Assembly (NCBI GenBank): GCA_013314735.1
Contig: JABUFD010000004.1
Span: forward strand, 186,001 to 250,000
Direction: 5' to 3'
DNA: 64,000 nt
From: Anaerolineae bacterium
GTDB lineage: Bacteria > Chloroflexota > Anaerolineae > Anaerolineales > Anaerolineaceae
Translations under genes and position numbers: made by a program
Part shown: piece after piece, positions 1 through 64,000 of the stretch
Layout: each line of letters begins with the position of its first letter
Numbering within the stretch: the stretch's first letter is position 1
The notes under the pieces: generated by a model
What the model saw: only the letters and a program-made list of their open reading frames with translations
Database searches by the model: none
What the model was told of the DNA's origin: nothing

Positions 1-102
1 CTCGGCGACCTGGAACGACAACCCGACTTGAAAGCGCACCTGTTCGCCAATTACTCCTACGAATCTGGCGACGGCTGGTACCTGTTTGATTTGCGGAAAT
101 GA
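1..102 (+). CDS. C-terminal end of an unidentified protein (partial)
   Basis: The reading frame is open from base 1 and ends in TGA at 100-102, giving the last 33 residues of a protein that begins upstream of the window. The tail is rich in Tyr, Trp and Asp and ends YLFDLRK. It is too short to assign to a family. It converges on the minus-strand gene that ends at 113, and no terminator hairpin is visible in the short gap. Confidence 0.55.
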   Translation, partial: LGDLERQPDLKAHLFANYSYESGDGWYLFDLRK

Positions 103-112
103 CGTCGAATGC

Positions 113-490
113 TTACAGCAGCTTCTCGCTGCCGGAATAGATTTCTTCCACAACCAGCACCGCCGCAGCATGGCCGGGGAACCGCGCCGGGTTCCAGCTT
201 TTCATTGCTTCAAACACTTCACCTTCGGTATGGTAGTGCAATGTGCCTTTCACCTGGTAGGTCTTACGGTCTTTGGTCATGAACAGGATCGATCCCTTGC
301 TGCCGGTAAAGATATTGGCACGGGTTTTGTCAAAATAGTTGTCCGCTACGACCAGCCGGTCTTCCCCAAAGTGGCTGACCGATGAGGCATAAATCGCATT
401 GGGCATGCCATTCGCGTCGACCGTGGTCAGGATCACCGGTACCTGACGTTGTTCCCAGGCCTGCAAAATGGATTCGGGTATCACAGCCAT
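113..490 (-). CDS. Pyridoxamine 5'-phosphate oxidase-family split-barrel protein
   Basis: A 125-residue protein with the layout of small FMN-binding split-barrel proteins: an N-terminal helix, then VPVILTTVDANGMPNAIY, a typical first strand pair, then a KTRANI segment and an ILFMTKD strand. The whole protein is about one domain long. It probably binds FMN or another flavin in the cytoplasm; the substrate is not evident. An AAGGAG-type ribosome site (antisense of ctccttgct) precedes the ATG at 490. It is divergent from the aldo/keto reductase, with about 130 bases of shared promoter region. PdxH itself would be longer, so this is a family relative and not the B6 enzyme. Confidence 0.8.
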   Translation of the reverse strand: MAVIPESILQAWEQRQVPVILTTVDANGMPNAIYASSVSHFGEDRLVVADNYFDKTRANIFTGSKGSILFMTKDRKTYQVKGTLHYHTEGEVFEAMKSWNPARFPGHAAAVLVVEEIYSGSEKLL

Positions 491-568
491 ACATCACTCC
501 TTGCTTTTTATCATGGGGCAATAGTAGTATACCAATGGTTTCCTGCAAACGTCCCAACGTGGAATGGG

Positions 569-574
569 TATAAT
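569..574 (+). promoter_or_regulatory. -10 element upstream of the aldo/keto reductase gene
   Basis: A perfect TATAAT lies 47 bases before the ATG at 621. No convincing -35 hexamer is visible at 16-18 bases upstream, so only the -10 is called. Confidence 0.4.
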
Positions 575-620
575 CTAGTTAACTGTTTACCAGTCTGGTC
601 AAATATCATAGGAGGATCAT

Positions 621-1625
621 ATGCAATATCGAACCCTGGGAAACACCGGTATGCAGGTTTCTCAACTTTGCTTTGGCACCATGTCGTTTGGCGGAGATGC
701 CGATGAGGAAACATCAATCGCCATGTTCAACCGCTGCCGCGATGCCGGTATTAACTTTTTTGACTGCGCCAATGTCTACCAGCACGGCCTGGCGGAGGAA
801 ATCCTCGGAAAATGTATTCAGGGTATCCGCCATGAACTGGTGATCACCTCGAAATTCCGCTTCCCCATGGGAGATGGTCCCAACCAGAGCGGCGCTTCGC
901 GCAAGCACATCCTGCGCGAAATCGAGCAAACCCTCAACCGCCTCGACACCGATTACCTTGATCTGTATTTCATCCACCGTTTTGATGAACGCACCCCGCT
1001 GGAGGAAACCCTGCGCGCGCTGGATGACCTGGTGCAGGCCGGGATGATCCTCTACCCGGCAGTCAGCAACTTTGCCGCCTGGCAGATTGCGAAAGCGCTG
1101 GGCCTTTCCGCCCTGCATGGTTGGGCACGTTTTGAGTGTATCCAACCCATGTACAACCTGCTCAAACGCCAGGCCGAGGTGGAAATCCTGCCGCTGGCCC
1201 AATCGGAAAAATTGGGCGTGATCCCCTACAGCCCGATGGCCGGCGGTTACCTGAGCGGTAAATACAGTTCCAGCAATATGCCGGAAACAGGCCGCCTGGT
1301 GTCGAATACCATGTACAGCACCCGCTACGGCGCCGATTGGATGATCCACGCTGTTGATGCCTTTTCTGCCAAAGCCAGGGAAATGGGGGTTCGCCCCGCC
1401 AGCCTGGCAGTAGCCTGGGTCGGCAGCCATCCGGCGGTCACCGCCCCCATCATCGGCGCCCGTAACCTGGCGCAGCTGGAAGATTCGCTGAATTCCATCC
1501 AGGTTCCGATGACGCCGGAGCTGCGCAAGGAACTCTCCGAACTCACACCCGAACCGCCCCCCGCCACCGACCGCAGCGAGGAAAACACCAGCGCCAATTA
1601 CACTCAGGTACTGGCAAAGAAGTAA
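621..1625 (+). CDS. Aldo/keto reductase
   Basis: A 334-residue NADPH-dependent oxidoreductase of the aldo/keto reductase superfamily, cytoplasmic. The TIM-barrel opening is YRTLGNTGMQVSQLCFGTM. The catalytic tetrad can be followed: Asp and Tyr in NFFDCANVYQHG, Lys in VITSKF and His in LYFIHRFD. Length is normal for the family (about 310-340). AGGAGG lies seven bases before the ATG. It is a single-gene unit with its own TATAAT box; the natural substrate cannot be read from the sequence. Confidence 0.93.
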   Translation: MQYRTLGNTGMQVSQLCFGTMSFGGDADEETSIAMFNRCRDAGINFFDCANVYQHGLAEEILGKCIQGIRHELVITSKFRFPMGDGPNQSGASRKHILREIEQTLNRLDTDYLDLYFIHRFDERTPLEETLRALDDLVQAGMILYPAVSNFAAWQIAKALGLSALHGWARFECIQPMYNLLKRQAEVEILPLAQSEKLGVIPYSPMAGGYLSGKYSSSNMPETGRLVSNTMYSTRYGADWMIHAVDAFSAKAREMGVRPASLAVAWVGSHPAVTAPIIGARNLAQLEDSLNSIQVPMTPELRKELSELTPEPPPATDRSEENTSANYTQVLAKK

Positions 1626-1644
1626 CACCTGTCAACCCTGTTTT

Positions 1645-1674
1645 TTGCATCAAATCAGGTTTTCTGTTTATAAT
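1645..1674 (+). promoter_or_regulatory. Sigma-70-type promoter for the Ser/Thr kinase gene
   Basis: TTGCAT (1645-1650), an 18-base spacer and a perfect TATAAT (1669-1674). The predicted leader is about 105 bases. It holds a small inverted repeat, CTGTTCC and GGAACAG (about 1683-1705). Confidence 0.6.
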
Positions 1675-1788
1675 CAAAAAGCTCTGTTCCTTCCAGTGCG
1701 GAACAGGAGCCATGATTAATTCAGGAAACACAAACAACCGATATTCACTTCTCCGAACACAACCCTCTCTGGCAGAAAGGATTCCCGC

Positions 1789-3741
1789 ATGGCAGATATA
1801 ACCGGTACGATGATGGGGCGATACCAGATCCTCGAAAAATTGGGGGAAGGCGGTATGGCGGCCGTTTACAAAGCATTCGATACCCGTCTGGAACGCGAAG
1901 TGGCGCTGAAAGTGATCACCGACACCCGCCAGGGTTCGGAACACTTCCTCAAGCGTTTTGAACGCGAAGCCAAATCCCTCGCCAAACTGTCGCATCCCAA
2001 TATTGTTGATGTGCATGACTACGGCGAGCACAACGGGCTGCCGTATATTGTGATGGAGTATCTGCCCAACGGCACCTTGAAGAAATTCATGGGGCACCCG
2101 GTGGAATACCGCAAGGCCTCAGAATTGCTGCTGCCCGTGGCGGAAGCACTGGCCTACGCCCATGAGCAGGGCATCATCCACCGAGATATTAAGCCGGCCA
2201 ACATCCTGCTCTCCGCCCACGATATCCCCATGGTGACTGACTTCGGGATTGTCAAAGTGCTGGGATCTGAATCCGGTGAAGCCCTGACCCAGGTTGGTTC
2301 CGGCATCGGCACCCCCACATACATGGCACCGGAGCAGGGCCAGGGGGCTGAAATTGACCAGCGCGCCGATGTATATGCCCTGGGGGTGGTATTTTATGAA
2401 ATGCTCACCGGCCGTAAACCCTATGAGGCGCCCACCCCTACCGGTGTGTTCTGGAAGCAAATGACCGAGCCCCTGCCCAACCCGAAATTGTTTGTCCCAT
2501 CCATCCCGGATTCCGTGGTCGGTTTTCTCCAGAAGGCGCTCGCGGTCAATGTGGATACACGGGTGCAAACCATGCGTGAGTTTGCGGATACCCTGAAAAG
2601 CTTCTGTAATTCAGCTGCGCCCCGTTACAGCGAAGCTCCCACCCGCATGGCGGGGCGTGAAGCCGAAACCCAGCTGGCAGGTGCCCCATCCACCCAACCT
2701 GAAGCCACACTGCCGCAATCGCAAAGCGGTTACAACCCGCCATCGATCCAGACCCCGCCGCCCGTGATCCACTATGATGAGGTACAAAACCTGCCGCCCT
2801 CCATGCCCAGCATGCCGGCTTACCAGCCAGCGCCGGTCAAAAAGAAGGTGAAAATTGGAGTCATTTTTGCCATCATCGGCGGGTTTGTTGTGCTCGGTGT
2901 AATATGTGTCATCGGCATACTCCTCCTGCCTGGATTGTTGGCTGGGGACGATGTGACGCCGACTGCGGAAGCTGTAGCGATCGCCACCGAAATGGAGGTG
3001 CAGATGCATACCGCAACCGAACCCGCCATGGAAGAACCCACACCCCAACCCCGGGAAAATCCAACAACTGCTCCCATTCAGATTGGGGATGAGGCGTTTC
3101 AGGAGTGCCTGATGAAAACCGGGTATACCGATATCGAATTGGGTGAAGGTGTCATCCCGGTTATCTGTGATAATTTTGACGACAACCGCAACAACTGGTT
3201 CATCGGCCCGTCTGAAACAGATTACATCACCGGCAACAGCTGGATGGAAAATGGCACCTTCCACGTGGAAATGACCGCCAAACAGGATTTCACCCAGCAC
3301 TGGAAATGGATCCCCATTCCATTGACCGGGGAAGATGTGATCGTACGTGATTTTATGATCCTGTTCAAAGTGCGTCGTGTCAGTGGGACCAGTGAAAGTT
3401 TTGTCGGGATGGATTACCGTGAAACGGAAGATTTCCTGTATTACAGTGTAACCATGTACGAAAATACCGGCAGCCTTACCCTGGAATACTACGATGGTGA
3501 ATCATACACCACCCTGACTGAAGTCAACCCCAATGATTGGAAAACCAATGACTGGAACCAGTTTGCCTACTTTGTCCTCGATAGCGACCATTATGGGCTC
3601 GTTAACAACACAGAATTGGATGGCGAAGACAGCCAGGACCTCCAGCCGGGTGCATTGTCCCTGTGGATCGGCGTGGTCAACACGGGTGAAAGCGTCGCTT
3701 ATGCTTTTGATGACCTGGTGGTATTGGAACTGGTTCCCTGA
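1789..3741 (+). CDS. Membrane Ser/Thr protein kinase with extracytoplasmic jelly-roll-like domain
   Basis: A 650-residue Hanks-type kinase. Residues about 11-270 hold the kinase domain: Gly-rich loop LGEGGMAAVYKAF, ATP lysine K41 in VALKVI, catalytic HRDIKPANIL with D133, metal-binding DFG with D151, and GTPTYMAPEQ. A Pro-rich juxtamembrane stretch leads to one membrane helix at about 354-380, then a Pro/Thr-rich linker. The outer C-terminal domain (about 457-650) starts DNFDDNRNNWF and resembles LamG-like or DUF1080-like beta sandwiches. No PASTA repeats are present. The layout implies sensing outside and phosphorylation inside; ligand and targets are unknown. The C-terminal domain resembles that of the protein at 38007-39881. 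AAAGGA precedes the ATG. Confidence 0.92.
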   Translation: MADITGTMMGRYQILEKLGEGGMAAVYKAFDTRLEREVALKVITDTRQGSEHFLKRFEREAKSLAKLSHPNIVDVHDYGEHNGLPYIVMEYLPNGTLKKFMGHPVEYRKASELLLPVAEALAYAHEQGIIHRDIKPANILLSAHDIPMVTDFGIVKVLGSESGEALTQVGSGIGTPTYMAPEQGQGAEIDQRADVYALGVVFYEMLTGRKPYEAPTPTGVFWKQMTEPLPNPKLFVPSIPDSVVGFLQKALAVNVDTRVQTMREFADTLKSFCNSAAPRYSEAPTRMAGREAETQLAGAPSTQPEATLPQSQSGYNPPSIQTPPPVIHYDEVQNLPPSMPSMPAYQPAPVKKKVKIGVIFAIIGGFVVLGVICVIGILLLPGLLAGDDVTPTAEAVAIATEMEVQMHTATEPAMEEPTPQPRENPTTAPIQIGDEAFQECLMKTGYTDIELGEGVIPVICDNFDDNRNNWFIGPSETDYITGNSWMENGTFHVEMTAKQDFTQHWKWIPIPLTGEDVIVRDFMILFKVRRVSGTSESFVGMDYRETEDFLYYSVTMYENTGSLTLEYYDGESYTTLTEVNPNDWKTNDWNQFAYFVLDSDHYGLVNNTELDGEDSQDLQPGALSLWIGVVNTGESVAYAFDDLVVLELVP

Positions 3742-3800
3742 AAGAGACAATCGACGCCTGCTTTTGGTGGGGCATGCTTGTAGATAAATGTGCCTGGAAT

Positions 3801-3832
3801 AACAGCGAACCGTATTAATGCGGTTCGCTGTT
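3801..3832 (+). terminator. Hairpin after the kinase gene
   Basis: A perfect 12-bp stem, AACAGCGAACCG with CGGTTCGCTGTT, and an 8-base loop, about 60 bases after the kinase stop. The following T-run is poor (ttcat), so it may be a weak or factor-assisted terminator. Confidence 0.6.
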
Positions 3833-3933
3833 CATATCGGATATCGCTGCACAATGTGGCCCTGATCATCTGCATTTGATACCGGTTCACGCATGGTTGG
3901 GAAAGTCAAAACCCAAAAAGCTTAATTTCATCC

Positions 3934-3939
3934 TATAAT
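3934..3939 (+). promoter_or_regulatory. -10 element upstream of the GH38 gene
   Basis: A perfect TATAAT lies 58 bases before the ATG at 3997. No clear -35 is seen. Confidence 0.4.
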
Positions 3940-3996
3940 CAAGGCAAATACATTCACCAACCATGATTGGGCGTCTGCCCATAAGGAGAACCACGC

Positions 3997-6390
3997 ATGG
4001 CCACTGACCTGGAAATGACGATCCGCCAGCATTTGGGGATTCCCGCTGATGCACCGCAGGTGTTGATCTTCGCGGAATCGAGCCACTGGGACCCGAATTG
4101 GCTGCTGACTTCAGAGGAATACTACAAAAAGTATGTCCAGAATAATCTGGACCAGGCGTTGCACCTGCTCGCGGCGGATGAACGCAGGCGATATTCGGTC
4201 GAATGCGCCTTCTTCCTGCGCATGTATTGGGATCGTAATCCCGCCCGTCATGAGGAATTGCTTTCCCTGATGAACCAGGGACGCATCTGGATGACCAGCA
4301 GCGGTGTCACCACCGCCGATACCCTCCTCCCAACCGAAGAAGCCCTGCTGCGTGATTTCCTGGTCGGGCAGGAGTGGCTGCGAGAGATCGGCGCCAGACA
4401 GGTACCCCGCACTGCTTACTATACCGACAGCTTTGGCTGCACACCGTTTCTGCCAACCCTCCTCAACGCAGCTGGTTTTTCACGTACTGCTTTCACCCGT
4501 ATAGACGGTATGTATTTCATCGGTTGTGATTTTGAAACTGCCAAAAACTTTCCCCGCCCGGGCTCGAGTGCGGAATACCTCGGTAAAACACTCAAGACAC
4601 AGGATTTCACCTGGCGCGATCCGAATGGTGCGGAAGTCTTATGCCATTGGAACGCCTTTAATTACGGCCAGGGTGATATGCTGACAGCGCGCGGACTTTC
4701 CAAGGTGTACCTCGCCCCCTATTACATCCCGGATCAGTCTGCCAGGTTGGTCCGCAAACGGGTGGAACAAATCAACCGGCAATTGTCGTCTTTGGCAAAA
4801 ACACCCTACCGCTTTTGCCCAATCGGGTTTGACTTTACTGCCCCCATCCCGGAATTAATGGATGTCCTCGACCGGTACAACGAACAGGAATACCCGCGCA
4901 GTGGGATATGGGTCGTGAATGCCACGCTTGATGATTATTTCGACCTGGTCAATGAGCATCGCGAAGCCCTGCCGCTGGTGGAGAACCTTGAGCCAAACCC
5001 ATACTGGACCGGTTTTTACTCAGCCCGGCCTTATCTGAAAAAGATTGCCCACCAGGCGCTGGACCAGCTGGTTACGCTGGAACGCCTGAGTCTGGAAGAC
5101 CCTTCCATTAATGACCGGCTGAAACCAGATTGGTGGAAACTGACTGCGACCAACCACCATGATCTCATCACCGGAACGTCTCCAGATACGGTGATGGACG
5201 CCGAGTCTTATCCCTGGTTGGAAGAGCTTCTCGCGAAAACGGCACAGCAAATGCCGCAACCCGCCGCGTCCTCCCCCACACCGGCTGACTGCTCCCTGCC
5301 GGAATGGTATAAACGGGATGATGAACTGATCATCACCACCCCGCATTACCGGGTAACCCTTTCTGAACGACTGGGTGGCTGCATTTCTTCGTGGATCATC
5401 AACGGCAAAGAAACCCTTTCACAGCCTTCCAATGACCTGGTATCCTATGCCGAATCAGGCGGTTTGTGGCGGATGGGACACGAATTCAAGGGCGGATATC
5501 TGCGGGAAATGGCAAAAGCCAGCCAGATACCGGTCCAGCTCAGCATCGTGGAATCGCAAACCAGCCTGCGCGTACGTGGGGAGATTGTGTTTGACGGCGA
5601 AACCATTGTCCGCGAGTTAATCTTCAGCTGTAACGATCCACGCATTCGCGGCAAGGTTACCGGACGCGCACCGGCACGCACCAGCATCATGCTGCGTTTC
5701 ACCCCGGCATTCTCGCACAGCCGACTCCAGATGGTACAACCGGGCGGCGTCATCGAACGCCCGTTGGTAAAAATTTACAAGCCCACCTACTGGCCAATGC
5801 AGAATTTTGTGCATGCCTGGACAGATGAGGAGCAACCCGGTTTCGCCATGCTAACCACCCAACCGACTGCTGTGGCCAGCCTGGATGGGCAGTCGATTGA
5901 ATGGATTCCTTTACGCAATGCCACCCACGAAACGGCGTTCGGATTCATTGGCATCCCTGCCAACCCGGCGACCGGCTTCGAAAAACAATCCTGCACTTTC
6001 GAGTATGCCTTCAGTATAACCGCCAAAGGCAGTTGGCAGGAAAACGCCCTGGAATCGGGTGGCTGGCAGCTGGTCGAAAACACCCGCAGCCTGAGCCAGC
6101 GTGAAGCCATCAACCAGCAGCTTCAACAACAGGTCAGCATCAAAGCTGATCTTCCGGTCAATGTGACCGCACTCAAGCATGCCCATCATGGTCAGGGATG
6201 GATCCTGCGCCTGCGGGCCTACCGGTTGGACGGTGATCCAGTTCAGGTGATGCTACCCTCGCTGCGGATTCACCAGGCGTGGTTGTGCGATGCCAGAGAA
6301 CAAGACATTGCCCCACTGGAGGTGATCGATGGCTGGATCCATGTGCCAATGAAATTACCACTGGCTACCCTGCGGTTACTGGGAGATTGA
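3997..6390 (+). CDS. Glycoside hydrolase family 38 (alpha-mannosidase-type)
   Basis: A 797-residue protein with GH38 hallmarks. The N-terminal motif SSHWDPNWLL supplies the zinc ligands H30 and D32. TDSFG carries the likely nucleophile and zinc ligand D144. NHHDLITGT holds the third ligand position around H387-H388. The C-terminal half is beta-sandwich-like, as in GH38 enzymes that retain configuration. No signal peptide is visible, so the enzyme is probably cytoplasmic and trims alpha-mannosides or related sugars. It stands alone between a terminator and a small gene, without transporter or regulator neighbours, so the substrate stays open. ATAAGGAGAA precedes the ATG. Confidence 0.9.
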   Translation: MATDLEMTIRQHLGIPADAPQVLIFAESSHWDPNWLLTSEEYYKKYVQNNLDQALHLLAADERRRYSVECAFFLRMYWDRNPARHEELLSLMNQGRIWMTSSGVTTADTLLPTEEALLRDFLVGQEWLREIGARQVPRTAYYTDSFGCTPFLPTLLNAAGFSRTAFTRIDGMYFIGCDFETAKNFPRPGSSAEYLGKTLKTQDFTWRDPNGAEVLCHWNAFNYGQGDMLTARGLSKVYLAPYYIPDQSARLVRKRVEQINRQLSSLAKTPYRFCPIGFDFTAPIPELMDVLDRYNEQEYPRSGIWVVNATLDDYFDLVNEHREALPLVENLEPNPYWTGFYSARPYLKKIAHQALDQLVTLERLSLEDPSINDRLKPDWWKLTATNHHDLITGTSPDTVMDAESYPWLEELLAKTAQQMPQPAASSPTPADCSLPEWYKRDDELIITTPHYRVTLSERLGGCISSWIINGKETLSQPSNDLVSYAESGGLWRMGHEFKGGYLREMAKASQIPVQLSIVESQTSLRVRGEIVFDGETIVRELIFSCNDPRIRGKVTGRAPARTSIMLRFTPAFSHSRLQMVQPGGVIERPLVKIYKPTYWPMQNFVHAWTDEEQPGFAMLTTQPTAVASLDGQSIEWIPLRNATHETAFGFIGIPANPATGFEKQSCTFEYAFSITAKGSWQENALESGGWQLVENTRSLSQREAINQQLQQQVSIKADLPVNVTALKHAHHGQGWILRLRAYRLDGDPVQVMLPSLRIHQAWLCDAREQDIAPLEVIDGWIHVPMKLPLATLRLLGD

Positions 6391-6522
6391 AGCCATCAAT
6401 ATCCACAATCAAAGATTGGTTCATCGCGGTCCAAACGCCACCGCTGTTTTGCAACCAATTAAGTTCGCCTCCGTATATAAGAATGGAAGCAAGTAAACGA
6501 TGATTTAGTATGGAGGATTATT

Positions 6523-6729
6523 ATGGATAACCGTCCCGGCCCCGGATGCCTGACAGGCCTGATCAAGCTCTTTTTTCTCGACAAAATCTACCACTGGCTG
6601 CAAGCCACGATTGGCTTCAAGCGTGGAGGCTGCCTCGGCTGCGGCTGCGGTACCATCCTCCTCATCCTGTTCATCATACTCCTGATCTCGATCCTGACCG
6701 GAACAAACTGGTTTGAGTTTGGATTCTAA
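6523..6729 (+). CDS. Small Cys/Gly-rich single-span membrane protein
   Basis: A 68-residue protein with a strong ribosome site (TATGGAGG, 8 bases from ATG). An amphipathic N-terminal part (LFFLDKIYHWLQ) is followed by the motif GGCLGCGCGT and one hydrophobic helix, ILLILFIILLISIL, at about 43-57, then a short aromatic tail. Three Cys sit in a Cys-Leu-Gly-Cys-Gly-Cys pattern right at the membrane edge; acylation or metal or disulfide chemistry is possible but not shown. It is not assigned to a known family. A strong terminator follows. Confidence 0.7.
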   Translation: MDNRPGPGCLTGLIKLFFLDKIYHWLQATIGFKRGGCLGCGCGTILLILFIILLISILTGTNWFEFGF

Positions 6730-6771
6730 ACCCGGCTCTCCTGGTTGATCTCCCCAAGAGATCCCTTGCCT

Positions 6772-6800
6772 GGCGGCGGTTTCGCACTGAAACCGCCGCC
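6772..6800 (+). terminator. Rho-independent terminator
   Basis: A perfect 12-bp GC-rich stem, GGCGGCGGTTTC with GAAACCGCCGCC, a 5-base loop and the tail TTTCCTTT. It ends the small-membrane-protein transcript and insulates the permease gene. Confidence 0.88.
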
Positions 6801-6855
6801 TTTCCTTTGCTGCATTCTGCCATTTTTCAGTTAGAATAGGGCGTGAGGTCACGCG

Positions 6856-8412
6856 ATGAATGAAATTCCCCTGAATCTGCTCAACTGGTTACTCGCATTT
6901 ACCCCGGTGTTGATGATCCTGGTTTTGATGCTGTGGCGCCATTGGGGGGGCAGCAAAGCCGGCGCGGTCGCCTACCTGGTTACTTTGCTGATTGCATGGC
7001 TGCGCTTCGGCGCATCTTTCGAAATTCTGGCCTATGCCCAGGCGAAAGCGGTATTGCTCTCGTTGGATGTCCTGTGGATCATCTGGAACGCCTTGCTGCT
7101 GTTTCATCTCACACGGGAAGCCGGCGCGATTGACAAAATCGGAAAAGCGCTCAGTTCACTCACCCCCGATCATACCCTGCAAGGGTTGATCCTTGGCTGG
7201 GTTTTCCCTTCGTTTTTGCAGGGTCTCGGCGGATTCGGGGTTCCGGTTGCTGTCAGCGCCCCCTTGCTGGTGGGTTTGGGCTTTTCACCGGTACAGGCCG
7301 TGATCATGGCTTCGATCGGTCATGGCTGGGCGGTTACGTTTGGTTCACTGGCATCGTCATTTCAGACTCTGGTTGCTGTCACCGGATTGCCCGGTGAAAC
7401 CCTGGCCCCGCTTTCTCTGCTGTTGCTGGGGATATCTGGCTATGTATGCGGCGGGCTGGTAGCATGGATCGCAGGCGGCTGGCACGGCTTAAAGCGCACC
7501 CTGCCAGCGATCCTGCTGATTGCCAGCGGTATGGGATTGGTACAATTCCTGGTGGCAAATTACGTGGTTTGGACCCTGGGGGTTACCCTGGCGGGGATCT
7601 TCGGGCTGATCCTGATCTTTTTGATCTCACGCTCGTTGAAATACCGCGATTCGCAATCTACTTTTGCCTCCCCGGGTGACCTGCTAAAGTCGTTTTCATC
7701 CTATATCATCCTGGTGGTACTGGCATTCAGCGTGAACCTGGTGACGCCCCTCAACACATTTTTATCCCAAACCAAATTTACCCTGGTTTTCCCTGAACTT
7801 AGCACCAGCCTGGGATGGTTGGTGCCAGGGGGGACAGGTCGCACATTGACCCTCTTTTCTCATCCCGGCACTATCCTCTTGTATTCCAGTCTGCTCGCTT
7901 ACGTGTTGTACCGTAAGTTGGGTTACCTTTCTGCAGGCGCTTTGCAGCGCGTGGGCAGCCAGGTTGCCAAAGGGGCTGTCAACAGCAGCATCGGTATCCT
8001 GGCAATGGTCGCGCTTTCCGTGGTGATGTCAGACAGCGGGATGACCTACCTGCTGGCGCGTGGCCTCAGCCAGGAGGTTTCCGCTATCTTCTACCCGTTG
8101 ATTGACCCCTTCATCGGCGCATTGGGGGCGTTTATTACAGGATCCAATAACAACGCCAATGTTTTATTTGCCGTTCTGCAAATGAATGCAGCCGAAATGT
8201 TGGGTTTGAGCATCCCACTCATCCTTGCCGCACAAACCACTGGTGGCGCATTGGGCAGTGTCCTGGCACCCGCCAAGGTGATCGTTGGTTGCTCCACCGT
8301 CGGGTTGGGCGGACAGGAGGGTAAGGTGATGCAAAAAATGATGCTGTACGGTCTGTTGCCGATCGCTGTGGTCGCTTTGGCCACGTTCCTGATTCAATGG
8401 GTTTTTTATTAG
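6856..8412 (+). CDS. L-lactate permease (LctP)-family transporter
   Basis: A 518-residue polytopic membrane protein with about 12-14 hydrophobic segments. Family-like stretches are the early LLNWLLAFTPVLMILVLML helix, GLGGFGVPVAVSAPLLVGLG, and the conserved late loop TGSNNNANVLFAVLQ. LctP carriers import lactate or glycolate with protons. The ATG is preceded by GAGG and by a TAGAAT -10 box at 6832-6837. A small membrane protein follows after only 10 bases and is probably co-transcribed. No lactate dehydrogenase genes are nearby, so the carboxylate carried is unproven. Confidence 0.88.
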   Translation: MNEIPLNLLNWLLAFTPVLMILVLMLWRHWGGSKAGAVAYLVTLLIAWLRFGASFEILAYAQAKAVLLSLDVLWIIWNALLLFHLTREAGAIDKIGKALSSLTPDHTLQGLILGWVFPSFLQGLGGFGVPVAVSAPLLVGLGFSPVQAVIMASIGHGWAVTFGSLASSFQTLVAVTGLPGETLAPLSLLLLGISGYVCGGLVAWIAGGWHGLKRTLPAILLIASGMGLVQFLVANYVVWTLGVTLAGIFGLILIFLISRSLKYRDSQSTFASPGDLLKSFSSYIILVVLAFSVNLVTPLNTFLSQTKFTLVFPELSTSLGWLVPGGTGRTLTLFSHPGTILLYSSLLAYVLYRKLGYLSAGALQRVGSQVAKGAVNSSIGILAMVALSVVMSDSGMTYLLARGLSQEVSAIFYPLIDPFIGALGAFITGSNNNANVLFAVLQMNAAEMLGLSIPLILAAQTTGGALGSVLAPAKVIVGCSTVGLGGQEGKVMQKMMLYGLLPIAVVALATFLIQWVFY

Positions 8413-8422
8413 AAGGAAAGTC

Positions 8423-8617
8423 ATGCAGAAACAAGATAAAGAAAAACTGAAAAAAAAGAAAGGCTTGCCCATGCCAGTACGTATCAGCCTGCTGGCTGGA
8501 TTGATCCTGATGCCGTTCGGCCTGTACGCCGCCATGGGCACAGGTGTGTATGCCTTGGAATTATTGTCGTTTGGTTTGATCCTTGCGCTGATGGCTTTTA
8601 TTAGTGTTTGGGGTTGA
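8423..8617 (+). CDS. Small two-span membrane protein linked to the permease
   Basis: A 64-residue protein. A very basic N-terminus (many Lys in residues 3-15) is followed by two hydrophobic helices, at about 22-38 and 43-62. AGAAGGAAAG lies just before the ATG. It starts 10 bases after the permease stop, which suggests co-expression, perhaps as a permease accessory subunit. No family was recognised. Confidence 0.65.
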   Translation: MQKQDKEKLKKKKGLPMPVRISLLAGLILMPFGLYAAMGTGVYALELLSFGLILALMAFISVWG

Positions 8618-8631
8618 CCTGGTAATGGGTT

Positions 8632-9495
8632 TCAACCCTCCAGCTTGATTTTGGCAACCGGTACCATATCGATCGGTGTTTCGGGGTAACCTTCCGGGTT
8701 GCTGCTCCAGGGCATCCAATTGCGAAATTCTTCCTGGGCCTGGTACGCCATGGAAATATTTGCCATCACAATTCCCGCATCGTGCAAGGCATAAGTCAGC
8801 CGGCTTTTGGGACTGAGGACGATCGGGTAAACGGTTGGCTGTACATACAGGTAGAGAAATGAGTCAGTCATGACAAATCGCCATGGTTGGCAATTGACAG
8901 CGGAAGGCGCACGCTGGGCAGCAATGAAAATCGGTTCCATCGACTTTGGCAGTTCACTGCGCCGACCAAAGCGGTTGATGAAAAACAAATCCTCCAGTGG
9001 TTTCCTGCGGGTGCGATAGCCTGGTTTGCGAAAATAATTCGCCAGGTTCCGGGTTTCTTCTTTACGCGGTTGGCCATAAATGATTGCTGCGCCCATTTCA
9101 CTTTCCTCTGGCAGATCGAATTGCCGGATCACCCCGCGTTCGCGGCCCGCAGTTCCCAGGTAACAGCTGCCTAGACCCATTGCATGCAGATGGACACAAA
9201 ATTGCTCTGTTTGAAATCCAATTTCAACCAGCGGAATGCCTGGTTGGACAGTATATGGCAGAACCAGGTGGTGAGAGCTGATGAATTGTCCGTAAGGTCC
9301 CTGTGCCACCAACATCTGGACGGTAGACAGGTGGCTGAGAAAATGAAACTGAATGGCCTGACCCGGCAGGATGGGGTGCAACCGTTCCGGCAGTGCTTCG
9401 ATTGCGCTGATTGTGGTCGGACTCAGTTCCTCCTGCCGATATTGCCGGACAGAATGCCTGTTAAGGATGGCATTGTATAATTGCGGATCTTTCAT
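8632..9495 (-). CDS. Nitroreductase-family protein (TM1586-like, duplicated halves)
   Basis: A 287-residue protein from the ATG at 9495, which has GGGAG eight bases upstream. Longer in-frame starts up to 9579 overlap the putative promoter. The N-terminus LYNAILNRHSVRQY is the classic nitroreductase FMN-binding opening. A second half begins near FIAAQRAPSAVNCQPW, which resembles the same motif again. This fits the TM1586-like putative nitroreductases, where two half-domains form one fold. FMN or NAD(P)H use is inferred from the family. It converges on the small membrane protein gene and stands alone in its unit. Confidence 0.82.
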   Translation of the reverse strand: MKDPQLYNAILNRHSVRQYRQEELSPTTISAIEALPERLHPILPGQAIQFHFLSHLSTVQMLVAQGPYGQFISSHHLVLPYTVQPGIPLVEIGFQTEQFCVHLHAMGLGSCYLGTAGRERGVIRQFDLPEESEMGAAIIYGQPRKEETRNLANYFRKPGYRTRRKPLEDLFFINRFGRRSELPKSMEPIFIAAQRAPSAVNCQPWRFVMTDSFLYLYVQPTVYPIVLSPKSRLTYALHDAGIVMANISMAYQAQEEFRNWMPWSSNPEGYPETPIDMVPVAKIKLEG

Positions 9496-9559
9496 GGATG
9501 CGGCTCCCATATTGCCGGACAGGGTGGCTGAGATAGATGATGTGAACCGGCGCAGGATG

Positions 9560-9565
9560 ATTATA
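9560..9565 (-). promoter_or_regulatory. -10 element for the nitroreductase gene
   Basis: TATAAT on the minus strand lies 64 bases before the chosen ATG at 9495. This supports the shorter start, since upstream in-frame starts would fall at or near the transcription start. Confidence 0.4.
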
Positions 9566-9643
9566 GTATGAAACCGCATAATTCGTGACAGGTGGCCTAC
9601 TGCGAATGAGTTACCCCATGGTTAATGCAGAAGTTATGTGGAT

Positions 9644-10216
9644 TCAATACCTTTCATAAATGGCCAGGACAATATCTGCATAGTAGTAACCGACATTGGC
9701 TGGTCCATACGCTTTAAGCGCATCCCGGTTGTTGCCATACCGGTTGATCAAACCGGCCAGGAAACGGGTTCCATACTCGATATTGAAGGATGGGTCGTAC
9801 AACTCGCTCATACTGGGACGATTCGCAAAACAGGGCCCATTGGGGCACATAAATTCTGCTGCCAGGCCATCACGCGGCATCACTTGCATTAAACCAACTG
9901 CCCCTGATTTTGAATAAGCATCAGCATTACCTCCGCTTTCCTGCAGGATTAAGGCCGCTATCAAATTCGGATCGAGTCCATGCAAACCAGCATGATGGAC
10001 AATCTGATCACACCATTGCAGCACTTCTGTTGGATAAGCACTGCTGATTGGGCAGGCTGAACCACCTGCGGCTTCTTGTTGCACTGACTCGGGTTGGGAT
10101 TGGCCGGCATCAATGAATGCAGGGGGTTCTCCTGCAACCAGCGCAGCGGTTGAAAAAATCATGGCGGTGCTGCCCAGAAGCAGTCCCAGGACGATTAAGA
10201 AGCGTTTATTCATCAT
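9644..10216 (-). CDS. Secreted lytic transglycosylase (SLT domain)
   Basis: A 190-residue protein. Residues 1-28 form a signal peptide or membrane anchor (LIVLGLLLGSTAMIFSTAAL). The SLT goose-lysozyme-like domain spans about 75-190: ALILQESGGN carries the catalytic Glu, then GAVGLMQVMP, FNIEYGTRFLAGLI and the ALKAYGPANVGYY tail. It cleaves peptidoglycan outside the membrane to form 1,6-anhydromuropeptides. AGGTG sits very close to two adjacent ATG codons; the second may be used. It is divergent from the diguanylate cyclase gene. Confidence 0.9.
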   Translation of the reverse strand: MMNKRFLIVLGLLLGSTAMIFSTAALVAGEPPAFIDAGQSQPESVQQEAAGGSACPISSAYPTEVLQWCDQIVHHAGLHGLDPNLIAALILQESGGNADAYSKSGAVGLMQVMPRDGLAAEFMCPNGPCFANRPSMSELYDPSFNIEYGTRFLAGLINRYGNNRDALKAYGPANVGYYYADIVLAIYERY

Positions 10217-10325
10217 TCACCTAGCTTCAACATAACAAGTAGAATTTATGTTCTAATTATAACAGTTAACACAACCATTGTTACCAGGCAGAATATGCAA
10301 TCATCGAATTTCATCACTTTTCCGA

Positions 10326-10331
10326 TATAAT
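10326..10331 (+). promoter_or_regulatory. -10 element for the diguanylate cyclase gene
   Basis: A perfect TATAAT lies 49 bases before the ATG at 10381. It argues against the in-frame TTG at 10342, which would leave almost no leader. Confidence 0.4.
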
Positions 10332-10380
10332 TGGAAAGCAATTGGTCCAGGCGTCTCAAACCATCAAGGAATTTCACCCA

Positions 10381-12024
10381 ATGCACAACTTCTACCTGGA
10401 AACAACCCATCTGATCCTTTGCCTGGGCAGTATCATTGTTCTGGCCAGGCTGTTGTTTACCTTGCGATCTCACTTAAGAGTAAGTGCACCAAGAGCCGTT
10501 GTCTATTTTGGGATCGTTCTGATCGGTTGGCTTGTGAGTGTCTCTTTGGAAACCATTCTGAATCTGGCGCCACCACCCGTTGTACAGGTATTGAATCGCC
10601 TCTCGCAGAGCTTTTTTATCATGATACCCATCAGTATCACCTACCTGGCTGATTCTTTCGCCTCTCACAAAAAATTTTTAAACAGACGCCTGTATCTTGT
10701 TTTCGGCGGAATCACATTCCTTCAAATGGCCTTGCTGTGGACCAACCAGTTTCATTTATTGTACTGGAAACAGGAACGCCTGATCAATACGATTGATGGA
10801 ATACTCATATTCACCAGGGAAACCAGTGCCATGGCTGTTCTCAACACCACCTATGAAGTGTTAATCCTCTTTTCATTATTCCATTTCTTGCACCTGGTCA
10901 TCCAAATGGGAGACTACTACCGCCCACTCGCCAAAGCGGCCATATTTACACTGGTTACCGCCGCCATTGCGACTGCGTTGAACCTGGTAAAGCCATTTGG
11001 ATTCCATTATGATTATCTGCCCATCGCCTATACTGCCGCCCTCTATCCTCTCGCATTATTCATTACCAAACACCAGATTTTCGACCTGGTACCTATCTCA
11101 CGCCTGACATATTTTGATTCCATCGGTGACGGGGCATTGGTAATTGACCGAAACGGACGCATCCTTGATGTTAATCAACAGGGGCTGGCGATTCTAAACA
11201 CCTTTGATGCTGAAACAGCTACGGGCATACCAATAGCCCACTATTTCCCTGCCTGGACCGAAACCCTGTATCATGTCATCAATGATAATGAACTGGAACG
11301 AATCACACACCGTTTTAACCATAATGGTAATGATAACCAGTATGACATCATTTTCCAGCCCTTTGCCAACCCGGAAGGTCTGGTGACCAATGTTCTCGTA
11401 ACATTTCAAAATGTCACCTTTTATTCACAACTTCTGGCACAACTGCACGAACTCGCCATCCGTGACCCACTGACCAATATCCTGAATCGCCGGCATTTTG
11501 AGCTACTGGTTCGCGACCACCTGCGCCTGGCACAGCGATACCATCGATCATGCAGCCTGATCCTGTTTGATTTGAACGATTTCAAGAATCTCAATGACCA
11601 CCACGGTCATCCCATCGGTGATGCATCACTGACCCATTTCTCGCGCCTGGTCCACCAACAGTTACGTGAATCAGACATTTTTGCCCGGTATGGCGGGGAT
11701 GAATTCGTTCTTTTCCTGCCAGAAACAGACCTGGATGGAACGTTGACTGTTCTTGAGAATTTATGGGAGTTATTGCAGGGAACTCGCTACATGGTGGAGG
11801 GCAGCATTGTTCATCTGCAAACTTCAGCCGGTGTCTCGTGTGCCAGTTCTGCCAATACCTACGATTACGATGAACTGATTTACCAGGCGGATCGCAGCCT
11901 GTATGCCAGTAAGGAAATCGAGAAATGTTCTGCCGCATTCTGGGAAGACCACCGGGTGGTTTGTTATCACATTACCTCGGACCACCTGTTACGGCCTTTA
12001 CCGTCTGAAACCTCAGCGTTATAA
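10381..12024 (+). CDS. Membrane diguanylate cyclase (7TM-PAS-GGDEF)
   Basis: A 547-residue protein from the ATG at 10381, with AAGGA nine bases upstream; a longer TTG start at 10342 is less likely. About seven hydrophobic helices fill residues 1-235, like the 7TM sensor of some histidine kinases. A PAS domain follows (FDSIGDGALVIDRNGRILDVN). The GGDEF domain begins DPLTNILNRRHFE and has the intact active motif RYGGDEFVLFLPE. An RESD inhibitory site lies five residues before GGDEF, so product inhibition is expected. It makes cyclic di-GMP from GTP at the membrane. It is the only c-di-GMP enzyme seen here and could feed the riboswitches at 23.8 and 26.0 kb. Confidence 0.93.
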   Translation: MHNFYLETTHLILCLGSIIVLARLLFTLRSHLRVSAPRAVVYFGIVLIGWLVSVSLETILNLAPPPVVQVLNRLSQSFFIMIPISITYLADSFASHKKFLNRRLYLVFGGITFLQMALLWTNQFHLLYWKQERLINTIDGILIFTRETSAMAVLNTTYEVLILFSLFHFLHLVIQMGDYYRPLAKAAIFTLVTAAIATALNLVKPFGFHYDYLPIAYTAALYPLALFITKHQIFDLVPISRLTYFDSIGDGALVIDRNGRILDVNQQGLAILNTFDAETATGIPIAHYFPAWTETLYHVINDNELERITHRFNHNGNDNQYDIIFQPFANPEGLVTNVLVTFQNVTFYSQLLAQLHELAIRDPLTNILNRRHFELLVRDHLRLAQRYHRSCSLILFDLNDFKNLNDHHGHPIGDASLTHFSRLVHQQLRESDIFARYGGDEFVLFLPETDLDGTLTVLENLWELLQGTRYMVEGSIVHLQTSAGVSCASSANTYDYDELIYQADRSLYASKEIEKCSAAFWEDHRVVCYHITSDHLLRPLPSETSAL

Positions 12025-12159
12025 AAACGTTTTCATTTCATTAACAAACAAAGTCATCATGATGGATGACAATGATTGTGTTTCACGGTATGATTAATAG
12101 TGTAACCTGTGTTCTTCACAGAAAATCAACATCCAGCGAATATTAGATGACACAGGGAA

Positions 12160-13377
12160 ATGAAAACGCTACCTATGAAAATTGCATATTTTTCTGAAGT
12201 CTTCCTACCGAAAATTGATGGTGTCGTCAACACACTTCTGCGCTTATTCGAATACCTCGATAATAACCGCCACCAATCCCTTCTTTTTACACCCCACAGT
12301 AACACTCGGCACATTCGCTCGACACCGGTCATCACGACACCATCTGTTCCCCTGGTGGTGTATCCGAATGTGTATGTTTCACTCCCGCAAACACGCACCT
12401 TCCTGCGCCATCTTGAAACTTTTCAACCGGATCTGGTGCATTTGATCAACCCTGTCCATTTTGACATCCCAGGCCTGAAGGCGGCGCGTTTATTGGATAT
12501 TCCGGTCGTTGCCTCATACCAGACGGACTTTCCCGGTTATGCCAGAACCCTCGGTTTCGGCTTCCTGGAAAATGCAGTGTGGAAATTTTTCCGCGATATC
12601 CACAACCAGGCAGATCTCAATTTTGCGCCTTCCAACATCACCCGCGACCAGATGGTCCAGCACGGTATTGAACGGGTGAAGGTATGGCGGCGTGGAATCG
12701 ACCTGGCACATTTCAGTCCTGCCAGGAGGAACAGTATCATGCGAAGTCGCCTCACCGAAGGCGAAACGGAAAAACCGCTTCTCCTGTATGTTGGACGACT
12801 GTCGCCCGAAAAACGAGTCGATTGGCTGCTGCAGCTGTTCCAACAGGGATTGCCGGTGCGGCTGGCTTTTGTCGGTGACGGCCCCTACCGTCCCATCCTC
12901 GAAATGCAGTTCGCCGATACACCCACCATATTCACCGGTTTCCTCAACGGTGAAGAACTGTACCAGGCGTATGCCTCGGCGGACATGTTCGTGTTCCCAT
13001 CCAAAAATGAAACACTGGGAAATGTGGTTCTCGAAGCGATGGCATCGGGGTTGCCAGTCATCGCCCCAACCGAAGGCGGGCAAATTGATCATGTGGTACA
13101 CGGTGAAACCGGATTACTGTTTGACGCCGATGACCCGGAAGCCATGGTCGCTGCGGTAAAATACCTGCTGGAGCGACCGGAATTGCGAGCCCATATGGGA
13201 ATCCAGGCGCAGAAGCACCTGGGTGAAATCAGCTGGCAAAACATCTTTGACCAGTTGTTGTTGGATTATGAGCAAACCATCAACAACCATCCCTTTGCCA
13301 AACGGCTACCACAAAGCAAGCACAAAGCCAGGCAGAAACCAATCCGGTTGCCGGATTCCGGGCATTGGCATTTGTAA
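12160..13377 (+). CDS. GT4-family glycosyltransferase
   Basis: A 405-residue GT-B glycosyltransferase, cytoplasmic or at the membrane surface. The N-terminal domain opens MKIAYFSEVFLPKIDGVVNT, typical of GT4 mannosyl- or glucosyltransferases acting on lipids. The donor domain has LLYVGRLSPEKRVDWLL and the E-x7-E signature in NETLGNVVLEAMASGLPVI. A highly basic tail (about 385-405) may bind membrane. Two nearby starts, 12160 and 12175, are possible; AGGGAA is very close to the first. Family relatives make glycolipids or phosphatidylinositol mannosides; the acceptor here is unknown. Confidence 0.88.
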   Translation: MKTLPMKIAYFSEVFLPKIDGVVNTLLRLFEYLDNNRHQSLLFTPHSNTRHIRSTPVITTPSVPLVVYPNVYVSLPQTRTFLRHLETFQPDLVHLINPVHFDIPGLKAARLLDIPVVASYQTDFPGYARTLGFGFLENAVWKFFRDIHNQADLNFAPSNITRDQMVQHGIERVKVWRRGIDLAHFSPARRNSIMRSRLTEGETEKPLLLYVGRLSPEKRVDWLLQLFQQGLPVRLAFVGDGPYRPILEMQFADTPTIFTGFLNGEELYQAYASADMFVFPSKNETLGNVVLEAMASGLPVIAPTEGGQIDHVVHGETGLLFDADDPEAMVAAVKYLLERPELRAHMGIQAQKHLGEISWQNIFDQLLLDYEQTINNHPFAKRLPQSKHKARQKPIRLPDSGHWHL

Positions 13378-13436
13378 GGACATCAAGCCTGGCATGATCG
13401 ACAGTAGTGATGGAATGGGTTATCGACTGGAGAAGA

Positions 13437-13997
13437 TCAGAACGGATGTCCAACCAGCAGGAAAACAGCTGCTGCGAACACGAGTAAGAAAATGCTGATG
13501 AGGAAAACATAAACCCACTGGATGCCAAGGTCAAACAACCTGCGAAAACCCTGGCGTCGTTTTTGTTTTGATTTTTTCCCCGGTTTTTCAACTTGTATAC
13601 GCTCAATCATTTCACGGACATCACGGTAATCAGGGTCTTCAGAGGCAATCTCATCGAGATGGTCCATTGCTTCGTTGTAACTGCCGGCGAAATAATGTTC
13701 TTCGGCCCACTCATACAGGCGTGCCAGGCGATACTGGTGGCGCGCCTCCTTCAGGCGCTGCCTGGTTTCGGCGTTTTCCGGGTCCAACCGCAAAGCGTCA
13801 ACCAGCAGATAGATTCCATCCGACCACTCCTCTTCAGCAAAAAACTGGTCTGCCTGGTGATACAGGCATTGGATCCGTTCATCATCCAGGCTGCCCTGCG
13901 GAACGCGCAAAACGGTGCCGCAATGTGGGCAGTACACTGCTGATGCAGTAGCCAGTTTTCCGTTGCAGTAGGGACAGGTGTTTTGGAACAGATCCAT
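13437..13997 (-). CDS. Zinc-ribbon / TPR-like tail-anchored protein
   Basis: A 186-residue protein from the ATG at 13997, placed six bases after AAAGG. Two CxxC pairs (CPYCNGK and CPHCGTV) form an N-terminal zinc ribbon. Residues about 50-130 are helical with a TPR-like repeat (QADQFFAEEEWSDGIYLLVDALRLDPENAET). A basic segment (KKSKQKRRQGFRR) and one C-terminal membrane helix end the protein, so it is tail-anchored with the ribbon in the cytoplasm. It is downstream of and co-directional with the cyclase at 14167, which also starts with a zinc ribbon. Function unknown. Confidence 0.78.
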   Translation of the reverse strand: MDLFQNTCPYCNGKLATASAVYCPHCGTVLRVPQGSLDDERIQCLYHQADQFFAEEEWSDGIYLLVDALRLDPENAETRQRLKEARHQYRLARLYEWAEEHYFAGSYNEAMDHLDEIASEDPDYRDVREMIERIQVEKPGKKSKQKRRQGFRRLFDLGIQWVYVFLISIFLLVFAAAVFLLVGHPF

Positions 13998-14166
13998 AGC
14001 CATCCTTTCATATCCGCAGATGCAGCCGCATTGATCCGGCCGGCCCCTCATCACTTTTATTATAATGTCAATTGGGGACAAATCTCGCCGAGGCAATGGA
14101 AAAATGTTCCCCTCTCATGGCCTGGCAGAAAGGTCGGACAATCCAACCAGCAGGAATGGAAAATGT

Positions 14167-17100
14167 TCAGATGCTGCCAGTTTCGCGTGTCTTCGCTATA
14201 CGAGCCCTGAGCTCTTCCACCTCGCCCAACTCAAACCGCGAATGATGGGATATAAAGGTCAGTTCCGCCTTGGTCAATTGGCGTGATGCCTCTGACAGGT
14301 TTTTCTCGTCAATCAGTAATGCCACGATCACGAGCAGGATCCGGGCAGCCGGCAGCGGTCGGTTTGCCTTCTCCAGCATCTGGTAACCGCGCTCGTAATA
14401 ATAGCGCGCACGGTCATTTTGCCCCTCTGCCTGGGCTATCTTTCCCAGCAATTGAAAAATGACCGCCCTGTCATCCAACCCAACCTGGTTCTCATCCTGG
14501 GCACGCAGCAATTTCAACGCTTCACGGCTGGAATGCTTGGCAACCTCCAGGTTACCCAGGCCCAATTGTGCCATACCAGTGTGTACCTGCAAGGCGATCT
14601 TAAATTCACTGCCCCCCATTCGCTCGATCTGCTTCGCAGCAATTTCGCCAAACTCCAACGCCCGTTGAAAATCATCCATTTGCAGGTACAACTGTGCCAG
14701 ATGGACATAACACGTACTGAGATGATGCGAATGTCCCACCCGCTTTGCCATCTCAATCGCTTCCAGCATATAGCGTTCAGCTTCCTGCGGACGGCCGAAC
14801 TCCATTTGCAGCAATCCCAGGTTGGTATTGAGCTCGATCAACACCTCAATATCGCCCAGTTCCTTCTGGGTGTCAAAGCATTTCTGGAAATTTTCCATGG
14901 CGTCATTCAGCTGACCGCGCTTCCAGGCAATCAATCCCAGATTATTATAGGAACGGGCCGCCAGGGCTACCTCTCCCATTTGTTCTCGCAGCTCCAGGCT
15001 CAACCGGGTGTAGTAACTGGATTGATCCAGCTCGCCTTTGATAAAGTAAATCCCGCCCAGTCGATTGTAAATCGATGCGACCACCTGCTGGGCATCGATA
15101 TCACGCACCAGGTCGAGAGCGCGTTTCATGATCGATTCTGCCTGGTCAACGTTGCCGCGACGGAAATGAATCCATCCGATATCATTATAAATGGAAGCAA
15201 ATTCAACCGCATTTTCACTGGAAAGTTCTTTGAGGGCCATTTCAGCCGCCTGCAGCCGGCCTAACGCTTTTTCATAATCGCCCTGGCGTTCAAATGTGGT
15301 AGCAATTCGCCGATGCAGGGAGGATTGCTGCTGTAACCATGGCGCGGTGCCATCTTCCAGCACAATTTCGAGCGCGGTGGCATAATGCCGCCTCGCAGCC
15401 GGGTATTCCCCGATCACCACCAGGATATCACCCAGACCGGTCTGGATATCGTAAGCCTGCTGGGTGGTATACCCCACTTTGCTGAGCATACTCAGGGCTG
15501 TGACAAAATGCTGGCGCGCCTGTTCGTTGGCAAAGTCGTGCATCGCTTTCTTGCCGGCCAGCACCAGGTAATGCAAGGCGCGGTCTTCCTGGTAGCTTCG
15601 CGAATAATGGTGCGCGAGCATTTCTATCTGATCATCAAGATGATCCGGGTTCAGTGATTCGATAGCCTCAGCCACCAGTTGATGCATACTTTTCCGTTCA
15701 CGTACCAACAGGGTGGAATAGATGGCATCTGCCACCAGTCCATGCCGGAACCGGTACCGCCGTGATAACCCATACACCATCGGTTCAATGAATTCATGAT
15801 GGGTTAAGTAATTCAGCGTATCCAGAATCACCCTGCGCGTGAGACGTGGCAGCATTTTTTCGAGGATGTTAACGCTGAAAGGGTTGCCAATGACGGAAGC
15901 GGCCTGGATCACATGGCGTTGGGTCAGGTTCAGCCGGTCAAAACGTGTCAGGATCAATGCTTGCAGGGTATCCGGCACCCCAAGTGAATCGACCTGCGCG
16001 TCCTTATTCATTTTCCAGATATCGTCATCAAACAGGATCACATTGTCTTCGATCAGCATGCGCAGGATCTCTTCCATATAAAGCGGCATCCCCGCAGAAC
16101 GCTGCACAATTTGCTGGCGAAACTGGACGGGGAAGTCCTGCATGGAAAGCAGGGAATTGAACAATTGTTCTGTTTCGGGAATGGCCAGCGGTTTCAGTTC
16201 GATCACCAGCATCCGCTCGTGTGTCAACACCTGTTCAGCATGCTTCCGGATTTTCTGAACACTGCCGCCTTCAAACGGCCGTGAAATCCCATAGATCAGG
16301 ATCGGCTCCTGGTTGACGGCATCGACCAGGAAGTTCATTAACTCCAGCGAGGATTCGTCCGCCCAGTGCAGGTCATCCAGCACCAGCATCAGCGGTTTGC
16401 GATGTGATAATGTGACCAGGATGCGGCGCACAGCAAGGAATATTCGCAGCTGCAGTTGCTCCGCTTCCAGCAATCCCAATGTTCGTTTGACCCGTTCGTC
16501 TGAAATTTCCATCCCCATAATGTATTCCAGGTACGGCAATACATTGTCCACATCATCCGGCAGCAATTCTTCAATTGTCGAACGCAACACTTCGTGGCGC
16601 AACTCACCGCCGAATTGTTTCAATTGCCAGAAATTCCGGAACATATCCTGAAAAATCCAGTATGGTATGGATTTCCGGTAGGTCAGGGTGTGGCCTTCCA
16701 TCAGTTGTAAATCATTGGAAGAAAATCGCTTTTGCACCTCACGCATTAACCGGCTTTTACCGATCCCTGCTTCACCGGTGACCAGGATCAAACCACCTTG
16801 TTGCTCATTCACCAATTGCCGCAGGACTGCATCAATCTGGCGGATTTCAGATTCATGCCCAATATAATGGCTGCCGAGTTCCTGCAGCCCGCGCGTTGAT
16901 CCCGGGTTCGCTTTGGGGCCAATCACCTCATACACCGTCACCGGATCAGCAATTCCTTTCAGATTCATCGACTGCGGTTTGTGAAAGTCAAACAATGGCT
17001 GAACACGGCGGAAGATGTTCTCACTGACCAGTACCTGGCCTGCCTGCGATACTTCCTCCAATCGATGCGCGATATTGACCGTGTCGCCGATCGCGGTGTA

Positions 17101-17685
17101 ATTCATCAGGTGGTTGGAGCCAATCCCGCCGACAATGACCGTCCCATTATTAATGCCGCAGTGCACCCCCAGTTCGATCCCCTGCAGCTGCTCACGAAAC
17201 TCCAGACTCAGCAACTTCGTGTCTTCGATCATGTCAAACGCTGACCGCACCGCCCGTTCGGCATTGTTCTCATAAGCCAGTGGTGCGCCAAACAAGGCCA
17301 TCAAGCCGTCACCGGTGAGTTTGTCCACCATACCGTCATACTTGTAGACATCATTCGCCAGAACGCGAATGAACTTTTGCATCAACTCATACAACACATC
17401 CGGTTCCAGTTTTTCCGTCAGAGGAGTATAGCCTGTCAGATCGACAAAAAGCACCGTTACGTTGCGGCGTTGGCCGCTGGCTTCCAGGCCGGCTGCGCGA
17501 AAACGCTCCAGCAAATCTGAACCCATCAGGGTTTCCAACGGCTGCTGTTCGGGATCAAGCTGGGTTTCCTGTGTCTCCGCGGCACGGGCTTCACTCAGGT
17601 GTGTACCGCAGTTCCCGCAGAACCGCATGCCAGGGGGGTTGTGGAACCCACAGGATTTGCAATGTAAATACGACCCGTCAACCAT
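14167..17685 (-). CDS. Zinc-ribbon / class III adenylate cyclase / AAA ATPase / TPR regulator
   Basis: A 1172-residue multidomain protein. Residues 9-26 form a zinc ribbon (CKSCGF, FCGNCG). The class III cyclase domain (about 75-255) has both metal Asp sites (LFVDLTGYTPLTEKL, GDGLMALFGAP), DKLTGDG with the likely substrate Lys, and GDTVNIAHRLE with the transition-state Asn and Arg, so it looks active. The ATPase domain has Walker A GEAGIGKSRL and Walker B LMLVLDDLHWAD. The C-terminal 500 residues are TPR repeats. No membrane helix is seen. It probably couples protein or ligand binding on the TPRs to cAMP synthesis; no partner is obvious nearby. Confidence 0.92.
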   Translation of the reverse strand: MVDGSYLHCKSCGFHNPPGMRFCGNCGTHLSEARAAETQETQLDPEQQPLETLMGSDLLERFRAAGLEASGQRRNVTVLFVDLTGYTPLTEKLEPDVLYELMQKFIRVLANDVYKYDGMVDKLTGDGLMALFGAPLAYENNAERAVRSAFDMIEDTKLLSLEFREQLQGIELGVHCGINNGTVIVGGIGSNHLMNYTAIGDTVNIAHRLEEVSQAGQVLVSENIFRRVQPLFDFHKPQSMNLKGIADPVTVYEVIGPKANPGSTRGLQELGSHYIGHESEIRQIDAVLRQLVNEQQGGLILVTGEAGIGKSRLMREVQKRFSSNDLQLMEGHTLTYRKSIPYWIFQDMFRNFWQLKQFGGELRHEVLRSTIEELLPDDVDNVLPYLEYIMGMEISDERVKRTLGLLEAEQLQLRIFLAVRRILVTLSHRKPLMLVLDDLHWADESSLELMNFLVDAVNQEPILIYGISRPFEGGSVQKIRKHAEQVLTHERMLVIELKPLAIPETEQLFNSLLSMQDFPVQFRQQIVQRSAGMPLYMEEILRMLIEDNVILFDDDIWKMNKDAQVDSLGVPDTLQALILTRFDRLNLTQRHVIQAASVIGNPFSVNILEKMLPRLTRRVILDTLNYLTHHEFIEPMVYGLSRRYRFRHGLVADAIYSTLLVRERKSMHQLVAEAIESLNPDHLDDQIEMLAHHYSRSYQEDRALHYLVLAGKKAMHDFANEQARQHFVTALSMLSKVGYTTQQAYDIQTGLGDILVVIGEYPAARRHYATALEIVLEDGTAPWLQQQSSLHRRIATTFERQGDYEKALGRLQAAEMALKELSSENAVEFASIYNDIGWIHFRRGNVDQAESIMKRALDLVRDIDAQQVVASIYNRLGGIYFIKGELDQSSYYTRLSLELREQMGEVALAARSYNNLGLIAWKRGQLNDAMENFQKCFDTQKELGDIEVLIELNTNLGLLQMEFGRPQEAERYMLEAIEMAKRVGHSHHLSTCYVHLAQLYLQMDDFQRALEFGEIAAKQIERMGGSEFKIALQVHTGMAQLGLGNLEVAKHSSREALKLLRAQDENQVGLDDRAVIFQLLGKIAQAEGQNDRARYYYERGYQMLEKANRPLPAARILLVIVALLIDEKNLSEASRQLTKAELTFISHHSRFELGEVEELRARIAKTRETGSI

Positions 17686-17932
17686 GCAAACAACCTTTTC
17701 GTTTCTTCCAGAATGCTATCTGTATTTTACCGTTAAAAAATATTGCTGTAAGGCGCAAACCACAGGCAATGTTGGATTTCTACAGTTTCATCTACCAGGC
17801 ACAGGGAAATAAAAGCATACTTAATCTGCAAATTCACTCTTTGTTCTGTGATATAGTTTTAGGCGTGCGTTTTTTCAGGCTTTTCCCATTCACCGAAAAA
17901 CGCACAAAACCAGGATTTGAAGGAGCATCGAT

Positions 17933-19021
17933 ATGGCTTTCCAACACCCAAAGACAAGAATCTTTCTGACCGGCATCGTTGCGTGCATCGTTCTGCTGAC
18001 GGCTGCTTGTGGTAACGGACAGGGAATCAGCATCGGTAAACCCGAACCCACTGTGACACCAATCCCGGATGAGCCGGTGGAGTTCCAACGCCCTACCTAC
18101 ACGGTGGAACGGGGCACGATCATCCGAACCATTCAGTTTTCCGGACGGCTGGGACCTGATGAGGAAGTGCCCGCAGTGTTTGAAGCGGCAGGCAGAGTGG
18201 GAGAGATGTTCTTCCAGGAAGGCGACATGGTGAAAGAAGGCGACCTGATTGCGACACTGGATTTTCTGCCGGAAATGCAGCGGGAATTCCGCCTCAATGA
18301 GATAGCTTTGCGGCGTGTCGAAATTTCAATCGAGCGCGCCCAACTGCTGCTGGATGAAACCCTGCGCCTGAACCCCAACAACACCAGCGAGATCCAGATG
18401 CGGGAATGGGATCTGGAGCTGGCTCAGCTTGCGCTAGAAGAAACCAGCATTTATGTAGGTGAACAACAGGAAAACCTGGAAGGCGCCATGTTGGTTGCCC
18501 CTGTCAGCGGCATGATCATCGATATGAATATCCGGCTGGACAAACAGGTCGAAGCACTGGCCATGGCTGTCGTCATTGCCGATATTGAAAAAACCAGCAT
18601 CCTGGTAGATTCCTATACCGTGGATGTGGAAGAATTATCAGAAGGCATGGCGGTAACGTTAAGCCTGGTCAATCAGCCCGGTGAAACATATACCGGCACC
18701 ATCAGCCAGATGCCATATCCATACGGTACAGGCCCCGGGCGTGACACCAACAAGAATATCTACATTGATCTGGATGAACCCGGCCTGATTGACACCTTCC
18801 AGATTGGTGACCGATTCACCATCCAGGCGGAAATTGCCCGGGCGGAGGATGTGTTATGGCTGCCACCGCAGGCGATCCGGGAATTTGGCGGGCGCACATT
18901 TGTGATGATCCAGGATGGTGAATTACAACGCAGTGTTGATGTGGTGAAGGGCCTGACCAATGGAGAAATGACCGAAATCCTCGAGGGCGTTGAAGAAGGA
19001 ATGATTGTTGTCGGTCAATAA
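17933..19021 (+). CDS. Lipoprotein membrane-fusion / periplasmic adaptor (HlyD/MacA-like)
   Basis: A 362-residue adaptor. A lipoprotein signal ends in the lipobox LLTAAC. The MacA-like order follows: a barrel-sandwich half (ELSEGMAVTL belongs to the later beta barrel), a lipoyl half-motif GRVGEMFFQEGDMVKEGDLI at about 84-103, a short coiled coil rich in Glu and Leu (about 115-175), then the second lipoyl half LVAPVSGMIIDMNI. Unlike in Gram-negative MacA, the hairpin is short, which fits a cell without a classic outer-membrane tunnel. First gene of a four-gene ABC export operon; AAGGAG lies before the ATG. Confidence 0.88.
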   Translation: MAFQHPKTRIFLTGIVACIVLLTAACGNGQGISIGKPEPTVTPIPDEPVEFQRPTYTVERGTIIRTIQFSGRLGPDEEVPAVFEAAGRVGEMFFQEGDMVKEGDLIATLDFLPEMQREFRLNEIALRRVEISIERAQLLLDETLRLNPNNTSEIQMREWDLELAQLALEETSIYVGEQQENLEGAMLVAPVSGMIIDMNIRLDKQVEALAMAVVIADIEKTSILVDSYTVDVEELSEGMAVTLSLVNQPGETYTGTISQMPYPYGTGPGRDTNKNIYIDLDEPGLIDTFQIGDRFTIQAEIARAEDVLWLPPQAIREFGGRTFVMIQDGELQRSVDVVKGLTNGEMTEILEGVEEGMIVVGQ

Positions 19022-19036
19022 GGAAGGCATGGCACA

Positions 19037-21886
19037 ATGAAAATATTGCAACGATTGCTGTCTCTGCTGCGAATCGTATCGAAACGGCTGTTGACCCAAC
19101 CCTGGCTGGTGGTTGCCAAGTTGCTTGGCCTGTTTGTAGGCATGACGATGATCTTTTCGATTCCGCTCTATGCCGATGCAGTCAACTTCCGCATGTTCAG
19201 CAACACTGCCACCAGCGCGAATTCGCGCAGCAATTTCCCGCCATTCAGCGTAATGTTTCATTATGCCGGTGCCTGGCAAGGCGGGTTAAATATGGAGGAC
19301 ATCGCCAAAGCAGAAGCCTACCTGAACGGTAAAGCATTCCCCAATCAGGTTGGCCTGCCCGTCATGCGTGCCGTGCAATTCATCCGCACCAACAATTACC
19401 CATTTTACGCCGACGGCGACTCCACATTTGCTGAAGATCACATCGCTTATGCCAGCCTGGGAACCATCCGCGGTTTTGAAGACAATGTTACCCTGACGGA
19501 AGGTTCATTCGATCAATGGGAAACCCTGAAAAATGGATACATACCGGTGATGATCCTGGATATCGAGGCAGAACAAACCGGCATCCGCCAGGGTGAACGT
19601 TTCAATTTTCTGATCACATGGCGGGATGATGATAATAACAAGCTGCAAGCCCAGGTGCCAGTGGAAGTAACCGGCATTTACCGCCAGACGGAAGAAGATT
19701 CTGATTTCTGGTATATGGGCGGTCCCGATACGATGAGGGAACGCTTCATCATGAGCCGTGCCAATTTCGAAGGTCTGCTGGCACAGGCGATGGGAACCGA
19801 AGTCTATTCAGTTTCGTGGTTTTTTACCTTTGACCATAACAGTCTTCATTTTAACCAATCCAGCACCATTCTTAAACGGTTGACAGATGGCGAGGTCGCG
19901 GCACAAAAGACGCTCGACGGATTGAACATGTCAGTATCCCCCAAAGGCTCGCTGGTCACTTTCACGGAAGAAGCCCAAAAGTTGACGGTGTACCTGTACA
20001 TTGTCGGCGCACCGATTGTGCTGTTGATCCTGATCTTTATCGGGATGGTGTCAAAAATCGAGTTGGAAAGCCGGCTGAATGAAATTGCCATCCTGCGCAG
20101 CCGCGGCGCAACGCGCCTGCAAATTACCTTCATCGAAGCAGTCGAAGCCCTGATCCTCGGCTGTGCGGCAGCTATACTTGCAACGCCGGCCAGCCTGGTG
20201 GCAACCCATTTATTGGGCTCTACGCGCAGTTTCCTCGATTTTTCGATGGATGCCAGCAGCTTGCGGATTGCGCTCAACCTGCCCATGATATACACTGCAC
20301 TGGTGATGATCCTGGTTACAATTTTCGCCCAGGTGATTCCCAGCCTGGCCGCTTCCAGGCACACCGTCACCAGTTACAAACAGCAGCAGGCACGATTGAT
20401 CAGTGCCACCTGGTGGCAGCGCCTGTACCTCGACTTTGCCCTGCTGGCGGTAGTGATTTTCGGTATGACCGCCATGCGCGATCTCCAGGATAACACCGGG
20501 TTTTTCCAGACCATATCGGAGAACTCGATCCTGTTTTCACTATTGTACCTGCTGCCAATCCTGTTATCGATCGCCATCAGCCTGGTCTTTCTGCGGGTTC
20601 TTCCGCTGATCCTGGCTGTGGTGTCCTGGGTGGTATCCAAGACCAATAATGTCACCTTTTTAATGGCTGCCAGGTCAATGCACCGCATGCCAAACGCCTA
20701 CCAGATGCCGCTGTTATTATTGATCATCACGGTCAACCTGGCGGTATTTACCACAACCCTGGCCGCCACAGTTGACCGTCACCTGTATGACCAGGTTTTG
20801 TACCGGATTGGTTCTGATTTGCGATTTACGGATTATGGCGACAATCCTGCTTACGGTTCAGGCTCTGATAATTTTTCGTGGGCTTTCCTTCCAGTCTCCA
20901 CCTACCTGGATGCACCGGGAGCAGTTGCCGCCGCCCGCCTGGGCGATTATTCTTTCACTGCCGGCTTTTCCACCAGTGAACAAGGCACTTTTTTTGGTAT
21001 TGACCGGCTGGGCTTCAACAAAGCCGCCTTCTGGCGTGATGACTTTTCAGCACAGGATTTCGGATCTCTGATGAACGAACTCGCACTTCACCCGGATGGT
21101 GTATTGGTATCCAAGGCATTCCAGGAAGCTTATGGTTTGCAATATGGCGATTTGATCCCGGTTCGGATTGATGCGTACGGTGACCTGGTCATAACAGATT
21201 TACGCATGGTGGGAAGCTTTGAATACTTCCCCACCTGGTATCCTGAGGAAGACGGTAACCTGCTGGTAGGCAACCTGGAACATCTCTTTTCCATTGGCAA
21301 CGGACCATACCCCTATTATGTAATGGTGCAGACAGATGGCATCATTAATCCGATTGAAACCGCCAACTATTTCAGCAAGATTGGTTTCATCTCGTGGGCA
21401 ACCGGCGGCCGTGCCTCAACCATCATTGAAGCAGCGCAGCAGGAACCGATGCGGCAGGGGTTCTTTGGTTTGCTGACGATCTCGTTCTTTATCACTGCCC
21501 TGCTCTCATTCCTGGGATTTTTCCTCTACGCTGTATTTTCACTGCGTCGCCGTTCCATCGAACTGGGTGTGCTGCGCGCCATCGGACTTTCCACCCGCCA
21601 GATGGGTGCTACCCTGGCATGGGAGTTCATGTCGCTGATCTTCAGCGGAGCGGTAATCGGTACCCTGATCGGCATATTCAGCAGCCGCTTCTTTGTGCCC
21701 TATATGCAGATCGGTGCGGAAGCATTTGAACAAATTCCGCCGTACTACATCCTCATTGCCTGGAACCAGATTTACGAAATATACGGTCTGCTGCTGTTCC
21801 TTTTCCTGCTGCTGGTATTTGCCCTGCTGGCATTCCTGCGCAAGATCAAGATCTTTGAGGCAATCAAGTTGGGAGAAACAGTATAA
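19037..21886 (+). CDS. Double FtsX-domain ABC transporter permease
   Basis: A 949-residue type VII (MacB/LolCE-like) permease. It has an N-terminal membrane helix (about 27-50), a large external domain (about 50-310), a first FtsX core (about 315-450, with IELESRLNEIAILRSRGATR), two central helix groups, a second external domain (about 595-800) and a second FtsX core near the C-terminus (LRRRSIELGVLRAIGLSTRQ). It is thus two permease halves fused in one chain. Such mechanotransmitting exporters release lipids, peptides or lipoproteins. It starts 15 bases after the adaptor and ends one base before the first ATPase, a tight operon. Confidence 0.9.
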   Translation: MKILQRLLSLLRIVSKRLLTQPWLVVAKLLGLFVGMTMIFSIPLYADAVNFRMFSNTATSANSRSNFPPFSVMFHYAGAWQGGLNMEDIAKAEAYLNGKAFPNQVGLPVMRAVQFIRTNNYPFYADGDSTFAEDHIAYASLGTIRGFEDNVTLTEGSFDQWETLKNGYIPVMILDIEAEQTGIRQGERFNFLITWRDDDNNKLQAQVPVEVTGIYRQTEEDSDFWYMGGPDTMRERFIMSRANFEGLLAQAMGTEVYSVSWFFTFDHNSLHFNQSSTILKRLTDGEVAAQKTLDGLNMSVSPKGSLVTFTEEAQKLTVYLYIVGAPIVLLILIFIGMVSKIELESRLNEIAILRSRGATRLQITFIEAVEALILGCAAAILATPASLVATHLLGSTRSFLDFSMDASSLRIALNLPMIYTALVMILVTIFAQVIPSLAASRHTVTSYKQQQARLISATWWQRLYLDFALLAVVIFGMTAMRDLQDNTGFFQTISENSILFSLLYLLPILLSIAISLVFLRVLPLILAVVSWVVSKTNNVTFLMAARSMHRMPNAYQMPLLLLIITVNLAVFTTTLAATVDRHLYDQVLYRIGSDLRFTDYGDNPAYGSGSDNFSWAFLPVSTYLDAPGAVAAARLGDYSFTAGFSTSEQGTFFGIDRLGFNKAAFWRDDFSAQDFGSLMNELALHPDGVLVSKAFQEAYGLQYGDLIPVRIDAYGDLVITDLRMVGSFEYFPTWYPEEDGNLLVGNLEHLFSIGNGPYPYYVMVQTDGIINPIETANYFSKIGFISWATGGRASTIIEAAQQEPMRQGFFGLLTISFFITALLSFLGFFLYAVFSLRRRSIELGVLRAIGLSTRQMGATLAWEFMSLIFSGAVIGTLIGIFSSRFFVPYMQIGAEAFEQIPPYYILIAWNQIYEIYGLLLFLFLLLVFALLAFLRKIKIFEAIKLGETV

Positions 21887-21887
21887 G

Positions 21888-22952
21888 ATGGAACAAGAAC
21901 CAATCATTGTCTGTGATAACCTGGTAAAAATTTACAGGCTGCTGGGCCTGGAAGTGATGGCCCTCCAGGGGCTGGATCTGGTTGCCATGCCGAACGAATT
22001 TGTTGCCATTGTCGGCGCCAGCGGTTCCGGGAAATCAACCCTGATGTCAATCATCGGTGGTCTGGAGCAGCCAACCAGTGGCTGGGTACATGTTGCCGGG
22101 CATGAGATCAACAAGATGAACCAGAATGAGCTCAATCAATACCGGCAGCACTTTATCGGCTTTATCTGGCAGCATGCCACCCGCAACCTGCTGCCTTACC
22201 TCACCTGTCGTGAAAACATTGAACTTCCCCTGCTCATCAGCGGAACATTAAATTCTGACAAAGAAGCCTACATTGACCGGCTGCTGGAATTGGTGAATCT
22301 GACCGAACGCAGCCATCACCGTCTTTCAGAACTATCCGGTGGAGAGCAGCAACGGGTGGCATTGTGCGTGGCATTGATCAACCAGCCCACCATCCTGCTG
22401 GCGGATGAGCCCACCGGCGAGTTGGATTCCACACTCGCCCAGCAGATGTTCACGACACTCCGCAAATTGCAGCAGGAACTCAACCTGACCATTGTGGTGG
22501 TCAGCCATGATATTGAGATCGCCAGGTTTGTCGATCGTGTCGTTACCATCCGTGATGGCCGTGTAGCCACCGAAACATTGAAACAGAACAACGGCTATTA
22601 CCAGGCAGGTGAAGCACAGCAAACACAAGGTGATGCGCAGGTACTGGAACAACCGGAACATGTCTATGAAGAATTGGCGATTTTTGATTCGGCCGGCAGC
22701 ATTCACATTCCAGATGAATACCGCATGCGACTGGGGATCAAACGCCGCGCCAGGATCGAACTGCTCGAAGACGGCATTATGATCCGGCCAGTAACCAATG
22801 ACGATGAAACCACCATGAAGACGATCCAAACCATGCGCGAACTAAAAACCCAGCTGGAAGTGGATACCCAGGGCAACCTGTTGGAACGGATTTACCAATC
22901 CGGACGCAAGGCGCTGGCCCGACGCAAGGAGAAGAAAACCGATGGAAAATAA
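21888..22952 (+). CDS. MacB-type ABC ATPase with C-terminal AbrB-like domain
   Basis: A 354-residue protein from the ATG at 21888, one base after the permease stop; GGGAG is 12 bases upstream. The ATPase domain (about 1-235) has Walker A GASGSGKST, signature LSGGEQQRVAL and Walker B ILLADEPTGELDS. About 120 extra residues follow. At about 264-305 a SpoVT/AbrB-like swapped-hairpin motif appears (SIHIPDEYRMRLGIKRRARI, then a Glu-Asp-Gly turn and IMIRPV), then a basic coiled tail. This fusion is unusual for an ABC ATPase. The extra domain may mediate dimerisation or DNA or partner binding. Confidence 0.85.
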   Translation: MEQEPIIVCDNLVKIYRLLGLEVMALQGLDLVAMPNEFVAIVGASGSGKSTLMSIIGGLEQPTSGWVHVAGHEINKMNQNELNQYRQHFIGFIWQHATRNLLPYLTCRENIELPLLISGTLNSDKEAYIDRLLELVNLTERSHHRLSELSGGEQQRVALCVALINQPTILLADEPTGELDSTLAQQMFTTLRKLQQELNLTIVVVSHDIEIARFVDRVVTIRDGRVATETLKQNNGYYQAGEAQQTQGDAQVLEQPEHVYEELAIFDSAGSIHIPDEYRMRLGIKRRARIELLEDGIMIRPVTNDDETTMKTIQTMRELKTQLEVDTQGNLLERIYQSGRKALARRKEKKTDGK

Positions 22953-23637
22953 AGCCGCTGAAGCGATGATCCACATCGACCATGTTTCCAGGGTGTACCG
23001 CAACCGCAGCCAGGTGGAAGTGCACGCCTTGCGCGACATCGACCTGGCCCTCAACGGTGGCCAATTTATATCGTTCAAGGGCCGCTCAGGTTCTGGCAAA
23101 ACCACCCTGCTGAACTGCATCAGCACCCTCGATACACCAACGGATGGACAAGTTACCATTTTCGACGAAACGGTTACCCGCCTGTCGCCTGAAGAAGCCA
23201 CCGCCTGGCGGCGGGATCATGTCGGGTTCATTTTCCAAACCTTCGGGCTCATTCCCACCCTGTCGGCCTATGAAAATGTAGACCTGATGTTGCGTTTGAA
23301 TCATCTATCAACCCACGCACGGCACGAACGTGTGGTGGAATACCTCGACCTGGTGGGGTTGAAAACCCGTGTTAACCACCGCCCGCACGAATTATCCGGT
23401 GGTCAGCAGCAGCGGGTGGCGATTGCCCGCGCATTGGCCAATCAACCCAAACTGCTGATCGCCGATGAACCCACCGGTGAGTTGGACAGCACTACCGCCT
23501 GTGATATTTTTGACCTGTTCAAGACCATCGTGCGGGAACGCGGCTTGACGATCCTGATGGCCACCCATGACCCGCTTTCCGATGATTATGTCGATCAGGT
23601 AATCAAGCTGAAAGACGGATGCGTTGTCCATGAGTGA
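22942..23637 (+). CDS. MacB/LolD-type ABC ATPase
   Basis: A 231-residue ATPase of the lipoprotein/MacB exporter class: Walker A GRSGSGKTTLL, signature LSGGQQQRVAIARAL, Walker B LLIADEPTGELDS and switch His in MATHDPLSDD. It overlaps the preceding ATPase by 11 bases, and AAGGAGAAG lies inside that gene. Two different ATPases with one double permease suggest a heterodimeric motor on the FtsX pair. It closes the operon. Confidence 0.92.
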   Translation: MENKAAEAMIHIDHVSRVYRNRSQVEVHALRDIDLALNGGQFISFKGRSGSGKTTLLNCISTLDTPTDGQVTIFDETVTRLSPEEATAWRRDHVGFIFQTFGLIPTLSAYENVDLMLRLNHLSTHARHERVVEYLDLVGLKTRVNHRPHELSGGQQQRVAIARALANQPKLLIADEPTGELDSTTACDIFDLFKTIVRERGLTILMATHDPLSDDYVDQVIKLKDGCVVHE

Positions 23638-23655
23638 CACCCGGCAAAAATCACC

Positions 23656-23691
23656 ATCCTCTGGTCAATGCAATTCTGGAAGGATTTTTTT
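23656..23691 (+). terminator. Possible terminator of the ABC export operon
   Basis: ATCCT at 23656-23660 can pair with AGGAT at 23681-23685, and seven T follow. The loop is long, with a possible inner interaction, so this is a weak call. Confidence 0.4.
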
Positions 23692-23734
23692 CCGCATTAC
23701 AAATCTGTAATGCCAACTTTGCCGCACCGTAAGG

Positions 23735-23740
23735 TATAAT
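23735..23740 (+). promoter_or_regulatory. -10 element of the riboswitch-subtilase transcript
   Basis: A perfect TATAAT lies about 30 bases before the aptamer, so transcription would begin near 23747 and include the whole riboswitch. No clear -35 is visible. Confidence 0.5.
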
Positions 23741-23767
23741 GAACCTAGAGTAATCAGATTCATTTAC

Positions 23768-23866
23768 AACTGAAAAAGGCAAAACCAGTGAAAACTGGTG
23801 ACGCAAAGCCATTGGGTCTAAAGTTCTGTGATCAGAACAATGACAGCCAGGTTGCCGGTAGGAAAA
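23768..23866 (+). ncRNA. Cyclic di-GMP-I (GEMM-I) riboswitch aptamer
   Basis: It matches the GEMM-I consensus in order. AAAGGCAAA opens it. Hairpin ACCAGT-GAAA-ACTGGT (23784-23799) carries the GNRA tetraloop. The invariant GACGCAAAGCC follows (23800-23810), then GGGTCTAA. A second hairpin GTTCTG-TGAT-CAGAAC spans 23823-23838, and the closing segment is CCAGGTTGCCGG. A terminator hairpin and then the ribosome site of the subtilase follow. The family senses cyclic di-GMP; whether binding switches the gene on or off cannot be decided by eye. Confidence 0.93.
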
Positions 23867-23892
23867 ACCATATCGTTCTTCTATTAGCAAGC

Positions 23893-23920
23893 CTGGCATA
23901 CCCGCCAGTTTTTTGTTTTT
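23893..23920 (+). terminator. Riboswitch expression-platform terminator
   Basis: The short stem CTGGC with GCCAG (23893-23897, 23904-23908) is followed by TTTTTTGTTTTT. It sits between the aptamer and the GAGGAGG ribosome site at 23922, which indicates control by transcription termination. Confidence 0.75.
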
Positions 23921-23934
23921 CGAGGAGGTTCGGT

Positions 23935-25806
23935 ATGTCAGCAAAATCAAATTTCTCAAAAATTCATCGGGTTGTTTCCCTTGTTCTGTTGCTGTTGATC
24001 GCCCTTTCGTCATTCCCGGCATCCATCCAGGCTGCTGCATCCGAATCATTCATCGTACAGGGGTCCAGCATCTCGGCAGTCGCTGACGCGGTAACTGCCA
24101 GCGGTGGGCAGATCACTTCACAGCTGGCAATCATCAACGGCGTTGCTGCGTATCTCACCCCGGCAGCGCGCGCGCAGCTGGAGGATCATCCCGCCATCAC
24201 CGCCATCACCCCCAACGCCAACGTGGCAGCCAGCGGCCTGACCGCCAAAAAGGTGAAATTCCCATCTGCTGATTTCCCGGAAGCCAGTGGCGCAGATTAT
24301 GTCTGGCAACAGGGAATCACTGGTTCAGGCATCACCATCGCCGTGGTTGACAGCGGCCTGGCAGCTTTCAACCCCCTGGTCAAAGATACCGCGAATCAGA
24401 ACCGGCTGTTGGGCTGGGTTGATTTCGTCCAGAACCGCAATAAGCCCATCGATCCAAACGGCCACGGCACCCACATCACCAGCATCATGTTAAATTCACA
24501 AAAGGGCGCTGATGGCTCCTATAATGGCGTCGCGCCAGATGCCAACCTGGTGGCGGTACGCGTTTTGAACAAGAACGGCCGCGGTACGTATGAAAAAGTG
24601 ATCCAGGGCATCCAATGGGTGGTTGACCACAAGGATGAGTACAACATCAAGATCATGAACCTGTCACTGACGGGTGAAGTGCTGTCACCCTATTGGGCAG
24701 ACCCGCTAAACCAGGCCGTGATGAATGCCTGGGCCAATGGTATCACTGTGATCACCTGCGCCGGGAACGAGGGACCTTCACCGGTATCGATCAGTGTTCC
24801 TGGCAACAATCCTTATGTGATCACGGTTGGCGCTTTCACCGATGCCTACACCCCCACCGACTGGCAGGATGATTACCTGGCCAGCTTCTCTGGCGCAGGG
24901 CCCACCCTCGACGCGTTTGTTAAGCCGGACCTGGTCGCTCCTGGAGCGCACATGGTCGCCATGATGTCCAATGCCTCTTACATCTCCAAAGAGCACGAAG
25001 CCAACTGGTTCACTGGCACAAAGTATTATGAAATGGCCGGCACTTCGCAGGCGGCTGCGGTTGCCACCGGTGTGGCTGCCTTGATGTATCAGCAAAACCC
25101 CAATTTGACACCGGATGAGATGAAATACCGCCTGATGATCACGGCCATGCCGTGGATCGAAGGGGATGTGCCGGTGGAAGAAGCCAGGGCTGCGTACAGT
25201 GTCTTCCAGCAAGGCGCTGGGCGCATCAATGCTCCCGATGCTGTATTTGCGGTAGAGGGTGTGCAGGGTGCAGCCAACCAGGGTTTGGACATCTGGGCTG
25301 ACATGAATGGCGACGCGCACTACCAGGGCTTCGCTTATTACGATGAAGACGAGGGCGTATACCGCATTGATGGGATTGATGAATCGATCAATGATGGTTA
25401 TGTAGTCTGGGATGGCGGACTGGGGTTGTGGTCTGGTGGTTTGGGATTGTGGTCCGGTGGACTGGGCCTGTGGTCAGGTGGGTTGGGACTGTGGTCGGGC
25501 GGTTTGGGCCTATGGTCCGGTGGTTTGGGATTATGGTCCGGCGGCCTGGGCCTGTGGTCCGGTGGACTGGGGCTGTGGTCGGGCGGCTTCGGTTTGTGGT
25601 CAGGCGGCATGGGCCTGTGGTCCGGCAGCGCTACGGATTGGAACGAATTGACTGACAATCCGTCAGCAGAGATGCCGGCCAAAGATGAGCTTTTCTCCAG
25701 TCAATCAATGGAATTCTCCGCCACCCAATCGATGGAATATCCCGACTTCTCTGACCATTTCAATAATGCCGAGACCGGCACCGGTCCGTGGGTTGAAGAA
25801 GACTGA
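23935..25806 (+). CDS. Secreted S8 subtilase with ten GLGLWSG repeats
   Basis: A 623-residue protein. The ATG at 23935 follows GAGGAGG by six bases; a longer in-frame start at 23788 lies inside the riboswitch and is rejected. A signal peptide (VVSLVLLLLIALSSF) is cleaved near SIQA-A. An inhibitor-I9-like prodomain (about 35-100) precedes the peptidase domain: D139 in VVDSGLA, H177 in NGHGTH, oxyanion Asn in CAGNEG and S371 in GTSQAA. After a D/E-rich linker come ten 7-residue units with consensus GLGLWSG (bases 25417-25626), then an acidic Ser/Met-rich tail. No sorting motif or C-terminal membrane helix is seen. Control by c-di-GMP suggests a role in surface attachment or matrix remodelling. 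Confidence 0.93.
   Translation: MSAKSNFSKIHRVVSLVLLLLIALSSFPASIQAAASESFIVQGSSISAVADAVTASGGQITSQLAIINGVAAYLTPAARAQLEDHPAITAITPNANVAASGLTAKKVKFPSADFPEASGADYVWQQGITGSGITIAVVDSGLAAFNPLVKDTANQNRLLGWVDFVQNRNKPIDPNGHGTHITSIMLNSQKGADGSYNGVAPDANLVAVRVLNKNGRGTYEKVIQGIQWVVDHKDEYNIKIMNLSLTGEVLSPYWADPLNQAVMNAWANGITVITCAGNEGPSPVSISVPGNNPYVITVGAFTDAYTPTDWQDDYLASFSGAGPTLDAFVKPDLVAPGAHMVAMMSNASYISKEHEANWFTGTKYYEMAGTSQAAAVATGVAALMYQQNPNLTPDEMKYRLMITAMPWIEGDVPVEEARAAYSVFQQGAGRINAPDAVFAVEGVQGAANQGLDIWADMNGDAHYQGFAYYDEDEGVYRIDGIDESINDGYVVWDGGLGLWSGGLGLWSGGLGLWSGGLGLWSGGLGLWSGGLGLWSGGLGLWSGGLGLWSGGFGLWSGGMGLWSGSATDWNELTDNPSAEMPAKDELFSSQSMEFSATQSMEYPDFSDHFNNAETGTGPWVEED
25417..25626 (+). repeat. Ten 21-base coding repeats (GLGLWSG)
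   Basis: Ten in-frame units of 21 bases. Eight encode GLGLWSG; the last two encode GFGLWSG and GMGLWSG. Third-codon positions vary among units (CTG/TTG/CTA, GGT/GGC/GGA/GGG, TCT/TCC/TCA/TCG), while the peptide is almost invariant. That suggests selection on the peptide, not recent slippage. Confidence 0.95.
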
Positions 25807-25844
25807 CAACTGACATCCAGCAAGAACAGGTGTTACCTCACAAA

Positions 25845-25899
25845 GAGGGCATTCTGCCCGGCAGCACCGGCAGAATGCCCTCCGATAAAGGCAATTTTT
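25845..25899 (+). terminator. Strong terminator after the subtilase gene
   Basis: A perfect 14-bp stem, GAGGGCATTCTGCC (25845-25858) with GGCAGAATGCCCTC (25869-25882), and T6 from 25894. It separates the subtilase transcript from the second riboswitch. Confidence 0.85.
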
Positions 25900-25987
25900 T
25901 CAGGCGAAAATTGATTAAGAAACATTAATAGTAAATTAGTTGCGTTTATGGTAATATGCAAGTAGCAATTTTACAAAGTTCAACTTA

Positions 25988-26080
25988 CAGAACTGAAAAG
26001 GCAAACCCAATGAAAGTTGGGGACGCAAAGCCAGGAGTCTACAGCTCATTCATCGAGCCATGATAGTCGGGTTGCCAAGT
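25988..26080 (+). ncRNA. Second cyclic di-GMP-I riboswitch aptamer (orphan)
   Basis: A second GEMM-I match: AAAAGGCAAA, hairpin CCCAAT-GAAA-GTTGGG (26006-26021), GGACGCAAAGCC (26020-26031), GAGTCTA, a small hairpin GCTC/GAGC (26044-26058) and CGGGTTGCC. A -10-like TAATAT lies at 25952-25957, after the subtilase terminator, so it may have its own promoter. It is followed by a terminator but no plus-strand gene; the next genes are on the minus strand. Confidence 0.9.
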
Positions 26081-26105
26081 TATGAAGCAATTCAAAACGA
26101 GAGAC

Positions 26106-26140
26106 AACCTGACGAGCGACAAGTTCCGTCAGGTTTTTTT
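26106..26140 (+). terminator. Terminator behind the orphan riboswitch
   Basis: Stem AACCTGACG (26106-26114) with CGTCAGGTT (26127-26135), a 12-base loop and T7. It lies about 25 bases after the aptamer, the normal position of a riboswitch expression platform. Confidence 0.88.
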
Positions 26141-26243
26141 GTTAAAGGCTTCTCTTTCGCAATAGAAGCCAGAAAACATCCAAACATTTTTGTCTCATTT
26201 TTATACAAGAATCCTTATTTTATCCTTCTTACAAAACCTCAAC

Positions 26244-26281
26244 AAAGTAAAGACCTGCCCAATCAGCAGGTTCTTTACTTT
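26244..26281 (-). terminator. Terminator of the sufD operon
   Basis: A 15-bp stem with one bulge: AAAGTAAAGACCTGC pairs with GCAGGTTCTTTACTTT. It lies 26 bases beyond the sufD stop on the minus strand and is symmetrical enough to work on either strand. Confidence 0.65.
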
Positions 26282-26306
26282 AAAATTTCAACCCTGTTTC
26301 TGCCAG

Positions 26307-27479
26307 CTACAGGCCCTGTGCGGCCACCTCGGCGATATGTTGAATGGCAGCATCCAGCTCCGCTCCCAGTCCGGAAATCCCCGCATCCAGAAAGCCGCGG
26401 ATGATCATCGAAACCGCTTCACTTTCGGTGAACCCGCGCGACATCAGGTATTCGACCTGTTCCGGGGCAATCTTTCCAATGCTGGCCTCATGGCTCAATT
26501 GCGCATCCCTGTGATTCGACCGCACCCCGGGGATGGATTCGATGAAAGCCCCCCCATCATGTGAGATCAACATACCCGAACAATCCACATGCGCCCGGCA
26601 GGCAGCATTCCCGATCATCAAACCACCCTGGATGATCTGCCCTCCGGTTGAAACACCACGGTGCTTCAGTTCAGCACTGGTACCGGTTGCGTTGAGTTCC
26701 ACCCGCGAACCAGTATTCACCCGACTTCCTTTTTCCGCCAGGATAACGGACATAAAATTTGCACTGGCGCCTTCCCCCACCAACAGGGTCAGCGGGTTGG
26801 AAACAATATCCGCACCGGTGCGCAGGGAAACATAATTGCTGTTAAACACCCCATTCCGCCCAACGCGGGTGGCTGCGCGTGGTCGCACAGTAACCTCCGC
26901 CCCCCAGCTGTGCACCATCGTATTGGTCAATACCGAATCTTCGCCAACATAAAACTCCGAAACCGCCAAGTGCAGGCCGCGTTGAACGCCCTGATGGGTC
27001 AGGCAGCCTGTAATCAGTTCCAGGGCCGCGCCATCTTCCACAATCACTATGTTATGAATGCGCTGGGCAATATTCGCGCTGGCCATATAGAGTGCAGTCT
27101 GGTAGGGAAGAGAAATTTTCTCACCAGCCCTCACACGCAGAAAAAAGCCTTCGGGTGCAGCCTCAGCCACCTGCCGTGTGATCTCATCTTCTTCTGGAGA
27201 AATCAGATTCCAGGAATATTGTTCCCGCAACCACGGATATTGCGCCAACGCGGTTGCGATCGGCAGCACTTCCAGCCCTGGCACTTCACTGTAGGCACAC
27301 ACCGCGTGCAAATCCCTCACCATGAATGTGCCCGAGCGCGGCTGCCCTGTATGAAACAGAACACCGACCTCAGCCAATGAGGTGCTGTCCGATGTTTCAA
27401 GATGCAATTCATCACCAACAACCGGTTGCAGGTCATCGGAGTGGATATAACTGTTTACATCTGGAAACCGCTGGCTCAT
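26307..27479 (-). CDS. sufD: SufB/SufD-family Fe-S cluster scaffold protein
   Basis: A 390-residue SufBD-superfamily protein. Recognisable parts are the beta-helix core (LKHRGVSTGGQIIQGG), AHVDCSGMLIS with a Cys, IESIPGVRS, and the C-terminal helical signature LSHEASIGKIAPEQVEYLMSRG. It works with SufC as the scaffold for Fe-S assembly in the cytoplasm. Its ATG overlaps the sufC stop (ATGA), so the two are translationally coupled. Only one SufBD-type gene is present and no SufS, SufE or SufU is nearby. That fits the minimal SufCB-like (SMS) systems described from archaea and anaerobes, so the B or D label is provisional. Confidence 0.88.
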   Translation of the reverse strand: MSQRFPDVNSYIHSDDLQPVVGDELHLETSDSTSLAEVGVLFHTGQPRSGTFMVRDLHAVCAYSEVPGLEVLPIATALAQYPWLREQYSWNLISPEEDEITRQVAEAAPEGFFLRVRAGEKISLPYQTALYMASANIAQRIHNIVIVEDGAALELITGCLTHQGVQRGLHLAVSEFYVGEDSVLTNTMVHSWGAEVTVRPRAATRVGRNGVFNSNYVSLRTGADIVSNPLTLLVGEGASANFMSVILAEKGSRVNTGSRVELNATGTSAELKHRGVSTGGQIIQGGLMIGNAACRAHVDCSGMLISHDGGAFIESIPGVRSNHRDAQLSHEASIGKIAPEQVEYLMSRGFTESEAVSMIIRGFLDAGISGLGAELDAAIQHIAEVAAQGL

Positions 27480-28255
27480 CGGATACCCACTCCTGAATAC
27501 TCGCCGCGGATGCAGGCCGCGCAGTGTTCATAACCGCTGGCACCGGCTGTCTCCAGGATCAGGCGCGGATTGCCGGAACAAGCCATCCGGCCGTCAATGA
27601 TCACATGCGCCTTGTCTGTCAGCACATGTTCCAACATGGCTCCATTGTGGGTGATAATTAAGCCTGAACGACGCTTTGCGGGTGTTAACGGGTCCTGTGA
27701 GAAAATCTCGTTGATCATCCGTCCGATCAATTCCAACGAACCCACGTCTACACCGGAATCCGGTTCATCGAGCATGGCAAACAACGGACGCATGGCGATC
27801 AATTGCAACAGCTCCGAGCGGCGTATCTCTCCGCCGGACAGGCCGGCGTTGATTTCACGTTTGAGGAATCCTTCCATATTGGTTTCTGACAGGTAGCGGC
27901 TGGTGAGATTTTCACGGACCAGGTCGTCAGCGGTTACATAATCCAACACCTGTGCCAGGCGCACACCTTCGATCGTCGGCGGGCGCTGCTGCGCCACGGC
28001 GATGCCCATCCTGGCGCGTTCGGTGATGGTGGCATGCGTGATATCTTCCCCATGGAACAGGATTTTTCCATGGGTGACTGTATAGCCTGAAAAACCCATG
28101 ATCGTCATCATCAACGATGTTTTCCCACCGCCGTTTGGTCCCAATATGGCATGAATTTCACCCTGGGGGATATCCAGGTTGATATCAAATAACAATTCCT
28201 CCCCGCGCACAGCAACGCATACATCACGGAGAGAGAGGACCGGTTCCATCTGCAT
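27476..28255 (-). CDS. sufC: SufC, Fe-S assembly ABC ATPase
   Basis: A 259-residue ATPase from the ATG at 28255, which overlaps the upstream stop as TGATG. Walker A is LGPNGGGKTSLM, signature LSGGEIRRSELLQ, Walker B MLDEPDSGVD; the SufC-specific DSGVD follows the Walker B Glu. It powers conformational changes in the SufBD scaffold. It is coupled to both neighbours by overlapping stop and start codons, so the PIG-L gene, sufC and sufD form one operon. Confidence 0.95.
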   Translation of the reverse strand: MQMEPVLSLRDVCVAVRGEELLFDINLDIPQGEIHAILGPNGGGKTSLMMTIMGFSGYTVTHGKILFHGEDITHATITERARMGIAVAQQRPPTIEGVRLAQVLDYVTADDLVRENLTSRYLSETNMEGFLKREINAGLSGGEIRRSELLQLIAMRPLFAMLDEPDSGVDVGSLELIGRMINEIFSQDPLTPAKRRSGLIITHNGAMLEHVLTDKAHVIIDGRMACSGNPRLILETAGASGYEHCAACIRGEYSGVGIR

Positions 28256-28908
28256 CAGCACTCCATCGAATCAAAATCAGCAATCACCCGCAGAATATCA
28301 AAGCCCTCAGCAAACGGGCGCTCAGCAACCGCGCCATGCCGTATGGCAATCGCCCGTGTCAGCTCAGGGCGAAAATAATACTTGTCATCATAGGTATGGT
28401 ACGCAGCCAGAGCAGCAATTTTCCGCTCCACATCTGCTTCCCGCACACCGATTAAGAAATGTGGGAAGAAGCCATAGCTGCTGCGGATCACATCAAATCC
28501 CAAAACCGTCACGCCGCGAAAGGCGCGCAATGCTTCTTCGGTCACAGTATTGTGGTCCTGGTGTACGTCTGCCCGGCTGTGAACAAACACCAGCTCTGGC
28601 CGGAATTCCCGCTGTATGCGCACCATACGTTCCAGAATTTCCTGGCGAAACTGGGGGAACTTGCGGGTTTCAAACGTATCCACGATATCATGTTCGGGCT
28701 TTACGCCCAGGATACGCATACTCTCGCGGTGCTCTTCCAGAACGTTTGTCAACGCGGGGTTCTTCTGGTTATCCGAAAGCGTAACGCACAAAACCTCACA
28801 TTGCTCAACAATTTTGGCAATTAAAGCACCTGCTCCAATTTCTATATCGTCAGGATGCGCACCGATCAGGCATACCCGTTTTCCATAAATTTTTAAATCC
28901 TGGGACAT
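28255..28908 (-). CDS. PIG-L (LmbE)-family deacetylase
   Basis: A 217-residue protein from the ATG at 28908; GAGG is nine bases upstream, and a GTG at 28923 is less likely. The zinc-binding motif GAHPDDIEIGAG is at about 17-28, with a further HSRADVHQDHNTV motif that supplies His and Asp ligands. Family members remove acetyl groups from GlcNAc conjugates, for example in mycothiol, bacillithiol or glycolipid synthesis. It is the first gene of the operon with sufC and sufD, an unusual link that could tie a thiol cofactor to Fe-S assembly. The substrate is not shown. Confidence 0.88.
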   Translation of the reverse strand: MSQDLKIYGKRVCLIGAHPDDIEIGAGALIAKIVEQCEVLCVTLSDNQKNPALTNVLEEHRESMRILGVKPEHDIVDTFETRKFPQFRQEILERMVRIQREFRPELVFVHSRADVHQDHNTVTEEALRAFRGVTVLGFDVIRSSYGFFPHFLIGVREADVERKIAALAAYHTYDDKYYFRPELTRAIAIRHGAVAERPFAEGFDILRVIADFDSMEC

Positions 28909-28967
28909 AGGCTTCTTCCTCACGACTCTGAAATCAGGCCCGCCGCGAAAGCAGCAGGCCTGTCACA

Positions 28968-28996
28968 ATTATACCTGACAGCCTCCGAACTGCCAA
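28968..28996 (-). promoter_or_regulatory. Promoter of the PIG-L-sufC-sufD operon
   Basis: On the minus strand: TTGGCA (28991-28996), a 17-base spacer and a perfect TATAAT (28968-28973). The leader would be about 50 bases. This is the best sigma-70-type match in the window. Confidence 0.75.
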
Positions 28997-28999
28997 TTT

Positions 29000-29983
29000 C
29001 TAGCGTGAAACAGGCTCTGTGCAGCTGAATACGGCAATCTGCACCCGCAGAATTTCGGGTTCGGTCTCGATTGATACGGTATTGGCCATGAATGTTTCCC
29101 CATCCTCCATTCGTTCCAGTATCTCCACCGAGCGTAAGAAAGGGAGCATTCCCAGGTGTTTACCGGTGAAATCACAGATTTCAACCTGTTCCTTGCCGTT
29201 ATCGTCGTCCACCACAAATAAAAATAACGGATCGTCCACCTGGAGATTGACCACAAAGTAGAGCCAATCTTTGGGATCCAGTTCATCGATTTTCTCCACC
29301 CCGCAATTGAACAACAGGTCTGTCAAAGGGTCATAGCTGGGAGAAAGACAGTGAAATGGAAACAAGAAGTAATTCAGGTAATCCCATTGATCAGCATCAA
29401 CATATTGAAAAAAGGTGTTTTCCACCTCGTCCTCATTGAATTCAAAGGCTTCTGTCTGGTGACCCTCCAGTGCCTCGTGATGGGATTTCCACAACCGCGT
29501 CCCTACATCGCGGCGAAATGCCTGGTATGAGAGCAATTGATGGCATAAATCGAGGGTGTGTTCCAGGGTCTCATAACGGCTTTCACCAACCATGCTGTTA
29601 AACGCCGCCGCCAGTACCATATGAAGGCGCAGATCGATGGCTGTGTTCCAACCGAGCCAGGGCTGATGCGGGGTCAGCGGCCGTGCTATCAAGTCGTTCT
29701 CAAAAGCCTTGCGTGCATCCATCAGGGCGATCTTCATTTCTGCTTTGCTGTAAGGGGGATGAAACAACCAGCCGCACATCAGGCAGCTGTCAGTACGGCC
29801 ATTGTCAATATCAAAAACCGGGTACCCACAGCAAGGACAGGTACTGGATAACTCCTTGGTGAACAACGGCGGATCAGACTGGTATTGGCGCTCACGAAGA
29901 GTATCAAAGAAAATCCGCCGTTCTTCAAACCGGACCGGATTGGAGGCAAAAAAATTCGGTGAAAATAGGCGATACATCCGCAT
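29000..29983 (-). CDS. CPCC zinc-domain protein of unknown function
   Basis: About 327 residues from the ATG at 29983; 29977 is also possible. The N-terminal third has the cysteine-rich CPCC motif TCPCCGYPVFD followed by SCLMCGW, four Cys that can bind zinc. The rest is a mixed helical region with many aromatics and an acidic stretch (FEFNEDEVENTFF), then a compact C-terminal part with FLFVVDDDNGKEQVEI. No catalytic motif is recognised. The gene has no visible ribosome site. A TATAAT lies only eight bases before the ATG, so the mRNA may be leaderless. Confidence 0.75.
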   Translation of the reverse strand: MRMYRLFSPNFFASNPVRFEERRIFFDTLRERQYQSDPPLFTKELSSTCPCCGYPVFDIDNGRTDSCLMCGWLFHPPYSKAEMKIALMDARKAFENDLIARPLTPHQPWLGWNTAIDLRLHMVLAAAFNSMVGESRYETLEHTLDLCHQLLSYQAFRRDVGTRLWKSHHEALEGHQTEAFEFNEDEVENTFFQYVDADQWDYLNYFLFPFHCLSPSYDPLTDLLFNCGVEKIDELDPKDWLYFVVNLQVDDPLFLFVVDDDNGKEQVEICDFTGKHLGMLPFLRSVEILERMEDGETFMANTVSIETEPEILRVQIAVFSCTEPVSR

Positions 29984-29991
29984 GATGTTCA

Positions 29992-29997
29992 ATTATA
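29992..29997 (-). promoter_or_regulatory. -10 element of the CPCC gene, possibly leaderless
   Basis: TATAAT on the minus strand, eight bases before the ATG at 29983. The transcript would begin at or next to the start codon. Confidence 0.45.
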
Positions 29998-30050
29998 AAG
30001 GCAATTCACACAACCAACCGGAGTTTCCCTGAACCTGGTTTAGCACAAAA

Positions 30051-30080
30051 AAGAACAGCGGAAAATTCACCGCTGTTCTT
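30051..30080 (-). terminator. Terminator of the Na/Pi cotransporter gene
   Basis: A perfect 11-bp stem, AAGAACAGCGG with CCGCTGTTCTT, and an 8-base loop. Read on the minus strand it is followed by six T, just after the cotransporter stop. Confidence 0.85.
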
Positions 30081-30117
30081 TCTGTTTGTTGGGACGACTT
30101 CCGGCGACGTCTTTCTG

Positions 30118-31755
30118 TTAATCCACTGCCTCGATCACCGGACGCTTATACCCGGGCGCATTACGAACCACGCTCTCACTGATGTTTTCAGCATGGTCAC
30201 TGATCCGCTCCATATTGCGAATAGAATCCAGGAAAATCACATCGGCTTCAGGGGAGCAAATCTTTTTTTCGATGCGTTCCACGTGGCGTTGGCGTTCTTT
30301 CATATACATATGATCAAATTCATTTTCCAGTTCAATTGCCTGCAAAGCCAGTTGGACATCGCCGGTGCGCAGCGCCGCCAGTGCCAGTTCCAATGACCGC
30401 AGGGCAGCGGTGGTTAATTCCTCGATCGCCTTTTCTCCCCTGGCAGAGAATGATACCTTGTGTTTCTGCTTTTCCCGCGCGCTTTGTGCCAGGTTCTCGG
30501 CAAGGTCCGCCACACGCTCCACATCGACAATCAAACTTTTCAGCTGGAACGCCCGTTTCTGCTGGTTGGCATCCAGGTCGCCCTGGTAAAGCTGATTGAC
30601 AAATCCATCCAGGCTCTCGATGACAGGGTCAACATAATTGGCTTCACGATCCAGCACCCATTTCACGGCATCCTTATCACGATGAACCAGGGCCGCACAT
30701 CCCTTTCTTACCATCTCCACGCATACATCACTCACCAGCAGCACTTCGCGAAATGCTTCGTTAATGGCGATCGATGGTACCGCCAGCTGGCCGTCATCAA
30801 TATAGCGGGTGAGTCGTGCTTTTTCCACCGCTTTGACCGGCACAATTTTTCGGACCAACTGTGTCAGCGGACGGATGAAAGGAAACAGGAGGAGGCTCAC
30901 AACCACATTGAAGATCGTGTGCGCATTGGCAACCTGCCGCCCCAAATCCGGCGACGTCATCGCCACCAAATTGGAGAAGGGAGTGATAAAAGGTAGAAAC
31001 AGCAGGACCCCAAAGATATTGATGAAAATTTGGGCAATCGAAGCCTGTAGTGATGTTCTGGATAGGCGCAGAGCTGCGATCAAACCTGTGATACAGGTGC
31101 CAATATTGGCACCCAGCAGCAGGCTGATACCACCTGGCAATGTGATGCTGCCCGCCAATCCCAAAGCAACCACCAGGCCGGTAACCGCGGAACTGGATTG
31201 TACAATCGCTGTTGCCAGCATCCCTGCCAGAATACCGAGGAATGGGTTGCGGCACATAAAGGTGAGGAATTCCCCGGCCGCCGGCAGTGTTGTAAGAACT
31301 TTTAGGGCACTGGTCATGGTCTCCATTCCCAGGAACAACATCCCGATGCCAAGCACAATTTCTCCATACTTTTTCCACTCCCCCTTGGAGGCAAATTCCA
31401 GCAATGCAAAGCCAATTACCACAAAAATAAAGAAAAATTCGCCCATATCAAAAGCGGCGAGTTGCGCGGTTAACGTGGTGCCGATTTCCTGGCCCATCAT
31501 CACACTCACTGCCTGTTCCAGTGACATCAGGTTGGCGTTGATCAAACTGATCATGGTCACCATCAGCATTGAGCTGGATTGGAGGATCGCCGTGGCCCCG
31601 GTTCCAAATATGGCCCCCTTGATATGGGTATTGGTCATGCGGTCAAGCCAGACCTGGATTTTGTTTCCGGCCAGCTTTTCCATCCCATTGCTTAACATAT
31701 TTACGCCAAGCAAAAATAACGCCATTCCCCCAAGTACCTGTATGATATACTGCAT
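30118..31755 (-). CDS. Na/Pi cotransporter family protein with PhoU-like tail
   Basis: A 545-residue protein from the ATG at 31755, with GGAGAG five bases upstream. The N-terminal membrane domain has the paired PNaS repeats: GTGATAILQSSSMLMVTMIS and later LATAIVQSSSAVTGLVVALG, the QSSS motifs that bind sodium and phosphate. The C-terminal cytoplasmic 200 residues form PhoU-like helical repeats (VERVADLAENLAQSA, MERISDHAENISES). It should couple sodium entry to phosphate transport. A Pho-box-like hexamer array lies upstream at 31844-31882, so phosphate starvation control is likely. Confidence 0.93.
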   Translation of the reverse strand: MQYIIQVLGGMALFLLGVNMLSNGMEKLAGNKIQVWLDRMTNTHIKGAIFGTGATAILQSSSMLMVTMISLINANLMSLEQAVSVMMGQEIGTTLTAQLAAFDMGEFFFIFVVIGFALLEFASKGEWKKYGEIVLGIGMLFLGMETMTSALKVLTTLPAAGEFLTFMCRNPFLGILAGMLATAIVQSSSAVTGLVVALGLAGSITLPGGISLLLGANIGTCITGLIAALRLSRTSLQASIAQIFINIFGVLLFLPFITPFSNLVAMTSPDLGRQVANAHTIFNVVVSLLLFPFIRPLTQLVRKIVPVKAVEKARLTRYIDDGQLAVPSIAINEAFREVLLVSDVCVEMVRKGCAALVHRDKDAVKWVLDREANYVDPVIESLDGFVNQLYQGDLDANQQKRAFQLKSLIVDVERVADLAENLAQSAREKQKHKVSFSARGEKAIEELTTAALRSLELALAALRTGDVQLALQAIELENEFDHMYMKERQRHVERIEKKICSPEADVIFLDSIRNMERISDHAENISESVVRNAPGYKRPVIEAVD

Positions 31756-31843
31756 GAATTCTCTCCGCGTATCTGTTTTGTTTCGCAGCTTTACCAAGCC
31801 TCTTTTCAATTCCGGCACCGCGAATACATCTATTTTAGCAATC

Positions 31844-31882
31844 TACTAACAGAATGTTAATGTTTTAATAACTATTCATTAA
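31844..31882 (-). promoter_or_regulatory. Pho-box-like array of four hexamers
   Basis: On the minus strand the hexamers TTAATG, TTATTA, TTAACA and TTAGTA occur at an exact 11-base period (31882, 31871, 31860 and 31849 are the first bases), each separated by five bases. This matches the TT(A/C/T)A(C/T)A repeat geometry of PhoP/PhoB boxes. A -10-like TAGATG lies at 31827-31832. The array is 90 bases before the Na/Pi cotransporter ATG. Confidence 0.7.
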
Positions 31883-31996
31883 CATATTCATCATTTTGGA
31901 TGGTTCATGAATGCAGGTCGAAGGCGACAAAGCAGAACGTAGACGCAGTGAATGATGGTAGAATTGACAAAAAAAGGAAATCGAAGGGAACAAACA

Positions 31997-33034
31997 ATGC
32001 GCATTTATATCACCGGAATCAGCGGATTTCTCAGCATTAACCTGGTTCGTTACCTGACATCCCGGGGATACAAAGATATCAGCGGGATTGACCTGGTGGA
32101 TTTCACTTACCCCGAACGTGACCAGATCACCTTCTGCCAGGGCGATATCCGCGACAAAGAAGCCGTCCGGGAAAGCATGCGCGGCGCTGACCTCGTGATT
32201 CATACTGCCGCTGCCTTGCCCCTGTACACCCCGGAAGAAATTTTTTCAACCGATATTGACGGGACCCGAAACATCTTCGAGCAAGCGCTTGAATATGGCA
32301 TCAAGCGCGTAATCCACATCTCCTCCACCGCCGTCTACGGCGTGCCGGATCATCATCCTTTGTATGAAACCGATCCCCGCAGCGGCGTTGGCCCTTACGG
32401 CATTGCCAAGGTGAAGGCAGAGGAATTGTCGGATGAATATCGGCAAAAAGGCCTGTGCATTCCTGTCCTGCGCCCCAAATCTTTTGTCGGCCCGGAACGA
32501 TTGGGTGTATTCGCCATTTTTTACGAATGGGCCAGCGAAGGCAGAAATTTCCCGATGATTGGCATGGGAAACAATCGCTACCAACTGCTCGATGTGGAAG
32601 ACCTGTGCCAGGCAATCCTCTCCTGCATCACATTGGATGAGACGGCTGTCAATGACACCTTCAACATTGGCGCTGCCGAATTTACCACCATGAAACAGGA
32701 TTACCAGGCCGTTCTGGATGAAGCCGGTTATGGCAAGAAGATTGTTCCCTTCCCGGCCGGACCAGTGATCCTGATCCTGAAAGTACTGGAGGCGCTAAAA
32801 CTCTCGCCACTGTATCCGTGGATTTACGAAACAGCCTCCAAGGATTCATTCGTGTCAATTGAAAAGGCGCAGAAAGTTCTCGGATATCAGCCCAGGTATT
32901 CCAACCAGCAGGCAATGTTGCGGAACTACCGATGGTACCTGGAAAACAAACACAATTTCAGCGGGGAATCCGGCCTGACCCACCGCGTGCCCTGGAAACA
33001 ACGGGCATTGAAACTGGTAAAAGTTTTCTTCTAA
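31997..33034 (+). CDS. NAD-dependent epimerase/dehydratase (extended SDR)
   Basis: A 345-residue protein from the ATG at 31997, with AGGGA eight bases upstream. The Rossmann fold begins RIYITGISGFLSINLV; the third Gly of the usual GxxGxxG is Ser here. The catalytic Ser/Thr is in ISSTAVYG and the YxxxK pair in PYGIAKVKAEEL. Extended SDRs act on nucleotide sugars or sterol-like substrates with bound NAD. The C-terminal 40 residues are basic. It converges tail-to-tail with the Gfo/Idh gene, overlapping by four bases, so no terminator separates them. Confidence 0.9.
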   Translation: MRIYITGISGFLSINLVRYLTSRGYKDISGIDLVDFTYPERDQITFCQGDIRDKEAVRESMRGADLVIHTAAALPLYTPEEIFSTDIDGTRNIFEQALEYGIKRVIHISSTAVYGVPDHHPLYETDPRSGVGPYGIAKVKAEELSDEYRQKGLCIPVLRPKSFVGPERLGVFAIFYEWASEGRNFPMIGMGNNRYQLLDVEDLCQAILSCITLDETAVNDTFNIGAAEFTTMKQDYQAVLDEAGYGKKIVPFPAGPVILILKVLEALKLSPLYPWIYETASKDSFVSIEKAQKVLGYQPRYSNQQAMLRNYRWYLENKHNFSGESGLTHRVPWKQRALKLVKVFF

Positions 33035-34056
33035 ACCAACGGGTAACGGATATCTTCGAACTGCCCGTTGACGCTGCTGCGATATAACCCATCAATGCAC
33101 AGAAGCACCGGCAATGCGGATGCGATCGGGATTTTGTAGGGAATGCCCTCACAAACCCATGCACGGAAAGCTTCCAGGCTGGCAGCCATGGCGTCTACCG
33201 CCACGCTGAATGCTGTCGCTTCCGGGGGCTGGACACCCAGCCACTCGATCCCTTCGCGGCTGTCATCGAAAATGGCTGTGCCGTCTTCGCCGTAAATTTC
33301 AATCCGCACTGGCTGCTGAGGATGGGCCGCCATGGAGCTGCACAGCTCAATATAGCGTCCGGCGGTCGTGCGCAGGATACCCATGCTGAAATCTTCCACC
33401 TCGATCCGGCCCTGGAATTTCAGCCGGTCGGTGACGCCGAATCCTTCGGCTACTGAATCTGGCAGAAGCGCCTGCAGGACGATATCAAGATAATGACTGG
33501 CCTGGGTGATCAGTGTACCCCCGCCGGCTTTGGCGATCGAGGTATGCCAGGCACTGCTGGAAAAATAATCCCATTCCCGCTCCCAGGGGACGTTAATCCG
33601 CGCATAACGGAACGCACCCAGGTACCCCTGCCGCACGACGCGGATCAAGGCATCCAGGGCCGGGTCATAACGCCGCTGGTAATTGATGCCCACCTTGACC
33701 GTATTTCCTTTGAGCGATTCCACCAACGCCACCGCACTTGTTGCTGATTCGGTGATTGGTTTTTCACACAACACCGGCAGATCGTATCGCACGGCTTTTC
33801 GGATCATGTCATCATGCAGAAAATGGGGTGTGGCAATGTAGATGGCATCAAGCGAAGCCTCAGCCAGCAGGATGTCATAGTCCAGGTAAATTTGCTGCAC
33901 ATCCAACGCCTGCGCCAGCCGCCTGGCATTCGCTTCTGAGACATCACAGCAGGCAGCCAGGAGGATGTTCGGGTTGGCTGCCGCAAGGCGCGCCATATGC
34001 GCTCCAATACCCTGGCATCCCACAATCCCCAACTTTAACAACGACTTTGTTTCCAT
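33031..34056 (-). CDS. Gfo/Idh/MocA-family oxidoreductase
   Basis: A 341-residue NAD(P)-dependent sugar or inositol-type oxidoreductase. The Rossmann domain has LGIVGCQGIGAHMARLA, and the family EKP motif appears in VLCEKPITESA. The C-terminal alpha/beta domain starts near GINYQRRYDPALD. The substrate cannot be predicted. It lies 54 bases downstream of the ABC exporter pair on the same strand and may be the last gene of that unit, which could hint at a sugar conjugate as a shared theme; this is weak. Confidence 0.9.
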   Translation of the reverse strand: METKSLLKLGIVGCQGIGAHMARLAAANPNILLAACCDVSEANARRLAQALDVQQIYLDYDILLAEASLDAIYIATPHFLHDDMIRKAVRYDLPVLCEKPITESATSAVALVESLKGNTVKVGINYQRRYDPALDALIRVVRQGYLGAFRYARINVPWEREWDYFSSSAWHTSIAKAGGGTLITQASHYLDIVLQALLPDSVAEGFGVTDRLKFQGRIEVEDFSMGILRTTAGRYIELCSSMAAHPQQPVRIEIYGEDGTAIFDDSREGIEWLGVQPPEATAFSVAVDAMAASLEAFRAWVCEGIPYKIPIASALPVLLCIDGLYRSSVNGQFEDIRYPLV

Positions 34057-34110
34057 CGGTGTCCTCTCTACTCTGGATCCAGCTCGGGTTGTCTCTCCAA
34101 ATTGGCCAGG

Positions 34111-35922
34111 TTAAGCCGTGGAATCTGCGCCATTGGCATTTCCCTGCCATAATTGACGCATCTCTTCATGGCTTGTCAGCAATTCCTGCAAGGTACCAAT
34201 CCCAGCCACACGCCCATCCTGCATCAGGACGATCTGGTCGGCATGCTGCAACACCGGATGGCGATGGGAAACAGCAAGGATGGTGTGGTTTTCGAGCGCG
34301 AATACCCTTTCCCACAATTTCTTTTCCGTTTCCACATCCAGGGCACTGGATATATCATCCAGCACCAGCAATTCCGGTTCGCGCACAAACATACGTGCCG
34401 CCGCAGTACGCTGCCGCTGCCCGCCGCTCAGGCGTACACCGCGCGCACCCAGTATCGCCTCCAGGCCCTGGTCAATCACTTTCAGGTCATCTTCCATTAC
34501 AGCCGTATACAGTGCGAAATCGAGATCAACTTCCGCCTCCGGTGTACCCATCAGGATATTCTCCCGCATCGTTTCAGAGAATAATTGTGGAATCTGGGGG
34601 GTGTAAGCGCTGCGGGGTGGAGCAAAGAACTCCCTGGCATTTTGTACGGGTTTATCGTTCCAATACACGGCTCCAGACTGGGAGGACAGCAGACCCAATA
34701 TGGCGCGCAGCAGGGTCGATTTCCCGGAACCAATCCGTCCGGTCACCACGGTAAAGCTATTACGAGGCACTGTGAAGCTGACAGCTTCGATCCCGCGTCC
34801 CGTTTCGCCGTATTTGAACCCCAGGTTTTCCACCCGCAGGTGTTCCAGGCGATGGGAAGCACCCTTGCGTGTGTAAGGCAGTACAGGGAGTTCACCGGTA
34901 AGATGGATCGGATTGTGTTCAGTCAGCGCCTGGATCGGGTCAGGATGCAGTACATCTGCAATGCGTTCCGTTGATACAGAAACTTGCTGGTAACGGGCGA
35001 TCATATCGCCAAACACGCCCATGAATTCACTGAGATATCCCAGGTAATAAACGAACAAGCTGAAATCGCCAACGGTGAAAGAGGCATCATGCACCAGGTC
35101 ACCGATCGTTAACAGGATCAGTCCGGTACCCAGGTTGACGATATTGGTATACGCCGTATGGATGAACTGGTGGAACACATGATCCTTCACTGCGCGCGTT
35201 CGCAGTTCGTTGGCGAGGTCATTAAATTTGCCGATCACACTGTCTTCTGCACCGGAAACCTTCATGGACTCAACAGCGCTGAAAATTTCCCCAATCATCC
35301 CGCTCAATCGCCCGGATGCGGTACGATGACTGCGGCGCAGTTCGATGAACTTTTTGGTCGTAAATCGCGACAGGAACAGGATGATTAACGTCGGCAGCAT
35401 GGCATACACCGTCACCCGCGCATTGATCTGCAGCATCACAACCAGCGCCGTGATGGAGAACGCTGCCTGCCCGATCGGTGAGATCAATTCATTGGCAAAC
35501 ATGGCAATTTCACCCACATCACCGCGGAAACGGCTGATGGTTTCACCGGTCGATTCCGGATAAGGCGAAGCACCGGGGTGGTGTAACAACCGGTAAAGCA
35601 GATTGCGGCGCATTAACCCGGTGAAATTGGTTCGCACAATACTGTACACCATGAAATCCACCAAAGAGCCGACATTGCTGCCAATCGAAACAGCGATGAC
35701 CAGTGCCAGGATACCCCAGTGGTCCATTTGCAGTCGGGCTTCACCACTGAGGACATTGAAAAACTCGCGGGAAAGCAAGCCGATCACCTGCGGGAAGACT
35801 GCGAAAAACATCATCTCCAGGATGAAGAATGGCACGAAGATCCAAGGCTTGTAGGTAACCAATTGCCAGATGTGATACAACGGACCCACCTTGCGCGGGG
35901 TTGATTTCTGCGTGGCTGTCAT
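34111..35922 (-). CDS. ABC exporter half-transporter with degenerate Walker B
   Basis: A 603-residue type IV exporter half: six membrane helices (about 25-320) and an ATPase domain (about 370-590). Walker A GRIGSGKSTLL, Q-loop TPQIPQLFS and signature LSGGQRQRTAAARMF are canonical. The catalytic Glu after Walker B is replaced by Asp (LLVLDDISSALD). Its ATG overlaps the stop of the gene at 35919 (ATGA). Together the pair fits heterodimeric exporters such as TM287/288, with this chain supplying the Walker side of the inactive site. Substrate unknown; drugs, peptides or lipids are typical. Confidence 0.93.
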   Translation of the reverse strand: MTATQKSTPRKVGPLYHIWQLVTYKPWIFVPFFILEMMFFAVFPQVIGLLSREFFNVLSGEARLQMDHWGILALVIAVSIGSNVGSLVDFMVYSIVRTNFTGLMRRNLLYRLLHHPGASPYPESTGETISRFRGDVGEIAMFANELISPIGQAAFSITALVVMLQINARVTVYAMLPTLIILFLSRFTTKKFIELRRSHRTASGRLSGMIGEIFSAVESMKVSGAEDSVIGKFNDLANELRTRAVKDHVFHQFIHTAYTNIVNLGTGLILLTIGDLVHDASFTVGDFSLFVYYLGYLSEFMGVFGDMIARYQQVSVSTERIADVLHPDPIQALTEHNPIHLTGELPVLPYTRKGASHRLEHLRVENLGFKYGETGRGIEAVSFTVPRNSFTVVTGRIGSGKSTLLRAILGLLSSQSGAVYWNDKPVQNAREFFAPPRSAYTPQIPQLFSETMRENILMGTPEAEVDLDFALYTAVMEDDLKVIDQGLEAILGARGVRLSGGQRQRTAAARMFVREPELLVLDDISSALDVETEKKLWERVFALENHTILAVSHRHPVLQHADQIVLMQDGRVAGIGTLQELLTSHEEMRQLWQGNANGADSTA

Positions 35923-37787
35923 TTCAGCACCTCCTCAATCCCGGTATGGATCAGTCTGGAAAAGATGGAACCCGGGTCCGCCAGCAGGTCTGTGCGGCGG
36001 CCGTACTCCTGAACCTCGCCCTGTGATAGGATCATAATCTCATCGGCGCGCTCCACCGTAGCCAATCGGTGGGCAATGATGATCGCTGTGCGGTTCTGGA
36101 TCAGCCGGTCCATGGCGCGTTCCAGCATGGCCTCGGTTGCCGGGTCAATCCGCGAAGAAGCTTCATCCAAAATCACCAGGCCGGGATCTCGCAGGAAAAT
36201 GCGTGTGAAAGCCAACAACTGGGACTCACCCGCGGACAGGCCTACCGCGCCTGTTTCAATCCGAGTATCCAGGCCGTCTGGCAGCGCATTAAACCAGTTA
36301 TCCGCACCAAGCTCATGGATTACTTCCAAAATGCGCTCATCCGAAATATTTCGGTCGAAAAAGGTCAGGTTGTCCCGCACGGAAGCGTAAAATAATTGCA
36401 CCTGCTGGGTGATCACACCCACATCATGCCGCAAGTCTTTGAATGATAGGTCACGCAAGTCAACCATGTTTTGCCCGGGGTAACCGATCCGAATCGATCC
36501 CTCCACCGGGTCATACAGGCGGCATAACAGGCGGATCATGGTGGTCTTCCCGCTGCCGGTACGGCCCAATAATCCTAATATTTTTCCAGGCGCCAATTCA
36601 AGGTTGATACCCTTCAAAATCAGGTCATCAAGGGTGGTTTCATGATTTTCACGCTTTGCCAGAGCCATCATTTCCAATGGCGGGGCATCGTCGTAACGGA
36701 AGGTGACGTTCCGGAATTGAACCCCCAAAGGCTCTTTGCTGCCGTTCACCGCGAGTGGAATCGAAGCGGCAGGTTCCTTGACCACCGGGCTGATATCCAT
36801 CAATTCCTTGATGCGCCAGATACCGGCGGTCGCATTTTGCAGATTGCGCATCTGGAACGCGATCGCCTGCAGTGGGCGGCGCATCATGGTGGTGTACTGA
36901 AAAGTCAGGTAAACAATCCCCAGACTGATCGCGCCCTGCAGGTAGAGGTCAGCACTGATGCCCAGCACCAGGGTGATTCCAATCACAAATGGCATAAAGC
37001 CTGTGACATAAAACAGGTTGCCCATAATAGCCTGACGGATCTCGGTGCGGCGCACTTCGCGGTAGTGCTGCGCCATGCGCAGCAAGGTATACTCCCGCCC
37101 TCCATTGCTGACAATGTCCTCCAATCCTGAAAGGCGTTCTTCAATGAAGCCAAACAGGTCCGCGAAAGCCTTCCGGTTTTCACGGAATGATTTGACCGCG
37201 ATGTTGCGGGTCAGGTACAAAACAGTCAGGATCACCAGGATAAAGGCGCTCAACACCACGCCCAACAGCCAGTTTTCCCGCCACAACAGCACCAGAATAC
37301 CGCCGATCAGGAAAATGTTGGCCATCAATACCACCGTCATGCGTGAGAAGAAATCGCCCAATTGCTGGATGTCACCCACAATCCGTTCGATCATTTCACC
37401 GGGGGTATGGTTATTGTGGAAGGAAAGGTCCAGCCGCAGCGTATGAGCCATCACATCATTGCGCAAATCATTGGTGGCGCCCCAGGTAACCAGCTGCGCC
37501 ACATACGTTGCCGAGAGGGCCAGGGCTGATTGAAGAATGGAGAACACCAGGAATCGTACAGCAAGCCCCACCAGCAGATGGTTCTCACCACCAGCAAGGG
37601 CAGTATCAATGAACGAACTAACAATCTGCGGATTGATAAGCTGCAAGGCGATATCTCCCAGCACAGCCGTCACGAGCAATGCCAGCAGCTGCCAGCGTGA
37701 ACCCAGGTATCGTCCAAAGAGATTCAAATAAACACGGAGCGGTATCGTTTCTCTACGCCCCTCAGGCACTTCATAAGAATATTGCAT
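35919..37787 (-). CDS. ABC exporter half-transporter with degenerate signature
   Basis: A 622-residue exporter half from the ATG at 37787. Six membrane helices are followed by an ATPase domain. Walker A GRTGSGKTTMIRLL and Walker B LVILDEASSRID with the catalytic Glu are intact, but the signature is LSAGES instead of LSGGQ. This is the complementary defect to its partner, so the heterodimer has one consensus and one degenerate ATP site. No ribosome site is evident; a TATAAT ends seven bases before the ATG, so the operon mRNA may be leaderless. Confidence 0.92.
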   Translation of the reverse strand: MQYSYEVPEGRRETIPLRVYLNLFGRYLGSRWQLLALLVTAVLGDIALQLINPQIVSSFIDTALAGGENHLLVGLAVRFLVFSILQSALALSATYVAQLVTWGATNDLRNDVMAHTLRLDLSFHNNHTPGEMIERIVGDIQQLGDFFSRMTVVLMANIFLIGGILVLLWRENWLLGVVLSAFILVILTVLYLTRNIAVKSFRENRKAFADLFGFIEERLSGLEDIVSNGGREYTLLRMAQHYREVRRTEIRQAIMGNLFYVTGFMPFVIGITLVLGISADLYLQGAISLGIVYLTFQYTTMMRRPLQAIAFQMRNLQNATAGIWRIKELMDISPVVKEPAASIPLAVNGSKEPLGVQFRNVTFRYDDAPPLEMMALAKRENHETTLDDLILKGINLELAPGKILGLLGRTGSGKTTMIRLLCRLYDPVEGSIRIGYPGQNMVDLRDLSFKDLRHDVGVITQQVQLFYASVRDNLTFFDRNISDERILEVIHELGADNWFNALPDGLDTRIETGAVGLSAGESQLLAFTRIFLRDPGLVILDEASSRIDPATEAMLERAMDRLIQNRTAIIIAHRLATVERADEIMILSQGEVQEYGRRTDLLADPGSIFSRLIHTGIEEVLK

Positions 37788-37794
37788 GGGTAAC

Positions 37795-37800
37795 ATTATA
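37795..37800 (-). promoter_or_regulatory. -10 element of the ABC exporter operon, possibly leaderless
   Basis: TATAAT on the minus strand, seven bases before the ATG at 37787. An in-frame ATG at 37796 overlaps this box and is unlikely to be the start. Confidence 0.5.
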
Positions 37801-37941
37801 CCGATGATTTAACCGTTCATTAACAACTTCCTTGATGATGAAAATCCTGAAATGTTATGAAAATGGTTCGCGGGTAATCTGCCTGTTTCCACAAAGGGAT
37901 TGACCCCGCCATAGCCCGTTCTTCAGCAATGGCCTGATAGA

Positions 37942-37977
37942 ACAATCCCCTCACCAGATTTTTGGTGAGGGGATTGT
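37942..37977 (-). terminator. Hairpin after the acidic membrane-protein gene
   Basis: A perfect 14-bp stem, ACAATCCCCTCACC with GGTGAGGGGATTGT, and an 8-base loop, 30 bases past the stop at 38007. The T-tract on the minus strand is short (TTCT). Confidence 0.65.
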
Positions 37978-38006
37978 AATCCAATCTAACGTCAGGGATT
38001 TGTGCT

Positions 38007-39881
38007 TCAGGGTACACGCAGATACAGGTCATCATAATGAACTTCGGTATCCACCTCGATAGAGCCTGTTTGCGCGACAAAGGCAATCCTGCCGTTGCTG
38101 AACATGTCATCTACGGCAACATCCAACACCTGCCCATTCACAATCAGGGTCAACTGGTTGCCCTCACAATGCATTTCAATTCGATTTTTATTGATATCCT
38201 TGCCGGCTTTGATTCCCTGGGCGTATTTCCACTCATTGATCGGCTGGAACACCCCGCTGATATAACGTTCGATCACGTACAACCCGCTGTTGGTAATGCG
38301 AAACGCATAACCATCTCCATTATCCTGCACGCGGCACATCACCCCATAGGTTGAATTGGTTCCGCCATCAAGCTCGATCTGGGTGGTGTCGACCTGTAGA
38401 ATCACATCACTGTACACTGCCTTATCCAGCACAGATACTGTGGGCGGTTCCGGAGCGATCGCATACACATAATAGAAACCCGCATTATAGGCACTGACAC
38501 CCACCGAGTAATCACCCAGGGTCGGCCAGCCAGAATCGGGGTTGGAAAAGTCATCCATCAGGTCCCAGTCGCCGATGTCGGCACGGTTATCGGCCTGCGC
38601 CAGGGGCGAGAAACCCGGACCATTTTTGAAGATCAGGAAGTAACCGGCTGCCAGCAATGAACCAATCAGGATCAATCCAGCCAGCACGGCAATCACCGCA
38701 ACCACCCATTGCTTGCGACCCTTCTTCTGAGGCCTCTCATCCACCGGCTTGACCGATTGCATGGTTTCAAGCATCGGTTCATCCTGATGATTCGGCAGCG
38801 GTTCCAGCTGGGGCAAGTCAAACAAATTGGGCTCATCGCCCTCTTCGGCTTCATCGAGGGCTGACACAGGTTGGGTGCCAGAAAGCAGGTCTTCATCCAC
38901 GTCCCAGGGCAGCTCAGCCAGGTCATCTTCATTTTCGATGATCTCAAACCCAACACCGTTCGGTAATTCCAACTCGTCCAAATCCGATGCCTGCGGCTGC
39001 ATGGGAAGTCCCGGTTGGGTTTCGTGTTCACCTGTCGCGGTTTCTTCCGCGGCCAGGTCAAACAGTTCCTGCACTTCATCTTCAGAAACCGGATCCGCTT
39101 TGATGCTTAATTCACCGGTAACCACTTCGCGTTCATATGGTTGTGCGCGGAAATCGTCAAAATCATCTTCGCTATCACCTTCGCTTTCACCGGAATCATC
39201 AAACAGCAGGGCGGCCAGGTCTTCATCAGTAAATTCCGCCACACGAGTCTGTATGGTTTCCCCCCCTTCGCCGTCGTCGAAAATAAAACCAATATCCTGA
39301 TCATCCTCATCATAACCTGAGTTCGCTTCCCCCTCGCCCATCCAGTTTTCGATACTGACCGGCTGGGTTGCCATCAGGTGTTCTGCCAGGCCTTCCACTT
39401 CTTCCGCGGGGGCCATCAGGTCGTCTTCATCCACAGGCTCTTTGCCCAGCAAACCGGCAAATATATCTTCCTCATTGAACAATTTGAATTGCTGGGAATC
39501 CGAACTGTCGGCGAATTGTTCTGCCAGCTCTTCTTCAAATGCCAGGTCAAAAGCTTCCTGCGTGGAAGGGCTTTTGGACTCCTCATCGCTGGTAAAAAAA
39601 TTTTCAACGGAAAATGCAGGAGCCTCTGCTTCCGCAGGCGTCACATCATCTTCGGGTTGTGTAGTGTCTGCGTCATCCTCCAGGAGATCATCCTGTACCC
39701 ATTTTTCGCCGTCGTAGTAATACCATTTACCGCTCTCAACGCCAATTTGCCAGTAACGGCCCAGGTTATCTTTGTACACCATGCGATTCACCTGTTCTTC
39801 AAACGCATCGGCGTCGATCTCTCCCCGGTTGTATTTTTCTTTCAATCGAACATATCGCTGCATGATCTGGGTAAAGTCCAT
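38007..39881 (-). CDS. Acidic single-span protein with external beta-sandwich domain
   Basis: A 624-residue protein. The N-terminus is a short SHOCT-like helical hairpin (YVRLKEKYNRGEIDADAFEE), then a GKWYYYDGEKW motif. Residues about 70-385 are very acidic and probably disordered. A basic KKGRKQ precedes one membrane helix at about 392-415. The outer domain (about 430-624) begins WDLMDDFSNPDSGWPTLG and resembles LamG/DUF1080-type concanavalin folds, like the C-terminus of the kinase at 1789. AGGAGAAAG lies before the ATG at 39881. It may be a sensor or scaffold; function unknown. It is a single-gene unit. Confidence 0.8.
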   Translation of the reverse strand: MDFTQIMQRYVRLKEKYNRGEIDADAFEEQVNRMVYKDNLGRYWQIGVESGKWYYYDGEKWVQDDLLEDDADTTQPEDDVTPAEAEAPAFSVENFFTSDEESKSPSTQEAFDLAFEEELAEQFADSSDSQQFKLFNEEDIFAGLLGKEPVDEDDLMAPAEEVEGLAEHLMATQPVSIENWMGEGEANSGYDEDDQDIGFIFDDGEGGETIQTRVAEFTDEDLAALLFDDSGESEGDSEDDFDDFRAQPYEREVVTGELSIKADPVSEDEVQELFDLAAEETATGEHETQPGLPMQPQASDLDELELPNGVGFEIIENEDDLAELPWDVDEDLLSGTQPVSALDEAEEGDEPNLFDLPQLEPLPNHQDEPMLETMQSVKPVDERPQKKGRKQWVVAVIAVLAGLILIGSLLAAGYFLIFKNGPGFSPLAQADNRADIGDWDLMDDFSNPDSGWPTLGDYSVGVSAYNAGFYYVYAIAPEPPTVSVLDKAVYSDVILQVDTTQIELDGGTNSTYGVMCRVQDNGDGYAFRITNSGLYVIERYISGVFQPINEWKYAQGIKAGKDINKNRIEMHCEGNQLTLIVNGQVLDVAVDDMFSNGRIAFVAQTGSIEVDTEVHYDDLYLRVP

Positions 39882-40063
39882 GATCTTTCTCCTTACATCC
39901 CACGCACTTTTAGTGGAGATTTATGTATCGGATGGGTTCTCAACAGGGAAAATCACCATCTTTTTCTTATTATAAACAAAATTACAGCATTGTTAAAGCC
40001 GGAATAACTGCACAGCTTGTGTGCAATAAAAGTGCCAGTTCAAACCAACAGGCACATTAAAAC

Positions 40064-40093
40064 GGATGCGCCGCGGAATCTTGCGGCGCATCC
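40064..40093. terminator. GC-rich hairpin in the 39.9-40.4 kb gap
   Basis: A perfect 11-bp stem, GGATGCGCCGC with GCGGCGCATCC, and an 8-base loop. On the minus strand it is followed by GTTTTAATG, a weak terminator tail. On the plus strand it stands right before a strong ribosome site at 40101-40115. Confidence 0.55.
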
Positions 40094-40115
40094 CAATCGA
40101 AGGAGGGTTAGGAGA

Positions 40116-40202
40116 ATGAAACTTGTCACTTTTAATTGCCGTCAGGAGGCAACCCAGACATTATGCTGGTCTGCGTCAGTCCTGTTTGATGGGGCATCAT
40201 AA
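40116..40202 (+). CDS. Candidate 28-residue peptide gene
   Basis: An ATG with an unusually strong upstream tract (AGGAGGGTTAGGAGA) opens a 28-codon frame ending in TAA. The peptide begins MKLVTFNC, has a second Cys at position 17 and ends LFDGAS. It resembles no family known to me. The reverse strand of the same stretch also reads as a protein-like frame of about 36 codons, rich in Asp, but without a normal start codon. Either or neither may be real. Confidence 0.35.
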   Translation: MKLVTFNCRQEATQTLCWSASVLFDGAS

Positions 40203-40239
40203 TCAAAATCAGGATCGGCAATGATGTACTTGGTGTGTG

Positions 40240-40320
40240 AATGTACTGAATTAATTAGATTATATACTATTTTTTAGATAATAACCTTAAAAATAGTCAT
40301 TTTCGTGAAACATGAGCGAT
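40240..40320. other. AT-rich intergenic segment with inverted repeat and minus-strand -10
   Basis: It holds a minus-strand TATAAT (40259-40264) and the imperfect inverted repeat CTATTTTTTA / TAAAAATAG (about 40268-40297). The gap from 39882 to 40356 otherwise holds only the hairpin at 40064, a smaller GTGCC/GGCAC hairpin (about 40032-40054) and the candidate peptide gene. Confidence 0.4.
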
Positions 40321-40356
40321 TTCTAATACTTCCAATACTGGCATCTGGCAGGCATA

Positions 40357-41178
40357 TCAATCCTTCTGGGCATTCCCGGGATCATGCATACGGTATCGGC
40401 AGCGCAGGATATATTCACCATACTCAGCAATTACCGCAAAGCCAAGCTGACGGTAAGCACGGATTGCGGGCAGATTATCCGCTTTCACATTCAAAGTAAT
40501 ATACCGTACACGTTTCTGTAATTCCTGAACCAGGCGAGCGCACACTTTTTTCGCCAGTCCGCCTCCGCGGTACGCTGGCAGCGTGGTGACATTCCCGACA
40601 CACGCCACCTGGTAAGGATGTGAATAAACATGGATACCAGCAGCAGAAACCAGATGCAAACCATCCCATATTCCGTAATACAAACCCGTTTCCAGCATGC
40701 GCACATCAAAGAAATTTCCCGGATAGGCAGCCTGGTATAAATCTTCCAATGCTGCATGATCCTGGGTGGAGAGGGACACCACCTCAGCCAGATTCCAGCC
40801 CTCAAGGCATGTGGCATCGCGCAGCGCCATTTTGAAATGCAAGCCATGCACTTCGACATGATACGCTTCCTGCAAAACGGGTTCCAGGCCCGGGCGAAAA
40901 TGGGTATACACCTCGGCTGGAAGCAGCCGGAACAAACCCCGGATGAAGGCCTGGGTCGCCTCCTCTTCCGTGGGGTCCATACATAACAGCACCGGCATAC
41001 CCGCCCCACTGTATAACAACGCCAGGCGGTCGATCAGCCCATCTTTCATGGATGCATACCAGGTGGTATAGGGCCAGAAAAAATCATCCAGATCACCGAT
41101 CGAGAGCGCGTTTACTTCAGGATCATGCAACAGGTATTCTTCCAGCGGTTGCCGTTGATGAATGGAAACGATATTCAT
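40357..41178 (-). CDS. GNAT-family acetyltransferase
   Basis: A 273-residue protein. The C-terminal half has the GNAT fold with the acetyl-CoA loop TLPAYRGGGLAKKVCARL and the late strand ITLNVKADNLPAIRAYRQLGF. The N-terminal half is a degenerate GNAT-like region (VNALSIGDLDDFFWPYTTW), as in two-domain GNAT proteins. It is the last gene of a four-gene operon with bactofilin, aminotransferase and PH-like genes; it starts four bases after its neighbour's stop. Linked to a DegT aminotransferase, it might acetylate an amino sugar, but this is inference. Confidence 0.85.
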   Translation of the reverse strand: MNIVSIHQRQPLEEYLLHDPEVNALSIGDLDDFFWPYTTWYASMKDGLIDRLALLYSGAGMPVLLCMDPTEEEATQAFIRGLFRLLPAEVYTHFRPGLEPVLQEAYHVEVHGLHFKMALRDATCLEGWNLAEVVSLSTQDHAALEDLYQAAYPGNFFDVRMLETGLYYGIWDGLHLVSAAGIHVYSHPYQVACVGNVTTLPAYRGGGLAKKVCARLVQELQKRVRYITLNVKADNLPAIRAYRQLGFAVIAEYGEYILRCRYRMHDPGNAQKD

Positions 41179-41182
41179 GGCA

Positions 41183-42097
41183 TCACCTCACCGAAAGTGC
41201 AATCGCCAGCGTGAATAAAAACGGTAAAATGCCTGCTGCCCCCCATAGAATGTAAGACAGCACCCGGTATTCCGTTTTCCGGTAAAACAAGATTCCCAGC
41301 AGGAAATCCAACCCGCCCAGTACAACTGATAGCAAGCTTAACAGGCGCAGACTGATGGCGGGAATCGGCTCTTGCGGTAAACCACCTGGTGAGAAACCAA
41401 GCTGGATTTCCGACTGGCGCGGGATCAACAGGGTGGTAATCACCAGCAATGCCAGGTTAAAAGCGATCCCGCCTGCAATCAGCCCCCGACCGAGGCGATC
41501 CTCCCAAACCTGCAGCAGAAAACTGGCAGGCTGGATTGATACACCCACCGCCGGGCTGAGATTACCGCTCTCCATCGCATACTGAACGGCTCTGGTAAAG
41601 CCCGCCGGGTCCTGTGGGGAAATCGCAAACACCTGCTCCGCGGTAGCAACCAGCAGCATCGTATCCAGGCGGCTTGCCAGGAATTCGATCTGTCCCAATT
41701 CACGCGTATGGGTAATGCCGCGGATGATGCCGCTCCAGTGACCGGGCGGAAGGTGCAGTTCCAGGGAAACAGATTCCGCACTGCGCACCCATTGCACCTG
41801 TTCCATCGGGAGAAAGACCTCACGCAGCCCCCAGCGCAAACGGATCCCTTCGCGCCGTACCTGATAACAGGCACTCAACAGACCATGGAGAGAAAAACCC
41901 AGGAACGGCAGTGCTGACAGGCAGAACAGGAACACGAACAACCATAATACAAACCAGCTCCCGCTGGTGCGCAGCATGAAAATCAATCCAGATACAGTCC
42001 CCCCCGCTGCCACCAGCAAAGAACTGCCAACCACCACAAGCCCTTTTCTCTTATCTGGCGTATGTGTCTTGTGAAAAAACTGTTCGCTGTTGCTCAT
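41183..42097 (-). CDS. Membrane protein with PH-like domain
   Basis: A 304-residue protein. Two hydrophobic helices lie near the N-terminus (about 20-75), a PH-like domain of about 95 residues follows (EGIRLRWGLREVFLPMEQV up to VFAISPQDPAGFTRAV), then two or three further helices to the C-terminus. The FAISP-D-x-x-x-F pattern is typical of bacterial PH-domain proteins. Role unknown. It is tightly packed between the aminotransferase and the GNAT gene (gaps of 12 and 4 bases). Confidence 0.75.
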   Translation of the reverse strand: MSNSEQFFHKTHTPDKRKGLVVVGSSLLVAAGGTVSGLIFMLRTSGSWFVLWLFVFLFCLSALPFLGFSLHGLLSACYQVRREGIRLRWGLREVFLPMEQVQWVRSAESVSLELHLPPGHWSGIIRGITHTRELGQIEFLASRLDTMLLVATAEQVFAISPQDPAGFTRAVQYAMESGNLSPAVGVSIQPASFLLQVWEDRLGRGLIAGGIAFNLALLVITTLLIPRQSEIQLGFSPGGLPQEPIPAISLRLLSLLSVVLGGLDFLLGILFYRKTEYRVLSYILWGAAGILPFLFTLAIALSVR

Positions 42098-42109
42098 GCG
42101 AAGCAGGCC

Positions 42110-43297
42110 TTATCCCAGAACATCCCACAGCGCATCACAAACCGCAGTCACTTCCGCTTTGCTCATCTGTCCAGAGAAGGGAATTGCCATATTGCGATCC
42201 CCGAGGGTTTCGGTCACAGGATAATCTCCTTCCTGGTATCCGAATTGCTTTCGCATGTACGGTTGCAGATGGATCGGGCTGAAATATGACCGGATGGGAA
42301 CCCCGCGCCGCAGCAATTCATCCGCCGTACGCTCCCGGTCGATGCCATCTGCCAGGCGCACCACATACACGAACCAGCTGACATCTGTGCATTCCGGTGT
42401 TAACCAGGGGAGGCTGACCGCCTCCAGGCCCCGCAACCCGTCTTCATACCATCCGGCAACACGTGCCCGTTTATCCAGCAATTCCGCCAGGCGGCGCATC
42501 TGCACAGCGCCCAGTGCGGCGCTCAACTCATCCAAGCGGTAGTTGTATCCCAGCCAGGTATGCTGCAGCCAGGTATCCCCGGCCGCCCGTCCCTGGTTGC
42601 GCAGGGAACGCATTAACACGGCCGCCTCATCGTCATTGGTAACGATCATGCCGCCCTCTCCCACGGTGATCTGTTTGTTGGGATAAAAGGCAAACACACC
42701 ATAATCCCCCAGGCTGCCGGCCTTGCGGCCTTTGTATTCACCCCCCAGGGCTTCACAGGAATCTTCAATGACGTGCAAACCATATAGATGGGCAAGGTCA
42801 TTGATCGGATCCATATCCGCCGGTTGACCAAACACGTCCACCGGTAAAATGGCCTTGAGCGGCCCATGGTGCTCAGCACCGGTACGGGGCAACCACCGTT
42901 TGGCACGCTCACCGCCGGCACTGAGGTCGGCAGCGGCGGCAGCCAGCTGGAAGGGGTCAATATTCCCGGTGCGCGGATCAACATCCACAAACACCGGTAT
43001 CGCGCGTTCAAACAAGATCACGTTGGTGGAGGCCACAAAAGAAAACGGCGTGGTCAACACCAGATCGCCATCGTGAATCTCCGCCGCGCGCACGCACAGG
43101 TGCAATCCAGCGGTGCCGGAATTGACCCCGATGGCATGCTTGACGCCTGTATAGGCCCGAATGGCGTCCTCGAATTCGGTGATGTAAGGTCCCATGCTGA
43201 GGTATGGTGTGTTTAAAACCGATAAAACTGCCTGTCGCTCCTCTTCACCAATATCCGGTGATGACATGGGAATTTTGGGGGCTGCATAAAAATCCAT
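42110..43297 (-). CDS. DegT/DnrJ/EryC1-type sugar aminotransferase
   Basis: A 395-residue PLP enzyme of fold type I. Evident motifs are the substrate loop GVNSGTAGLHLCVRAA, the cofactor Asp region HVIEDSCEALGGEYKGRKAG and the PLP lysine in FAFYPNKQITVGEGGM. Family members transfer an amino group to keto sugars on nucleotide carriers for cell-surface polysaccharides. An insertion of about 20 residues, rich in Arg and Gly (around SAGGERAKRWLP), lies near residue 130. It follows the bactofilin gene by 14 bases. Confidence 0.92.
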   Translation of the reverse strand: MDFYAAPKIPMSSPDIGEEERQAVLSVLNTPYLSMGPYITEFEDAIRAYTGVKHAIGVNSGTAGLHLCVRAAEIHDGDLVLTTPFSFVASTNVILFERAIPVFVDVDPRTGNIDPFQLAAAAADLSAGGERAKRWLPRTGAEHHGPLKAILPVDVFGQPADMDPINDLAHLYGLHVIEDSCEALGGEYKGRKAGSLGDYGVFAFYPNKQITVGEGGMIVTNDDEAAVLMRSLRNQGRAAGDTWLQHTWLGYNYRLDELSAALGAVQMRRLAELLDKRARVAGWYEDGLRGLEAVSLPWLTPECTDVSWFVYVVRLADGIDRERTADELLRRGVPIRSYFSPIHLQPYMRKQFGYQEGDYPVTETLGDRNMAIPFSGQMSKAEVTAVCDALWDVLG

Positions 43298-43311
43298 GGT
43301 GTGTTCCTGCC

Positions 43312-43791
43312 TTATTCTGCATCCTCTGGGCTGCTGTCGCCTTCCACCACAGCATCGGTTCCGGTCGTCTGGCCCACTTCGCCAGATTCTTCCGGTTCGC
43401 GTACCTCAATGGCAATCTGCTCTTCCATTTGCACCCGCCCCCGCAAAAAAGCGCCGTCTTCGGTGGTAAAAGTAACCACAGTCACATCGCCCCAGACACG
43501 ACCGGTGGAACGGATCTCGAGGCGTTCCGCCACAATATTTCCCTGCACCAACCCGGCAACGATCACGGTGTTGGCGGAAAGTTTTTCGGTCGTGATCCGG
43601 CCGCTTTGCCCCACCACGATCAGGCCGCGGATCGAGAGGTCGCCTTCAAAAGCACCTTCAATGCGCACACCGCCACTGCCATACAGGCTGCCGCGCCAGC
43701 TGATACCCGGACCCAAAACAGATGTTACCCGTTCAGTGGGAACCACCGCGGCCGGTGTTTGTGTCGATGTTTCAGGTTTACGTTTGAACAT
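43312..43791 (-). CDS. Bactofilin
   Basis: A 159-residue protein from the ATG at 43791 (GAGGTGG four bases upstream). The central bactofilin beta-helix spans about 30-125: GISWRGSLYGSGGVRIEGAF, GDLSIRGLIVVGQSG, LVQGNIVAERLEIRSTGRV. Flanking ends are short and disordered; the C-terminus is acidic. Bactofilins polymerise into filaments that organise cell-wall or polysaccharide enzymes. It is first in the operon with a sugar aminotransferase, which suggests spatial control of surface glycan synthesis. A minus-strand TATAAT lies about 40 bases upstream. Confidence 0.9.
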   Translation of the reverse strand: MFKRKPETSTQTPAAVVPTERVTSVLGPGISWRGSLYGSGGVRIEGAFEGDLSIRGLIVVGQSGRITTEKLSANTVIVAGLVQGNIVAERLEIRSTGRVWGDVTVVTFTTEDGAFLRGRVQMEEQIAIEVREPEESGEVGQTTGTDAVVEGDSSPEDAE

Positions 43792-43955
43792 CTGCCACCT
43801 CATTCTTGCAATTTGAACTGATTATAACAGGGAATACACGGGTGACTTCGAATGCACGCCACTCGCACAGCGAACGTAATCTCCTGCTCCCACCCCAAAT
43901 TCCAGATGGCGCAGCTCTGGCACAATCATTGCATGTCATCCTGTTGTTAACCATC

Positions 43956-43983
43956 TTGCATTTTTGAGGTTTTCTTTTATAGT
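43956..43983 (+). promoter_or_regulatory. Promoter of the MFS gene, probably leaderless
   Basis: TTGCAT (43956-43961), a 16-base spacer and TATAGT (43978-43983). The -10 ends nine bases before the ATG at 43993, leaving a leader of only a few bases, and no ribosome site is seen. Confidence 0.55.
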
Positions 43984-43992
43984 AGAAAGTAT

Positions 43993-45351
43993 ATGAAATT
44001 CGATTGGTTCCGTTCCAAAACCTTCGAGTACACACTGCGGGGGGCTGTCTATTATTGGGTCTTTTGTTTCGGGTTCAGCAGCTACGACACCTTCATAAAC
44101 CTGTACTTCGCCCAGATCGGCTACTCCAGCCTGCAAATTGGCCTGCTGGCGGCAGCCGTTTGCACGGTGTTATTCTTCGCAGCACCGCTGATCAGCAGCC
44201 TGGGTGACCGCTGGAATCAACGCAAAATCGTACTCGGCGCTGCCCTGGCCTTGATGGCAATCGCCCTGGTGATCCTGGGTTTCCCAACCGGTTTTTTACC
44301 GGTCTTTCTGCTGTATACCCTCACGGCAGTCTTCCGCGCACCGGTATCACCATTGGCAGACAGCCTGGCCACCGAAATGGAAAAGCATAACCGTTCCTCA
44401 TTCACAACCATGCGCGCCATTGGCTCTTTGGGCGGCGGCATGGCCGCGATTGGTTTCGGCTTTCTGTGGGCCCTGATAGGCTTCGAAACCATGTTCCTGA
44501 TTGGTGGGCTGTTGCTGTTCCTGGCAGCACTTGCCACCCAGCTCCTGGTGGAATACCCCTCCCTCAAAAAGCATGACAACCCATTAAACTACAAAGATGT
44601 TCTTCAGAACCGAACATTAATCTTTGTCTGGGTTTCTTCCATCCCGGTGTGGGTTGCCCTGTTTATGAGCTGGACGTTTGAGGGCATCTATGTGCAGAGC
44701 CTGGGTGGAACCGCCGCCCTGATCGGCCTGATCCGCGGGTTGGCGATCCTGGTGGAAGTGCCGGCGATGATCTTTTCAGGTAAGCTCCTGAAGAAAGCCA
44801 ATAGCGTGGAAATCCTCTACGGTGCCGTCTTCCTGCTGGCCGCCACCCACTTTGTCTATGCCCTGATTCCCAACCCAAATTGGCTCCTGTGGATCAGCAT
44901 CCTCAAGGGAATCGGGGTGGGATTCCTGATCACCAGCCTGGTGCGGGCAATTGCCGACCAGGCGCCTTCGGAGTACGCCTCCAGTTACCAGAGTGTGACT
45001 TCTGCCCTCACCTGGGGTTTTTCCGCCCTGGTTGGCAGCCTGCTGGGCGGTTTCGTGTTCGATGGCCTGGGAGGGCGGACCATGTTCGCGCTGTGCGCAG
45101 TCCTCACAGCTGCCGCGGTGTTGGTCCTGTACTATTTTCTCAACCGCCACGGCCAAACCATCCAGGCTGCCGCTGCCACCTACGAGGTCATCCCGCTGCC
45201 CGACCCTGAACAACGGTTCATGCAGCGGTCTCCCGAATTATTCGCAATCAGCGATGCTCGCTCAACCCCAAAGATATCCCGGGAAGAGGAAGAAGAGATC
45301 ATTATCGAGACACTGGAACGTCGTTATAGCCGGATGCTGGATGAGGACTGA
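43993..45351 (+). CDS. MFS transporter
   Basis: A 452-residue 12-helix carrier. The loop between helices 2 and 3 has SLGDRWNQRKIVLGAALAL, the MFS motif A region, and a long middle loop separates two six-helix bundles. It resembles the LacY/nucleoside-like MFS_1 group; the substrate is unknown. The C-terminal 55 residues are a charged cytoplasmic tail with an acidic EEEEE-like stretch. It probably has no leader; see the promoter entry. Confidence 0.88.
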   Translation: MKFDWFRSKTFEYTLRGAVYYWVFCFGFSSYDTFINLYFAQIGYSSLQIGLLAAAVCTVLFFAAPLISSLGDRWNQRKIVLGAALALMAIALVILGFPTGFLPVFLLYTLTAVFRAPVSPLADSLATEMEKHNRSSFTTMRAIGSLGGGMAAIGFGFLWALIGFETMFLIGGLLLFLAALATQLLVEYPSLKKHDNPLNYKDVLQNRTLIFVWVSSIPVWVALFMSWTFEGIYVQSLGGTAALIGLIRGLAILVEVPAMIFSGKLLKKANSVEILYGAVFLLAATHFVYALIPNPNWLLWISILKGIGVGFLITSLVRAIADQAPSEYASSYQSVTSALTWGFSALVGSLLGGFVFDGLGGRTMFALCAVLTAAAVLVLYYFLNRHGQTIQAAAATYEVIPLPDPEQRFMQRSPELFAISDARSTPKISREEEEEIIIETLERRYSRMLDED

Positions 45352-45407
45352 AAGCGCAGGTATAATCAAGCCAATCCCCTGATCATGATCGTCTACAGGA
45401 AAGGCAT

Positions 45408-46496
45408 ATGCTGCGTTCTTTACGGCTGCTGCGACTCAAAAAACAATTCAGGAAAGCATTTTTCGAACCCCTGCCAGAGCTGCCTACGGGCAGTCGTGAT
45501 CCTGTGTATGGTCTGGTGGAGCAATTGCGACGGGAGTACCAGCGCCGCAGACCGGTGCAACCCGCACATCAGAAGTCGCCCCGCGAACTCCGATCTGATG
45601 CCCGCATGCAGCTGTTGGTTGACAGTCAGTTTGCCAATCCCCTCCCGCCCGTACCGGAAGTCTGGCATGAAACCATCTCCGCCAATGGCACTGATCTACC
45701 GATGCGCATCTATATCCCTAAAGGCCGCGGACCTTACCCGGTTGTGGTCTACCTCCACGGCGGCGGCTGGGTCTCCGGCGATCTCGATACCGCCCATCCG
45801 GCTGCGCTGCAGATCGCTGCCAAAACCGGCTGGACCGTGGTCAGCGTGCAATACCGCCTGGCGCCGGAACATCCTTTTCCAGCCGCCCTGCAGGATGCCT
45901 GCGCAGTGTTGCGGTGGTGCGCCGCGCCGGAGAATTCACAGCCAATGCGTGGTGATCCGGGCCGAATCATCATCGCCGGGGATGGTTCTGGAGCCAACCT
46001 TGCAGCTGCCGCCTGCTTGCTCAACCGTGATCGCCAGGGTCCTCCCATCGCTTATCAGCTTTTGTTAAATCCCATCCTCGACCTGCTGCACTTTGACCGT
46101 CCGACCTACAGCCAGTATCGTCAAGGTCACACCCTGACGGCTGAGGATGTGCCCTTTTTCGTGCGCCATTATATCGCTGATCCGGTGCTTGCCACGGATC
46201 CGCTCGTTTCTCCACTGCTTTCCGCTAATCTGGCGGGGCTGCCGGCCGCACTGGTTGCTGTGGCGGAATACGATGTGGCACGCAGTGACGGCGAAGAGTA
46301 TGCCGACCGCCTGGCATCCTTTGGCGTTCCCGTTCAGCGGTTCTTTGCCGCTGGCATGGAACACGGCTTTTTCGACATGCAGCACCTGGTCCCCCGCGCA
46401 GGGCGATATGGCAATCAGATTCTGGAGATTGTCGCGAAATCGATAAGTGTCCCTAGTCCCAATCCCCATCCACCGGGCGGTTCCGCAGGCGCTTGA
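45408..46496 (+). CDS. Alpha/beta-hydrolase, HSL-type esterase
   Basis: A 362-residue carboxylesterase of the hormone-sensitive-lipase group. The oxyanion motif is in VVYLHGGGWVSGDLDTAHP. The nucleophile Ser lies in GDGSGANLAAA (a Gly-Asp-Gly-Ser-Gly elbow), the Asp in YDVARSDGEEYADRL and the His in MEHGFFDM. It is about 50 residues longer than usual, with a basic helical N-terminus. No signal peptide is seen. The 3' end overlaps arfB on the other strand by 44 bases. AGGAAAGG precedes the ATG. Confidence 0.9.
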   Translation: MLRSLRLLRLKKQFRKAFFEPLPELPTGSRDPVYGLVEQLRREYQRRRPVQPAHQKSPRELRSDARMQLLVDSQFANPLPPVPEVWHETISANGTDLPMRIYIPKGRGPYPVVVYLHGGGWVSGDLDTAHPAALQIAAKTGWTVVSVQYRLAPEHPFPAALQDACAVLRWCAAPENSQPMRGDPGRIIIAGDGSGANLAAAACLLNRDRQGPPIAYQLLLNPILDLLHFDRPTYSQYRQGHTLTAEDVPFFVRHYIADPVLATDPLVSPLLSANLAGLPAALVAVAEYDVARSDGEEYADRLASFGVPVQRFFAAGMEHGFFDMQHLVPRAGRYGNQILEIVAKSISVPSPNPHPPGGSAGA

Positions 46497-46881
46497 TCTC
46501 GCCGTGCGCTTTCTTGGCGGAAAGGCGTCGTTCCTGAACGGACCGTGGAACACGGGTGGGAAGCCGTTTTTGCGGCAGCCGCGCGGCTTCTTCGAGCAGC
46601 TCCTGAAAGCGTGATAGGGCGGCCTCACGGTTCTGAAGCTGCGTACGGTGTTCCACACTGCGGATCACCAGTTCGCCATCCCGCGTCAATCGCCGGCCTG
46701 CCAGCGCCATCAACCGCTGCCGAACCGCTTCCGGAAGGCTTTCATTATGAGCAATATCAAAGCGCAACACCACTGCGCTGGCCACCTTGTTCACATTTTG
46801 CCCGCCGGGACCGCCTGCCTGAACGCTTTCAAAGCGTAATTCCTTTTCATCGATCTGCAAACCGTACGTAAATTCAATCAT
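46453..46881 (-). CDS. arfB: Peptidyl-tRNA hydrolase ArfB (ribosome rescue)
   Basis: A 142-residue release-factor-like protein. The catalytic GGQ sits in SVQAGGPGGQNVNKVASAV, followed by RFDIAHNESLPEAVRQRLM. The C-terminal tail is basic (RVPRSVQERRLSAKKAHGEI) and can enter the mRNA channel of stalled ribosomes, as in ArfB/YaeJ. No codon-recognition domain is present, so this is not a full RF1/RF2. It is divergent from birA with overlapping promoters (a minus-strand TATAAT at 46904-46909). Confidence 0.92.
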   Translation of the reverse strand: MIEFTYGLQIDEKELRFESVQAGGPGGQNVNKVASAVVLRFDIAHNESLPEAVRQRLMALAGRRLTRDGELVIRSVEHRTQLQNREAALSRFQELLEEAARLPQKRLPTRVPRSVQERRLSAKKAHGEIKRLRNRPVDGDWD

Positions 46882-46913
46882 TTTTCTTGCCTTCCAATGT
46901 GAGAATTATAACA

Positions 46914-46942
46914 TTCCCACCACACGGTTTTTTCGATACAAT
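46914..46942 (+). promoter_or_regulatory. Promoter of birA, probably leaderless
   Basis: TTCCCA (46914-46919), a 17-base spacer and TACAAT (46937-46942). The ATG at 46949 follows after six bases, the distance at which transcription itself would start. Confidence 0.5.
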
Positions 46943-46948
46943 CAAACC

Positions 46949-47749
46949 ATGTATGACCTGGCCTGCCTCCATGAATCCATCGCATCATTGCCGATTGCGG
47001 ACTTGCTCTATTTCGACAGCATTGGATCCACCAATACCGAAGGCCTTCGCCTGCTGGAAACCGGGAGCGTTACTGGTGATGTGCTGTTGTTGGCACAGGA
47101 GCAGACCGCAGGACGGGGACGCTTTCAACGCACCTGGATCAGCACTCCCCAGGACAGCCTGACCTTCAGCCTGGTATTGACGCAGCTGGATATGCTCCCA
47201 GCCCAATTACTGGGCCTGCTGCCTCTGCTGGGCGCGGTGGCCGTGGTGGAAGCCCTGGAGCAGTTCGGTATTCCGCCGGGTGTCAGTGTACGGATCAAGT
47301 GGCCGAATGATGTCCTGCTCAACGACGGCAAAGCCTGTGGCATCCTCAGTGAGGCCAGCTGGGACAGTACCCGCCTGCGTGGGGTGGTGGTCGGGATTGG
47401 TATCAATCTTGGACATGGCTCGGTTCCCCCGCCGGAATCGGTAAGGTATCCTGCCACCAGTATTGAGGATTGTTTTGGTACCCGACCAACATGCGAAAAT
47501 CTCCTGGCGCTGGTACTCACCCGCTTTTTCGCATGGCTGCCGAAGATCACTGAGCCATGCTTTGTGACCCTATACCAAAATCATTTGGCGTTTATTGGAG
47601 AATCGGTTAATATATTTAATGAAGCAGGCCACCAGGCGATGACCGGGACAGTTTTAGGCATCACTTCCACCGGCGACCTGATTCTGAAGCAGGAAAACAA
47701 CAGCACCATCCTTTGCAGCGCGGGAGAGATCACCGTCCGGTCGGCATAA
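46949..47749 (+). CDS. birA: Biotin--[acetyl-CoA-carboxylase] ligase
   Basis: A 266-residue group I biotin protein ligase without the DNA-binding domain. The biotinyl-AMP loop is in QEQTAGRGRFQRTWIS and the active-site lysine in RIKWPNDVLLNDGKACGIL. A C-terminal SH3-like domain ends the protein. It attaches biotin to carboxylase carrier proteins in the cytoplasm. There is no regulatory helix-turn-helix, so it should not repress biotin genes. The next small gene, 46 bases on, shares its terminator. Confidence 0.93.
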   Translation: MYDLACLHESIASLPIADLLYFDSIGSTNTEGLRLLETGSVTGDVLLLAQEQTAGRGRFQRTWISTPQDSLTFSLVLTQLDMLPAQLLGLLPLLGAVAVVEALEQFGIPPGVSVRIKWPNDVLLNDGKACGILSEASWDSTRLRGVVVGIGINLGHGSVPPPESVRYPATSIEDCFGTRPTCENLLALVLTRFFAWLPKITEPCFVTLYQNHLAFIGESVNIFNEAGHQAMTGTVLGITSTGDLILKQENNSTILCSAGEITVRSA

Positions 47750-47795
47750 AACTTGCTCCCACTGCATACATATTTGGGCCAAGCTGGAGGTAAGC

Positions 47796-48143
47796 ATGTT
47801 TGATGATTTGCGTGAACAATTGAATGACAATTCGTTTGATGAAACCCAGGACAACAAAACCGCGGATTCAGGCAGCGGCCAACCCAGCAGCCCATTTCTG
47901 TTTGTGGATGACGCCCAGATTGACGGCGCCCTGCAGGAATATGAGAAGCTGGATCGGTTTGAAGGATACGGCATTTATGAGGAAGAAGAACCTGAATCAA
48001 AAGAGACTGTAGAAGAGAAGCGCTTTTTGGGAATGAACGCGCCCCAGCGCTTTATGCTTTCGCTGATGATCTTCTTTATGGTGGTGATACTTGGCGCTTT
48101 TTGCCTGATTCTGACAGGAAAAATCGTCCCACCCTTCTTCTAA
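47796..48143 (+). CDS. Small acidic single-span membrane protein
   Basis: A 115-residue protein with GGAGG before the ATG. Residues 1-80 are acidic and probably disordered, with a short EEEEPESKETVEEKR patch. One membrane helix (about 87-108: FMLSLMIFFMVVILGAFCLI) is close to the C-terminus. No family is recognised. It is probably co-transcribed with birA. Confidence 0.72.
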   Translation: MFDDLREQLNDNSFDETQDNKTADSGSGQPSSPFLFVDDAQIDGALQEYEKLDRFEGYGIYEEEEPESKETVEEKRFLGMNAPQRFMLSLMIFFMVVILGAFCLILTGKIVPPFF

Positions 48144-48179
48144 ATCCCCTCTCTTCTACATAATTTCCGCAAGAATTAT

Positions 48180-48210
48180 AACCGGACCCTTGCCCAGGCG
48201 TCCGGTTTTT
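48180..48210 (+). terminator. Terminator of the birA transcript
   Basis: Stem AACCGGAC (48180-48187) with GTCCGGTT (48200-48207), a 12-base loop and a T5 run. Confidence 0.8.
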
Positions 48211-48236
48211 GGCATAATGGAGAGTGCGGAAACGGA

Positions 48237-48302
48237 ACGAAGAAGAACGAAGCAGAAACGAAACAATCAGCAAAGAACACCGGTGGAAAACGAACTCGTT
48301 TT
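48237..48302 (+). promoter_or_regulatory. Phased ACGAA repeats and palindrome before the ECF sigma gene
   Basis: ACGAA occurs at 48237, 48247, 48258 and 48290, so the copies are 10, 11 and 32 bases apart, close to whole helical turns. The last copy lies in the palindrome AAAACGA-ac-TCGTTTT (48287-48302). A -10-like TAGAAT/TATAGA follows near 48330. Confidence 0.4.
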
Positions 48303-48359
48303 GCAACCTGTGCTGGTTTTCTGCGTAATAGAATATAGAGCAACAGATCAGGAGAAGCA

Positions 48360-48956
48360 GTGGACACACAAATCGAGCGGTGGCTGGATGCAGCCATTCA
48401 AGGAAACGATGAAGCGTACGGCCACCTGGTGGAATACTACCAGACCGGCGTTTTCAACTTATGTTATCGCATGCTGAACAACCGGCAGGAAGCCGAAGAC
48501 GCCGCCCAGGAAGTTTTCTGGCGCGCGTATAATGCCCTCCACCGCTACGACCGTGATCGATCCTTCCAGACCTGGCTGCTGTCGATTGCCTCTCATTTCT
48601 GCATCGACCAGCAGCGCAAACGAAAATTAACATTAATTGATATCGATGAACCGTTTGAAGAGACATTTCGCGATGGGAACAGCCCTACCCCTGAGAAAAC
48701 CATGCTGCTCAGGGAGAACAGCACCCAGATCGAAGCCATGCTGGAGACACTCAAGCCCACCGACCGTGCGGCACTGATGCTCCGCTATTGGTACGAAATG
48801 TCCGAAAAAGAAATCGCCGAGTCGCTCTCACTCTCGGTCAGCGCAGTCAAAAGCAGATTATTCCGGGCGCGAAAGGAACTCGCGCTGGCTTTTGACGATG
48901 ACAGCATGGAATCTCAAAGAACTGAAAGGGAATTGTATGAACCATCAAATGTTTGA
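48360..48956 (+). CDS. ECF-family RNA polymerase sigma factor
   Basis: A 198-residue sigma factor with a GTG start, five bases after AGGAG. Region 2 is in LVEYYQTGVFNLCYRMLNN and EAEDAAQEVFWRAYNALHRY, region 4 in ALMLRYWYEMSEKEIAESL and SVSAVKSRLFRARKEL. It overlaps the anti-sigma gene by 20 bases, the usual pairing. It probably recognises its own promoter and that of the downstream membrane protein. Confidence 0.94.
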   Translation: MDTQIERWLDAAIQGNDEAYGHLVEYYQTGVFNLCYRMLNNRQEAEDAAQEVFWRAYNALHRYDRDRSFQTWLLSIASHFCIDQQRKRKLTLIDIDEPFEETFRDGNSPTPEKTMLLRENSTQIEAMLETLKPTDRAALMLRYWYEMSEKEIAESLSLSVSAVKSRLFRARKELALAFDDDSMESQRTERELYEPSNV

Positions 48957-49473
48957 AGAATGGGCGCTGTCGCCGGAAACATGCAGCCCGGAGGAACGGG
49001 AAGCCCTGCAGCAGCACCGCCAACAGTGTGAAAGCTGCGACCGATTGGCTCGCAGTTGGAAGCGCATTGAATCTGTGCTGGACACCGCACCTTTTGCTCG
49101 TCCGGCAGAAGGTTTCGCGCAGCGCTTCCAGCAAAACCTGGCAGCGCGCAAGGCTGCCGCTCATAAACGCCAGGCACGGAAATTTCTGTTGATTCTGGGC
49201 ATCACCTTCGCCGTGTCAATCCTTGCCGGGAGTGTCTATTTCTATAGCATCAACCCACCCCAATTCCTGCTTACACAGGTCTTTCGGACGGCAGCCAATC
49301 TGCTGGTAACCGTTGAGAACATCAAGATCATCTCCAGCACCTTCCTTGGGTTCACCCCCGGCGCAATTTTCCTGCCAATCCTGATGGTAAGTGCCAGCGC
49401 GTTGGGCGGCTTTGCCCTCCTGTGGTTCACCGCCATTTGGAAATTCACTCTCCATGGAGAAAAAGCCCAATGA
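48937..49473 (+). CDS. Zinc-binding anti-sigma factor
   Basis: A 178-residue protein from the ATG at 48937 (AGGGAA upstream, inside the sigma gene). The cytoplasmic N-terminus has the H-x3-C-x2-C anti-sigma motif in QQHRQQCESCDRLARSW. A basic stretch leads to a membrane helix (FLLILGITFAVSILAGSVYF, about 89-108), and a second hydrophobic segment lies near the C-terminus. It should hold the ECF factor at the membrane until a signal arrives. Its stop overlaps the next start as ATGA. Confidence 0.85.
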   Translation: MNHQMFEEWALSPETCSPEEREALQQHRQQCESCDRLARSWKRIESVLDTAPFARPAEGFAQRFQQNLAARKAAAHKRQARKFLLILGITFAVSILAGSVYFYSINPPQFLLTQVFRTAANLLVTVENIKIISSTFLGFTPGAIFLPILMVSASALGGFALLWFTAIWKFTLHGEKAQ

Positions 49474-50660
49474 AATCAGCCCAGAAACTCTTAATCATGC
49501 TGTTGCTGACCCTGATCCTGGTGGGAGCAGTACCGGCGCAGACGGTTTCTGCCCAATCCACCGGAACAGACGACGGCCAGGTGGTGATTGGCGGGAATTA
49601 TACCCTCAGCGCTGGTGAAACCCTGCGCGGTGATCTTGTTTTGATTGGTGGAACTGCCAGCCTTGAAGCCAATTCTGTGGTAACCGGCAGTGTGCTGATT
49701 GCCGGCGGTACCCTGGAAGCTGATGGGATTATTAAAGGTGACGTCCTCACCTTCGGCGGTATCCTTAACCTGAATGCAACTGCCCGGGTGGAAGGTGACC
49801 TGGTGAGTTACGGTGGGATCAACAATATTGCCGAAGGCGCGCGCGTGCTGGGCAGTATTGTCAACAACGAGGAAAATTTCGTCAACTTCGACTGGGGCGA
49901 TTTCGACTTTGATATGCAGGGGCTCTCCCTGGGCGATCTCGATTTCCCCAACCCAATGCCCAACAGCCAGGCGTTTGCTTCACCGCGCTTTGACCTGGTG
50001 AAACAGGTAGGCAGGTTTGTGTGGGCCATCGTCAGGGCAATCGGCCTGGCCATCCTCGCGGTGGCGGTGAGTCTGTTCGCGGCAAAACCACTGGAACGCG
50101 CATCCAAAACGCTTTTCAAATTCCCGGCAATGTCGCTTGGCATTGGACTGCTGACGATCCTGGTCCTGCCATTGATGCTGCTATTGCTGATGATCACGAT
50201 CATCCTGATCCCGGTATCATTGATCGGGTTGATCGGGATCGGTATCGCGGTTTTGTTCGGCTGGTTTGCCCTGAGCCTGATGCTGGGTGAACGGCTTGCG
50301 CAGGTGTTCCACACCGAATGGGCGCCAGCTGTCAGTACCGGCATTGGTTCACTGGCGCTTTCCCTGGTTGCGGGTATCACCGGCATCATTCCCTGCATCG
50401 GATGGCTGTTCCCGTTCTTCTTTGCCAGCGCCGGTCTGGGCGCCGTGCTGCTGAGCCGCTTTGGTTCACGTGTTTATGTGCCTGATGCCAGCGCAACACG
50501 CGCAAAACCGGCCGCTGTACACCAACCAGAGAATGCTGGAAAACCAGACTACACATTGCCAGTCCAGGTACCGCCTGTGGAAGAAGCCTCTCCCGATGTA
50601 TTGCCTCCACTGGACCTGGAGGACATAGGTGATGATGACTCCGAACCCCGGAACGACTGA
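49470..50660 (+). CDS. Membrane protein with N-terminal bactofilin-like beta-helix
   Basis: A 396-residue protein from the ATG at 49470. A signal peptide (LLIMLLLTLILVGAVPA) is followed by a short bactofilin-like repeat region outside the membrane: TLRGDLVLIGGTASLEANSV, GTLEADGIIKGDVLTFGG and EGDLVSYGGINNIAEGARV. After a linker, four or more membrane helices occupy about 190-340; the Pro-rich C-terminal tail is probably cytoplasmic. It ends the sigma/anti-sigma operon and is the likely output or the sensed component of that system, perhaps in envelope stress. Confidence 0.83.
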   Translation: MKSAQKLLIMLLLTLILVGAVPAQTVSAQSTGTDDGQVVIGGNYTLSAGETLRGDLVLIGGTASLEANSVVTGSVLIAGGTLEADGIIKGDVLTFGGILNLNATARVEGDLVSYGGINNIAEGARVLGSIVNNEENFVNFDWGDFDFDMQGLSLGDLDFPNPMPNSQAFASPRFDLVKQVGRFVWAIVRAIGLAILAVAVSLFAAKPLERASKTLFKFPAMSLGIGLLTILVLPLMLLLLMITIILIPVSLIGLIGIGIAVLFGWFALSLMLGERLAQVFHTEWAPAVSTGIGSLALSLVAGITGIIPCIGWLFPFFFASAGLGAVLLSRFGSRVYVPDASATRAKPAAVHQPENAGKPDYTLPVQVPPVEEASPDVLPPLDLEDIGDDDSEPRND

Positions 50661-50705
50661 CATCCCAAATTACAATTCCCCTCTTAGAACAAATCATTAA
50701 TGACA

Positions 50706-50743
50706 AGACATCCGATTTCTGTGGGAAATCGGATGTCTCTTTT
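50706..50743 (+). terminator. Terminator of the ECF sigma operon
   Basis: A perfect 14-bp stem, AGACATCCGATTTC with GAAATCGGATGTCT, a 5-base loop and the tail CTTTT. Confidence 0.88.
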
Positions 50744-50830
50744 ACCAGTTTACACATTGTGTTATTCGCCATGTCATTTCGCATGGCAGCCAGATGAATC
50801 ATCCGCGCAGGTTGCGTTCCATTGGCCTGC

Positions 50831-52138
50831 TTATTCCTCCGCAAGCGCGATCGGCGTTTCGTTATCCCCCTCTTTCTCCGGGAAATTCACAAGGAATGAG
50901 AATCCGAAGCTGATCAACATCAGCACCAGCGGGAATACTGTTAACAAAAAACGCGAGGCATTCCCCGGATTGGGACCGGGGTTGTTACCGCTCTCAAACT
51001 GGAACAGGACAAAGATCAGGTAAAAGGCAAAGCTGGTAAACAACCCGTTGAGTCGGTTCATGAAACCCAGCGCATTGGAGATGATCCCCTCCCGCCGCAA
51101 GTTGTACTTTTTCGTGTCTTCATCCATGATCTTGGCGCCAATCAAGTCCATCGTGGTGATCACCCCGGCGAAACCAAAGCCGACCATGGCGCTGCCGATG
51201 ATCGCAGTTGCCAATGAATTCGCGAAAAAGAGGGGAACGAAAGCAACCGCAAGCGAGATCAAGGCAATCCGCCAGATCGGGATCAGGGAATACTTTTTTA
51301 CCAGACGCGCCCAGACTGCCACGCAACCGATCGCGATCAACAATACGGATGCGAACAAAATTGTCGATTGCCCGTCTGGAATCTGCAGGGTGTACTTGAC
51401 AAAGAAGGGTAACGAAGCCAGCACCAGCGACATCGCTGCGGAATAGAATGCGTTGGTAAAACCCGCCAGCCAGAATTTGCGGTTCAGGAATAAACTCTTG
51501 AGGCTGTGCCAGAATTTTGGCTTTTCCTCCTCCTCCTGGAAACCAACTTCTTTAGAAGTAAAGGTCATATACAGGATCACACCCCCGCCCAGGATGCCGT
51601 ACAGGATTGCGGTCATGCTGAATCCGATTGCCCCGGTAACGAGCGGGGTCAGGGCAATGCTGATGATCATGGCGACCAGCTGAAAGGCCTGGCGCATGGC
51701 GTTGGTCCGGGCGCGGCTGGCATCGGTCTGGAACATTTCGGGGAACAGGGCTCCGTAATTGGCGTTGATCACGCTGTCAAGCGTGCCGGTGAGAATGTAA
51801 AACAGCATGGCATAGGCAAAAAGGGAATTGCCTGAAAGAAACGCGGGGGTGCTGTAGAAAGCGATGAAACACAGCACCAACAGCGGCGTGCCGATTACCA
51901 GCCAGGGGCGACGGCGCCCCCAGCGGGTGCGTGTCCGATCAGAGAGAAAGCCGTAGACAGGGTTGTCGATGGCGTCGATGAAAGTGTACCAGAACAGGAT
52001 CGAGGACAATTGCAGTGTGGTCAATCCCAGCCTGTCCACATAATAGATCGCAGCGTAGGTTTTGAACATGTTGATCGGGATTGAGGTGCCAAACATCCCA
52101 ATGGCATAATTGAATGATTTCATCCGGGGTTCACTCAT
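50831..52138 (-). CDS. GPH/MelB-family MFS transporter
   Basis: A 435-residue 12-helix carrier of the glycoside-pentoside-hexuronide type. The family loop is in YGFLSDRTRTRWGRRRPWLV, and an Asp-rich helix begins TFIDAIDNPVYG. It should import a sugar or glycoside with Na or H. It stands alone; no glycosidase or regulator is next to it. The N-terminus is close to MSEPRMKSFNYAIGMFG. Confidence 0.9.
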   Translation of the reverse strand: MSEPRMKSFNYAIGMFGTSIPINMFKTYAAIYYVDRLGLTTLQLSSILFWYTFIDAIDNPVYGFLSDRTRTRWGRRRPWLVIGTPLLVLCFIAFYSTPAFLSGNSLFAYAMLFYILTGTLDSVINANYGALFPEMFQTDASRARTNAMRQAFQLVAMIISIALTPLVTGAIGFSMTAILYGILGGGVILYMTFTSKEVGFQEEEEKPKFWHSLKSLFLNRKFWLAGFTNAFYSAAMSLVLASLPFFVKYTLQIPDGQSTILFASVLLIAIGCVAVWARLVKKYSLIPIWRIALISLAVAFVPLFFANSLATAIIGSAMVGFGFAGVITTMDLIGAKIMDEDTKKYNLRREGIISNALGFMNRLNGLFTSFAFYLIFVLFQFESGNNPGPNPGNASRFLLTVFPLVLMLISFGFSFLVNFPEKEGDNETPIALAEE

Positions 52139-52353
52139 GGAATCGACTCCTTTTTCTAGAAATGGCCTGTTACCCAGCGTGCGGATTGGTGATACGCACG
52201 GCTAACAATCATTATTATGGTATCAGGTTTTACCATTTCTACATACAACAGAAACGGACCTTTACAGCTCCGGGTTTGGAATCACACTCGTTGTCACCGC
52301 CCTGCAGCTGCTGCAGTGTTGTGTTAGAACGCTCGATGAAAAGAAAGGTAAAA

Positions 52354-52383
52354 AACGTCCCGCCGGCAATTCGGCGGGACGTT
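52354..52383 (-). terminator. Terminator of the rpmH-jag operon
   Basis: A perfect 12-bp stem, AACGTCCCGCCG with CGGCGGGACGTT, and a 6-base loop. On the minus strand it is followed by a T-run, 13 bases after the jag stop. Confidence 0.9.
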
Positions 52384-52395
52384 GGACAAACCTGT

Positions 52396-53196
52396 TTATT
52401 TACGTTTGGGGAGGATCGTTACCTTGCGATTGGGAGCTTCACCAACGCTTTCTGTGGTAACTCCCTCATGGGAGCGTAAGGCCAGGTGGATGATGCGGCG
52501 CTCACTGGCCGACATCGGTTCCAAAACTTGCCGCCGACCGGTTTTGACTGCCTGGTCAGCCATGCGCAGTGCCAGTTGGCGGATTTGCTGCTCACGGCGC
52601 TGGCGGTACCCCTGCACATCCACCATCAGGGGAATCAACCGCCCCACCTGTTTGTTCACAATCAGGGAGGCGATATACTGCAAGGCGTTCAATGTTTCGG
52701 AACGGCGCCCGATCAGGATGCTCAGGTCGCGGCCTTCGATATCGACCCATAATATCTCTTCGTCCATGTCATCTTCAGGATCGATAAAATGGGCTTTCAC
52801 TTCCGCTGAGATGCGCATCTTCTCCAGCAATTCTTCCACCACCGTCGCGGCATAACGTGCGATGGCATCTTTATCATTGGAGATGTCTTCTGCCGGTAGC
52901 TCTGCGGCGGCAGCCTGCTGAGTGACAGGTTGGGCAGGCTCAGCCTGTGGGGCTTCCACTTTTTTCTGGCTTGCCGCTTTCGCCTCTGCTTCTGCAGCAA
53001 TTTCTGCTTCCGCGCCAATCCGGATGATCCGAACCGTGGCGTCACGACCACCGATACCCAGGAAACCAGGGCGGGGATGCTCCAGAATTTCCACCTGCAC
53101 CTGGGTACGGGTCAGGCCCAATGCTTCCAGGCCCTCGTCAATCGCTTGTTCCACCGTTTGGGCGGTAATTTCAACTACATTCTTCACATCAGCCAT
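52396..53196 (-). CDS. jag: Jag/KhpB-type RNA-binding protein (Jag-N, KH, R3H)
   Basis: A 266-residue cytoplasmic RNA-binding protein. The Jag N-terminal domain (about 1-55) has VEQAIDEGLEALGL and HPRPGFLGIGGRDA. An Ala/Gln/Glu-rich linker (about 65-105) follows, then a KH domain (IEGRDLSILIGRRSETLNAL) and a C-terminal R3H domain (VLEPMSASERRIIHLALRSH). KhpB proteins, with KhpA, bind many transcripts and affect cell elongation. The last gene of the rpmH-yidC operon, its common place. Confidence 0.94.
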   Translation of the reverse strand: MADVKNVVEITAQTVEQAIDEGLEALGLTRTQVQVEILEHPRPGFLGIGGRDATVRIIRIGAEAEIAAEAEAKAASQKKVEAPQAEPAQPVTQQAAAAELPAEDISNDKDAIARYAATVVEELLEKMRISAEVKAHFIDPEDDMDEEILWVDIEGRDLSILIGRRSETLNALQYIASLIVNKQVGRLIPLMVDVQGYRQRREQQIRQLALRMADQAVKTGRRQVLEPMSASERRIIHLALRSHEGVTTESVGEAPNRKVTILPKRK

Positions 53197-53216
53197 TTCA
53201 TCCGCTCCTTTCTGGC

Positions 53217-54008
53217 TTATGCCTTTTTACTGTAAGGCTGGGTTTTCTTTTTGGGCAGCAAGTTTTCCCAGTGCACATTGCCCATGATGGCATATTGCAA
53301 AATACCCACCAGGTTCGACACCACAAAGTACAGCGACAGGCCGGAAGCGAGTGTGTAAGCAAGATACCCCATGAAGAGCGGCATATATAACGACATCATC
53401 TTGCTCATCTGGGCGCTCTGGTCGGTTGGATCAGCGGAGGGAGGAGTGATCAGCTTGGATTGAATGTAAGTGGTCACCGCTACAATAATCGCCATGATCG
53501 GGATGGCAAACGGCAGCCAGGAAACCACAATCTGGTCAGGCTGGCCAAGATTCATCCACAGGAAGTTGCTGTTCAAAGGAAGCAGTTCGGGGTTGAACCA
53601 GAACGAACCTTTATAGGTCAGGTTGGTCAGGTCAAACATCTGCATCGGGGTTTGTGCCATGGCGCGAATCACGCTCTGGTACAGGCCGAGGATCAGCGGG
53701 AACTGGATCAAGGTTGGCAGGCACGAAGCAAACGGGCTGACCCCTTTTTCCTTGTAATACTTCATCTGTTCCTGCGCCAGTTTCTCCCGGTCATCTTTAA
53801 ATTTTTCCTGGGTTTTTTTCCACTCAGGATCATTGTTCATTTCCTGCATGGCACGGGAACTGGTGATCTGCTTCGCTGTCAGCGGGTAAGTGATGACGCG
53901 GATCAGGATCGTGAACAGGATGATGGCGATGCCGAAATTCTGCCCCAGGTATTTATAGATCAATAACAAAACATTGGTGAAGGGTTGTATGATTAAACTT
54001 TCCCACAT
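53217..54008 (-). CDS. yidC: Membrane protein insertase YidC/Oxa1
   Basis: A 263-residue short-form YidC, without the large periplasmic domain. It starts with the amphipathic N-terminus and first helix near LLLIYKYLGQNFGIAIILFT, has the conserved cytoplasmic coiled loop (MQEMNNDPEWKKTQEKFKDD), then FASCLPTLIQFPLILGLYQS and four later helices. The Arg at TILIRVITYPLT is the catalytic groove Arg. It inserts and folds membrane proteins. It sits after the PQQ propeller gene by 11 bases. Confidence 0.95.
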   Translation of the reverse strand: MWESLIIQPFTNVLLLIYKYLGQNFGIAIILFTILIRVITYPLTAKQITSSRAMQEMNNDPEWKKTQEKFKDDREKLAQEQMKYYKEKGVSPFASCLPTLIQFPLILGLYQSVIRAMAQTPMQMFDLTNLTYKGSFWFNPELLPLNSNFLWMNLGQPDQIVVSWLPFAIPIMAIIVAVTTYIQSKLITPPSADPTDQSAQMSKMMSLYMPLFMGYLAYTLASGLSLYFVVSNLVGILQYAIMGNVHWENLLPKKKTQPYSKKA

Positions 54009-54019
54009 GGTAATTCTCC

Positions 54020-55117
54020 TTATTTCTCGGGCAGAAAGTTCCAGACCGCGTTGCCATTGGCATCATAGGCCGCCATCAGTTGATCGCTGCCCTGGGTGAG
54101 GGGGATGATGATCAGGTCACCCACCACCACCGGGTTGCTGTGCAATGAACCGGTGGCATCTGATATCGATCGGGTCCATTCCTTGGAGCCATCGACCGGA
54201 TTGAAAGCAATCACATCACGGTCCCTGGTTACAGCAACCAGCAGGTCGCCCAATGTCGTTAAACGGGCAGTGATCGGGCTTCCAGTACTGGCAGACCAGA
54301 CCTGGTCGCCGTTCTCGGAATCAAGGGCATACACAGTACCAGCCGCATCGCCAATGAACAACATCCCATCCCACACTTCGGGGGTGGACCACACGTAATC
54401 ATTCACGCTGGCGGTCCAGATAATTTCACCGTCCCCGGTGGAAACTGCCAGGACTTCCCGGTTGAGTGTGCCCACGTAAAGCACACCATCCAATAATGCC
54501 GGGCTGCCACTGACCGCCCCCAATAAGTCGGTTTTCCATTCCAATTCACCGGTGTTGATATCGAACGCGTACAGGAAATGATCCATCGAGGTCACGTATA
54601 CATGTGTTTCATCCAACACCGGGGTGGACCAGTTGACCTGCTCGGTTTTCATCTTGAAAGCCAGGTCACCATTAAGGTCAAGTGCGTACACCGAATAATC
54701 TGCGGAAGGGGCAAAGAGAAGGTCATTGCCAAAAGTTGCGCCGCCGATAAATTTATCACGGGCACCCTCAAAGACCCAGTTCTCCCCACCGTCACTGGCA
54801 TTATAACTGTGGATACTCGACTTGAAATCGCCGACAATCACCTGATCTTCCACCACCAGCGCGGGCGCATAAAAAGAAACCCGCGCGTTCGGTTTTTCCG
54901 GCGCGGTCCACACCAATGAACCGCTCTCGGCATCCACCGCGTACAGGATCGATCCGGCTGTCAGGTATACCACGCCAGATTCGGGGTCAGCAGCCACGTT
55001 AGGCCAGCTCTGACCGGCACTGAGGGCGCTGCCGGAACAGGAGGCCAGCAAAACCGCACCCAATAACAGCAGACTTAACAATTGATACCAATTTTTTTTC
55101 ATATTCACATCTTTCAT
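54020..55117 (-). CDS. PQQ-type beta-propeller lipoprotein
   Basis: A 365-residue protein. A lipoprotein signal ends in the lipobox LLASC near residue 27. About seven PQQ-like blades follow, with repeated motifs such as VYAVDAESGSLVWTAPE, LYAFDINTGELEWKTDLL, VLAVSTGDGEIIWTAS and VIAFNPVDGSKEWTRS. It looks like BamB, but no BAM outer-membrane system is visible. It is placed between yidD and yidC, adjacent to both, so a role near membrane-protein insertion is possible. A second start at 55102 would skip the first five residues. Confidence 0.88.
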   Translation of the reverse strand: MKDVNMKKNWYQLLSLLLLGAVLLASCSGSALSAGQSWPNVAADPESGVVYLTAGSILYAVDAESGSLVWTAPEKPNARVSFYAPALVVEDQVIVGDFKSSIHSYNASDGGENWVFEGARDKFIGGATFGNDLLFAPSADYSVYALDLNGDLAFKMKTEQVNWSTPVLDETHVYVTSMDHFLYAFDINTGELEWKTDLLGAVSGSPALLDGVLYVGTLNREVLAVSTGDGEIIWTASVNDYVWSTPEVWDGMLFIGDAAGTVYALDSENGDQVWSASTGSPITARLTTLGDLLVAVTRDRDVIAFNPVDGSKEWTRSISDATGSLHSNPVVVGDLIIIPLTQGSDQLMAAYDANGNAVWNFLPEK

Positions 55118-55456
55118 TCAGGGAATCGGGTCTATTCCACCCGGATTAAAAGGATTGCAGCGCAGGACGCGCCATGCTGCCAGCAATCCGCCTTTGACCG
55201 CACCGTGCTTATAGATGGCCTGATAGGCATAATGAGAACAGGTTGGGTAAAAACGGCAGGTATTTTGGGGAAGGGATGGTGAGATCAGCAGTTGATACAA
55301 ACGGATGGGCAGAAGCAGCATCAACCTTGGCAGGTAGCGCAGCTTAAATGGAATTTGACGCAAAGGAGGTTCCTCAGCGTTGGCACTTTGATATGCTTCT
55401 TCCTGTTCTGCTTCAGTAACAGGATCATTTCCATCAACTTCAGCCTGGCTGCACAT
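55118..55456 (-). CDS. yidD: Membrane protein insertion efficiency factor YidD
   Basis: A 112-residue protein from the ATG at 55456 (AAGGA just upstream), overlapping rnpA by 17 bases. The family core is [20 protein letters not shown] followed by [19 protein letters not shown]. The N-terminal 45 residues are an acidic extension. YidD helps YidC in a still unclear way. It is translationally linked to both neighbours. Confidence 0.93.
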
Positions 55457-55805
55457 CGTTTCCTTCCAGAAACCCGGCGCGCCGCAACAAGGTGAGAACC
55501 GCAGCTTCCATTTCCTGGTAACTGGCATCCACAATCGGTTTTCTTGCGAGCAGGAGGAAGTCCCATCCTGCTGGCAGACGGGAGTATGCTTGCTGCATGA
55601 TTGCTTTCAAGCGCCGTCTGACCTTGTTTCGAATGACCGCTTTTCCCAGCCGTTTTCCTGTGATTACGCCAACCCGGCTCACGCCGGCGGGGTCATCGCT
55701 TTGGGGTGCTGTCAAAAGCACCAATAACCGGTTACTCTGGGATACGCCTTCACTCCGCAGCCGCTGGATATCTTTCTGCTGTCTGAGCCGAAACTCACGT
55801 TTCAA
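55440..55805 (-). CDS. rnpA: Ribonuclease P protein component
   Basis: A 121-residue protein from the TTG at 55805, chosen because it gives the usual N-terminus [17 protein letters not shown]; a TTG at 55868 would add 21 unusual residues. The RNR signature is in [19 protein letters not shown]. It binds the RNA of RNase P and aids tRNA 5' processing. Position right after rpmH is conserved in bacteria. Confidence 0.93.
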
Positions 55806-55915
55806 TTGAACCTGTCTGCTTTCCGCTCCTTTTTGGGGATAACCCTCCTTGAGAAGGGCTATCCTCAAAAAGAACGCGATTTTTCAAGACACCAGCCGGT
55901 TACGTTCACCTATGC

Positions 55916-56086
55916 TTACCAGCGCACATGCTTGGTGAAGTTGTTGGCTTTCACCGTTAAAGCTTTGCGGCCCTTCAGACGGCGGCGTTTGAGCACCTCG
56001 CGTCCGGTTGCTGTCGACATTCGTTCACGGAAACCATGAACACGAACGCGGCGGCGTTTTTTCGGTTGATAAGTTCGCTTTGGCAT
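55916..56086 (-). CDS. rpmH: Ribosomal protein bL34
   Basis: A 56-residue basic protein from the ATG at 56086, with GAGG upstream. It opens [19 protein letters not shown], then [20 protein letters not shown], both diagnostic for bL34. The C-terminus is slightly extended ([12 protein letters not shown]). It starts the rpmH-rnpA-yidD-propeller-yidC-jag operon. dnaA, often the next gene, is not present. Confidence 0.96.
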
Positions 56087-56219
56087 TGTGTTTCTACCTC
56101 TTTGTCTAGATTTTCTTTGTTGCAAAGAATCTGCGCCGTTAAAAGCGCTTGCCAATTATACCGTAGCAAGTTTTACGCGTCAATCAAAAGTGCTGGTTTC
56201 TGCTGGGATTGGAAGCCGT

Positions 56220-57668
56220 TTACAGCACATTTGTTTCCGGTTGATAGCGAGGCGGGAAAACATCCGCCGGAATCGGGTTGACATACGGTTCGGGCTGTAC
56301 ACTGCGAAATTCTGCCCATGCCTGCTGAATCAAATCAGGTTGCAGCACGCACTCAATTGCAGCCAATGCCATGGTTTTGGCTGCATGCATCATCCCCTTG
56401 TGCCCGACCGATGTCGCACCAAATGCGGTTACCGCCCACGAATGCCCGGGTGAACCAGCCGCGTAACAGGTGGTCCACAACATTGAACATGGCACGGTGC
56501 GCGACAGGTCACCCACATCGGTTGAACCACCGCCAATATGCCCCTCATCCAACGAAGGCAGCACCTTGCCGATGATCGGTTGATGTACCAGTTCTGCCGC
56601 CATTGCGCGCCATTCCGGCTTCAATTGAAAGGATTCCAGCCGTTTCAGCGCTTGTTCCGGTGTGAATCCCAACTGTTCATGTACTTTTCGAGCAAATTCC
56701 AGTTCTGCTTCGGTGTAGGTAATATCACCGACCAGCTTCATCTGCTCATATTGCAAATCGGCCAGAACACCATTGGGCAGGGTGCTGCTGGTGGCGGATT
56801 CAAATATTTCTTCCATCTCGGTTTCGGTCATCATCGCTGAACCCCTGGCAACCTTGCGAACCCGTTCCGTCACGTGCACCAGGTTTTTAGGGTCGTGCGC
56901 ACGAATGTAGTACCACACTTCGGCCCGATCGGGGACAATATTCGGTGCGCGGCCGCCGTCAGTGATCACGTAATGCAAGCGCACATCGCCAGTGACATGC
57001 TCACGCAGGTAATTCACTCCGACATTCATCAATTCCACCGCATCCAGCGCAGAACGACCCAGGTGTGGTGCACCGCCAGCATGCGCAGTTTTCCCGTGAA
57101 AACGGAACCGCATGTGGTTCACGCCGACATCGCTTCCTTTGGAAGCAAACGTCAGTGAACTGGGATGAAAGTTAAAAGCAACATCCAGGTCATTGAACAG
57201 TCCGGCGCGCTGCATGAATGTCTTGCCCGCGCCACCCTCTTCTGCCGGACAGCCATAATAGCGGACAGTACCGGACACCCGTTCGGTGGAGAGCCATTGT
57301 TTCAATCCAACCGCCGCAGCAAGGCATCCCACCCCCAGCAAATTGTGACCGCAGCCATGCCCCGGCCCATCCGGCACCACGGGCTCCTGTTCGGGCTGGG
57401 ATTTCTGCGAAAGCCCTCCCAGGGCATCAAATTCACCCGCGAAACCGATCACCGGTTTTCCACTGCCCCATTCCGCGATGAAGGCAGTGCTCATCCCTGC
57501 CACATCGTGGGTAACGTGAAAACCCTGGGAAGCCAGGTACTCCGCCTGCTGATGGGATGCAAAAAATTCACGGTATCCCAGTTCGGGGTGTTCCCAAATG
57601 GCATCTGAAATACGGGTAAATTCCTGCTGATGCCGATCCAGCCATTGCAGCACGTCTTGCTTATTCAT
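56220..57668 (-). CDS. M20-family amidohydrolase (AbgB-like)
   Basis: A 482-residue metal-dependent amidohydrolase from the ATG at 57668, with AGGAGG five bases upstream. Metal ligands are visible in GHGCGHNLLGVGCLA and YGCPAEEGGAGKTFM; a further ligand His lies near HIGGGSTDVGDLSR and CSMLWTT. The lid domain is in the middle. It is closest in look to AbgB, which splits p-aminobenzoyl-glutamate, but substrates of this group vary. No partner abgA or transporter gene is adjacent. Confidence 0.9.
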   Translation of the reverse strand: MNKQDVLQWLDRHQQEFTRISDAIWEHPELGYREFFASHQQAEYLASQGFHVTHDVAGMSTAFIAEWGSGKPVIGFAGEFDALGGLSQKSQPEQEPVVPDGPGHGCGHNLLGVGCLAAAVGLKQWLSTERVSGTVRYYGCPAEEGGAGKTFMQRAGLFNDLDVAFNFHPSSLTFASKGSDVGVNHMRFRFHGKTAHAGGAPHLGRSALDAVELMNVGVNYLREHVTGDVRLHYVITDGGRAPNIVPDRAEVWYYIRAHDPKNLVHVTERVRKVARGSAMMTETEMEEIFESATSSTLPNGVLADLQYEQMKLVGDITYTEAELEFARKVHEQLGFTPEQALKRLESFQLKPEWRAMAAELVHQPIIGKVLPSLDEGHIGGGSTDVGDLSRTVPCSMLWTTCYAAGSPGHSWAVTAFGATSVGHKGMMHAAKTMALAAIECVLQPDLIQQAWAEFRSVQPEPYVNPIPADVFPPRYQPETNVL

Positions 57669-57838
57669 CGTTGCCTCCTGTTGTGTTCCTGGTTCTACGA
57701 AGTGAAAACAGCTCCTGCATGGCTTTCGCAGAAGATGCTGCCTGCCATTATATCCCATCATGACCCGTTACTGGAATCCATGATGCTGTTTCAGCAGGGC
57801 ATTTGCTGCAAATCGGTTACAATGGAACTGGAGGAATC

Positions 57839-60800
57839 ATGGCTGCGAACCAGTTGAAAGAGGCGATTGAACTCGCAAAATCGGGCGACCTGATTACCGC
57901 CCGACAGGCTTTTGTTGCCATCATCAAAACAGATCCGCAGCAAGTACTCGCCTGGCTGTGGCTTGCGGACCTGGTGGAAGACCCCCAGGAAAAGATTAAC
58001 CTGCTGGAACGCTGCCAGAAGATCAACCCGGATGACCCAATGGTCCGCGAAGCATTGGTGCATTTCAAGGGACAAACCCTCCCGCCCGACCAAATGCCAG
58101 ATCCTATTTCCCCGGATGATGTCCGTGCTATGTATGAAACAGAGGATCACACCAGGTCTGCCAGGAAGAAGACTGGCTGGTTGAAATCATTGGCATGGCT
58201 GGTGCTGATATCCGGTATGCTGACCGGGCTGTACTTCGCCATTCCATTGATTCGCCAGATTCAACTCCCGCTTTCTGCCGCAGCCAGCACTGCCAATGCC
58301 CAGGCGCATAACCCCGCGGCAGCTACCTGGACACCCCAGAGCACCCCCACCCCCACCATCACTCCCACCGGTACGCCCGTGCTGCCGGTTGGTTTTGGCA
58401 CTCAACAACCGCCGGCAGCGGCTCCGATTACCCTATGGGACGCAGATCAACTCGTCCCATTTGCAGAATGGGGAAGCGGGGTGGTGCTTCACAGCCAATC
58501 CCTGCCGGATGGTACCATACTGGCACTGACCTCACGCGGATATTCACGCTTTGATGCTGCCAGTGGTGAGACCCTGGCGCAATGGAAGGCAGATGTCCCC
58601 TGGCGCAATGCAGTCGCCGACACAGCAGGCGATTGGATCCTCGTCGCTTCCACCGTAGGTCTGCAGGCTGCCCACAGCCAGAGCTTGGATCAGGCGGTTC
58701 TGCTAAACGATACCGCATTATCATGGAAGATCCTGGCAATTGCATCCGATGGGTCTTTCGCTGCCGCCGTGAATGGTGACAACCAGGTATCGGTATGGGA
58801 TTTACCCTCCGGCACGTTACGATTTGAACTGCCCGTCAATTATGGGCAGGTAACCGCACTGGCGCTTTCGCCTGATGGCACACAGATCGCTATCGGCGGC
58901 CATGTGGGCTTTGTCTGGTTGTTGGACAGCGGTTCCGGCAATGAAATCAATCGCTTTTTTGGCCTGGAAGGTGCGGTTAACGCCCTTGCATTTTCTTCCG
59001 ATGGCAGGTGGCTCGCTTCTGCCGGGGCACCTCGCACCGTTGCTGTTTGGGATCTGCCAGGAAGGAAAATCCACCACCATGTCTACCAGGAAATCAGCAG
59101 TGTCAGCGCCCTTGGTTGGTCACCAACCGCTGATGTGTTGGCCATCGGCCTCGATAATGGTGAAATCCTGGTATGGGATGATGGCGGACGAACACTCAGT
59201 GACACCCTTTCTCGCCACCATGCTGCCGTGCTGGGTTTCTCTTTCGCGCCTGGCGGCAGTGTGTTATATTCCTTTGCCAAAGACGGTGCCATCCTGGGGT
59301 GGGATTTGTCGCAGACCCTCACCTATCAAACGCTGTATCCTGACATTCCCGGCTCAACATTTGCCAGCGTGATTACGCCAAACGGGAAGTACCTGGTAAT
59401 GACTGGTTCTGGTTCCCAAATCCATATTTATGACCTGGCCACCCTGGTGGAGATTGCCACCCTGAAAGGGCATCTGGGCAGCGTGTATGCCCTGGATGTA
59501 TCGGCGGATGGCAAATATCTGCTGTCTGCCGGACGTGACGGCAGTGTGCGGCTGTGGTCATTGGAGGAATTCGACCTGGTGGCAAATCTCGGCAGCCATG
59601 CAGGTTATGCCCGATCGGCTGCCTTCTCCCCGGACGGCAGCCTGGCAGCCAGTGCCGGCGCCGATGAAATGGTGAAATTATGGGATTTACAGACCCTGAC
59701 CGAACGCCGTACCCTGGTGGGCCACACCGACCAGGTGCAGAGTGTGAGTTTTTCACCGGATGGGAGATTCCTGTTCTCCAGCGGTGACGACGGCACCGTG
59801 CGGCAATGGGATGTGCAGGACGGCCGGCTGACGGAGACCTTTGAAAGCAACACCCTCCTCCCAATTGTTACAGTATACCTGCTTCCCGATGGGGAACAAT
59901 TTCTCAGCGGTGATAGTGAAGGCATCCTTACCCTGTGGAGCCTGTCCGCCGGGGCACCGGTTGCCCATTTGCGCGGGCACGAAGAAAGTATCAATGCCAT
60001 CACTGCATCGCCTGACGGCGCGTTGTTTGCCACCGGTGATGCTGGTGGTAAGTTGATCCTGTGGGATGCTGCCAGTCTGGAACCCATCCGAGTCCTCACC
60101 CCGCATACCAATCCCCTGGTGGGAATGGGATTCACCGATAACATCCGCGCCTTTTTCAGTATGGACCGTGACGGCATGGTGCTGCGATGGGAAACCAGCG
60201 GTATGCAGCCACCCATGCAGTACGGGGCATTTACCAGTGTTGTGGCCGCTGCGGCGATTGCGCCAGGAGGGAACCTGGCTGCAGTCGCGGGAATGGATCG
60301 CACCATCCGTGTGATTGACCTGTTACAGGGTGATCTGCGATACCAGGTGCGGGGACTGGCGGAAACCGTCAGCACACTTTCCTTTTCGCCCGGTGGTACC
60401 CACCTGGCAGGCGGATTTGATGATGGCAGTATCCGTTTTTGGGCTGCCAGTACAGGGGTGGAACAACTGTTGATCGCCGGGGCAAATGCCAGCCGCGTGA
60501 CATTGATCCAGTTTGAGCCCTCCGGCCGTGTCTTGCTCGTGGGCCGCGCCAACCACACCATTGAACGGCGCGATGTACGCTCTGGCGCGCTGTTGGAAAC
60601 AATGGTTGGTCATTCTGGCGCAATCACCGCCCTGCAATTCGCCCCCAACGGGGTAACCCTTGCCAGCGGATCTGCAGATGGCATGGTATTCCTCTGGGAC
60701 ACCGATGACAACTCGATCCTGCGCCGGATTAACGCCCACGAACAGGCTGTCACCGGGCTTCAATTCTCTGCCAATGGTGAGTGGTTGGTCAGCAGTTCAT

Positions 60801-62161
60801 TGGATGGCATGCTATACACCTGGCGCACCACCGATGCAGAAGAGCTGGCGGCATTCGGTAACGGCCAGCCTTCCTCAGGAATTGTTCTTGATGCTGCCAG
60901 TACATTGCTGGCAAATTCCACCGACGGGGGCCTGTGTTTCTGGGAACCAAGTTCCCAGCAGCAAGGGCCCTGCCTGCAGCATTTTTACGGCAGCCCGGCT
61001 GCAATGAAGCTCCAAACCGACAACCAGGCCTTGCTGGCAGTCGATGGCGATGGCATCATTCAATGCCTGGCTGTGGCTGAGAGCCACGCACCGCAGCAAA
61101 CCCCAGTCCCGGTTGACGCTGTCACCACACAGGTGGTCCCGACACCAGCACCCACTTCTGCTGTCTCTCTTTCCTCTTTACCGGCTCCGCTCTACTTCCT
61201 TTCTGACACCAGCGGTTCCACCCAGATCTGGCGCCTGGATGCGGATGGCCGCACCGTCCACCAGGTCACTGATGAGAGTCAACCTGTGACTGCTTATGAT
61301 GTCAGCCGTGTTGCCGACCACATCGTTTTTGTCAGCGGCAACGACCTGATCTTGATCGATAAGGCCGCCCAAACCCGCTGGGTGTTAATCGACGGCGAAG
61401 AGATTCCTCCCAACAACAATGATGCCCGGCTGGCTTTGGAAATTACTGCGCCGGTATTCTCCCCGGATGGATGGCGCATCGCCTTCGGACTCAACGGTGT
61501 TCACATCTACTCCATCCTTGAAAATACAGATGAAGTCCTACTGGAAAATGACCTGGAGGCAGGCTCACTCGACAACACCCTGTATACACCGATCTACTTC
61601 TCGCCTGGCGGAAACAACCTGTATATTCGTCAATCGACCCGCAGCGGACCGGGGTTGATCGTGCTCAGTTCGTGGACAGGAGAACGTTACGCTGGTCCAC
61701 TGCCAGGTCCCTGCTGCCAGCCGATCATGAATGCGGACCAGGATGCCGTGATCTTTTCCGGCCAGGACAAATACGGTAACAGCGCGGGTTTGTGGGTGAT
61801 CGATGTGTGGTATGACCAGCTGACCCAGATCCTACCGCCGCCCGAAGCAGGGCAGACCTACCAGGTGAATGCATTCCCATTCCAGAGCGAAGATGGCAGC
61901 CTGATGTTCTTCTACGCCCTTGCCGATGGCGGCGAAGCACCTCCGCTGATGCTCGCTCGTGCCGCGGATGATGGAACATCATTGTTGCAGGTGATTCGGG
62001 GAGACTCCTATCAAAATCTGCAAGATGCCTTATGGGCGGACGATGGGGCGTTTGTGCTGGTGGTTGATCCAACGGACGGGAAGTTTAAAAAACTGATGGC
62101 GAATGATACACCGCCCATCATTTTACCGGTATCAGGTACAATGATGAGGTGGGGAGGATAA
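57839..62161 (+). CDS. Giant TPR-TM-WD40 membrane protein
   Basis: A 1440-residue protein from the ATG at 57839 (GGAGG five bases upstream). Residues 1-85 form TPR-like helices in the cytoplasm (LKEAIELAKSGDLITARQAF, LAWLWLADLVEDPQEK). One membrane helix lies at about 118-138, preceded by basic residues, so the rest is outside. A Thr/Pro linker (TPTPTITPTGTP) leads to about 18 WD40 blades, for example VKLWDLQTLTERRTLVGHTD, enough for two to three propellers. A final part (about 1125-1440) looks like a TolB-type propeller. A scaffold or sensor role is likely; no enzyme domain is seen. Confidence 0.9.
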   Translation: MAANQLKEAIELAKSGDLITARQAFVAIIKTDPQQVLAWLWLADLVEDPQEKINLLERCQKINPDDPMVREALVHFKGQTLPPDQMPDPISPDDVRAMYETEDHTRSARKKTGWLKSLAWLVLISGMLTGLYFAIPLIRQIQLPLSAAASTANAQAHNPAAATWTPQSTPTPTITPTGTPVLPVGFGTQQPPAAAPITLWDADQLVPFAEWGSGVVLHSQSLPDGTILALTSRGYSRFDAASGETLAQWKADVPWRNAVADTAGDWILVASTVGLQAAHSQSLDQAVLLNDTALSWKILAIASDGSFAAAVNGDNQVSVWDLPSGTLRFELPVNYGQVTALALSPDGTQIAIGGHVGFVWLLDSGSGNEINRFFGLEGAVNALAFSSDGRWLASAGAPRTVAVWDLPGRKIHHHVYQEISSVSALGWSPTADVLAIGLDNGEILVWDDGGRTLSDTLSRHHAAVLGFSFAPGGSVLYSFAKDGAILGWDLSQTLTYQTLYPDIPGSTFASVITPNGKYLVMTGSGSQIHIYDLATLVEIATLKGHLGSVYALDVSADGKYLLSAGRDGSVRLWSLEEFDLVANLGSHAGYARSAAFSPDGSLAASAGADEMVKLWDLQTLTERRTLVGHTDQVQSVSFSPDGRFLFSSGDDGTVRQWDVQDGRLTETFESNTLLPIVTVYLLPDGEQFLSGDSEGILTLWSLSAGAPVAHLRGHEESINAITASPDGALFATGDAGGKLILWDAASLEPIRVLTPHTNPLVGMGFTDNIRAFFSMDRDGMVLRWETSGMQPPMQYGAFTSVVAAAAIAPGGNLAAVAGMDRTIRVIDLLQGDLRYQVRGLAETVSTLSFSPGGTHLAGGFDDGSIRFWAASTGVEQLLIAGANASRVTLIQFEPSGRVLLVGRANHTIERRDVRSGALLETMVGHSGAITALQFAPNGVTLASGSADGMVFLWDTDDNSILRRINAHEQAVTGLQFSANGEWLVSSSLDGMLYTWRTTDAEELAAFGNGQPSSGIVLDAASTLLANSTDGGLCFWEPSSQQQGPCLQHFYGSPAAMKLQTDNQALLAVDGDGIIQCLAVAESHAPQQTPVPVDAVTTQVVPTPAPTSAVSLSSLPAPLYFLSDTSGSTQIWRLDADGRTVHQVTDESQPVTAYDVSRVADHIVFVSGNDLILIDKAAQTRWVLIDGEEIPPNNNDARLALEITAPVFSPDGWRIAFGLNGVHIYSILENTDEVLLENDLEAGSLDNTLYTPIYFSPGGNNLYIRQSTRSGPGLIVLSSWTGERYAGPLPGPCCQPIMNADQDAVIFSGQDKYGNSAGLWVIDVWYDQLTQILPPPEAGQTYQVNAFPFQSEDGSLMFFYALADGGEAPPLMLARAADDGTSLLQVIRGDSYQNLQDALWADDGAFVLVVDPTDGKFKKLMANDTPPIILPVSGTMMRWGG

Positions 62162-62193
62162 ATCATGCCTCACACCAATGATCGAGGATGTGA

Positions 62194-63936
62194 ATGGACG
62201 AAACTACTCTGCAGCATGCAATCGAATTAAGTAAACGGGGCGACAAGGCCGAAGCACGCCGCCTGCTCGAAGAGATTGTGGCAGAGGAATCCGCCAACCT
62301 GACAGCCTGGTTCTGGCTGGCAGATTCGGCAGAAACACTGGCGGAACGGGTGTCCATCTTGCACCAGGCTCGTCAATACCACCCGGATGACATCCCCTTG
62401 ACACGCGCACTCAGAAAATTCGAAGCCGATCTGGCTGCGGAACAGCAATTTTTCCAGGAGATTGAAACCCTGAGGCCACAACAACAGGAGCAAATGGCAG
62501 ACGCCGAATCCCCGGTCATTGGCGACCTCCTCAACCAATATTTACAGGAACAGGAAGACAGCCTGCCCCCCCTCGAAGCGGAAGTACTTTCCCAACCGTA
62601 TGCAGCAGAACCCCCGGACAGGCATATCGAGCCCTCCGCCAGGGAAGATGTACCGATTCCAAAGGCCAGGCGAAAATCACAACCGTTCTGGTTCGCGTTG
62701 GTTCTGGTTCTTTCCGCTTTCCTGCTGTTCCTGGTTGGCGCGGTGTGGCAATTGCTGGGGCCAAACATCGGTGCATCAAACATCACCAACATGCCTGCCG
62801 CCACATCCACATTTACCCCTGATTCAGAGTCGATGGTCGAAAATGCGCCGGGGGATACCGCGATGGCGGAACCATCAGCAACACTGGCAACAGAAGCCAC
62901 TGCCACCCCGACCTCTCCCCCGGTCGACGCTGGTGAGGTGACTGCCACCCCAATCATTGCCGCCACAATCACCCCCACACCCGCTGTGGCTGAAGGCCTT
63001 TTTATCCCACTGGATGGTACCCAGTTTACGGACATGAAGTGGTCCTCAGACGGAACCTGGTTCGCGGTGTCCAGTTGGGCAGGCGTATCCATCTTTGATG
63101 GGCGCAATTTCCAGAGCCATCAGGTCATTACAACCGACCCAATCCAGCCAGTGGGCGTTTTCGCTTTCAGCGAAGATGAACGCTTCCTGGCCGCCGGTTT
63201 CATCAACCAACAGAGCGGTGAGGACTTTCTCACCCGCGCCAAGATGTGGAACATCAATGATGGCGCGGAAATCGCCTCGTTTGATTATTCACAGCCCCGC
63301 GGGGTGATTGACAACCTGGCATTTTCCCTGGATGGCGAAACCCTTTGGGCGAATGCCGCCTATGACGAAGTGATCAAGTGGCGTGTCAGTGACCAGGCTT
63401 TGCTGGATGTATACCAACAATCCAGTTCAGCAGTGGATTACTTCGATGTCAGCTTTGCCCCAGACCGGCGTTCCTTCGTGACTTTCTCTCTCTATGACCG
63501 TGTACGGCAATACGACGCTGCAACTGGTGAATCCGTAGCGATCCTCGGTGCCGAGAAGAATGGTACCGGTGCTGTCTATTCCCCCAACAGCCAGTACCTG
63601 GCGGTCAGCTACCAGGATTCGGGGGAAGTACGGGTATGGGATCTGCCTGGAAGACAGGAATACCGGCTGCTCAATACCCACAGCAATGGTGTGCTGGGCA
63701 TGGCCTTCAACCCCTTCAGCCGGGTTCTGGCTGTGATCACAGCGGATGGGCTGATCCAGATGTATGACATACACAGCGGTGAAGAGCTGCGTGTGATCAG
63801 CCGCCATACCCCGGGGGCAGTCCAGCTGGCATTTTCTCCTGATGATACGATGCTCGCGGTGCGCAGCGCAAAAGAAGTTCAGGTGTGGAACCTGCAAACC
63901 GACCGCCTGTTGGCGACATTCCGCATCACGGATTAA
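62194..63936 (+). CDS. TPR-TM-WD40 membrane protein, paralog of its neighbour
   Basis: A 580-residue paralog of the preceding protein. Cytoplasmic TPR-like N-terminus (LQHAIELSKRGDKAEARRLL, TAWFWLADSAETLAER), a disordered linker, basic residues and one membrane helix at about 163-186, then an Ala/Thr/Pro-rich linker. The external part holds seven WD40-type blades, one propeller exactly, ending at the C-terminus (VQVWNLQTDRLLATF). It lies 32 bases after its larger paralog and is probably co-transcribed. Function unknown. Confidence 0.87.
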   Translation: MDETTLQHAIELSKRGDKAEARRLLEEIVAEESANLTAWFWLADSAETLAERVSILHQARQYHPDDIPLTRALRKFEADLAAEQQFFQEIETLRPQQQEQMADAESPVIGDLLNQYLQEQEDSLPPLEAEVLSQPYAAEPPDRHIEPSAREDVPIPKARRKSQPFWFALVLVLSAFLLFLVGAVWQLLGPNIGASNITNMPAATSTFTPDSESMVENAPGDTAMAEPSATLATEATATPTSPPVDAGEVTATPIIAATITPTPAVAEGLFIPLDGTQFTDMKWSSDGTWFAVSSWAGVSIFDGRNFQSHQVITTDPIQPVGVFAFSEDERFLAAGFINQQSGEDFLTRAKMWNINDGAEIASFDYSQPRGVIDNLAFSLDGETLWANAAYDEVIKWRVSDQALLDVYQQSSSAVDYFDVSFAPDRRSFVTFSLYDRVRQYDAATGESVAILGAEKNGTGAVYSPNSQYLAVSYQDSGEVRVWDLPGRQEYRLLNTHSNGVLGMAFNPFSRVLAVITADGLIQMYDIHSGEELRVISRHTPGAVQLAFSPDDTMLAVRSAKEVQVWNLQTDRLLATFRITD

Positions 63937-63941
63937 CCATT

Positions 63942-64000
63942 GTGGCTGAATCCTTTACCATCCGTCTGCTGAAGCGGGAGGAATTGCATTCCGACCTGTT
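63942..64000 (+). CDS. Start of a possible GNAT-like protein (partial)
   Basis: A frame opens with GTG at 63942, five bases after the preceding stop, and runs off the window: VAESFTIRLLKREEL. The opening resembles the first strand of GNAT acetyltransferases, but 19 residues are too few for a firm call. No clear ribosome site precedes it. Confidence 0.35.
   Translation, partial: MAESFTIRLLKREELHSDL

Follow-up and report, generated by a model that had tools for sequence, protein, structure and literature searches.

Introduction

The closest described counterpart of the locus reported here is PPEP-1 (Zmp1, CD2830) of Clostridioides difficile, a secreted metalloprotease under the control of a class I c-di-GMP OFF riboswitch (PMC11477304, PMC6366702). 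PPEP-1 releases adhesins (PMC11477304), and these substrates are under class II c-di-GMP switches, so that protease and adhesins are inversely controlled (PMC11477304, PMC6366702). The same organism has a c-di-GMP-I riboswitch without a gene between CD2517 and CD2517.1 (PMC11477304). Among open-access papers we found nothing relevant on c-di-GMP riboswitches with subtilases or in the lineage studied here.

We analyzed a 64,000-nt stretch of an Anaerolineae genome (the window) in which a c-di-GMP-I (GEMM-I) aptamer, RS1, precedes a gene for an S8 subtilase. RS1 is probably a transcriptional c-di-GMP OFF riboswitch for this one secreted protease, which would trim surface proteins or matrix when c-di-GMP is low. 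As with PPEP-1, one gene encodes a secreted protease and is preceded by a c-di-GMP-I switch, which here is predicted to stop transcription with ligand; from the predicted architecture the protease is expected at low c-di-GMP. PPEP-1 is, however, a zinc metalloprotease, whereas the enzyme here is a serine protease with Trp/Gly repeats; because the two enzymes are unrelated, the subtilase would work like PPEP-1 without being a member of the PPEP family. If confirmed, the locus would add a second example, unrelated to PPEP-1, of a c-di-GMP OFF riboswitch governing a secreted protease, conserved across several bacterial families, and would imply more than one origin of c-di-GMP-controlled surface proteolysis.

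Table 1. Features of the subtilase locus and its surroundings, in window coordinates.
Feature	Position	Strand	Basis
Cyclase/AAA/TPR gene	14167-17685		
Candidate -10 box, TATAAT	23735-23740	+	Sequence
RS1, c-di-GMP-I aptamer	23768-23859	+	RF01051, 83 bits, E 7.4e-15 (covariance search)
RS1 aptamer 3' strand GCCAGGTT, 5' half of predicted antiterminator	23846-23853	+	Growing-transcript folding, shuffle test, pair counts
AGCCTGGC, 3' half of predicted RS1 antiterminator, overlapping terminator 5' arm	23890-23897	+	Folding, shuffle test, pair counts
RS1 intrinsic terminator	23893-23914	+	Stem 23893-23908, 5 bp including 4 G-C; TTTTTT 23909-23914
Ribosome-binding site, GAGGAGG	23922-23928	+	Sequence
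S8 subtilase gene, 623 aa, ATG at 23935	23935-25806	+	PF00082, 173.5 bits, residues 130-427
Ten Trp/Gly heptads, residues 495-564	25417-25626	+	Sequence
3' hairpin behind the subtilase gene	25845-25882	+	-30.4 kcal/mol for 25838-25905, z -5.2
RS2, second complete c-di-GMP-I aptamer, no downstream gene	25990-26079	+	RF01051, 76.8 bits; ORF list
RS2 aptamer 3' strand GTCGGGTT, 5' half of RS2 antiterminator	26066-26073	+	Folding, shuffle test, pair counts
RS2 terminator with T7; 5' arm is the other antiterminator half	26106-26140	+	Folding, strong terminator
SufBD-core gene	26307-27479	-	

The RS1 leader and the subtilase gene

The RS1 match spans the full RF01051 model with every modelled pair standard; the gathering score of 35 bits served as cut-off for c-di-GMP-I calls. 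The covariance search thus bears out the GEMM-I aptamer that a sequence-only reading of this DNA had placed before the subtilase. Like other members of RF01051, RS1 and a second aptamer behind the gene, RS2, are complete and have a terminator-type expression platform. They differ from usual members in their target gene and in flanking a single gene from both sides, RS2 having none of its own. Both have a G at the position that corresponds to G20 of Vc2, as expected for c-di-GMP rather than cAMP-GMP, and we infer that RS1 binds c-di-GMP. The orthologous switch in genome G035 (L072 2642-2733) has an A at this position, which may shift ligand preference towards cAMP-GMP.

The TATAAT that the same reading took for a -10 box is present, but no -35 partner passes the promoter scan, which gave no site at all on the forward strand; because no -35 box was found, a promoter before RS1 is only plausible. 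The terminator and the GAGGAGG ribosome-binding site named in that reading are present, as is the ATG start codon; the terminator stem is short (-7.3 kcal/mol). The hairpin behind the gene, described earlier as a strong terminator, is very stable, but its T6 run starts ∼12 nt beyond it and it is therefore no textbook intrinsic terminator. The layout fits the subtilase being the single gene of the RS1 transcript.

The encoded protein consists of a signal-peptide-like N-terminus (judged by eye), a propeptide-like region, the catalytic domain and a repeat tail, and is predicted from its sequence to be secreted. Alignment to solved subtilases (for example 3afg and 9ues) identified the catalytic residues D139, H177 and S371 and the oxyanion residue N278, confirming the complete catalytic triad reported earlier. 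The protein resembles 3afg and 9ues in its catalytic domain and these D/H/N/S residues and differs from them in its C-terminal Trp/Gly heptad array, which lies outside the matched stretch. An identity as mycosin was rejected, the NCBIfam match being far below cut-off, and a single-sequence AlphaFold2 model of the whole subtilase was discarded (mean pLDDT 35.6).

Predicted direction of the switch

In folds of the RS1 transcript at increasing lengths, the second antiterminator half, as soon as it is transcribed, captures the aptamer 3' strand, and the terminator cannot form alongside this duplex. In both RS1 and RS2 the expression platform competes with the aptamer in this way, antiterminator against terminator. 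The RS1 antiterminator duplex stands out from shuffled sequences (p = 0.002), and across RS1, RS2 and the switches before the orthologues in G035, G049, G059 and G039 the duplex is equalled by 0.1 to 2.6% of shuffled arms at most. In the same six sequences, which are related and few for such counts, 3 of the 8 antiterminator pairs have changed on both sides and still pair, and 95.8% of cells are pairing; the corresponding values are 91.0% for shuffles and no more than 55% for slid arms. By eye, the same arrangement also precedes the orthologue in G502.

Because the ligand-bound aptamer keeps its 3' strand and leaves the terminator arm free, RS1 has an OFF layout. With no ligand, the terminator 5' arm would be taken up in pairing with the aptamer 3' strand, polymerase would read through and the protease would be made; with c-di-GMP bound, the aptamer would retain that strand, the terminator would fold and transcription would stop. 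The direction predicted by this model is thus OFF, with the protease made at low c-di-GMP. An automatic rule classified the switches before Trp-repeat subtilases as OFF (3/6) or probable OFF (2/6), the sixth, in G059, having no clear terminator.

It is unlikely that RS1 is instead an ON switch, by which c-di-GMP would promote the protease during settled life for processing of matrix or surface proteins or for nutrients. The case for it comes from other subtilase subfamilies in the order, where in 8 of the 10 c-di-GMP-I switches the terminator stem includes the aptamer 3' strand, an ON layout. The RS1 terminator, however, lies wholly outside the aptamer, with the aptamer 3' strand pairing to the terminator 5' arm, and none of the sequenced switches classified before close orthologues is of the ON class. 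The contrast in layout between the two groups (8 ON of 8 vs 0 of 5) gives p = 0.0008 when switches are counted as independent, a value that is too optimistic because the switches are related. If confirmed, it suggests opposite wiring of related subtilases within one lineage. Counted against RS1 as an OFF switch for this protease are the short RS1 terminator stem, the lack of a -35 box and the many orthologues without a switch.

Proposed role of the protease

Under the OFF reading, protease synthesis and export would follow when c-di-GMP is low and cells leave the settled state, and the exported enzyme may then trim surface proteins or matrix. The sequence-only reading had proposed that the protease is released when c-di-GMP changes, which is plausible, and that it acts on matrix or adhesins, as we also infer. 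For PPEP-1, class II-controlled adhesins are known as partners; here none was found, and a search of the source genome gave no riboswitch-controlled adhesin.

The switch may be OFF and the protease nevertheless a scavenger for free-swimming or starving cells, with no part in remodelling the cell's own surface. Subtilases are commonly nutritional, the source genome encodes six S8 proteins and no partner substrate was identified. We regard this as possible but rather improbable, since only one of the six S8 genes, the subtilase at 23935-25806, has a c-di-GMP-I switch in front of it, and since the conserved Trp/Gly tail suggests a role in localisation or binding.

Conservation in relatives

Among 121 genomes of the order, 54 have c-di-GMP-I aptamers, and 16 of the 105 c-di-GMP-I clusters precede a subtilase, far above the expectation from the ∼0.2% of genes that encode subtilases. 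A subtilase had been considered an unusual target for such a switch; given this frequency, that does not hold within the lineage. These counts depend on which genomes were searched.

Together with the covariance score, comparison of the locus across genomes strongly supports the riboswitch call and the link between riboswitch and subtilase that had been proposed from the sequence: nine other genomes have a c-di-GMP-I switch before a Trp-repeat subtilase. Six belong to the order (G035, G049, G059, G119, G502 and G039, where the gene is divided between two frames) and three to a family outside it (G184, G152 and G229). Together the nine span five families (f1, which is that of the source genome, f4, f11, f14 and f47). 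G233 (f52) also has a c-di-GMP-I switch, before a repeat-bearing subtilase that is more distant. In G059, G184, G152 and G229 the switch before the Trp-repeat subtilase is the only c-di-GMP-I match found, which makes these four relatives clean test cases.

Orthologues without the switch occur in G038, G019, G045 (both copies), G046 and most other genomes of the class. Many genomes are drafts, and absence of the switch may reflect contig ends or filters. On a tree of the catalytic domain the switch is clustered, requiring 7 changes as compared to 12.3 in shuffles, which fits an old association that was lost repeatedly, or a few gains.

In six other loci (L034, L040, L046, L056, L095 and L101) we observed tandem c-di-GMP-I aptamers before genes for secreted proteins of ∼220 aa with a sortase-like TLQTC...WGRLF motif. 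The one of these proteins that was tested had no Pfam match.

A second aptamer behind the gene

RS2 lies just beyond the end of the region covered by the sequence-only reading (25899) and is absent from it. The search of the 4.09 Mb source genome for c-di-GMP-I aptamers gave RS1 and RS2 and no others. No gene follows RS2 on the forward strand, and up to the convergent SufBD-core gene there is also no ATG preceded by a ribosome-binding site that could mark a hidden small gene. Because RS2 lies 184 nt behind the subtilase stop codon, we set it aside as a control element of the subtilase.

RS2 is most simply explained as what remains of a second riboswitch-gene cassette, a leader that has lost its gene, since tandem cassettes of this kind exist in G119, G114 and G556. 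In G119, riboswitch and subtilase are followed by a riboswitch and a GGDEF gene, and the aptamer between the repeat-bearing subtilase and the GGDEF gene (L081 3995-5045) has the position of RS2. In G556 (L214 755-4361), two c-di-GMP-I aptamers are each followed by an EAL (phosphodiesterase) gene, an apparent feedback on c-di-GMP breakdown.

RS2 resembles the CD2517/CD2517.1 switch in being an aptamer without an annotated gene behind it, and differs in lying directly behind a gene with its own c-di-GMP-I switch. Perhaps RS2 is a working stand-alone RNA, with c-di-GMP setting the length of a non-coding transcript that either stops near 26140 or extends by read-through in the direction of 26272 and the SufBD-core gene's 3' end. 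RS2 retains an intact aptamer, antiterminator and strong terminator, and the c-di-GMP-I switches listed for C. difficile include gene-less and antisense ones (PMC11477304). We nevertheless hold this doubtful, as the tandem cassettes make gene loss the simpler account and no close relative holds the RS2 region.

The Trp/Gly repeat tail

Ten GLGLWSG repeats had been claimed for the C-terminal tail. Ten heptads are indeed present (units judged by eye), but only eight are exactly GLGLWSG, the others being GFGLWSG and GMGLWSG. The eight identical heptads differ at synonymous sites only (pS 0.72, pN 0), and in most of 20 relatives examined identical units likewise show high synonymous divergence. 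Because protein-identical units are near synonymous saturation, each array is old in its lineage and under strong selection at the protein level. Recent duplication of the repeats at the DNA level was rejected on the same grounds. Active codon scrambling is also unsupported, with 4.36 mismatches per unit pair as compared to 5.46 expected for independently drawn codons; this deficit, together with repeat serine codons that are all TCN, points to one old ancestral unit.

The repeat unit is nearly constant inside each protein and different between species (GLGLWSG, GYGAWSG, GYGVWSG, GFGQWAG, GYSGWAG, GKWTWAG, AGAWSGG and others), so that the array has changed as a whole between lineages. This concerted change at the protein level was observed at loci L071-L075 and L183-L194 and in the array of the window. 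With its protein constant and its codons scrambled, the array makes concerted protein evolution accessible to study. A stacking module that needs mutually matching units would explain both the constancy within proteins and the change between lineages. A more specific idea, that the array is a lineage-private homotypic module whose units are selected to be identical while codons drift and change together between species, and that the array, or a peptide released from it, confers on this protease self-assembly or recognition of its own kind, we consider very unlikely. An AlphaFold2 model of the C-terminus (a 93-residue helix, pTM 0.28) is implausible for a Gly-rich array and was discarded.

Signalling context and gene neighbours

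The source genome has 21 GGDEF matches, which makes c-di-GMP signalling likely. Two sub-threshold c-di-GMP-II matches were observed (cut-off 53.5 bits). One, on contig C11 of the source genome (L195 8902-9006, 41.3 bits), has no gene within ∼500 nt on its strand, and the other, in G018 (L198 3199-4735, 42.3 bits), immediately precedes the gene for an S8 subtilase from a different subfamily.

The cyclase/AAA/TPR gene in the window is separated from the subtilase gene by ABC exporter genes; its identity as a TOMM kinase/cyclase was rejected, the NCBIfam match being far below cut-off. Many Trp-repeat subtilase genes adjoin AAA/TPR signalling genes, which often carry a class III cyclase domain as well, and others adjoin a sensor histidine kinase (loci L071-L075, L179, L184, L190 and L192).
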